Of a stretch of 32,675 nt of DNA, positions 1-32,675 are shown one piece after another (position 1 is the first letter of the stretch; each line of letters begins with the position of its first letter). The stretch is from IMG/VR virus record IMGVR_UViG_3300037586_000561, positions 1 to 32,675 of that record, one strand, 5' to 3'. The stretch comes from a virus. The position numbers and the translations under genes are program-made. The notes below the pieces were generated by a model that was not told where the DNA came from, did no database searches, and was given only the letters and a program-made list of their open reading frames with translations.

Positions 1-2
1 GT

Positions 3-1001
3 GTTCGTATTGTGAGGGGAAAAGAGGAGGTGTATAGAAACGAGGGCAAGCTAACTCGTGTGATTGGCAGGATGTGGGGTGAACAAGTGGCCACCGCGCT
101 TGCTCAGGGTATGGGTAAACCCAAGAATATGGATGTTAAGTTTACCTACTCTTTTATGCCAGAACACTACATAACAATGGAAGGGGATGAGAGTTGTGAA
201 AGTTGCATGTCTCACAATAGCGATTTCTATGGGCTTGTGGGTGCTTTGGATGGAAGGGATGCCCACCCCTTAATGGCGTATGAAAACACACCAGAAGCAG
301 CTCTGATGCTGCTGTGGGATACAGATAAAGATAGGGCCATAGCTCGTGCTATTGTGCGTATACAGAAGGATGGTGTTGCTTTTGTCTCCATGTATGGAAA
401 TACAGGGTATCATGATGCGCTCGTGGCTATCCCTCATGTGTCTAGTGATGATGACAGGGTTATGGAGGGTATGAAGCTGCATGAAATACACACAACTGTA
501 GGGGTGTTAGCTCCCTTTCTGGATGGATATGTGGAGCGCTTCGAACAGTGTAGTGATGGTATGCTGGAAGTGTCGTGTGAAGGCATGTCTAGCAACTATG
601 AAACTGGTCGTTTAGTGGAAGGAGATGAGTGTACGTGTTGTGGTGAGATACACACGGACTTAACCACTACAGCAGATGATGGTGTTGTGTGCGAAGAGTG
701 TTTAAGTGGGTTGTATTATTATGTAGAAGATAGAGATGGCTACTATCATGAAGAGGTAGTGCGGCAGGTGGGGGATGAATACTACCACGAAGATGATGTA
801 TGGTATGATGACGTAGAAGATGTCTATTACCATGACAGTGTTAGATTTTACGAGCTAGAAGTGGAGTCAGCTATTCTATCAAGAGGTAGTTATACTCTGA
901 TTGTGCATAAGGATAACATAACAAAGGCATTAGATGACTACAGGGTTATTTCGATTGATGGTGAATCTATTGAAGAAGAGGATGAGGAAAATGCAGCTTA
1001 A
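3..1001 (+). CDS. zinc-finger protein with acidic Tyr/His-rich tail, 5' partial
   Basis: I do not recognise this protein. The frame is open to the left edge of the window, so the true start may lie outside; a GTG at 12 is the first in-window start candidate, and it has no clear ribosome binding site. An isolated CESC pair lies near residue 60 (counting from the GTG). A treble-clef-like pair, CTCCGEIH and CEEC, sits near residues 211-234. A run rich in Asp, Glu, Tyr and His follows, in which YYHED-type units recur three or four times (about residues 238-280). Such CxxC modules followed by YxHxDD repeats occur in uncharacterised phage proteins and are usually read as zinc-binding. The 3' end overlaps the peptidase gene by 11 bases. 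No catalytic motif is visible. Function is unknown; nucleic-acid or protein binding is only a guess from the zinc motifs. Confidence 0.7.
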   Translation, partial: VRIVRGKEEVYRNEGKLTRVIGRMWGEQVATALAQGMGKPKNMDVKFTYSFMPEHYITMEGDESCESCMSHNSDFYGLVGALDGRDAHPLMAYENTPEAALMLLWDTDKDRAIARAIVRIQKDGVAFVSMYGNTGYHDALVAIPHVSSDDDRVMEGMKLHEIHTTVGVLAPFLDGYVERFEQCSDGMLEVSCEGMSSNYETGRLVEGDECTCCGEIHTDLTTTADDGVVCEECLSGLYYYVEDRDGYYHEEVVRQVGDEYYHEDDVWYDDVEDVYYHDSVRFYELEVESAILSRGSYTLIVHKDNITKALDDYRVISIDGESIEEEDEENAA

Positions 1002-1941
1002 TCTATTAGACATATTACAATACCAAAGAGGTCACGGGTCTGTATCTGAGGCATCATTCATAAATCACTATCTGCTACCAATGATTAATGAACTAGGATA
1101 TCACGGTGTTATGGACGGGCAAGGGAATATATGGGTAGAGGTGGCAAGTAAAGAGAAAGCACCCTTCTTGTTCTGTGCTCACATAGACACATGTCACAAG
1201 GGAGATGTTAACATCCACCCCGTAACTACGCCAGATGGTGTTATACACCTCAGCAGGGCAGAAAAGGCGGCTGGATGTTTAGGTGCAGATGATGGTGTTG
1301 GTATATACACCAACTTGCGCCTAATTGAAGCAGGTGTTAAAGGTACCTACCTATTCACAAGAGGAGAAGAGTGTGGAGGTATTGGTGCTGAGTATATAGC
1401 CAAGCAAACACCAGATAAATTAGAAGGATTTCTAATGTGTATCGAAGTGGATAGAGCTGGCACTGATGAAGTTATTGTGTCCCAAGCATACGGTGATTGT
1501 GCGAGCGTAGAATTCGGTGAGCAGTTATCGGAGATGTTAGGTATGGGCCACAGCCCCAGTACTGCGGGGGTTTACACAGATAACGCCGAGTTCGGGGATA
1601 TCATTCCAGAGAGTGTGAACATAGCTGCGGGTTATGAAAACCAACACACTGCAAAGGAAACAGTGAACACAATTTATGTGGAAGCACTCATTAAAAAGCT
1701 CATAGCTATTGACTGGAACACTCTTCGAGTGGTGAGGGAACGAGGAGACTATGGAGAATGGATGGACTATCTTGGTGGTAACACTATGTATGACTACCCA
1801 GCAGGTGACTATGAAAAACTTCTGGAGTATGTAGAGATGCATCCATCTCGTGTTGCTAATTATCTGGATGCTATTGGTGTGGATATGTATGAAATTGAAA
1901 AGGAATGGATGAGCGGTGATCTGGAGGTAGGAAGGAGATGA
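991..1941 (+). CDS. M28/M20-type di-zinc peptidase
   Basis: A 316-residue metallopeptidase-fold protein. The complete di-metal ligand set of the M20/M28/M42 clan is present in order: H64 and D66 (AHIDT), bridging D100 (LGADDGVG), catalytic E126 with ligand E127 (GEECG), D154 (EVDRAG) and H219 (NQHTAKE). This clan removes N-terminal residues from peptides or hydrolyses amide bonds in the cytoplasm; the substrate here cannot be read from sequence. About 75 C-terminal residues after the last ligand look like a separate helical extension. I chose ATG 991 because AAGAAGAGG lies 9 bases upstream and because the 19 extra codons from 934 overlap the previous gene and look non-conserved. The stop overlaps the next start as ATGA. 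An intact peptidase of this clan is unusual for a podophage; it could salvage amino acids, process a phage or host peptide, or act as an amidase. Confidence 0.85.
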   Translation: MQLNLLDILQYQRGHGSVSEASFINHYLLPMINELGYHGVMDGQGNIWVEVASKEKAPFLFCAHIDTCHKGDVNIHPVTTPDGVIHLSRAEKAAGCLGADDGVGIYTNLRLIEAGVKGTYLFTRGEECGGIGAEYIAKQTPDKLEGFLMCIEVDRAGTDEVIVSQAYGDCASVEFGEQLSEMLGMGHSPSTAGVYTDNAEFGDIIPESVNIAAGYENQHTAKETVNTIYVEALIKKLIAIDWNTLRVVRERGDYGEWMDYLGGNTMYDYPAGDYEKLLEYVEMHPSRVANYLDAIGVDMYEIEKEWMSGDLEVGRR

Positions 1942-2090
1942 GCTATCCTGACGATGTAAGACAGTATGACAATGATCCACGGTCACCATTCTATTCTCCC
2001 TTGCTGTGCCCCTATTGTGGAGAGGAAGCAGAAGAGAGGGATGGTGGGCTGTGGTGTCCTGTGTGTGACGAGGAGGATGATGATGAGTAA
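1938..2090 (+). CDS. 50-residue zinc-ribbon protein
   Basis: A short gene starting at an ATGA overlap with the peptidase stop and preceded by GAAGGAG, a strong ribosome binding site. The 50-residue product has two knuckles, CPYCGEE and CPVCDEE, about 15 residues apart, which is the pattern of a minimal zinc ribbon. The C-terminus is a run of Asp and Glu. No enzyme motif is visible. Its stop overlaps the start of the next gene, so three consecutive genes appear translationally coupled. The function is unknown; small acidic zinc ribbons in phages are often inhibitors or adaptors of host nucleic-acid enzymes, but nothing here proves that. Confidence 0.7.
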   Translation: MSYPDDVRQYDNDPRSPFYSPLLCPYCGEEAEERDGGLWCPVCDEEDDDE

Positions 2091-2301
2091 TACTGGGTAT
2101 CATAAATTGCTGGCGCACATCACGCCGGAGGAAGTGGCTAGCATTGAACATGCTTGCTTAGTGGATGAGTTACGATATATGTCTGGAGAGCAGTTTAAAG
2201 CTGACTTCCTGCAAGGAATGTCAGGCAGAGATAAGCTCAGATGGAACTATACAATGGCAGATGATGGTGTTGTGGAGTTATGGGAAACATTGCCGTTTTA
2301 A
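2083..2301 (+). CDS. 72-residue hypothetical protein
   Basis: I do not recognise this 72-residue protein. Three ATGs lie in tandem (2077, 2080, 2083). I chose 2083 because GAGGAGG at 2070-2076 then sits 6 bases upstream; the reading frame is open further upstream to 1966, but that part overlaps the zinc-ribbon gene in another frame and is probably not translated. The protein is mostly helical in character with an acidic start (HITPEEVASIEH) and a Trp-containing C-terminal strand (VVELWETLPF). There are no cysteine pairs, membrane segments or catalytic motifs. It is the last gene before the AT-rich gap that precedes primase and may close a transcription unit. Confidence 0.6.
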   Translation: MSNTGYHKLLAHITPEEVASIEHACLVDELRYMSGEQFKADFLQGMSGRDKLRWNYTMADDGVVELWETLPF

Positions 2302-2326
2302 TTTATTTTGCAGATAAGTATACTGT

Positions 2327-2356
2327 TTGAAAATAATATGTTATAATAAATATTAT
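2327..2356 (+). promoter_or_regulatory. candidate sigma70 promoter ahead of primase
   Basis: TTGAAA at 2327-2332 and TATTAT at 2351-2356 are separated by 18 bases. This is close to the bacterial consensus and lies about 80 bases upstream of the primase start. A TATAAT at 2342-2347 is a better -10 box but is only 9 bases from TTGAAA. Because the whole gap is AT-rich, chance matches are likely. Confidence 0.35.
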
Positions 2357-2370
2357 ATATTAATATAATA

Positions 2371-2397
2371 GTCTATATTACCTTAAGTAATATAGAC
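2371..2397. repeat. perfect 11-bp inverted repeat with 5-base loop
   Basis: GTCTATATTAC (2371-2381) and GTAATATAGAC (2387-2397) are exact reverse complements around the loop CTTAA. No T-run follows, so it is not a classical intrinsic terminator. An operator for a dimeric repressor, a cruciform at an origin, or a 5' leader hairpin of the primase mRNA are all possible. Confidence 0.6.
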
Positions 2398-2435
2398 ATA
2401 TATTATAATTAACAATTATGTTTTCTGGAGAAAAC

Positions 2436-3128
2436 ATGGATAAGCATATATTAAACATAATTACTTCCTTGCATGAAGGAAGTAATAGAATAGTCTGCCC
2501 CTTCTGCGAAGGAGGCAGTAGTAAAGAAAAGAGTTTTATAATTACTAAAGAGGGTAGAAATGTAAAGTATATGTGCCACAGAGCATCTTGCAATGCTCGT
2601 GGTAATACAAACTACAGAGGAGAACTACAACAATCTGCACAACCAGTACAGGCTCCTGTACTAACAACACCCTCAGAGGGTGTATATGCTCTCAGGAGCG
2701 TTAGGGACAACTTAGGCAGGGATAGGGGAGGAGTTTATAGGAGAAAGCCTACAGCGCCCTCTCAGCTGCCCAAGGATATCAATCGTATTGATGATGATTG
2801 GTGTAAGCTACACTTCCCTGCACCAACAGACGCTAAGTGTGTCATCCTCGTAGAGGATATTATTAGTGCAGAGAAGATGCACCCATTCTTCCCTTGTGTT
2901 GCATTGCTTGGTGTACATCTGAATGAACAGAAACTTGCCTACCTAGTAGAGCAAGGGGTGAGGCATGTGATTGTAGCCTTGGACAATGACGCAACACGGC
3001 AAGCTATACGTATTGCTCGTAAGTGGTTATTTGATACAACAATACTTCCCTTGCAAAGGGATTTAAAGGACGAGACATATGAAAGACTACAAGAAATTGC
3101 AGATAATCTCAAATCAAATCAGATGTGA
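2436..3128 (+). CDS. DNA primase (zinc-binding + Toprim)
   Basis: A 230-residue primase that would lay down RNA primers at the replication fork. The N-terminal zinc domain has C21 and C24 (CPFCEGG) and the C47-H48...C52 cluster (CHRASC), the form common in marine podophage primases. A Pro/Gln-rich linker (about 65-115) follows. The catalytic Toprim core then shows the Glu motif at 140 (ILVEDIISAE) and the DxD-type motif at 183-185 (ALDNDA). No helicase domain is fused; the helicase is a separate gene downstream, unlike T7 gp4. I prefer ATG 2436, which has TGGAG 5 bases upstream, over the in-frame ATG 2418, which has no ribosome binding site. The 3' end overlaps the next gene by 50 bases. Confidence 0.85.
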   Translation: MDKHILNIITSLHEGSNRIVCPFCEGGSSKEKSFIITKEGRNVKYMCHRASCNARGNTNYRGELQQSAQPVQAPVLTTPSEGVYALRSVRDNLGRDRGGVYRRKPTAPSQLPKDINRIDDDWCKLHFPAPTDAKCVILVEDIISAEKMHPFFPCVALLGVHLNEQKLAYLVEQGVRHVIVALDNDATRQAIRIARKWLFDTTILPLQRDLKDETYERLQEIADNLKSNQM

Positions 3129-3411
3129 CTACTGTGGTGACACCCCATGGTCGGGACACAGACACGACTACAGGAATTGTAAATGTGGTAGGGTGAGCGT
3201 AGATGGAGGTAATGACTACTTGCGCCGTGGTTGGATAAAGGGCGCTACGTACACGGATATGAGTATAGAGTTTGATAGTGGTCACCTTAAATGTTTAGTG
3301 GCAGATGTAAACGAACACCAGAAGACACGTAACGCTTTAGGTGTTACGTATGCTATGTTTAGGTGGTTTAGAGATAACGGATATGAGATAAGGAGACTAG
3401 ACGATGAGTAA
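3079..3411 (+). CDS. DUF7695-like small zinc-binding protein
   Basis: A 110-residue protein with CDYCGD near residue 16 and CKCG near 34, followed by VSVDGGNDYLRRG. This arrangement (CxxC, HDxxxCKCG, VDGGxDYLRR) matches, from memory, the phage family DUF7695, whose function is unknown. Four cysteines in two pairs suggest one bound zinc. The ATG at 3079 has AAGGA 8 bases upstream and lies inside the primase gene, giving an unusually long 50-base overlap. The 3' end overlaps the phosphoesterase gene by 8 bases. The position between primase and helicase suggests early expression, but no direct link to replication can be read from it. Confidence 0.7.
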   Translation: MKDYKKLQIISNQIRCDYCGDTPWSGHRHDYRNCKCGRVSVDGGNDYLRRGWIKGATYTDMSIEFDSGHLKCLVADVNEHQKTRNALGVTYAMFRWFRDNGYEIRRLDDE

Positions 3412-3931
3412 TGTGTACCTGATATCCGACTTACACCTAGGGCATAAGAATATTCTGGAGTTTGCAGGGAGGTATAGAGCTTGGGCTGACACTGTATTAG
3501 AGCATGATCGCGTCCTAATTGAGCGTATACGCTCTGTGTGCAGAAGTAAGAGAGATGTGTTGTACATCCTTGGAGATGTAGCTATGGGGGTTAAGCAGCT
3601 AGAGTTGTTGAATGAAATACCTGCACGTAAAATACTTGTGAGAGGTAATCACGACACATTCCAAGATGGTGTATACATGAAGTATTTTGACAGCATACAA
3701 GGTATCATACATAAGCGCTACCATGGGCAAGGGTATTGGTTTAGTCATGCTCCTATACACCCACACGAGCTTAGAGGGAGGAAGAATGTACATGGCCACA
3801 CACATGGCAATCTTATCATGAAGAGTGGGTGTGTGCAGGACAAGGATTACATCAATGTGTGTGTAGAGAATTGTAATGGCTATCCTGTCAATACATCAGA
3901 ATTGGAGACATTTAGAGGAGAGATAAAGTGA
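3404..3931 (+). CDS. calcineurin-like metallophosphoesterase
   Basis: A compact 175-residue two-metal phosphoesterase. The family motifs are all present in order: D9-x-H11 (SDLHLGH), G-D58 (ILGDVAMG), G-N82-H83-D (RGNHD), H115 (FSHAPI) and G-H132-x-H134 (VHGHTHG). Single-domain phage proteins of this type are thought to hydrolyse phosphodiesters or phosphate groups of nucleotides, but the substrate cannot be told from sequence. It is unrelated in detail to the second phosphoesterase at 10929, which has a DxQ first motif. The stop overlaps the next gene as GTGA, and the start overlaps the previous gene by 8 bases. Confidence 0.85.
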   Translation: MSNVYLISDLHLGHKNILEFAGRYRAWADTVLEHDRVLIERIRSVCRSKRDVLYILGDVAMGVKQLELLNEIPARKILVRGNHDTFQDGVYMKYFDSIQGIIHKRYHGQGYWFSHAPIHPHELRGRKNVHGHTHGNLIMKSGCVQDKDYINVCVENCNGYPVNTSELETFRGEIK

Positions 3932-4233
3932 ATACTGCGCAAGAGTTAAAGGCCATCAAGAGATGGCAGGGGCTAAAAAAGAAATGTGATGACACGGGCA
4001 TGGAGTTTAATCTGTCTGTAGCAGATGTGCGTGCGTTAATCATTAAGACTAGGTGTCACTACACAGGTAAAGATATTAAATACGGAGATCAAGGGGGCCA
4101 TTTTAGTTTAGATCGAAAGGACAGCTCTCAGGGATACATCAAAGGAAACGTAGTGGCCTGTCACGGTGTGGTGAATAGCTTTAAGGCCAATTTATCGAAG
4201 ATTGATATCCAGAAGATATTGAGGAAGTTATAA
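3928..4233 (+). CDS. HNH-like nuclease-related small protein
   Basis: A 101-residue protein with a GTG start overlapping the phosphoesterase stop. The central and C-terminal part shows CHYTGKDI (C43), SLDRKDSSQGYIKGNVVACHGVVN (residues 60-83, split here as SLDRKDSSQGY then IKGNVVACHGVVN) and an N-x-FK element. This resembles the phage HNH-type fold in which a CxxTG knuckle precedes LDRxDxxxGYxxGNV and an Asn. A canonical HH or DH catalytic pair is not obvious, so it may be a minimal or inactive homing-type nuclease, or a DNA-binding relative. It is sandwiched between the phosphoesterase and the helicase with no gap, which argues for a resident gene rather than a recent free-standing insertion. 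Confidence 0.6.
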   Translation: MNTAQELKAIKRWQGLKKKCDDTGMEFNLSVADVRALIIKTRCHYTGKDIKYGDQGGHFSLDRKDSSQGYIKGNVVACHGVVNSFKANLSKIDIQKILRKL

Positions 4234-5412
4234 TTGAATAGAGAACAGCGTATTCTATCAGCTATTATGACCAGCAGGGAAGCGTATAATAGCATCGTAG
4301 GGATTAGAGAGGAGTATGATTTTAGTGAACAGGGGTGGTTATTAGTACAAGAGATTGATGGGTTTTATGACAATGACGGAGACGTGAGCTACGTAGATAG
4401 GGATACAATAAAGGATGTTATTGCACGTAAATTCCCTAAAGCATCAGGCATTATCAATGCTGTTATAGACAATCTGGAAGATGTTAGCGTTAGCAACGCT
4501 GTTGCAGAGTATGTTGATTTGAAGCGTGAGGCGTTGGAACATGCCTTAGCTGACAAGCTGTTAGCAGGAGAAGATTATTCAGATCTGATGGAGAAGTTGG
4601 TTGCTGTTGATGGCTTGGAGGAGCATGAAGAGGAGACAGTGTTTATTGGTACAGACATTGATGACATTTTAGCAGCATCCTCAGCAGAAAATCTAATACG
4701 TGTACACCCACCAAGCTTAAATGACAGGCTGGATGGTGGGTTTAGTCCCGGACATCAGGCTGTTATCTATGCCCCCACAGAAGTGGGGAAGAGTTTATTA
4801 GCACTGAACATAGCCTGTGGCTTCCTTAGAGAGGGTAGGAGGGTGTTGTATTGTGGTAACGAAGACCCAAGTAGGAGTATGCTTCTGCGTGTCTTTAGCA
4901 ACCTCTCAGGGATGACTAAGGAGGAGATTAGAACAGATCCCAGAGGTGCTACACAATTAGCCAGAGCTAATGGCTATGACAATCTAATATTCAAGGAGAT
5001 GACTCCCGGAAGTTTAAGAGAGGTACGAACATTAACAGAGAGGTATAGCCCTGAAGTGGTGTTTATTGATCAGATGGCTAACATGGAGTGCCGTAGCTCT
5101 AGTAAGGTGGAGAAGAATGAAATACTAGCTTGTGGCTTAAGAGCAATGGCTAAGAAGTATGGTGTTGTATCCATCATCTTACACCAAGCATCAGACGATG
5201 CTTATGGTAGGAATATTCTAGAGAAGAATCATCTGTATTATTCTAACGTAGGAGTGCAGGGACAGATGGATGTAATGATTGGTATGGGTATGGATAGTAG
5301 TTATGAGCAGCAAGATCTGCGCATGCTATGTCTTACAAAGAATAAACTATCTGGATGTCATGAGAGCTTTCCTGTTCGTGTCAATCCAGCATTATCGAGG
5401 GTAGAAGAATGA
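4234..5412 (+). CDS. DnaB-like replicative helicase (RecA/KaiC fold)
   Basis: A 392-residue hexameric-helicase-type ATPase that would unwind DNA at the fork. The N-terminal 150 residues are a short helical domain. The RecA core starts near 155 with LNDRLDGGFSPGHQAVIYA and the Walker A loop APTEVGKS (180-187), where the usual Gly before GKS is Val. Walker B is VVFIDQMAN (about 273-281), and a sensor-like ILHQASDD follows. It starts with TTG, positioned by GAGGA 8 bases upstream and by immediate contact with the previous stop. No primase domain is fused. The stop overlaps the next start as ATGA, so the sigma-4-like protein is probably translated together with it. Confidence 0.85.
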   Translation: MNREQRILSAIMTSREAYNSIVGIREEYDFSEQGWLLVQEIDGFYDNDGDVSYVDRDTIKDVIARKFPKASGIINAVIDNLEDVSVSNAVAEYVDLKREALEHALADKLLAGEDYSDLMEKLVAVDGLEEHEEETVFIGTDIDDILAASSAENLIRVHPPSLNDRLDGGFSPGHQAVIYAPTEVGKSLLALNIACGFLREGRRVLYCGNEDPSRSMLLRVFSNLSGMTKEEIRTDPRGATQLARANGYDNLIFKEMTPGSLREVRTLTERYSPEVVFIDQMANMECRSSSKVEKNEILACGLRAMAKKYGVVSIILHQASDDAYGRNILEKNHLYYSNVGVQGQMDVMIGMGMDSSYEQQDLRMLCLTKNKLSGCHESFPVRVNPALSRVEE

Positions 5413-5681
5413 GAGAAGACGTGATGACAGTGGGAGAAGTAGCAGCAGCCTTAAACCTATCTGAAATAGGTGTGAAGAGAATACAAGCCAGAGCTTTAGC
5501 TAAGATAGCAGCTAGTTTAACGGAGGATGACATGGAAGGTATTAGAGAGTTGTTACAAGAGTCTGAGGTGGATGAGACTATGTTTGGGGTTATGACAGAT
5601 GCTATGTACCAATCATCTTTTGACTTCGAGGATGATGGGTTGGGGGATTTTTGGAAGGAAGAGAATGTTAGTGAACAGTAG
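5409..5681 (+). CDS. stand-alone sigma-region-4-like HTH protein
   Basis: A 90-residue protein whose first third reads as a sigma70 region 4.2 helix-turn-helix: TVGEVAAALNLSEIGVKRIQ (residues 7-26) then ARALAKI, following the sigma pattern T-x-x-E-V-(x5-6)-S/T-x-x-x-V-R-x-I-x-A-x-A-L-x-K. No region 2 or 3 is present. Residues 40-90 are strongly acidic. The start ATG overlaps the helicase stop (ATGA) and has GAGGG 7 bases upstream; an internal ATG at codon 6 begins exactly at the HTH. A DNA-binding role at -35-like sequences, or a bridge to host RNA polymerase, is inferred from the motif. Sequence-only alternatives are another LuxR- or RepA-type HTH. The stop lies inside the first 19-bp direct repeat. 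Confidence 0.65.
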   Translation: MREDVMTVGEVAAALNLSEIGVKRIQARALAKIAASLTEDDMEGIRELLQESEVDETMFGVMTDAMYQSSFDFEDDGLGDFWKEENVSEQ

Positions 5682-5692
5682 ATAATGTCGAG
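5674..5692 (+). repeat. 19-bp direct repeat, copy 1
   Basis: aacagtagataatgtcgag matches 5902-5920 at 18 of 19 positions (G at 5681 versus A in the second copy). This copy contains the stop codon of the sigma-4-like gene and supplies the GAGG ribosome binding site of the 65-codon gene that follows. Confidence 0.75.
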
Positions 5693-5701
5693 GATTGAAT
5701 T

Positions 5702-5899
5702 ATGACGCAACCTACTCATGAAGTATGCGAAAGACTATTAGGAGGGCATATATTTAAAAACTTTCTTAAAGAACCTATTCAGCCTGAGCTTGTACCGCGC
5801 CATTTTAATAGCGTACCAGAAACACCAGAGAGATTTCAGTACTGGCAGCATAGGTATTGCCAGAGATGTGGCTTTGAGGATGTACGAAAAGAACGATAG
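5702..5899 (+). CDS. 65-residue hypothetical protein in a repeat-bounded cassette
   Basis: I do not recognise this 65-residue protein. It has a GHIFKNFLKEP stretch, a proline-rich centre and, near the C-terminus, the knuckle YCQRCGFEDV. With C9 and nearby histidines this could make a single zinc site, but the spacing is irregular. ATG 5702 has GAGG about 8 bases upstream, and this ribosome binding site is part of the first 19-bp direct repeat. The gene is bounded on both sides by that repeat, so recombination between the copies would remove it cleanly; this makes it a likely optional (moron-like) insertion or a duplication relic. Confidence 0.55.
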   Translation: MTQPTHEVCERLLGGHIFKNFLKEPIQPELVPRHFNSVPETPERFQYWQHRYCQRCGFEDVRKER

Positions 5900-5901
5900 A
5901 C

Positions 5902-5920
5902 AACAGTAAATAATGTCGAG
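5902..5920 (+). repeat. 19-bp direct repeat, copy 2
   Basis: aacagtaaataatgtcgag, one mismatch from 5674-5692. It lies between the stop of the 65-codon gene and the start of the alanine-rich gene and provides that gene's GAGAG translation signal. Confidence 0.75.
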
Positions 5921-5930
5921 AGATAACTGT

Positions 5931-6233
5931 ATGAATAAATATATTGAAATAGTTAAAAAGTGGTTAGCTGATAGTAGCGCAGTAACCAGCGAGGAGCTTA
6001 AAGCGAATTCGGATATGGCCTATGCAGCCTATGCAGCAGCAGCCGTCAGAGCCGCTGATGCAGCCAATGAAGCCGCCAATGCAGCCTTTGCAGCCTATGT
6101 AGATCATGAATCCGCCCATGGCGCGGAATTGGCCGCCAGAGCCGCCGCCAGAGCCTCCTATTACGCCCACCAAAACGACGCGGAAAGGGCCAAGAAGTGG
6201 TTAAACGAATATAAAGAAGTAACCGGGAGGTAA
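5931..6233 (+). CDS. alanine-rich helical repeat protein
   Basis: A 100-residue protein whose central half is almost entirely Ala with spaced Tyr, Asp, Asn, Glu and Arg (AYAAYAAAAVRAADAANEAA and onward), flanked by an N-terminal amphipathic start (NKYIEIVKKWLAD) and a C-terminal AKKWLNEYKEV. Such A-x-A-A units recur every three to four residues and would form a long helix or coiled hairpin. Similar Ala-repeat proteins of unknown function are scattered across phages and vary in repeat number. The underlying DNA is a GCAGCC/GCCGCC-rich stretch, clearly more G+C-rich than its neighbours. I chose ATG 5931 over 5913 because the GAGAG signal then falls upstream, exactly as in the neighbouring gene that shares the direct repeat. 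No function can be assigned. Confidence 0.6.
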   Translation: MNKYIEIVKKWLADSSAVTSEELKANSDMAYAAYAAAAVRAADAANEAANAAFAAYVDHESAHGAELAARAAARASYYAHQNDAERAKKWLNEYKEVTGR

Positions 6234-6237
6234 CTAT

Positions 6238-6534
6238 ATGGAACACTGTGATAAGTGCCACAGTCAGTTAGATAGGGAAGGCTTTCACTACCACATGACT
6301 GAATGTGTTAAGCAAGAAATTATAGGGCTTACGGCACAGCTCCAAGCATATCAAAGGCTTGCTGCCAAAGGCATTTATTATTCTATCGAAGAATTGGCGG
6401 AACACGATCAGGTGGTTGAACTCAGAACACTTAATTTAATCAAAAGAATTGCAGCAGATCACCCCTTTACTGTAGACCCTAGGGATCATGCTGAATTCTT
6501 TGAAACAGTGTATTGGAAGATTGCCAAGATTTAG
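6238..6534 (+). CDS. small protein with N-terminal C2HC-type zinc motif
   Basis: A 98-residue protein that I cannot assign to a family. The first 25 residues (CDKCHSQLDREGFHYHMTEC) hold two Cys, two His and a final Cys spaced as in a C2HC or C2H2 finger. The remainder is predicted helix with a central heptad-like stretch (LTAQLQAYQRLAAKGIYYSI). ATG 6238 is preceded by GGGAGG and lies 4 bases after the previous stop. Its TAG stop is embedded in the 5' arm of an 8-bp stem, and the same frame then stays open for 39 codons to 6654. Confidence 0.6.
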   Translation: MEHCDKCHSQLDREGFHYHMTECVKQEIIGLTAQLQAYQRLAAKGIYYSIEELAEHDQVVELRTLNLIKRIAADHPFTVDPRDHAEFFETVYWKIAKI

Positions 6535-6568
6535 ATAGCGTCATTAGATCGAAAACCGGGCGCTATCT
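6533..6568 (+). other. 8-bp stem-loop overlapping a stop codon
   Basis: AGATAGCG (6533-6540) and CGCTATCT (6561-6568) pair perfectly around a 20-base loop. No T-run follows, so it is a poor intrinsic terminator. The rest of the gap (6569-6659) holds no independent gene; a weak promoter-like pair, TTGTCG (6621-6626) and TATTAA (6645-6650) with 18-base spacing, lies just ahead of the polymerase gene. Confidence 0.4.
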
Positions 6569-6659
6569 CATTTCTGAAATTGAATGGATCGAACGGCGTG
6601 AAAATACACAAACCTAAGATTTGTCGAAAAAGAGTGTTGGGAAATATTAAATAATTAAC

Positions 6660-6665
6660 AGGAGG
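6660..6665 (+). promoter_or_regulatory. strong ribosome binding site serving three nearby ATGs
   Basis: AGGAGG is a perfect anti-16S match. Three ATGs follow: 6667 (1 base away), 6670 (4 bases away) and 6674 (8 bases away). The first two are in the polymerase frame; the third, at the best spacing, opens a different hydrophobic frame of 70 codons. Confidence 0.6.
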
Positions 6666-6666
6666 A

Positions 6667-8496
6667 ATGATGAATGTTGAAGAGTTTCTTAGAGCCCCTA
6701 CCCCAGAGATTTACATGGGGGAGCGGATTACTTTGGATTGTGAGACAACTAATATTAACTACGGCGATAGCTGCAACGCTGATAATAGGCTTATACTTAC
6801 TTGTCATACTAACAGCGATGGCTCTATCAGTAGTATATGGGGCGGATTGGGCAGCAGTAGTCTTGACCATCTCATTTCTAGAATAGAGAATTTAGAGGGT
6901 TTTGTTGTTGGACATAACATTAAGTTTGATTTACGTTGGCTGGCTAGGCATGGCCTAGATGTTAGCAAGGTAGTTGTGTGGGATACGATGATTGCAGAAC
7001 ATGTATTCTATGGCAACCGACCACCAAATATTGGTGTTGGTTTGGGAGAGGTAGCTAAACGCTACGACCTCCCCGGCAAGGAGCCGTACATAGATTTGTG
7101 CATCAAAGGGAAACTGTGCCCGTCAGAGCTACCACGTAGTTTGTTACAGAGGAGATGTGAGTATGATGTAGGGGTAACAGATGGTGTGTTTAAAAGGCAA
7201 CTACAGAGAGCTATAGAGGAGGATAAGCTTAAGACGATATTAACTAGGTGTTTGTTAACACCTGTGTTAGCTGACATAGAAACAAAAGGATTGAAGCTAG
7301 ATGCTGATGCTGTAAATACAAGCTATCATAAAGCAATCAAAGAACAACATGAAATCACTACATCCTTAGCGGAGGTAGCAAGTATTAATTGGAATAGCCC
7401 TATGCAAGTGGCGGAGGTGGTGTATGGAGAGTACGGATTTAAGGAGTTGGTTGGCAGAGATAAGCAGCCAATTAGGACAGCTACAGGTAGAGCTAAAGCT
7501 GATGTCGGGACGATTAGAAAGCTTACAGCAAGGACAAATAAGCAGAAAACGCTCAAAGGATTGCTTAATCGAAGAAGTATTGTAGAAGCACAGCTTACAA
7601 AGACATTAAACAAATTCAAAGCATGTGTAGATAATGAGGATATGCTATATGCACAGTTTAATCAGGCCATCACACAGACACATAGGCTTTCTTCGTCTGG
7701 CACGGAATATGGGGTGCAATTCCAGAACATGCCCAGAATATTCAAGCCTTGTGTCACGTCGCGTAACGAGGGCTGGGATGTTCTCGAAGCTGATGGTGCG
7801 CAATTGGAATTTCGTGTCGCTGCATTCCTTGGGCAAGACAAGCAGGCAATATATGACATAGAGAATGGTGTAGATGTACACAGCTTCACAGCAGAGACAA
7901 TAACAGCAGCAGGACAGGAGACAGATAGGCAGACAGCTAAGGCACACACGTTTAAACCATTATTCGGAGGTAGGAGTGGTACGACAGCAGAGAAAGCGTA
8001 TTACAAGGCATTTAAAGAGAAGTACAAGGGTGTGGCACAAGCACAGGAAGGATGGAAGAACACCACAATTAGAGATAAGAAGTTTAGAATGGCTTCAGGG
8101 ATGGAATTCTTCTTCCCAAGAATAAAAGCTTCTCGCTCTAAGGATGGGTATATACCAGAAGAGAGTAATATATTCAACTATCCCATACAGAGCTTTGCAA
8201 CAGCAGATATCATACCAATATGTATTATATACACATGGCATGCTATGAAAGCAGCAGGTTTGAAGAGCTTTATCTTTAACACAGTGCATGACTCTATCAT
8301 TATTGAGAGGTGTACAGAAGAAAAGGAGAAATTAAATGAAATAATAGTATACTGTTTTGGAAAAGCATGTTATAATTATCTTAAGGTGGTTTATGACGTA
8401 GAGTTTAACGTCCCACTGGGATGCGGCATTAAAGCCGGAAGTAATTGGGGAGTAGGAGATGAAGAAGTATTCTCCCTCCCAACACCGTATAAATAG
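6667..8496 (+). CDS. family A DNA polymerase with 3'-5' exonuclease domain
   Basis: The 609-residue replicative polymerase. Exonuclease motifs: Exo I D24-x-E26 (LDCETTN), Exo II N84 and D88 (GHNIKFDL), Exo III D167 (RRCEYDVGVT), where the usual Tyr four residues before the Asp is Arg163. Polymerase motifs: A, D376 and E381 (DGAQLEFRV); B, R421, K425, F429 and F433 (RQTAKAHTFKPLFGG); C, H541 and D542 (VHDSI). The residue equivalent to E. coli 762 is therefore Phe, and the next conserved Tyr is also Phe. No N-terminal 5'-nuclease domain is fused; that activity is the separate gene at 9484. It is about 100 residues shorter than T7 gp5. The start is 6667 or 6670 from the AGGAGG above. Confidence 0.93.
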   Translation: MMNVEEFLRAPTPEIYMGERITLDCETTNINYGDSCNADNRLILTCHTNSDGSISSIWGGLGSSSLDHLISRIENLEGFVVGHNIKFDLRWLARHGLDVSKVVVWDTMIAEHVFYGNRPPNIGVGLGEVAKRYDLPGKEPYIDLCIKGKLCPSELPRSLLQRRCEYDVGVTDGVFKRQLQRAIEEDKLKTILTRCLLTPVLADIETKGLKLDADAVNTSYHKAIKEQHEITTSLAEVASINWNSPMQVAEVVYGEYGFKELVGRDKQPIRTATGRAKADVGTIRKLTARTNKQKTLKGLLNRRSIVEAQLTKTLNKFKACVDNEDMLYAQFNQAITQTHRLSSSGTEYGVQFQNMPRIFKPCVTSRNEGWDVLEADGAQLEFRVAAFLGQDKQAIYDIENGVDVHSFTAETITAAGQETDRQTAKAHTFKPLFGGRSGTTAEKAYYKAFKEKYKGVAQAQEGWKNTTIRDKKFRMASGMEFFFPRIKASRSKDGYIPEESNIFNYPIQSFATADIIPICIIYTWHAMKAAGLKSFIFNTVHDSIIIERCTEEKEKLNEIIVYCFGKACYNYLKVVYDVEFNVPLGCGIKAGSNWGVGDEEVFSLPTPYK

Positions 8497-8505
8497 GAAA
8501 TAAGA

Positions 8506-8712
8506 ATGGATAGAAATTTTTTAGTAGGCTGCGTTGCAGCCACAATTGTAGCATGTACGTTCTTTGGGACTATAGCTGCTCATAATATAAATGTAACAGC
8601 TAGGGTAGCTGAAGCTATTGTAGCAGGAGCAGAGCCCTTAGCAGTACAATGTGCTTTGGATAATTCACTAGCAGATTTCTGTGTAGTTTTAGCAACCAAC
8701 CAAGGGGATTAA
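8506..8712 (+). CDS. 68-residue protein with one N-terminal membrane segment
   Basis: A small protein with a hydrophobic stretch at about residues 5-25 (FLVGCVAATIVACTFFGTIA) followed by a mixed, slightly acidic C-terminal half (VAEAIVAGAEPLAVQCALDN). It could be a single-pass inner-membrane protein with the C-terminal part in the periplasm, or an uncleaved signal anchor. Cysteines at about 9, 17, 50 and 59 are irregularly spaced. No family is recognised. It sits 9 bases after the polymerase and 3 bases before the OB-fold protein, so it is likely co-transcribed with replication genes. Confidence 0.6.
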   Translation: MDRNFLVGCVAATIVACTFFGTIAAHNINVTARVAEAIVAGAEPLAVQCALDNSLADFCVVLATNQGD

Positions 8713-8715
8713 TAT

Positions 8716-9228
8716 ATGCAAGGTTATGTACAAAAGATTAGTAGTAAAAATGGTATGGGAAAGAACGGCCCTTGGGTGTTATATTCTGTACAGGTAGACG
8801 GTAATTGGTATGGTGCGGGATTCAACCCACCACCATGTAGAGAGGGGGATTTGATTGAGTATGACACGATTCAGAAAGGGCAGTATACGAATATTGAAAA
8901 TATTAGGCTGGGTACTGCTAGCGCCCCTGCTCCTGTGGCTACTCCTGCTGTAGCTACTCCTGTAGCTGCGGCACAGGCTCCACCTAAGAATACAACACAG
9001 TTGTCTATTCATTTGCAGAGTAGCCGTAACGCTGCAATCAATTGCTTAGATGTGTTGCTTAAGAGTGAGGCTGTTAAACTCCCTGCAAAGCAGGCTGATA
9101 AGTATGATGCAGCAATGGCATTGCTGGATGAGATTACAGCCCGGTTCTTTGTTCAGCTAGAACAGGATATTGAAGCTGGTGGTATTAGCACAGAAGAAGT
9201 TATCCCACAGCCCGCAGTAGCGGCTTAA
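8716..9228 (+). CDS. putative single-stranded-DNA-binding OB-fold protein
   Basis: A 170-residue protein in three parts. Residues 1-66 alternate short strands with aromatic and glycine residues (GKNGPWVLYSVQVDGNWYGA, then GDLIEYDTIQ) in the manner of an OB-fold. Residues 67-95 are an Ala/Pro/Val/Thr linker. Residues 96-155 are helical (DKYDAAMALLDEITARFFVQ). It lies between polymerase and exonuclease, where phages often carry their SSB. The typical acidic SSB tail is absent (the end is QPAVAA). The assignment as SSB is an inference from fold-like pattern and position; another OB-fold role is possible. Confidence 0.55.
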   Translation: MQGYVQKISSKNGMGKNGPWVLYSVQVDGNWYGAGFNPPPCREGDLIEYDTIQKGQYTNIENIRLGTASAPAPVATPAVATPVAAAQAPPKNTTQLSIHLQSSRNAAINCLDVLLKSEAVKLPAKQADKYDAAMALLDEITARFFVQLEQDIEAGGISTEEVIPQPAVAA

Positions 9229-9263
9229 ACCCAACAAGGCCAGGGACGGCCACAGGAGGATGT

Positions 9264-9482
9264 ATGAATTATATATACGAAACACAAGACTATGGTATTA
9301 TACTACTAGATGAGGAGATGAGGGATGCGCTAGATACAAACTATGGCATATGGAATAAAACGTACAATGTAATGGAGACTGCTGCTGCTGTCTTATTTGG
9401 AGCTTATGAGCTTATAGAGGAGATGCAAGCACAGCTAAACGCAGTGAAGAAAACTACATTGAAAGTGGCTAAGGTACATTGA
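9264..9482 (+). CDS. 72-residue hypothetical protein
   Basis: I do not recognise this protein. It is preceded by a textbook ribosome binding site (AGGAGG, 7 bases before ATG), so strong translation is expected. The N-terminal third is acidic (YIYETQDYGIILLDEEMRDA); the rest is one amphipathic helix ending in a basic tail (KKTTLKVAKVH). No cysteine pairs or membrane segment. The 35-base gap in front contains only a short GGCC-GGCC self-complementary element. The next gene begins 1 base after its stop. Confidence 0.55.
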   Translation: MNYIYETQDYGIILLDEEMRDALDTNYGIWNKTYNVMETAAAVLFGAYELIEEMQAQLNAVKKTTLKVAKVH

Positions 9483-9483
9483 T

Positions 9484-10266
9484 ATGCACCTATTAATTGA
9501 TGCTGACTCTGCCCTCTATAGGGCAGGGTGTGCCAATGAAGAGAGGACGTACAGATGTACGTTAGAAGGTCAACTACTAGAGGAGTTTAGATACAAGAGT
9601 GATGCTAAAGTTTTTGCAGAAGAGTATGGCTGTGAGATTGTTAAACACAAAACAGCTGGCCCCATAGGGCTTTCACTGCACAACTTGAGACAATGCGCTA
9701 AGAATTTCTTTGCTATCGAGCACGATAGCTATGAGATGTTCATAGGGGGTAAGGGTAATTTTCGTTATGACTACTACCCTGAGTATAAAAACAACAGAGA
9801 TGGAGATGATAAACCTGTTCATTTAGAACAGATGAAGAAACATTTACAAGCTCAGTATGGAGCTGTCCGTATAAACGATGAAGAAGCTGATGATGTTGTT
9901 AGCTATAAGCAATGTATGGCTGAGAAGGACAGTACGTGCATTGTAACGATTGATAAAGACTTAAACAATACAGCCGGATGGCATTACAACTGGGTGAAGG
10001 GAGATATGTTTTATGTCACAGAGAAGGAAGCTGATCTAAACTTTGCAAGACAACTACTGTCAGGAGATGCTACAGATGGGATACCGGGACTTAAGGGAGT
10101 TGCTGCTAAGACAGCAATTAAACTACTACCAGAATATAGGGATGATTGGTTGGAGTTTGTTAAACATACTTATCTGGAGAGAGGTTATACTCTCGATTAT
10201 CTAAATCAAATGGGTATAATGCTATATATGCGAAAGAAGCCCGAGGAGATTTGGTCATGCGAGTAG
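9484..10266 (+). CDS. 5'-3' exonuclease (FEN/PIN family)
   Basis: A 260-residue structure-specific 5' nuclease that would remove RNA primers or degrade host DNA to nucleotides. Metal-binding acidic motifs occur in order: D6-x-D8 (LIDADSALYR), YKNNR at 101-105, EEADD at 133-137, D157-x-D159 (TIDKDL), and the helix-hairpin-helix segment GDATDGIPGLKG at 194-205, followed by the AAKTAIKLL helix. This is the order seen in T5 exonuclease and T7 gp6. The last 10 bases overlap the HNH gene. Its place next to ThyX and NrdJ fits a role in nucleotide recycling. Confidence 0.88.
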   Translation: MHLLIDADSALYRAGCANEERTYRCTLEGQLLEEFRYKSDAKVFAEEYGCEIVKHKTAGPIGLSLHNLRQCAKNFFAIEHDSYEMFIGGKGNFRYDYYPEYKNNRDGDDKPVHLEQMKKHLQAQYGAVRINDEEADDVVSYKQCMAEKDSTCIVTIDKDLNNTAGWHYNWVKGDMFYVTEKEADLNFARQLLSGDATDGIPGLKGVAAKTAIKLLPEYRDDWLEFVKHTYLERGYTLDYLNQMGIMLYMRKKPEEIWSCE

Positions 10267-10742
10267 AAGGTTGGACAGAATCTAAGTTTTTTAGCTTCAT
10301 TCGCTCTGCCTTACGCAGAGCATTTACAAAATATCCAAACAAATACAAAGCATTAAATGCTGCTAGGAGGGTTAAGAAGCATGCCAAAGGTAGACAAAAG
10401 TGGGAGTATAGATGTGCCTCATGTACCAGATTTTATGCTGGGAAGAGTGTACAGGTGGATCATATTATACCTGCCGGAAGTTTGCGTAGCTTTTCTGATC
10501 TACCAGACTTTTGTTCTCGCCTCTTCTGTTCTGTAGAGGGTTTACAAGTGTTGTGTCATAAATGCCACACAGTGAAGACAAATACAGAGAGAGGGATTGT
10601 ACCAGAGATTGCAGCATTCAAGAAGCTGCCAGCTAAGAAACAAATAGCTAAGCTTAAGCGCTTAGAGTTGGAGGTTGGTAGTAATGCTGCTAAACGTATA
10701 GAGATATTTACAAGGTATCATAAGTCTAAGGAGGATGCATGA
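10257..10742 (+). CDS. HNH endonuclease
   Basis: A 161-residue nuclease with the zinc-bound HNH (treble-clef) core: C53 and C56 (CASC), the D68-H69 pair (VQVDHIIPAG), and LQVLCHKCHTVKT with C100, C103 and H104. The 50 N-terminal residues are helical and very basic. The DHIIP-type HNH family cuts DNA. I prefer ATG 10257, with GAGGAG 8 bases upstream, over the TTG at 10251. It is tightly overlapped on both sides (10 bases and 4 bases), which points to an established gene that may act in recombination or packaging; a homing function cannot be excluded. Confidence 0.8.
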   Translation: MRVEGWTESKFFSFIRSALRRAFTKYPNKYKALNAARRVKKHAKGRQKWEYRCASCTRFYAGKSVQVDHIIPAGSLRSFSDLPDFCSRLFCSVEGLQVLCHKCHTVKTNTERGIVPEIAAFKKLPAKKQIAKLKRLELEVGSNAAKRIEIFTRYHKSKEDA

Positions 10743-10939
10743 CTAATAGATTTAATAGTGGAGCTTCTGGCTACACTTGTGATCTTTGCCACACGTTGTT
10801 GTGGTGGGGGTGTCTCAGGGAGGATGACAAAGCTAAAAGAAACTTCTATCCCAAACACACAGAAGAGAATATAACATATGCAGGGGATGACATACTCTGC
10901 TTTAAGTGTAGCAAGGAGGTTAGTGTAGATGAGCATTAA
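10739..10939 (+). CDS. 66-residue protein with two CxxC knuckles
   Basis: A small protein with YTCDLCHTLL near residue 14 and LCFKCSKEV near residue 55, separated by a basic and aromatic stretch. The two knuckles, about 40 residues apart, would suit a single zinc site of treble-clef type. It starts at an ATGA overlap with the HNH gene, with AAGGAGG upstream, and ends 11 bases inside the phosphoesterase gene. No known family. It belongs to a series of small CxxC proteins in this arm. Confidence 0.6.
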   Translation: MTNRFNSGASGYTCDLCHTLLWWGCLREDDKAKRNFYPKHTEENITYAGDDILCFKCSKEVSVDEH

Positions 10940-11696
10940 ACATATGGTGATTCCTGACGTACAGCAAAAACCGGGATGTTCTACGGAGCATCTAACACAT
11001 GCAGGAATGTACGCTGTAGAGAAAAAACCTGATGTAATTATATGTATAGGAGACTTCTGGGACATGCCCTCCCTGTCTGTATATGACATAGGTAAGAAGT
11101 CATTTGAAGGGCGTCAATACACAGATGACATCACAGCGGGTAAGGAGGCTATGCAAGCCCTCCTCGCTCCTATTAAAGAGTATAACACTAAGGCCAGGAG
11201 AGATAAGAAAAAGAAATACAAACCACGTCTAGTGTTTACACTGGGCAACCATGAACAGCGTATAGAGAGAGCTATAGAAGCTGACAGGAAGCTTGAGGGG
11301 TTGATGAGTTATGATGACTTCGGGCTAGAGAAAGATAAGTGGGAAGTTGTGCCATACTTGCAGCCTATCGTTATTGATGGTATTGCCTACTGCCACTTCT
11401 TCACCTCTGGTGTGATGGGCAGACCTGTATCCTCTGCACGTCTTATGCTAAACAAGAAGCATATGTCTTGTGTCATGGGACATGTACAAGATAGAGATAT
11501 AGCATTCCAGAAGAGAGCTGATGGGAAATGTATGACTGGTATATTCTCTGGTATATATTACCAGCATGCAGAGGAGTATTTAAACGCCCAAACCAACGGC
11601 AGTTGGGCAGGGATTTGGATGTTACATGATGTACAGGATGGGAGCTTTGATGAGATGCCCGTAAGTTTGAGTTATTTGAGGAAGAGATATGGATAG
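10929..11696 (+). CDS. second calcineurin-like metallophosphoesterase
   Basis: A 255-residue phosphoesterase of the phage subgroup in which the first motif is D-x-Q: IPDVQQKPG (D10). The other motifs are ICIGDFWD (D42), TLGNHEQR (about 107-114), a metal-binding His in YCHFF and MGHVQD near the C-terminus. A basic insertion (ARRDKKKKYKPR) lies before the GNHE motif. Homologues in podophages are usually annotated as phosphoesterases of unknown substrate. ATG 10929 has AAGGAGGT 8 bases upstream. It overlaps the following 29-codon gene by 8 bases. Confidence 0.8.
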   Translation: MSIKHMVIPDVQQKPGCSTEHLTHAGMYAVEKKPDVIICIGDFWDMPSLSVYDIGKKSFEGRQYTDDITAGKEAMQALLAPIKEYNTKARRDKKKKYKPRLVFTLGNHEQRIERAIEADRKLEGLMSYDDFGLEKDKWEVVPYLQPIVIDGIAYCHFFTSGVMGRPVSSARLMLNKKHMSCVMGHVQDRDIAFQKRADGKCMTGIFSGIYYQHAEEYLNAQTNGSWAGIWMLHDVQDGSFDEMPVSLSYLRKRYG

Positions 11697-11778
11697 GGGA
11701 GCTATAGTATTGGGTATTTTTTATTTAGTTTGTTGCTTGGGGGGTTTCTACCTCGGCCTAGAGGGACTGTCATTATGA
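11689..11778 (+). CDS. 29-residue single-span membrane peptide
   Basis: A very short gene. The ATG overlaps the phosphoesterase end and has GAGGA (11678-11682) 6 bases upstream. The product begins MDRGAIVLGIFYLVCC and is hydrophobic from about residue 5 to 22 with Cys-Cys in the middle, then ends LGLEGLSL. The stop overlaps the thyX start as ATGA. Good translation signals at both ends and a clean membrane span argue that it is real. Its role is unknown; it is too short for a typical holin. Confidence 0.5.
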   Translation: MDRGAIVLGIFYLVCCLGGFYLGLEGLSL

Positions 11779-12776
11779 AGTGTGAGTTTATAGATAAGAT
11801 GGGTGATGATTTGCTAGTAGTTAATGCGGCTAGGGTGAGTATGGATAAGGAACACAGTGAGTTTGAAGGAGGAGACAGGAAGCTGCTTGGCTATCTTGCC
11901 AAACACAATCACTGGACTCCCTTCTCTCACCCAAGAGAGACTTTTATTTTTTCTCCTAGACACCTTGTTGGTGAGATATCTGTAGAGCAACGTACAGGCA
12001 TGGTTTGGAAGGTAAGGGATGGGATGTTAAAATTGCGACACTCTCTTTGGGGGTGGGCAAAGATATTGCATAAATTTCACCCAAAATTAGCAGAGTGTAT
12101 TGCTAAAGAGCTTACGCTACTCTATCCAGAATGTTGTAAGGCTCTAGGTATTTATTATGTAGATTCAGTTGACAGGGACGTACAATACAGACATATACCT
12201 AACCCCGATTACGCAAGTGATAACCCTTGCCGTAGCGTCTGCTTTGAGAAAGACCCTGACTACATTGATGTGACCATGCGTGAGAAGGTGCCTATCTTCG
12301 TAGCTAGGCAACGCTTTAAGCACATGGTAGGGTTTACTTACAACGAAGTGAGTAGACGTTATGTAGACGACGAACCTGAGTTCTACACCCCTGATGTATG
12401 GCGTAGCAGGCCAGAAGGAAGTATTAAGCAGGGTAGTGGTGGTGATGTTGTAGAAGAATTGACTTGGAATTGCGGAGAAACTACAGCAGAGCTGCCCGTA
12501 GAGGATGCTTATGCTGACTTCCTGTACGAGGCAGAATGGTTGTATAAAAACATGCTGTCTTCAGGAGTAGCACCAGAACAAGCGCGTATGGTGTTACCTC
12601 AAAGTATGATGACAAGCTACTACGTAACTGGCTCTCTGTCAGCATGGGCTAGAGCTTATAAGCTACGTATTGATAGTCATAGCCAAGTGGAGATACAAAT
12701 GCTAGCTAAGCAATGGGGAGATATTATAGAGCCTTTGTTCCCAGAGAGTTGGGCAGTATTGACTGGAGAGGAGTGA
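11775..12776 (+). CDS. thyX: flavin-dependent thymidylate synthase ThyX
   Basis: Makes dTMP from dUMP with methylene-tetrahydrofolate and FAD. The ThyX signature is in its phage variant form, RQRFKHMVGFTYNEVSRRY (178-196), where bacterial enzymes have RHRxxxxNExSxRY. Further ThyX elements are HWTPFSHPRETF (46-57), ARMVLPQSMMTSYYVTGSLS (270-289) and LRIDSHSQVEIQMLAKQ (297-313), which carry the usual Arg, His and Gln. At 333 residues it is roughly 80-100 longer than most ThyX proteins; the extra residues (about 75-170) split the N-terminal half and contain four cysteines. I chose ATG 11775 (GAGGG upstream, ATGA overlap) over the 15-codon longer frame from 11730. Confidence 0.88.
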   Translation: MKCEFIDKMGDDLLVVNAARVSMDKEHSEFEGGDRKLLGYLAKHNHWTPFSHPRETFIFSPRHLVGEISVEQRTGMVWKVRDGMLKLRHSLWGWAKILHKFHPKLAECIAKELTLLYPECCKALGIYYVDSVDRDVQYRHIPNPDYASDNPCRSVCFEKDPDYIDVTMREKVPIFVARQRFKHMVGFTYNEVSRRYVDDEPEFYTPDVWRSRPEGSIKQGSGGDVVEELTWNCGETTAELPVEDAYADFLYEAEWLYKNMLSSGVAPEQARMVLPQSMMTSYYVTGSLSAWARAYKLRIDSHSQVEIQMLAKQWGDIIEPLFPESWAVLTGEE

Positions 12777-12967
12777 TGAGTATGTTACAAATAAGTAGAT
12801 GTGAAGTGTCTTCCGTATTAAACATTCTTAGAGAGATACGAGATGGCAGTGATGCGTGTGATATAGAGGATGACGTTGTAGAGAATATAGAAATACTTGA
12901 GGCTATTATAGGAGATGGTAGAGTGGGTAACATTGATAGAAATGGAAATGATGGGGGTACATTATGA
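12776..12967 (+). CDS. 63-residue acidic hypothetical protein
   Basis: I do not recognise this protein. It starts at a TGATG overlap with thyX; ATG 12776 is served by GGAG at 12765-12768, while ATG 12782 is served by AGGAG at 12769-12773, so either may be used. The product is acidic (IEDDVVENIEILEAIIGDG) and probably two helices. It ends with a glycine/asparagine stretch. The stop overlaps the DUF3310 gene by 4 bases. It may be a partner of that protein or of nucleotide metabolism, but only position suggests this. Confidence 0.5.
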   Translation: MSMLQISRCEVSSVLNILREIRDGSDACDIEDDVVENIEILEAIIGDGRVGNIDRNGNDGGTL

Positions 12968-13194
12968 GCAGGGATAAGAACAGCACCTACTACGATGTAG
13001 GAGGTATTGAGGTGTTGGATGTTATTAAAGCTAAGCTAACATCAGAACAATACATAGGGTATTTGTTAGGGAATGCTATTAAATACACATGCAGAGCTAA
13101 TTTCAAGGGTAGTATGGCTAGAGATATTGAGAAGGCTGCTAACTACACGAAGTGGATTGGGGAGTTGACAGAGGAGAACAATACAGTTGGATAA
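12964..13194 (+). CDS. DUF3310 family protein
   Basis: A 76-residue protein with the hallmark pattern of the phage DUF3310 family: a tyrosine start (STYYDVGGIEVLDVI), then EQYIGYLLGNAIKYTCRA, then FKG and DIEKAANYTKWI. This all-helical family is nearly universal in phages and often lies near nucleotide-metabolism genes; its biochemical function is not established. The gene overlaps both neighbours (4 bases at the start, 8 at the end), so its translation is likely coupled to nrdJ. Confidence 0.85.
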   Translation: MSRDKNSTYYDVGGIEVLDVIKAKLTSEQYIGYLLGNAIKYTCRANFKGSMARDIEKAANYTKWIGELTEENNTVG

Positions 13195-14499
13195 TTACGC
13201 AGAGTATATAGCCCTTAGCCGTTACGCTAGATGGGTGGAAGAGAAGGGTAGAAGAGAGACATGGCCTGAAACTGTACATAGATATATTAAGTTCTTTGAA
13301 GATAGGGGCTCCTTAGACGCAACCTTGGCTGAGAATTTAGCAGATTCTATTATAGATTTAGAAGTGATGCCCTCTATGCGCTGTCTTATGACAGCAGGGG
13401 ATGCATTAAACAGGGACAATGTAGCTGGCTTCAACTGTAGCTACTTAGCCATTGATCATGTACGTTGCTTTGATGAGCTTATGTACATCCTTATGTGTGG
13501 TACAGGGGTTGGGTTTAGTGTTGAGAGGCAATACATTGCCAAGCTACCAGAGATACCAGAGGAGTTGCATGAGTGTGACACAACTATTGCCGTAGCAGAT
13601 AGTAAGATAGGGTGGGCTAGTAGCTTTAAGCAGCTCATATCCCTGCTCTATGCTGGCCAGATCCCTAAGTGGGATGTTAGCCGAGTACGCGCTGCTGGAG
13701 CACCACTAAAAACATTTGGTGGGAGAGCTAGCGGCCCTCAGCCGCTTGAAGACTTGTTTAGCTTTGCAGTTAACCTCTTCAAAGCAGCTGTAGGACGCAA
13801 GTTTAATAGTATTGAATGTCATGACTTGGTGTGTAAGATTGCTGACATTGTTGTTGTTGGTGGGGTTAGGAGGAGTGCTCTTATCTCCCTGTCCAACTTA
13901 ACAGATGACAGGATGAGGAGAGCTAAATCAGGACAGTGGTGGGAAGACAACGGACAAAGAGCGTTAGCAAACAACAGTGCTTGTTATACAGAAAAGCCTG
14001 ACCTAATATCATTTATGAAAGAGTGGGAGAGTTTATATGAATCAAAATCAGGAGAGCGGGGAGTTTTCTCAAGAGTGGCAAGCCAGAGACAGGCTGCTAA
14101 GAATGTCAGGAGAGATAGTGGATGGGATTTTGGAACAAACCCATGTAGTGAGATCATCCTCCGACCCAATCAGTTCTGCAATCTCAGCGAAGTTGTGGTA
14201 CGAGCAGGAGATACAATGGGAGATCTTGAGCGCAAAGTGCGCCAAGCTGCAATCCTTGGCACGTTACAGAGCACACTCACTGACTTCCGATACCTAAGAA
14301 GTGTATGGAAACGTAACACTGAAGAAGAAGCTTTGCTTGGTGTGAGCTTGACAGGGATCATGGATAACGCTGTTCTGTCTAATAGCACTGACGATGATCT
14401 AGCAGCCCTCCTAGAGAGGCTTAAGGAGATAGTAGTTGAAACGAATAAAGAATGGGCTGAGAAGCTTGGTGTTAATCCTTCTACTGCCACCACTTGCGT
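13187..14499 (+). CDS. nrdJ: class II ribonucleotide reductase NrdJ, exon 1
   Basis: The first 437 codons plus two bases of codon 438 of a monomeric, adenosylcobalamin-type ribonucleotide reductase. Active-site residues follow the Lactobacillus RTPR layout: C84 (FNCSY) and C331 (FCNLSE) as the redox pair, thiyl-radical C320 with E322 (TNPCSEI), and exactly 11 residues between C320 and C331. The stretch ILMCGTGVGFSVER (101-114) is typical of this subclass. The start is TTG 13187, with GAGGAG 10 bases upstream; it places SRYARWVEEKGRRETW at the usual N-terminal position. Without splicing, the frame continues Val-Asn-Val and stops at TAG 14507-14509. Splicing to exon 2 gives a protein of 624 residues. 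Lack of an R2 subunit or activase in the window fits class II. Confidence 0.9.
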
Positions 14500-15261
14500 T
14501 AACGTTTAGCGCCATCATAGAGTAATTTATGAATGATAATCATGTGAACTGCTGGAAACCTAAGTTGAAAGATAGGGCAATCAGCAGCCAAGCCCCAGAG
14601 ATGGGGAAGGTTCAGAGACTATCCGAGAAGTCGGAGTACGCTCCAAGTGGAGCGGAAGCGCATGACATCCCACGGGATGAAGATATAGTCCGATCCCCAG
14701 AGAAATCTGAGGGCAGTGAGGTTAAGATGTTTTTATATTGGATAACATTTAAAGATACAGACAGCCTTTATATTGGAATCACTAACAATGTAAAGAGACG
14801 AATAGCTGCACATAAACAAGCAGCCAAGTCTGGCAAGAGCACTCCATTATATGCTTGTATTAGAAAGTATAATGAGTTTACTTTAACTGTTATGGAAACA
14901 TATAAAACTAGAGAAGAAGCTAATGACGCAGAGAAGTATTGGATTTCTTATGGAAGAGAGTGTTATTGGAAGCTTTTAAACTTAGCCGATGGCGGTGAAG
15001 GTGGTTTTGTTATAACGAATGTAGAAGATTGGAAGGGTAAATTAAGAGCAGCCCGTAGGGGTGCTAAGCCTTTCTTAGGAAAGACACATTCAGATCAAAC
15101 TAAAAAGTTGTGCGGTGTAGCAGGAAGCAAATTTAAGCTATACGATAAAGAAGAAGTCTTAAAGTATTCTTTTAAAGAAGCACATGAAAAGTTTGGTATT
15201 AGCAAAACTCACTACTACCGCCTAAAGCGGGCATAGAGTAACGATCTATGTTGAACTTTTG
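14500..15261 (+). ncRNA. group I intron (IA type) in nrdJ
   Basis: A 762-base self-splicing intron. P1: GCGTTAA (14496-14502) pairs with TTAGCGC (14506-14512), placing U14499 opposite G14509, the U-G pair that defines the 5' splice site. The last intron base is G (15261). Core helices: P3 TCATG/CATGA (14540-14544, 14661-14665), P4 CTGCTG/CAGCAG (14549-14554, 14582-14587), P5 CCTA/TAGG (14559-14562, 14573-14576), P6 CCCC/GGGG (14593-14596, 14603-14606), P7 GACTAT/ATAGTC (14617-14622, 14685-14690), a P7.1/7.2-like hairpin GCTCC/GGAGC (14639-14643, 14648-14652) typical of IA, and P8 CATCC/GGATG (14666-14670, 14675-14679). P9 has a GAAA tetraloop (14695-14713). The S element AAGATATAGTCC is textbook. 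A further hairpin, CATAGA/TCTATG, lies at 15232-15250. P10 could form between TTA 14506-14508 and exon 2 TAA. Confidence 0.93.
14727..15236 (+). CDS. GIY-YIG homing endonuclease (intron-encoded)
   Basis: A 169-residue homing endonuclease inserted after P9 of the intron. It opens with the GIY-YIG module: YWITFKDTDSLYIGITNN (residues 4-21) with the following VKRRIAAH Arg/His helix. The catalytic Glu is likely in the NDAEKYWISYG region or the LADGGEGG element. The C-terminus carries a NUMOD3-like PFLGKTHSDQTKKL and an IENR1/HTH-like YSFKEAHEKFGISKTHYYRL, both DNA-binding modules of such enzymes. ATG 14727 has GTGAGG 5 bases upstream. The frame is open back to 14529, but that part crosses the ribozyme core and is probably not used. 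The enzyme would cut intron-less nrdJ alleles and spread the intron. Confidence 0.88.
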   Translation: MFLYWITFKDTDSLYIGITNNVKRRIAAHKQAAKSGKSTPLYACIRKYNEFTLTVMETYKTREEANDAEKYWISYGRECYWKLLNLADGGEGGFVITNVEDWKGKLRAARRGAKPFLGKTHSDQTKKLCGVAGSKFKLYDKEEVLKYSFKEAHEKFGISKTHYYRLKRA

Positions 15262-15823
15262 TAAGCCTAGTGGCACTGTATCTCAGCTGGTTAACAGCAG
15301 TAGCGGTATTCATCCTCGTTTTTCTTCTCACTACGTCAGACGAGTGAGGGCTGATGTTAAAGATCCACTGAGCCAGTTGATGATTGATCAAGGTGTTCCA
15401 CACGAAGCGGATGTTATGAATCAGAACAACTATGTGTTTAGCTTTCCCCAGAAAGCACCAGAGAATGCTATCTGTACCTCTGATGTGTCTGCTATGGAAC
15501 AGCTTAAGCTGTGGAAGATTTACCAAGATAGCTGGTGTGAACACAAACCATCCATCACTGTGTATTATTCAGATGATGAATTCCTAGAGATAGGAGCTTG
15601 GTTGTATAAACACTTTGATGACATCTCTGGTATAAGCTTCTTGCCACGTAGTGAGCATACGTACAAGCAAGCACCTTACGAAGAGATTAATGAGGAGATG
15701 TATGAGGACATGAAGGCTAAGATGCCTGAGCTTAATTGGGGTTTGCTTGGCTCTTACGAGCAAGCTGACATGACAGAAGGGCAGCAGACATTAGCCTGCA
15801 CCGCAGGGGGTTGTGATATATGA
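15262..15823 (+). CDS. nrdJ: class II ribonucleotide reductase NrdJ, exon 2
   Basis: The C-terminal 187 residues of NrdJ. The joined codon is GT|T (Val438), after which the reading frame gives KPSGTVSQL, the conserved loop that contacts substrate phosphate. The exon ends in LACTAGGCDI, whose two cysteines are five residues apart, the same spacing as the C-terminal redox pair of RTPR that re-reduces the active site. Intron phase is 2. An independent ATG at 15248 lies inside the intron in the same frame, but a protein starting there would lack the active site. The stop overlaps the lysozyme start as ATGA. Confidence 0.88.
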
Positions 15824-16236
15824 GTAAACTTGTTGAGCAATTGAAGAAGCATGAGGGGTTTAGTAAGCATGTCTATCAATGCACCGCAGGGTGCGATACG
15901 ATAGGGTATGGGTTCAATTTAGATGCAGGGATGAGTAAGCGTATCGCTGAGCTTATACTTAGAGATCAAGTGTTAGTTATACATTTAAAATGTATAGAAG
16001 AGTTTATATGGTTTAGCTCCCTGTCTGTGGCGAGACAGGGGGTTGTTATAAACATGGTGTATAATTTAGGTATGGAGGGATTTAAGAAGTTTAAGAAGAT
16101 GACAACAGCTATTGCTGCTGGTGATAATAGTGCTGTAGTGAATGAAATGCTAGACTCCCGTTGGGCACACCAAGTGAAAGGAAGAGCCTGGGAGCTAGCA
16201 GATCAGTGGAGAGATGACAGCTTTATTTCTCCATAA
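15820..16236 (+). CDS. T4-type endolysin (GH24 lysozyme)
   Basis: A 138-residue muramidase that would cleave the MurNAc-GlcNAc bond of peptidoglycan. The catalytic triad is E12-x8-C21-x5-T27 (KKHEGFSKHVYQCTAGCDTIGYG): T4 lysozyme has Asp where this has Cys, and the E-C-T form is known in other phage endolysins. The FNMxYNLG-type element is VINMVYNLGMEGFKKF, and the end WxxQVKGRAWELADQW fits GH24. No signal peptide or signal-anchor is present, so release depends on a holin; the likely holin is the next gene on the opposite strand. The ATGA overlap with nrdJ ties its translation to the metabolic operon. Confidence 0.88.
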   Translation: MSKLVEQLKKHEGFSKHVYQCTAGCDTIGYGFNLDAGMSKRIAELILRDQVLVIHLKCIEEFIWFSSLSVARQGVVINMVYNLGMEGFKKFKKMTTAIAAGDNSAVVNEMLDSRWAHQVKGRAWELADQWRDDSFISP

Positions 16237-16282
16237 CTTTTAGCTCTTTATCTAACTCAGGGGGTTTTAATGACAACGTCAT
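16223..16282 (-). CDS. possible 19-residue peptide
   Basis: On the - strand, GGAGG (16291-16295) stands 8 bases ahead of an ATG (16280-16282), opening a 19-codon frame (MTLSLKPPELDKELK...) that ends inside the lysozyme gene's 3' end. The product is charged with no membrane span. It lies downstream of the holin in the same direction. The frame overlaps the convergent stem-loop, so it may be fortuitous. Confidence 0.2.
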   Translation of the reverse strand: MTLSLKPPELDKELKVMEK

Positions 16283-16288
16283 GCCCCC
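16260..16288. terminator. stem-loop between convergent arms, putative bidirectional terminator
   Basis: GGGGG (16260-16264) pairs with CCCCC (16284-16288), and inside it ATGAC (16270-16274) pairs with GTCAT (16278-16282) around AAC. A TTTTA/G internal bulge separates the two helices. It lies exactly between the + strand lysozyme stop and the - strand holin stop. There is no clean T-run after either arm, so termination strength is uncertain. Confidence 0.45.
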
Positions 16289-16312
16289 TACCTCCACGCA
16301 CAGCGTGCTCCC

Positions 16313-16630
16313 TCATTTCCTACGCTCCAACTCTATTCCAAACTTCTTAGCTAAAATACTCTTACCGACATCCAAGAGCTGTATTCCCATACCTCCTCCA
16401 AGTGCTGCCAATATCATTATCATATCAACATCTAAGTTGAAGGCACGGCCTACGAACACCATGACAGCACCCCCAACCACTGAACTCCACAATCTTGATA
16501 ACACTTTGATAAATGGCATCGCATCGCCTCTAGCTGCCGCTGTTAATACTTGAGCAATGCCTACAGCTACTGCAAGCAAAGTACCTACCAACCAATACTT
16601 CTGACTCCATACCACAACTTGTGTAGGCAT
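16313..16630 (-). CDS. putative holin
   Basis: A 105-residue membrane protein. Three hydrophobic spans are visible at about residues 13-33 (YWLVGTLLAVAVGIAQVLTA), 47-63 (WSSVVGGAVMVFVGRAF) and 68-86 (DMIMILAALGGGMGIQLL), with a basic C-terminus (KKFGIELERRK). Size, topology and position at the end of the late operon after the tail genes fit a class I holin, like T7 gp17.5 by position. AGGAGG lies 5 bases before the ATG. It would permit the lysozyme, encoded on the facing strand, to reach the wall. No spanin pair is evident. Confidence 0.7.
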   Translation of the reverse strand: MPTQVVVWSQKYWLVGTLLAVAVGIAQVLTAAARGDAMPFIKVLSRLWSSVVGGAVMVFVGRAFNLDVDMIMILAALGGGMGIQLLDVGKSILAKKFGIELERRK

Positions 16631-16645
16631 GTTTCCTCCTGTTTA

Positions 16646-18049
16646 CTATGTCCCATTGTTCGATCTGGTGACTTCTTGGAGGTCGGTTCCATTGAACAAG
16701 AGCTGGATAGTGTCCTCCGTATTGTCTAAACTAAAATCACCTGCTAGTTTTAAATTACCTGTCCCATCTTTAAGTACTACCGTTCGAGCTGCATTAACTG
16801 CCCTTACTGTCAAAATATCTCCCTCTTGTAAACTTGAGGTTGTAATTGTGTCCAAGTCATCCGTTGCAGCACTCGCTTCAGTATCGACTGTATGGTATAG
16901 GAGGGTTGGAGATATGGAACCCCCTGAGATGGTAAGCTCTCTAGACGAGAGACCTGTAAGGGTTCTGTGCGCATGTGCAGTGATGCCGATCTTGTCCCCA
17001 CCAAAATCTATATAAGCCACTCGTCCATCATTTGAATAGGTAGACTCTGCGTCTGATGTACGGTCTATGTGCAACACTCTGTTATTTTGGTAATCGACTT
17101 TAAACTTAATAGCAGACAGCGAAGCGTAGCAAGACTCTATAATAACGTTGTGCGCTCCTGCTGACTCTAGATATATGTCTTGACTAGTCGCAGATTGAGT
17201 GTATCCACCAACAGTGTTCTTCACAACACCTCTCAACTTACAACGAGAGGAAGAGAGACCACCGGCTGATTTTCCTATAAATATACCATGTCCGTCTTGT
17301 TCTGCTGAAAGATCGTAAGATTGACAGTTTACGATGTCAACAGACCTAGAACCGCCCAGCCAAATCATTCCACCATAGGTCAGCTCAAACGTCATGTTCT
17401 CAAACTTACCTTGGGTGATAAAGGACGTTGCAGCTGTGGTGTCTATCTTAAAGAACTGGAAGCCATCTCTTGAATAGTCACAGCGACAATCCCTAAAAGT
17501 GAAGCCGTTTGTAATTTCATTAGACTGATGGAACCAAGGGTTGATAGTCATTGTACCTGTTGATGCTGCAATCAAGTGGCACCGCTCTACAATATTACCA
17601 CCAGCATACCCCGTGGTTTGATGCCATAGACACTTATTGGGGTTTTGTTGTGTTACTGTGCAGTCTCTTAGCGTGAACATAGACACTGTATACTTCACTT
17701 CGAAACAATGTCCCCCTCCCACTTGACTCTTAATACTCAACCCTTCGATTATACTGGCAGAGGCGTCATTTGTATTACCTACATTAAATACATCCGAAAC
17801 TGCGTTCTCTATGGTTGTAGTCTTGCGGTGCTCGCCGTAGATATAACGAGCGTTTCCATTACCTATCTGAATAGGGGAGGTTGTCTTGTATGTTCCTGCT
17901 GGAAAGAACACTCTTATAGATGCGGCAAACGCTGCTTGTATAGCAGCAGTATCATCCGTAACCCCATCACCTACTGCACCAAAATCTTTAACGCTTACAG
18001 TTTGGTTAGGCAACTGTGAAGCCTGTATATTTCTACTTATTTCGGACAT
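16646..18049 (-). CDS. tailspike with pectate-lyase-like beta-helix
   Basis: A 467-residue virion protein. After a short N-terminus it has the N-cap VKDFGAVGDGVTDD (20-33) with DTAAIQAAF, the signature of the pectate lyase 3 superfamily fold found in phage tailspikes and depolymerases. The middle (about 45-330) has repeated short strands rich in Ile, Val, Asn and Gly (right-handed beta-helix). The C-terminal 110 residues (HAHRTLTGLSSREL... SLQEGDILTVRAVNAARTVV) look like a beta-sandwich trimerisation or carbohydrate-binding tip. No N-terminal virion anchor of T7 type is present, so it may dock on the larger fibre. Ribosome binding site: AGGAGG. Substrate unknown, likely host surface polysaccharide. 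Confidence 0.75.
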   Translation of the reverse strand: MSEISRNIQASQLPNQTVSVKDFGAVGDGVTDDTAAIQAAFAASIRVFFPAGTYKTTSPIQIGNGNARYIYGEHRKTTTIENAVSDVFNVGNTNDASASIIEGLSIKSQVGGGHCFEVKYTVSMFTLRDCTVTQQNPNKCLWHQTTGYAGGNIVERCHLIAASTGTMTINPWFHQSNEITNGFTFRDCRCDYSRDGFQFFKIDTTAATSFITQGKFENMTFELTYGGMIWLGGSRSVDIVNCQSYDLSAEQDGHGIFIGKSAGGLSSSRCKLRGVVKNTVGGYTQSATSQDIYLESAGAHNVIIESCYASLSAIKFKVDYQNNRVLHIDRTSDAESTYSNDGRVAYIDFGGDKIGITAHAHRTLTGLSSRELTISGGSISPTLLYHTVDTEASAATDDLDTITTSSLQEGDILTVRAVNAARTVVLKDGTGNLKLAGDFSLDNTEDTIQLLFNGTDLQEVTRSNNGT

Positions 18050-18085
18050 GTAGTCCTCCTGTTATTTATATTATGTTCTCAGTGG

Positions 18086-20245
18086 TCATTTAGCTACCCA
18101 GCCAGTATTACCTGTACCAGTCTCTTTAATATAAAGAGTAGTGGATGCCCCCCCATCGGATCGAAGGAATAGACTACCTACTGGAGCTACTACAGCAGCT
18201 TCTGGCGTCCCTGTGCCTGCATACACACCGCCGTGAGTAGTGCCATCCTTGCGTAAGTCTAAGATAACGCCCTCGTTACTCACACGATTGGCGACTAAAG
18301 GTGTGTCTTGATAGGCAGCTGCTTGAACTTGCCCCAGTGGTTCTATCTTTATTCCACTAGCAGCTTCGGTTGTAGCATCTTCAGGCTCTATCCCACTTCT
18401 TGTACCTAAGTAAATATTACCTGCTTGGTTAAAAGAGTGATATACACCGCTTCCCGGCTCTAAATCATTGACCGTAAGATCATGCCCTATAGCTATAACT
18501 GTTGTTCCAACATCTACTGCATTTACTTCTGGACTACAGCCTAAGACTGTCGCCATCGCTGTATCTTCTAGTCTTATTGAACCGCCAGTGCCAGCTATTT
18601 GAGGCTGAAAGTAACAACCGTTAAAAGAGGCATTAGTGGTGCCTTTGATTAAAACCTCAGCCCCGTTGCTAGTAAAATGGGCATTAGTAAAATTTAAGTT
18701 AGCACAATTATTAGCCACCACTTCTTTATGTGTTGCAAAAGTAGTCTCGAACCAAGTCCCTACAAAACCAAAATTATCCACACTATCTAGATTAACTAAT
18801 TGACCATCAGCTACGTCTTGAATAACACCTCCTATAAAAGTTATCTGTTCACAATTTGCTGAGGTAGCATAGACTCCCCACTCAGCATCATTCTGCCCGT
18901 CAAAATTAATAAAGGTAAGGTTTGTGTTTGATCCTGATGCAGGATCTAAGTCTAGACCTCTATTACCCCCAAGACTGCTAAGATTTTCAAAAGTTATATC
19001 CTGACAATTTTCAAAGGAGAATGACTTACTGGTTGCTTCGTCGTATTGCTGTACAAAAACGTCTTTAACAACAGCGTGCCCTTGTACACAATGCCTAAAA
19101 AGAATCCCATGTAGGATGCTGTTTGTGGAGGGGTCTTCTAAGCCTATGCCTATGAGACCTTTGTTAAAATCTGTTACAGTAGCTGCCCCCACTGTCAGGG
19201 CATACCCCGCTGAAGTATTGTCAAACAAAAGAACAGAGTTTCTTGATCCCTCTCCTCTCATAATAAAGTCAATAGACAAAGCACCGTCTATGTAATAAGT
19301 ACCAGCAGGCACAACTAACTCTGGACGAGTAGCTAGATTTTCTATATAAGTCTTAGCCGCAGTAAAGGCCGGAAAATCATCAGTAACACCGTCTCCCACC
19401 GCACCAAAATCTTTAACATTAATTATGTGCCTGTTATTAAGGTAGGTAGCTACGGTGGTTTGACTCCCATCCGGAGGTGTATGTATAACCGAAGTAGAAC
19501 TTATGGGGCTAGAGACAAGAGACTGCCCAACATACACATCTACATTATCTCCTGCAGTAAGAGGAGAGGAGAAGGTGATAACAGCACTGCTAGTCTCAGC
19601 ATACTCAGAGATAGTTTGTAGAGAGCCGTTGACAAACACGGTGATGGCGTTAGTGCCTGTGATGTAAGAGTTAGCTATCGTGAAGACTGTCTGCCCTGCT
19701 GTAGCTACTATACGCTCATATAAGACATTAATTGACTGAGGGGCTTCAGTGACACCATCTACAGATTCATTGGTAAGGAAGACAAACCTATCCCCACTGT
19801 TGGGAGTGAAGGTGAGGGTGATGTTAGTAGTACCAGACTCTGAGTAGTCTGCCCCACTCTCAAGCCTCTGCCCGTTTCTATACACAGAGAGATTGTTAGT
19901 GCTGGGGATATAAGTTATCCCAGTGAGCGTGAGAATGTCATTAACAGCCTCACTCCCCAAGACAGTTTCTCTCTGCTGTGCTATCAATCCAGAACTACCG
20001 GAGGAGATAGCCCCGTTAAGCTGGGCTAGAGTTACAAGATCTGTACCTTGCGTCGCTTGTCCAGAATTAATAATCTTGTAGTTATTCATGTCCAGCTCTT
20101 GTTCCATCTGATTAGCTTCACCAGTTGGATTGTCACGATAGAGGACGTTGTCATTCAAGTGTGTTTCTAGCAAGTCGTTGTTGCTGTTAATCTTCCCAGT
20201 GGAAGCCAAGCCAGCAGCGATATTATCTAATTCAAGTTTAGCCAT
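18086..20245 (-). CDS. tail fibre / tailspike with T7-like anchor and beta-helix
   Basis: A 719-residue host-recognition protein in four parts. The N-terminus (1-80) has the podophage fibre pattern LETHLNDNVLYRDNPTG, ELDMNNYKIIN and TLAQLNGAIS, which docks on the tail. Two related beta modules follow (about 100-160 and 181-241), each with a VxxNG core (SVYRNGQRL; TVFVNGSLQ) and a C-terminal strand. A pectate-lyase-type beta-helix starts with VKDFGAVGDGVTDD (277-290) and runs to about 620. The C-terminal part has GSLFLRSDGGASTTLYIKE, a motif shared by the tips of many fibres. The N-cap is nearly identical at DNA level to the neighbouring tailspike. Confidence 0.78.
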   Translation of the reverse strand: MAKLELDNIAAGLASTGKINSNNDLLETHLNDNVLYRDNPTGEANQMEQELDMNNYKIINSGQATQGTDLVTLAQLNGAISSGSSGLIAQQRETVLGSEAVNDILTLTGITYIPSTNNLSVYRNGQRLESGADYSESGTTNITLTFTPNSGDRFVFLTNESVDGVTEAPQSINVLYERIVATAGQTVFTIANSYITGTNAITVFVNGSLQTISEYAETSSAVITFSSPLTAGDNVDVYVGQSLVSSPISSTSVIHTPPDGSQTTVATYLNNRHIINVKDFGAVGDGVTDDFPAFTAAKTYIENLATRPELVVPAGTYYIDGALSIDFIMRGEGSRNSVLLFDNTSAGYALTVGAATVTDFNKGLIGIGLEDPSTNSILHGILFRHCVQGHAVVKDVFVQQYDEATSKSFSFENCQDITFENLSSLGGNRGLDLDPASGSNTNLTFINFDGQNDAEWGVYATSANCEQITFIGGVIQDVADGQLVNLDSVDNFGFVGTWFETTFATHKEVVANNCANLNFTNAHFTSNGAEVLIKGTTNASFNGCYFQPQIAGTGGSIRLEDTAMATVLGCSPEVNAVDVGTTVIAIGHDLTVNDLEPGSGVYHSFNQAGNIYLGTRSGIEPEDATTEAASGIKIEPLGQVQAAAYQDTPLVANRVSNEGVILDLRKDGTTHGGVYAGTGTPEAAVVAPVGSLFLRSDGGASTTLYIKETGTGNTGWVAK

Positions 20246-20309
20246 TATTTAGCTCCCCTCCATAATTGGGAATGTAGTTAAGTTGTTCTTTGTCATATTC
20301 ACTGCTTCC

Positions 20310-22175
20310 TCATTTTTCTGCTGCCAGCCTTTCCAGTAGAGCTTTTCTTCTCTCTGGTGGGAGGCTCTTTATTAAATCATCTAGCTCATCATTCCCTGTC
20401 GAAGGTGCGGGAGTAGTGGAGCTATCCTCAGCCAAAGCCTCGTCCGGCATCCTAGCCTTCACTTGGTTACGCATGTCTGCATAAAATTCCTCTAGAGATG
20501 GCCCCCATCCCTTAGCGTGATATTCATTAATAGTTTCAGAAAAACTCCTCAGCTGGTCTCTAGCCTCAGTCATATCACCTTTCGATCTTACAGGAAAGTA
20601 TAACATAGGAGCTTTGTCGCCATCTCTCTTCTCTAGCTTCATATACCAAACATCCTTAGCGGGTAGGCCGTCCATTACAATCTCAGCCTGCTTTGCAAAT
20701 ACAGTGGGCATCCTATCTCGTTGCTTCTTGTTCTTAGCCATATTAGCTTGAGTAGCAGGCTGCATGTATATGGTATTTTGGTCTATAAGCGACTCACTGC
20801 TGATGTCATTTCCCAAGGCCTCTGTAGCATTAGCAGCATCCTCCTCCTCGCCCTTCTGTATTATAACATTCCGTATCCACATAGTGAGCAGCTTGTTAGC
20901 CGCTACCGGAGGAAGATCCACTGCGCGAAAGGGGTTGAGTTCGTTGTAAAGCGCTTGCACCATGTTCGCCTTTAGTAGATCTTTAGGCACAAAGCGTTGC
21001 ATTTCTGGGCCTTGCTGTTTATAGATGAGATCAAGTATATTATCCTCCCTCAGAACTTGCGTTAGCATGTCTACGCGAGAAGCTGCATTACCCCCTCCCA
21101 TTATAGCTGATGTGGCATTTCCCACGGACGTACCAGTAGCCATATTAATTTGGCTTGCTATGCTGTTAACATTTTTTAATCTATTACTTAATTCTGCTAT
21201 ATCAGTTTCCTTGCCCTCACCAAATAGAAAAGAGTTATAATTGTCTCTCATGGCAGTTACGTCTTTCATCCACTGGTCTGTAACCTCTCCTATATCTGTA
21301 GTAGGCAAACTACCAAACTCTTTTGTGCTCACTTCTTTTTGTAGCTGGTCGTTGCGTAGCTTAGTGGCTTGCGCTATTTGTCCTTGATACAAACGATTAA
21401 CTGCTGTCTGAAACAGTATAATATCGTCTTGGCTGACAAACCCTTTAGTAGTTAGAACTCTTCTAAATTTCTGTGCCTCACTATCCAGACTAGCTATATA
21501 CGTAGCAGCTCCATGCCCTGCGACAGCAGTGGCGTTTGTCGTTGCCTGCTTTTGTATAGTATCTAAATAGGACAGCTTAGCCTGCTCTTTCCCTGCATCT
21601 ACAGCATTCCACATACCTGCTCCGTGCAAGCCATCCATGTGCGTGCGAAAGGCAGCCTTTGCCCTATCCTGCTCGGTAGCAAACCCCAACAACCTACTCT
21701 TCCCTTGGTTATATATCGCTGCTATTTCTGGTATGATGTTAGAGTTTCTAGGGTCTGCTAATGCTCTTTTCTGCGCAGCGTTAGCTCTGAGCCTAATGCT
21801 ATTGGGATCTTTTACCTTCTTCTCCAAACCACTGAGTCGATTAGACTCTCTATTTAGTTCATCTAGACGCAGCTGTTCCTCTGGCGTAATACCATCCTGA
21901 TACAAAGACTTTACTTCTCCTTGTATCTCATTTAGTTCCAGCTGTCCCAGAGCCTGTTTATCTTCCAGTTCCAGCATAGTTTCATGAGCACTGCGTATAC
22001 CAGCAGCTTGGTCGGCACGCTCCTGCCGCTCTTGTACTCCTTGGTATATATTTGCACCCACACCTGCTAGCTTAGCCAATCCTGCGATTGCTGTACCAGT
22101 GCCGCTATCTGTAACGGGAGCTATAGGGCTGTAGGGAGAATTGGCATCTCCCAATGTTGCTGATAATTTAGCCAT
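20310..22175 (-). CDS. internal virion / ejection protein (T7 gp15-like by position)
   Basis: A 621-residue protein rich in charged helices. The N-terminal 60 residues are Gly/Ala/Thr-rich (IAGLAKLAGVGANIYQGVQE), then long heptad-like helices appear (LELEDKQALGQLELNEIQGE, LDELNRESNRLSGLEKKVKD). The C-terminal 60 residues have the SSTTPAPSTGNDELDDLIKS linker and a basic end. There is no enzyme motif. Its place between the giant ejection protein and the tail fibre suggests an internal-core or periplasmic-tunnel subunit. The start overlaps the preceding gene by 8 bases. Identity with gp15 is by position and composition, not by motif. Confidence 0.6.
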   Translation of the reverse strand: MAKLSATLGDANSPYSPIAPVTDSGTGTAIAGLAKLAGVGANIYQGVQERQERADQAAGIRSAHETMLELEDKQALGQLELNEIQGEVKSLYQDGITPEEQLRLDELNRESNRLSGLEKKVKDPNSIRLRANAAQKRALADPRNSNIIPEIAAIYNQGKSRLLGFATEQDRAKAAFRTHMDGLHGAGMWNAVDAGKEQAKLSYLDTIQKQATTNATAVAGHGAATYIASLDSEAQKFRRVLTTKGFVSQDDIILFQTAVNRLYQGQIAQATKLRNDQLQKEVSTKEFGSLPTTDIGEVTDQWMKDVTAMRDNYNSFLFGEGKETDIAELSNRLKNVNSIASQINMATGTSVGNATSAIMGGGNAASRVDMLTQVLREDNILDLIYKQQGPEMQRFVPKDLLKANMVQALYNELNPFRAVDLPPVAANKLLTMWIRNVIIQKGEEEDAANATEALGNDISSESLIDQNTIYMQPATQANMAKNKKQRDRMPTVFAKQAEIVMDGLPAKDVWYMKLEKRDGDKAPMLYFPVRSKGDMTEARDQLRSFSETINEYHAKGWGPSLEEFYADMRNQVKARMPDEALAEDSSTTPAPSTGNDELDDLIKSLPPERRKALLERLAAEK

Positions 22176-25100
22176 CGTTATTTTCTCTCTTCTGCATTGT
22201 CTCTAATATAGGAGTAGGAATTCTACCTCCATTTCTTAACATCTCTCGCATTCCCTGATTAATCTGTTTATCTACTTCAGTTTTTGGAGAAGCGACATCT
22301 TTAATAATAGTATCCATAATATTCCCCGGATCAGAGAATGGGCGCAGCAACCACGCTATCTGAGCATCACGATGCTCTTGGTTGCCTGACTTTGTGTAAT
22401 TTTGTAGAACTTCTTTTGCTTGCTTTATGCGCCTAGATCTAAATACTTGCTCTTCTTTCAGCCACTCCTTACCCGCATAGTACGCCACTTCTTTATCTAG
22501 CTTAATTCCCATAGCCCTTCCGAGCTGCTCTGGCAAACTCATCTCCCCTAGATTCTTCTCAGAAGCTATTAGCTTTCCACTAGAAGAGTATAGATTACCC
22601 GTCTGTCTAAGCTGCCATCCAATCTCGGCATTAGACCAAGTAGATGTCATAGCGGCAATATCTGCTATGTTATTCATAATACTGCCATAGGCTACATCCC
22701 AAGTAGGCACTTCATATATATTTCTAGCTGTTGCTATAAGCCCATCATATACATTCCCTGCTTTACTTATTTTAGAACTTGATGGCCCCATCAATATCTG
22801 CTCTGCTGTAGTTTCTCCATATTCTCCATTCCACATAGCATTTAAGCCACGATAAATATCTCCCAGAGCATTGTCATCCATGCCTGCCCACAGATTTATA
22901 TCTGCTGACGCATTGAGTCCATCCATACCCAGCTGTGCCGCTAGTATACCAGTAGCACCCTCTTGCATAGCCTCCACAGCATTGGGGTTCTTCTCTATAA
23001 ATTCTTGCTCTGTCTCCCCTACAGCCATAGCAGCCAGCCCCACCAGACTGCTGGCTAAAGGCACGTCCACTGTACCAAAGAACACGAGCTGGCCTATGGC
23101 CGCTCGCCTCTTTTCTTTAGCTGTCCATTTCTTACTACCTCCCACAATCTGAGGCATGACATTCTCTAGAAACTTAGCCCTCACTTGTAAGAATTGACCA
23201 GCTAAGTTTAGTATGGGTGCCCGCTGCCACCAAGCAGCATTCTGTGATTGCATATTCATTAGCATGCGCTGAGCATCTCGCGTAACAGATACGACATCCA
23301 AAGCCTTGCCAGGATTAGCCTCTTGGAAGTTACGCCTAGCTACTCCCCAACTAATCATCCTAGCCATGTTCTCGCCCTCTCGGAACATGACCCTGCCTCC
23401 CTCGGCTAGTTTTTTATACGTAGACATAGATCCCTGTGTGATTCCTAATTCAGGCACATCCATATCAGCATTACGCGTAACAGCCTCACGCATACCAGAC
23501 TGCCTGTACGCCTTATAACTGTCTATTACCTCATCACTAAGCCCTATAGCCCTTCCTGCTTTCTCTCCCTGTGCTAATAGTATACCAAATTCAAAGGCAT
23601 CTTTGATTGCTCCGGGAGCCTGTTTGGGATACATAGAGAGCGCTATAGATCCGTTAGCTGTCTGCACAACTAACTGTCTGGGGTTGTACCACCCCATAGA
23701 TAGGTTAAACATCCCTCCCTTAAGCCAGTTGGTAATAGATCCGTCAGAGTGCTCTAGCATCCATCCCCGCATTCCCTTCAAGGCTTCTTTGCCGTGCATC
23801 ATATCAGCAACCTTGAGCATGAAGTTCCTAGTCCAGCGCTCTTCTGGGGCTTCCATTCCAGCTACATCTTTAATGTAGGTTCTAACATTCTCTAAAGCTG
23901 GTCTTACAGAGTCAGGAACATCTAGTACATCATCAAAATGTACTACAGGATTCTTTCTGTGATTAGCTTCCACAAAAGCGTTAGCTGTATTCTTAAAATT
24001 CTCCATCATGGCTATGCGATAATCATTTAAAGGAAGAGTAGCAGATATATTATCTATATACCGCTCTGTAGCCCTACCCGCAGACATACGCTCTAAGGGC
24101 TTGTCTCCATCAGCAGTTTTGACTCTGAGAGGTCTAGAGCTTCTGTGCCCTGTGTATAATCCCCCATAAGCCTTAGCATCCTCTAACAGTCTAGCATTCC
24201 CCACAAACTCTCCGTCAGCATACACCGAAGCACTTCCGCCCTCTGCGTTGTACGCCTTAGTCCACTTATCAGCATCTCCTTTAGTCTCAAAAGCAAACAA
24301 CACCTCTTCTGCGCTACTAGCTTGGTTACGAACGTACCAGTACCCTTTCTGGTATATACGTGGAATATATCCAGGAGCGTGATTTAATACTTGTCGCGGT
24401 AGATTTGACCAGCCAGCATCCTTCCTAACCATACCAAAGGCAGCACCTTGCTTCTTCTTTCCTATACGCACAGGATCAAATAATTCTACAAGTTCATAAC
24501 CCTGCTCTTTTAAAGCAGCCGTGTTGTGGCGTAAGTAACCAACGGAGTGGCTGGGAGATCCTTTGTAGCCTTCTGGAAAGTAAATGAGATCGTCTTCCTT
24601 CATCTTGGCTAGATCCATATGTCCCACAGGGCGTGCAAGAATATCCTCAGACATCTCCACGCCTTCTTTACTCTTGTAGGTGCGGGATAAGTTTTTAAAG
24701 CCTTGGTATTCTAGTTCATTTCTAATTACATGGTCACGTAAATCTTTGAGGCCATCGTAGAATGCCCTCTTCTCCTGGTAACTTTTAATCTGTGCAGGAG
24801 ATAGTTCTATGTGTCCTCCTACAGTCTCTATACCAGCACTGAGCCTACCTATAGTAAACACAGTCTCTTCCTCGTCCCCTGCCTGCAGGACACTGTTTAC
24901 TTGAAAGTTCTCTTTCTTTGACAGTCCCTTTTCTGTACTCTTGTATACCTCTTGCAGGCGACTAGCAATCTTAGCTGCTTGGTCTTGTGTAAAGGTCACA
25001 TCAGCCACGAGCTTAGGATATAAATCCTCTGTTATAACTTCTGGGCTAAATATCTTACTGTAGTTAGCTGTCCACTTAGGCTCAAAATCACCAGCTGCTT

Positions 25101-27024
25101 GTTCTGTTATTTGTGCCCCAGCATCGTCTTTTGTAAACTTAACTACCCTACTGTCGTCCCCAGCAGCTGTGGTGTATTTAACAGTAAACCCACCAGCATC
25201 TCTATCCACAATTTGCATAGAGTTGATTGCCCTTCCTGCTTCATTCATCTCCTGACGCAGTGCTGCAGTGGCACGGTCTTCTGCTATACTTCTAGCAGCA
25301 GGAGACAACGGATCAACTTTTATGATGTTATCTAATATGGAATTGACTTGACTGCGCACACCTTGTGCGCTATCTGACACCTCAGCGGTTACTGGAGCAG
25401 GAGTAGCGGGCGCTTCCTTTACAGCAGCCTTTGCGTCTGCTGGTAATAATTCTTTTGCTGTAGCTCTTGCTACAGATTCCCTTACATGCTTTTCTACAGC
25501 AGCATCAAATCTACCCTGCAATTTACCTGTAACAACACCTTGCTGCATACGAGACAGTTCTGCCTCAGCAGCAGCTGGGGCAACATTACTAGTTATCTTA
25601 TCTTGCACTACAACCAGACGCTCTTCGTGAGTAGCGATAGCTTTATTTAAAGATGCTACGTTAGCACGCCTAGCCTGTGCTACTTTGTGGCCTCCTTTAA
25701 CAGAGACAGAAGTGACTGCAGTCTTTTCTGCTTGTAGTCCTTTTATAGCTCTCTGTAGCTCTGCTCTCTCTTTTATTAGAGCTTTTGTGGCCCCTCTGTT
25801 TTGTTTCTTAACAGCAACATCGAACAACTCTTCTATATAAGTGTCTCTTGCAGTCTTTTTAACAGACTCTATTTCCCCTGCTATGTCATCTAAGCTGTTA
25901 CCTTCGTCCAGAATACGAGTACTCATGGGGTTGGCGGAATGGGCTGCATCTACAACACTAGTACCAGAAACCTCTCTAGTGAGTATAGATTCCCCAGAGG
26001 TTAATACTTCTGCAGTGGCGGCAGTCCTCACTGCATCATAATCAGCCGCAATATCAGCTGTTTTATTTACTTTCTTAGCTGCTCTTAGAGCTTTAATAGC
26101 TTTGAACGCTTTATAGCCACTGTACAAATCAGGCACTACTAGGAAATCTAAGCCAGTTCCCCAGGCAATGTCTGAGCCGGGATCTATACGATTAAATATA
26201 GTAGACAAGGCTCCCTGTACTTTAACCTTATTTCCTTCAAACTCTTTGACTATGGCAGGAACCCATGCATCTATTAAAAGTAACTGCTCATCTGGAGTCT
26301 TACTCTGCAGGCTAAGTATAGCCTCTTCCCATACATCACCAGAGAACTGTGGAATACCATCTACCAGATCGGACACATCTTTACCGTAATCTAATTGAAA
26401 TAAAGTTGTTGCCCAATCCACTGCGATATCACCAGTAGTCTGCTCTCCTACCAACTCCTCGACTTTTCTAAAAGCATAGTTTTTAACTGCGTTTCTTTTA
26501 GCCCTCTCAGTAGGCAGGGAGTCGGGGGCATAGGAATCTACTAGAGCCTGTTCGTACCCATCTACATCTTTATAATGAGCAGTAACATCGTCAATGCCCT
26601 GTAAAATTTCATAAGACCTAGCTACGCTCTCTTCTGTATTAGTAGTGGACAGCATCACATCTTCGTACATACTTTGCTGTACACCTGCTGCGTATTGCTC
26701 CACCTCTCTGTCTATAAAGGTATCCCACTCTCCTGTGACAGCATCCGCTTTAGCTTGTGTATAAGTATCTTGTATAGTAGCTTCTGGATTATTAACCATT
26801 CTAATATCCATCAAAGCTCTAGCCCTAGCCTCGGCTCGTCTACCATGCTTTAGTACAGCCTCTTGCTCTAAGAATACATTTATATTCGTAGGTGGGGCTG
26901 TCATGGCTGTGTATAAAAAGCTCATTCCCTCAGCAGCGCTAGGCTCAGTAGCTGCCTCATTACCCACACCAGGGTTTAGTTGTTCTGTAGTCTCTTCTAA
27001 AGCTTGTGGGTTATCAACAGCCAT
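22168..27024 (-). CDS. 1618-residue internal virion / DNA-ejection protein (T7 gp16-like)
   Basis: The largest gene in the window. It begins with an acidic, disordered-looking stretch (ALEETTEQLNPGVGNEAATE), then helical segments, an Ala-rich basic/acidic section near residues 380-560, and a central globular region with GHMDLAKMKEDDLIYFPEGY and APGYIPRIYQKGYW around 790-900. The last third has hydrophobic helices (LVFFGTVDVPLASSLVGLAA, about 1305-1325), which may be membrane-active during ejection. I see no convincing lytic transglycosylase motif of the type in T7 gp16. Its start shares one base with the gp14-like stop (TAATG). It precedes the 621-residue protein, the reverse of the T7 gp15-gp16 size order. 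Assigned from size, composition and position. Confidence 0.68.
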   Translation of the reverse strand: MAVDNPQALEETTEQLNPGVGNEAATEPSAAEGMSFLYTAMTAPPTNINVFLEQEAVLKHGRRAEARARALMDIRMVNNPEATIQDTYTQAKADAVTGEWDTFIDREVEQYAAGVQQSMYEDVMLSTTNTEESVARSYEILQGIDDVTAHYKDVDGYEQALVDSYAPDSLPTERAKRNAVKNYAFRKVEELVGEQTTGDIAVDWATTLFQLDYGKDVSDLVDGIPQFSGDVWEEAILSLQSKTPDEQLLLIDAWVPAIVKEFEGNKVKVQGALSTIFNRIDPGSDIAWGTGLDFLVVPDLYSGYKAFKAIKALRAAKKVNKTADIAADYDAVRTAATAEVLTSGESILTREVSGTSVVDAAHSANPMSTRILDEGNSLDDIAGEIESVKKTARDTYIEELFDVAVKKQNRGATKALIKERAELQRAIKGLQAEKTAVTSVSVKGGHKVAQARRANVASLNKAIATHEERLVVVQDKITSNVAPAAAEAELSRMQQGVVTGKLQGRFDAAVEKHVRESVARATAKELLPADAKAAVKEAPATPAPVTAEVSDSAQGVRSQVNSILDNIIKVDPLSPAARSIAEDRATAALRQEMNEAGRAINSMQIVDRDAGGFTVKYTTAAGDDSRVVKFTKDDAGAQITEQAAGDFEPKWTANYSKIFSPEVITEDLYPKLVADVTFTQDQAAKIASRLQEVYKSTEKGLSKKENFQVNSVLQAGDEEETVFTIGRLSAGIETVGGHIELSPAQIKSYQEKRAFYDGLKDLRDHVIRNELEYQGFKNLSRTYKSKEGVEMSEDILARPVGHMDLAKMKEDDLIYFPEGYKGSPSHSVGYLRHNTAALKEQGYELVELFDPVRIGKKKQGAAFGMVRKDAGWSNLPRQVLNHAPGYIPRIYQKGYWYVRNQASSAEEVLFAFETKGDADKWTKAYNAEGGSASVYADGEFVGNARLLEDAKAYGGLYTGHRSSRPLRVKTADGDKPLERMSAGRATERYIDNISATLPLNDYRIAMMENFKNTANAFVEANHRKNPVVHFDDVLDVPDSVRPALENVRTYIKDVAGMEAPEERWTRNFMLKVADMMHGKEALKGMRGWMLEHSDGSITNWLKGGMFNLSMGWYNPRQLVVQTANGSIALSMYPKQAPGAIKDAFEFGILLAQGEKAGRAIGLSDEVIDSYKAYRQSGMREAVTRNADMDVPELGITQGSMSTYKKLAEGGRVMFREGENMARMISWGVARRNFQEANPGKALDVVSVTRDAQRMLMNMQSQNAAWWQRAPILNLAGQFLQVRAKFLENVMPQIVGGSKKWTAKEKRRAAIGQLVFFGTVDVPLASSLVGLAAMAVGETEQEFIEKNPNAVEAMQEGATGILAAQLGMDGLNASADINLWAGMDDNALGDIYRGLNAMWNGEYGETTAEQILMGPSSSKISKAGNVYDGLIATARNIYEVPTWDVAYGSIMNNIADIAAMTSTWSNAEIGWQLRQTGNLYSSSGKLIASEKNLGEMSLPEQLGRAMGIKLDKEVAYYAGKEWLKEEQVFRSRRIKQAKEVLQNYTKSGNQEHRDAQIAWLLRPFSDPGNIMDTIIKDVASPKTEVDKQINQGMREMLRNGGRIPTPILETMQKRENNDG

Positions 27025-27488
27025 TATTCTGTCCCCGGCTTTATCTGCGAAGAAAAAATGCTGGCCCCTTGCATAGCTAGCCCACTAACAGCTTGTCCTG
27101 TAGCAGCGCTACTAGAGTGTGTAGCAGCTCTCTGGTTGAACATAGAAGCCTGTTGTGTTAAACCTCCCACCTGATCTAAGAAGCTTAGGTTAGCACCTAG
27201 CTGTGTTTGTACACTACCTGAACCACCTGTATATCCAGAGGTTTGTGTAGTGCCACTAGCCTGAGCACCTGCTGCCATTTGAGCCTGCGCTTGCTGCGCA
27301 TCCCTCACTTGCTTCCTTCTCTCTCTAGCAGCTTTAATACTCTGTATACGCTGTTGTGCTTGATTAGCTCTCTTCTGATCTCTAGCACCTGCCTTCTGCT
27401 GATCTATGCTATGAGCAGTGGACGCAACAGCCACAACCGCCAGCGCAGCAGCCGCTGGCCCTTGGTATACGTGTTTTATGTCAAACAT
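27024..27488 (-). CDS. internal virion protein (T7 gp14-like)
   Basis: A 154-residue protein with the composition of T7 gp14: a hydrophobic N-terminal helix (GPAAAALAVVAVASTAHSID), a Gln/Lys/Arg/Ala-rich coiled segment (QKRANQAQQRIQSIKAARER), then a Gly/Ser/Thr/Gln-rich low-complexity tail. Gp14-type proteins form the outer-membrane pore of the ejection apparatus. It overlaps the gp13-like gene by 13 bases and shares one base with the giant ejection gene. Sequence divergence is high, so the call rests on composition and order. Confidence 0.7.
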   Translation of the reverse strand: MFDIKHVYQGPAAAALAVVAVASTAHSIDQQKAGARDQKRANQAQQRIQSIKAARERRKQVRDAQQAQAQMAAGAQASGTTQTSGYTGGSGSVQTQLGANLSFLDQVGGLTQQASMFNQRAATHSSSAATGQAVSGLAMQGASIFSSQIKPGTE

Positions 27489-27796
27489 TTATAAACCCTC
27501 CCGCACGTTTCTTTGTCTTGCAACTCTACTCCTGTACTCTCAAAACCAAACATGGCGGCAAACTTCTGTAACCGCCTGTCCTCTGTGAGGATGATTGCAT
27601 GTATTTTTTCATATCCCATTAGATTAAGCTCCTCCATCAAAGTGCTCCATATCTCCAAAAACCTGTGGTATTTAGTTTTGTTCCACTCGTAGACATAGCA
27701 ATGAATCAGTATTTCCCAGTGAGGGTGAGTTTCAATAAACACCTCTACGTCATCATCTTTGTACACTGTGGGGTGTATAATATCAGACACTGTCAC
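27476..27796 (-). CDS. GNAT-fold protein (T7 gp13-like)
   Basis: A 106-residue protein. The C-terminal half (EKIHAIILTEDRRLQKFAAM then FGFESTGVEL) has the pattern of the C-terminal part of GNAT acetyltransferases (strand, helix, F-G-F, strand). T7 gp13 and relatives share this fold and lie in the same place, between the nozzle and gp14. The family acyl-CoA loop Q/RxxGxG/A is not clear, so it may be a structural rather than catalytic version. It overlaps the nozzle gene by 14 bases and the gp14-like gene by 13 bases. Confidence 0.65.
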   Translation of the reverse strand: MTVSDIIHPTVYKDDDVEVFIETHPHWEILIHCYVYEWNKTKYHRFLEIWSTLMEELNLMGYEKIHAIILTEDRRLQKFAAMFGFESTGVELQDKETCGRVYKCLT

Positions 27797-30221
27797 CTCC
27801 TTCTACGCTAATACCCCAGCCGTACAAATACAGATCTTTTCCTGCCTCACTATCTACTCTCATCGAGAAGGCTCTTCCTGAGCCGCGTAAGCGGTTCTTA
27901 GTGGTTATGACCTCCTGCCCATAGTCTAACGTAGGAGAGGCCATAGAGGGGGTGTACATACGAGGTAAGCGGTATGCTTGAAACTGACTACCAAACTTAC
28001 CACCAGCGGTGGAGTTAGAGAAGTCCCATCTAGCTGACACTAAACAAGAGGCAGGGGTGATGTAATTAAAATCTGTCCCAGAAGCTGCTACTCCTGTCTC
28101 TGTCATCTTGAAGTGCATCACTAGGTAGGGGAGGTATTTACTACGCATAGTATCTTGAAACAACTCATACCCTGTAATCAGATGTGCTGGTGCATCAACA
28201 CCCACATTGTCATCACTCTCCCAATCCACAAAGTCTTGGTCTGAATATAAGCTGAATGTAAATGTAACATCCCCTGTAGAGTTTGGTTTGATGGTGATAT
28301 ACTTAGTACTACTCTGCCCACGGCTCCTAACCTCTGATGATACAACAACAGGCTCGCCATTAACCTCTACAATCTCTCCATTGTGTGTTACGGGCTGCTC
28401 ATCCGTTGCTATGTTAAACCCTCCCGTAGGGATATAACCTGCTACATAACTACTGTCAGTAGCCACAGCACCTATGGTGTTGGTGTAGAAAGCTCCTAAT
28501 ACAGTGTCTAGCACCAACTCTCTGTTATACTTATTCTTCTGGTTAACGCCATCATAACTCTCCTCATCGTTATACAACCAGCTAAGCTTTCTCCCGTCAC
28601 TGTCATATCTACCTATAGCATTAGTTCTTCCTACAGAAGGTATGGATGTGTAGAAGGTTTGTATTGTAGTTTCAGATATGTTAACAGCACTCAACCTACC
28701 ACTAATCTTATCAGCAACTAGCTGGTAGATACCAGCCTTACTCCAATAAAATACACTACCTTCTACGTCTACAATACTACCAGCATTGGTAGCACCAATG
28801 TTTGTTATTCGTGAGATAGAGAAATCATCTGCTTTGAAAACACCATCAGGGCCACTAATTTCCCAAACACCATTCTCACTAACCACTATCAGAGAAGTTC
28901 CTGTAGAGGTTAGCTTTAATATACGAGAAGCTTCTGGTATTGTTATTGTACCACCATCTGTGGCAAGAGGTGTATTGTAATCTTCTGATGTTGGGTCATT
29001 GATAGAATAACACTTACTTAGATTATCCACATTCTCCCCTAACTGGGAGAAGAATATAGTGGAGGCATACGCTGGTGTGTTATCATCACCCTCGGTCACA
29101 ACACTATCTACACCAGCATAAAAAATCCTGCCAGCATACGCTGTTACAGTGGTGAGCGCCCCACTCTCTGCGTCCAGAGGGAGATCAGAGACATCAACAC
29201 TTCGTGTAGGGTAGGACGTATTCCCCACTATCCAATTCATTCTGCTTTGTACATCCTGAATCGCAGAGTAATCCCATCCCTCCAGAAACATCGCATCCCT
29301 AGTGAGATCAGTAATCGTCTCTAAGAATATTGAATTACCTCTGTATACAGCATCTTCAGCATCGGTCATAAACTGCTGTCTAGAGGCTCCTCTAGCAAAT
29401 ATATCCAACAACACGCTACCTCTACCCGCCTGTCTACTACCTATAGTCGAATTGAGGATGAGATTAGCACTGAAGTTATCACTACCATCCTTTCCTACGT
29501 GTACCATATCAGCATTAGAGGGCCAATCCCCTGCAACACTCTTAAATGCAACATGCGGGTAGTTTGTACCACCACCCGTAATACTCACCATATCCGCATT
29601 CCATCCCTGGTTAAACAGATTATATTCATGCTCTACCGTAAGTAGGTCAGGTCTGTCGTCTACGGGTGTAGTTTCTCCCACTCCCCAGATATCTCTCACC
29701 TTGATATTTATAGAAGTGTTGAAGAAGTCAATATTCCCACCACCATCAACCTCAATCTCTATTAGCTGAGGGTGGGTGAAGTATTTATTGACAAGTATTA
29801 GATTACCATTAATAGCTGCGTATTGTATTGGGTGCTGTGCTGCCAACGTTGGTCGGTCTGACAGAGAGGATAGTGGCACACTACCTTTAACGTTACCAGA
29901 TAGATTGTCTTTAAACCCATCTAAGAACCAAAGCATCTCTCCCACTTGCACACAACACAGAGTTATAAGAGGGTTATTATCTGCATTCTCCCACCTAAAG
30001 CCTGTGATGGCTGTAGAGATAAAACTGTACAGGGGAAGACCAGAGTTTAGCATCGTATGAGAAGCTTCATAATCCATACCAAGCCTTCTCTGCCTACTGC
30101 CCTCTCGGTGTAATACAAAGTTATCTTCTGCTATAGAAGCATTCTCAGGGAATGTAAGAGGAGAGGCTTCTGTAATTAAACCTTTTACAAAGGTATTACG
30201 TTCAAGATTTGCTTTTGGCAC
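27783..30221 (-). CDS. tail tubular protein B / nozzle (T7 gp12-like)
   Basis: An 812-residue all-beta virion protein. The N-terminus shows the signature of the nozzle family: NTFVKGLITEASPLTFPENA and DNFVLHREGSRQRRLGMDYE. Many short Gly/Thr/Asn strands follow, as in a beta-propeller platform, including VFYWSKAGIYQLVADKISGR and ISETTIQTFYTSIP. T7 gp12 is 794 residues, almost the same length. It forms the hexameric distal tail tube to which fibres attach. It overlaps the small 61-residue gene by 20 bases. Confidence 0.85.
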   Translation of the reverse strand: MPKANLERNTFVKGLITEASPLTFPENASIAEDNFVLHREGSRQRRLGMDYEASHTMLNSGLPLYSFISTAITGFRWENADNNPLITLCCVQVGEMLWFLDGFKDNLSGNVKGSVPLSSLSDRPTLAAQHPIQYAAINGNLILVNKYFTHPQLIEIEVDGGGNIDFFNTSINIKVRDIWGVGETTPVDDRPDLLTVEHEYNLFNQGWNADMVSITGGGTNYPHVAFKSVAGDWPSNADMVHVGKDGSDNFSANLILNSTIGSRQAGRGSVLLDIFARGASRQQFMTDAEDAVYRGNSIFLETITDLTRDAMFLEGWDYSAIQDVQSRMNWIVGNTSYPTRSVDVSDLPLDAESGALTTVTAYAGRIFYAGVDSVVTEGDDNTPAYASTIFFSQLGENVDNLSKCYSINDPTSEDYNTPLATDGGTITIPEASRILKLTSTGTSLIVVSENGVWEISGPDGVFKADDFSISRITNIGATNAGSIVDVEGSVFYWSKAGIYQLVADKISGRLSAVNISETTIQTFYTSIPSVGRTNAIGRYDSDGRKLSWLYNDEESYDGVNQKNKYNRELVLDTVLGAFYTNTIGAVATDSSYVAGYIPTGGFNIATDEQPVTHNGEIVEVNGEPVVVSSEVRSRGQSSTKYITIKPNSTGDVTFTFSLYSDQDFVDWESDDNVGVDAPAHLITGYELFQDTMRSKYLPYLVMHFKMTETGVAASGTDFNYITPASCLVSARWDFSNSTAGGKFGSQFQAYRLPRMYTPSMASPTLDYGQEVITTKNRLRGSGRAFSMRVDSEAGKDLYLYGWGISVEGGDSV

Positions 30222-30387
30222 GTTTCTCTCCTGCCTTTGGACGCCTACTCTCTGTGTAAGCCTGACCTGCCACTAGCGCCTCGTGCGCAGATGTGTACAT
30301 ACCAGCTAACGCTTGTGGTATTTCACCGCCACCATCCCACTTAAGTTTGTATAGATTGCCTACTGTGTAGGGAATTAATATCTTCAT
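30202..30387 (-). CDS. 61-residue protein between adaptor and nozzle genes
   Basis: A small protein of the type often found between the two tail tubular genes in marine podophages. It has an aromatic/basic N-terminus (ILIPYTVGNLYKLKWDGGGE), a helix (ALAGMYTSAHEALVAGQ) and a strongly basic C-terminus (ESRRPKAGEKRAKSKS). No known family. It shares one base with the adaptor stop (TAATG) and overlaps the nozzle start by 20 bases; tight coupling with both suggests a tail-assembly role. Confidence 0.6.
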   Translation of the reverse strand: MKILIPYTVGNLYKLKWDGGGEIPQALAGMYTSAHEALVAGQAYTESRRPKAGEKRAKSKS

Positions 30388-31136
30388 TATTTTCTACCAT
30401 AATCAGGAAATTGAATACCAGTACCTGCTTGCCACGCCTTACGGCTAAGCCACGCTCTTGAGCGTACAGCTTGCTGTTCACTCTTACCATCAGCTGCTTG
30501 TTTAATCCTTGCAAAGCAAGTTGATTTAGCTTCTGCTAATAGAGCAGGAAAAGCCTCTGTGGGGAGGTCTGGTATAAAGCTATCGGATACAGTGAATGCT
30601 GGAGACATTGTGGCTGTACACTGTGTCTTACTACTCATCAGTGTTGTATCCACTGTATTATCAAAACTATCAAACACAAGCCACTCATCATCGAATGATG
30701 TGTAAACTTCTGGTCTTGTGTTATTCTTAATTAAGAAGGACACACCACTAAAATCTGTAACACTCTGTACAACATCCTTATCTGAGTTTAGATTATTAGA
30801 TCTACGTAAAAACTCATCTGGTGTAATGTACGTAGCTTCTTGTACACGAGAGCGCGTCTCACCCAACTTAATACCATCATACTGCACACTGTGAAGCTCC
30901 TTTGTATTCTCAGGCATCTTCATGTGCGTAGGCTTAGTGGAGTCACCAGAGCTGTCTAATGTAGTGAGCTGTCTCAGATGTGGCCAATTCTTGTTGGCCA
31001 TCATTTCAAAGTAGGTGGATTCAATTATCTTAGCTATCTGTACACTCTCTAGAGTGTCAGTGATTGAGTTGAATTCATCACTGTTCATATCAGAAGCTAT
31101 GTCTTGCGCTAACGCAAGTAGGGACATCTTAGCCAT
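30387..31136 (-). CDS. tail tubular protein A / adaptor (T7 gp11-like)
   Basis: A 249-residue head-tail adaptor. The N-terminus LLALAQDIASDMNSDEFNSI then ESVQIAKIIESTYFEMMANK is the helical pair typical of tail tubular A, which binds the portal. A beta middle section follows (VTDFSGVSFLIKNNTRPEVY, EWLVFDSFDNTVDTTLM), and the C-terminus is helical (TEAFPALLAEAKSTCFARIK). The family usually spans 190-250 residues. The gene order adaptor, small gene, nozzle fits the T7 supergroup. Confidence 0.83.
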   Translation of the reverse strand: MAKMSLLALAQDIASDMNSDEFNSITDTLESVQIAKIIESTYFEMMANKNWPHLRQLTTLDSSGDSTKPTHMKMPENTKELHSVQYDGIKLGETRSRVQEATYITPDEFLRRSNNLNSDKDVVQSVTDFSGVSFLIKNNTRPEVYTSFDDEWLVFDSFDNTVDTTLMSSKTQCTATMSPAFTVSDSFIPDLPTEAFPALLAEAKSTCFARIKQAADGKSEQQAVRSRAWLSRKAWQAGTGIQFPDYGRK

Positions 31137-31138
31137 TC

Positions 31139-31459
31139 TTATTTCCTCTTGTTCTTACTGCCTTTGGGTCTACCTCCCCCATGGCTTCTCTTTCCACCAA
31201 CGCTACCACCCTTGCTACGATTTGATGAAGCGTTCTCAATGCGCCTATTACTCTTCGCATTACTACCTCCGTTGGCTAATCCTTTCTTGTGTCCAACATC
31301 TTTTCCATCACCTTTGCTGGCAGAGCCACTTTTAATGGCTTCGTTGCGAGCTTTGTTGCGAGCAGCCCTGTTCTTCTTCTGCTCAGGCTTAGCATTGTAA
31401 GCCCTTTTCTTTTTGCTCGCTGGTTTCGCATTAGCTTTTGTATCTCCTTTCTTTGGCAT
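31139..31459 (-). CDS. very basic protein with degenerate HNH-like core
   Basis: A 106-residue protein with about one third Lys plus Arg. Residues 49-60, KGDGKDVGHKKG, followed by LANGGSNAKSNRRIENASSN, resemble the phage HNH-like motif KGDGKDVDH...NG...SN.R....NRS. The catalytic Asp-His pair is Gly-His here, so nuclease activity is doubtful. The ends are basic (PASKKKRAYNAK; GGGRPKGSKNKRK). Proteins of this kind occur among structural genes of marine podophages and may bind packaged DNA. It lies 2 bases from the adaptor gene and 8 bases from the preceding structural gene. Confidence 0.65.
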   Translation of the reverse strand: MPKKGDTKANAKPASKKKRAYNAKPEQKKNRAARNKARNEAIKSGSASKGDGKDVGHKKGLANGGSNAKSNRRIENASSNRSKGGSVGGKRSHGGGRPKGSKNKRK

Positions 31460-31467
31460 GTTGTCTC

Positions 31468-32184
31468 CTAGTTAGTGTGTAAGGGTCTGATGTACCAACC
31501 ATTAACTTTAACTGTCACTCCGGTTTTGTCTGCAGATGCGAGAATCCTCGCAGGGTTGTCCCTAGTAAGGGTGTTTCCCATATAGAAGCTAGTTTGTACC
31601 ACAACTTGATAAGTACCAGCAGCTTTTTTATCCGCCTCGCTAACTACATTAAGTTGGTAGGGAGCGTCTCCCACTCCAAACTCTACGTCTAAAGTTACAG
31701 CAGTGTTCGCGGTGGTAGTAGTAAACTCCACATCAAATCTAATATCTACCGTATCGCCAAGAGATAGCCCCGTAAAATCAAATCTATCTGTAGCTACATC
31801 CCACAGGTTAGATATCCCAGACAAGGCGTATGTAGTATTTGTGTTAACTCCCGCCCCGTCATTAGTCAGCTCGTACTGCGTAGCAGCCGCTGTGAGAGGT
31901 ATGGGAGTAGTAGCAGTGGTTACATCATTATAATCATAAACGCCCTGAGACACAGCACCGCTTGGAGCAGGCGTACCCCATGAGCTACCCCCACTACCAT
32001 CAGCTACTAACGCATCTCCTACACTAGCACCTGTTGTCGAAAGTGCTGTGACATCTATATCAGACAAATTTCCCCAAGCCGAAGCACCTCCTGTAGAGGT
32101 TAGGATTTGCCCCACTGTAGAGGCTGCTGCCCCTTTAGGCTCATGTATCTCACCTGTGGATATATCTACGTGTTCAATACTCAT
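31468..32184 (-). CDS. virion fibre- or decoration-like protein
   Basis: A 238-residue Ser/Thr/Gly/Ala-rich protein. The start EHVDISTGEIHEPKGAAAST is similar to short domains in phage head fibres and fibre tips, followed by GQILTSTGGASAWGNLSD and GDALVADGSGGSSWG, two related units. The C-terminal 130 residues (TTPIPLTAAATQYELTNDGA onward) look like a beta-sandwich. It lies upstream of the tail adaptor, where T7-supergroup phages have capsid and decoration genes, so a head-fibre role is likely. One-base overlap (TAATG) with the preceding gene. No precise family. Confidence 0.6.
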   Translation of the reverse strand: MSIEHVDISTGEIHEPKGAAASTVGQILTSTGGASAWGNLSDIDVTALSTTGASVGDALVADGSGGSSWGTPAPSGAVSQGVYDYNDVTTATTPIPLTAAATQYELTNDGAGVNTNTTYALSGISNLWDVATDRFDFTGLSLGDTVDIRFDVEFTTTTANTAVTLDVEFGVGDAPYQLNVVSEADKKAAGTYQVVVQTSFYMGNTLTRDNPARILASADKTGVTVKVNGWYIRPLHTN

Positions 32185-32675
32185 TAATCAAATCCCCCAT
32201 CTTTCCAATCTTGGTAGCGTTCTGACGTACTGTTCTTGTCACTCTGTGTCTTTAAATATTCATACATCATATTTGTTAAACTTCCTGACATCCCTGCACC
32301 GAGGAAGAATGTCTGTAACTTCTGTGTAGTAGATCCTGCAGGCAATGTGGATAACCACTCTGTCCATGTAGCTACTGTTAAAGGTGTTGGCTCTGTAGTA
32401 AAACTACCACTACTGACAACATTAGATTCATTAGCACTGTTATCATCGTGTACGTAGTGGAGATAGTATACAGTTTCTGGCGTTAAGCTTGCAACGTATA
32501 CATTCTGTACTCCAGCAGAGACCACTGCTTTGTTATTCCCAGCTTTAATAGTACTTGCAACTTCACTACTATTAGATGATATTAGGTAGTATAGCGTACC
32601 ACCACCCTCGTTAGTAGTCACTGTACCTGACGCTGTTAGGTGTCCAGTTTCTATTCCCGTAGGGGAGGAGAGTGT
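32184..32675 (-). CDS. virion-like protein with Fn3/Ig-like domain, 5' partial
   Basis: Only the C-terminal 163 residues are present; the frame is open to the right edge of the window (18 further codons before the GTG at 32619-32621). A beta-sandwich domain of fibronectin III or Ig type is suggested by GTLYYLISSNSSEVASTIKA and LTPETVYYLHYVHDDN then FTTEP. A C-terminal helical part (ATWTEWLSTLPAGSTTQKLQ) ends at residues DGGFD. It probably belongs to a capsid-surface or fibre protein. Function cannot be fixed from the fragment. Confidence 0.6.
   Translation of the reverse strand, partial: TLSSPTGIETGHLTASGTVTTNEGGGTLYYLISSNSSEVASTIKAGNNKAVVSAGVQNVYVASLTPETVYYLHYVHDDNSANESNVVSSGSFTTEPTPLTVATWTEWLSTLPAGSTTQKLQTFFLGAGMSGSLTNMMYEYLKTQSDKNSTSERYQDWKDGGFD

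Follow-up and report, generated by a model that had tools for sequence, protein, structure and literature searches.

The interrupted gene and its phage

This locus raises the question of what lies between two neighboring reading frames resembling a ribonucleotide reductase (RNR), and whether they still yield one enzyme. The window analyzed, meaning the whole stretch of DNA, is positions 1–32,675 of IMG/VR record IMGVR_UViG_3300037586_000561, a 32,675-base uncultured viral contig. When 14500–15261 is removed, the flanking frames fuse to encode a 624-aa NrdJ, as proposed in a first-pass annotation. The junction (TTCV/KPSGT) falls inside the Val438 codon (GT/T), ahead of Lys439, and an alignment with L. 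leichmannii RTPR (1L1L) places it within the VKPSGT motif, after residue 547 and before 548. The joined protein aligns with 237 intronless viral relatives with no gap at the junction codon, where the sequence is mostly TCVKPSGTVSQL; in these relatives the second bases are nearly fixed for most codons of the junction stretch. The parts are as follows.

13187–14499 (+): nrdJ exon 1, from TTG as called (the start is a guess), with GAGGAG at 13171–13176 upstream; similar to RTPR 1L1L and TIGR02505
14500–15261 (+): group I intron, subgroup IA2, 762 nt; identified from RF00028, exon rejoining, and introns at the same site in two other contigs (L362 and L367)
15262–15823 (+): nrdJ exon 2; identified from frame rejoining and alignment with intronless relatives

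Among NCBIfam models the joined protein scores best against TIGR02505 (RTPR), reaching 313.7 bits and so falling slightly short of the cut-off (340.05). Its sole relative with a solved structure is 1L1L (E 3e-43), and in that alignment the catalytic cysteines (NPC..C), the VKPSGT loop, and the C-terminal CxxxxC are all found. This fits a class II (adenosylcobalamin-dependent, RTPR-like) RNR. The nearest NrdJ proteins are marine roseophage and rhizobial phage enzymes, at no more than 64% identity. The nearest relatives of the internal virion protein and DNA polymerase are from VpV262-like podophages, and the host phage fits this group. Both the enzyme class and the podophage assignment had been suggested in the first-pass annotation, and both are upheld.

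Identification and structure of the intron

The Infernal search with Rfam RF00028 that the first-pass annotation had recommended gave a single match in the whole window, at 14490–14712 (+), with 109.5 bits (gathering score 50), E 7.9e-28, and the full model (1–253) covered. Taken with the rejoined exons, covariation, and same-site introns described below, it confirms the proposed group I intron at 14500–15261 as real on sequence grounds, at the coordinates first suggested; it is apparently intact, and is predicted to be self-splicing. All helices from P1 to P10 can be placed in it, including every one named in the first-pass annotation, which did not list P2.

14496–14502/14506–14512 (+): P1; exonic U14499 forms a U.G pair with 14509, and the 5′ splice site follows 14499
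14504–14508 (+): P10 guide GUUUA, forming five pairs, one of them U.G, with UAAGC of exon 2 (15262–15266)
14507–14509 (+): in-frame UAG, stopping exon 1 translation within P1, ahead of the ribozyme core
14516–14531 (+): P2, with a GUAA loop; pairing, covariation
14540–14546/14659–14665 (+): P3; pairing, covariation
14550–14555/14581–14586 (+): P4; pairing, covariation
14559–14562/14573–14576 (+): P5; weaker pairing support
14588–14589/14609–14610 (+): P6; RF00028, alignment of 12 introns
14593–14596/14603–14606 (+): P6a; RF00028, alignment of 12 introns
14617–14621/14686–14690 (+): P7, the guanosine-binding helix (GACUA/UAGUC); invariant in 12 of 12 introns
14622–14635 (+): P7.1 hairpin, followed by GUA at 14636–14638
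14639–14654 (+): P7.2 hairpin; pairing, alignment
14666–14679 (+): P8; RF00028, covariation
14695–14713 (+): P9, with a GAAA tetraloop (14702–14705), as first described, and a bulged A (14710); RF00028, alignment of 12 introns
15232–15250 (+): 3′-terminal hairpin (P9.2-like), overlapping the stop codon of the endonuclease ORF; compensatory changes and a shared loop (UAACGA) in L362 and L367
15261 (+): terminal (omega) G, followed by the 3′ splice site; also G in L362 and L367

The single “P7.1-like hairpin” of the first-pass annotation exists but is one of two, the other being P7.2. Its assignment to the IA type can be narrowed to IA2 because P7.1 and P7.2 are joined by GUA, a criterion also applied to the intron of the T7-like phage Pf-WMP3 (PMC3428280). 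The 10-mer CATAGAGTAA is present twice in the intron, in P2 (14516–14525) and in the 3′ hairpin (15232–15241); this is probably chance, since the repetition is absent from L362 and L367.

Other self-splicing or mobile elements could interrupt such a gene. Inteins are known in phage and cyanobacterial NrdJ, and some RNR genes are disrupted by homing endonuclease genes (HEGs) without an intron (PMC3653736), but the insert here has next to no chance of being either: the exon 1 frame meets the UAG four codons into the insert, leaving no continuous intein ORF, and the ribozyme match is strong. The stop codon and that match together exclude an intein or an intronless HEG.

The structure was tested on twelve aligned phage introns, whose host genes differ. 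For the window structure 82.6% of cells were paired, vs. 34–43% in slid controls, and the covariation score was 0.477, vs. 0.08–0.15 in the slid controls, with none of 500 shuffles as high; double changes occurred at 47 pairs. P2 was paired in 87% of cells, with changes on both sides at six of six pairs; P3 in 97.6%, with compensatory changes at five of seven; P4 in 97%; P8, also with compensatory changes, in 96.7%; and P5, in a gappy region of the alignment, in 58%. Covariation supports the P3–P9 core that includes the P7 guanosine-binding helix; P7 itself is uninformative by this measure because it is invariant. The P1 of the window was 47% paired because each intron fits its own exon; among the same-site introns it does not vary and thus is uninformative by covariation there too.

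The intron-encoded endonuclease

Most of the intron, between P9 and the 3′-terminal hairpin, is taken up by an ORF that was absent from its first-pass description.

14727–15236 (+): GIY-YIG homing endonuclease with NUMOD3, 169 aa; GAGG at 14718–14721 upstream, homologues at the same site

The protein matches GIY-YIG (PF01541, E 3e-13) and NUMOD3 (PF07460), with a weak C-terminal HTH_23 match. Against TIGR01453, the group I intron endonuclease subfamily, it scores 55.9 bits, where the cut-off is 56.05. The ORF has 36% GC, compared with 48% for the core and 46% for exon 1; such AT-richness would be typical of an added HEG. Used as the sole query, the endonuclease found only weak relatives among phage records, and among viral contigs only itself and one 30% match.

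Introns at the same site in other phages

A nucleotide search with the intron returned only short core matches (75–83% over 80–120 nt), in phage introns of other genes. Relatives were found instead by a degenerate scan for the P1/guide motif, which gave 82 contigs. Among the 80 loci tested, nrdJ was the host gene only in L362 and L367, besides the window’s twin. A further guide-motif pattern gave five matches, all in unrelated coding sequence.

In L362 and L367, both IMG/VR contigs, nrdJ is broken exactly at residues 438/439, as in the window, although their NrdJ proteins are only 42–69% identical. The L367 contig, at 107,910 bases, is probably from another phage lineage than the window. Its insert is 825 nt long (RF00028, 123.4 bits) and that of L362 782 nt (106.6 bits); both begin with TAAYGTTTAGCGCC and end in G. 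The internal guide is common to the three phages with one base different (UAAYGUUUAGCGCC). P10 can also pair in both, and in L367, where the exon has UAAAC, all of its pairs are Watson-Crick. Pairing is kept by compensatory changes in P2, P3, P7.1, P7.2, P8, and the 3′ hairpin, with one mismatch in the P3 of L367. The GIY-YIG proteins of L367 and L362 are 50 and 38% identical, respectively, to that of the window. The intron cores are 70–74% identical, vs. 54–61% for the flanking exons, a difference that can reflect constraint and is no proof of transfer; to the core of the window, those of L367 and L362 are 73–74% identical. These introns are strong comparative evidence, and the strongest available from the sequences, for both predicted splice sites; they also point strongly to a mobile, site-specific intron lineage.

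The comparison bears as well on whether an unrelated intron could have been placed into nrdJ by chimeric assembly, as might be suspected of an uncultured viral contig. A near-identical contig (L010) carries the same intron with the same junctions, with one mismatch in 7,854 bases, although the two samples are perhaps not fully independent. The guide sequence, moreover, matches the nrdJ exon, and the same insertion is present in two divergent contigs, so an artifact of this kind deserves hardly any credence.

Somewhat more weight, if still very little, can be given to a decayed intron that no longer splices, leaving nrdJ split and its pieces made separately or nonfunctional. Exon 2 has an ATG of its own (15248) opening a 191-aa ORF, and phage Aeh1 has a genes-in-pieces RNR (PMC3653736). 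That ATG, however, is inside the conserved 3′ hairpin and has no evident ribosome-binding site. The core helices, P10, omega G, and endonuclease ORF are all intact, the exons have no frameshift, and the splice signals are maintained in two distant phages.

The reading favored here, with high confidence, is a mobile IA2 group I intron in the Val codon ahead of KPSGT, in the class II RNR gene of a VpV262-like podophage, with splicing and homing predicted from the known group I mechanism. After transcription, ribosomes on exon 1 would halt at the UAG in P1 and the core would fold. Bound guanosine would attack after U14499, and exon 1 would then attack after G15261, joining the exons into the nrdJ mRNA. 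Translation of the intron ORF would supply the GIY-YIG endonuclease, which would cleave intronless nrdJ of co-infecting phages close to the Val codon, and recombination would copy the intron in.

Comparison with known introns

Phage group I introns with HEGs are familiar from genes of nucleotide metabolism, including T4 td, nrdB, and nrdD and the nrdE/nrdF genes of Twort and SPbeta. These hosts encode class I or III RNR or thymidylate synthase, unlike the class II enzyme here. All of them appear in the list of PMC3653736, a phage RNR survey that also gives two split nrdJ genes, in phiYS40 and P60, neither called an intron there. The Pf-WMP3 DNA polymerase intron (IA2; PMC3428280) resembles that of the window in its P7.1-GUA-P7.2 core, podophage host, internal HEG, U.G pair at the 5′ site, and P10. 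It differs in its host gene, in having an HNH HEG that overlaps the core, and in lacking P2; its splicing has been shown experimentally, whereas that of the window is predicted from the sequence. The L367 and L362 introns share with the window the codon, the subgroup, a homologous GIY-YIG HEG, and a nearly identical guide.

The intron type is thus a familiar one, set apart chiefly by its host gene. What has been described less often is the class II host and a site-specific lineage common to distant phages. The first-pass annotation considered such a host much less often described. This agrees with the literature searched, mostly from outside subscription journals, in which no phage nrdJ was found described as having a group I intron. 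The sequence data bear it out less well: intron-like inserts interrupt nrdJ in at least two GenBank isolates, and one of these inserts passes RF00028. Marine virioplankton commonly carry class II RNR genes, which serve as ecological markers; where introns at catalytic codons split nrdJ, annotations give two genes or overlook it. Self-splicing elements were already known to target conserved RNR codons, and their targets now include a B12-dependent enzyme in podophages; the same-site homologues make homing testable.

Other interruptions of class II RNR genes

The nrdJ site is uninterrupted in 239 of 244 viral loci. Phage nrdJ is also interrupted by different elements at two other places, before one catalytic cysteine codon and after another, which we take, from the 1L1L alignment, to be Cys408 and Cys419 in L. 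leichmannii RTPR numbering. Some of these interrupted genes are in GenBank isolates, annotated as split genes. On balance, the Val codon ahead of KPSGT seems to harbor a mobile IA2/GIY-YIG lineage of its own, homing between unrelated phage groups, with two other catalytic-site codons occupied by separate intron or intein lineages; phage nrdJ would then be a multi-site hot spot like class I/III RNR. This broader picture is held less firmly than the reading of the intron itself.

After the Cys419-equivalent codon (QFC/NLSE), RF00028 introns are found in Rhizobium phage RHph_N3_13 (L083; 83.6 bits) and, as its second intron, in L362 (91.2 bits). Like that of the window they are at a catalytic-site codon of a phage class II RNR, but they differ in site and in having an HNH-type HEG; their two HNH-type proteins are 69% identical to each other. 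The RHph_N3_13 intron ORF (L083 2734–3180) is annotated as a “postulated decoy of host sigma factor”; by its sequence it looks like an HNH homing endonuclease, and the annotation is probably wrong.

Before the Cys408-equivalent codon (NP/CSEII), nrdJ contains a compact, ORF-free insert of ~172–180 nt in Roseobacter phage CRP-118 and in three contigs (L082 2449–2622; L172 ~938–1112; L173 and L273, likewise before this codon). None of these inserts matches RF00028. Their P7-like GACTA/TAGTC, together with compensatory changes in helices resembling P3, P5, and P8, gives them the look of very small group I introns. The CRP-118 annotation has two RNR genes. An 844-nt insert at NP/C in L316 (~3120–3965) has a LAGLIDADG-like ORF and P7-like motifs, also without an RF00028 match, and a Nodularia phage has an intein before the Cys408-equivalent codon. 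The region examined in Pseudomonas phage ZC03, for which an HEG in an RNR gene is reported, contained no class II homologue.

Group I introns have been reported in cyanobacterial RNR genes (Meng et al., 2007, as cited in PMC12702839 and PMC3984707). Insofar as those accounts describe them, these RIR introns resemble that of the window in being group I introns in an RNR gene, and the Nostocaceae nrdJ searched here are RTPR-like. The best 80 cyanobacterial nrdJ loci had no interruption. A wider Nostocaceae search found interruptions near residues 265 and 400–407, with none near the VKPSGT site among the matches listed. Many Nostocaceae nrdJ have stop-containing inserts with motifs in common, the shortest seen ~240 nt, at NPCG/EI, immediately past the Cys408-equivalent residue, unlike the VKPSGT site of the window; six of them scored below the RF00028 threshold. 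Many others have inteins.

Two further ORFs in the window may be mentioned. One at 3928–4233 (101 aa) lies upstream of the gene for the DnaB-like helicase; it shares 32% identity with the HNH protein of the QFC/NLSE introns (SLDRxDxxxGYIKGN) and probably encodes a free-standing HNH endonuclease. The other, at 10251–10742, is HNH-like and located immediately 3′ of the 5′-3′ exonuclease gene.
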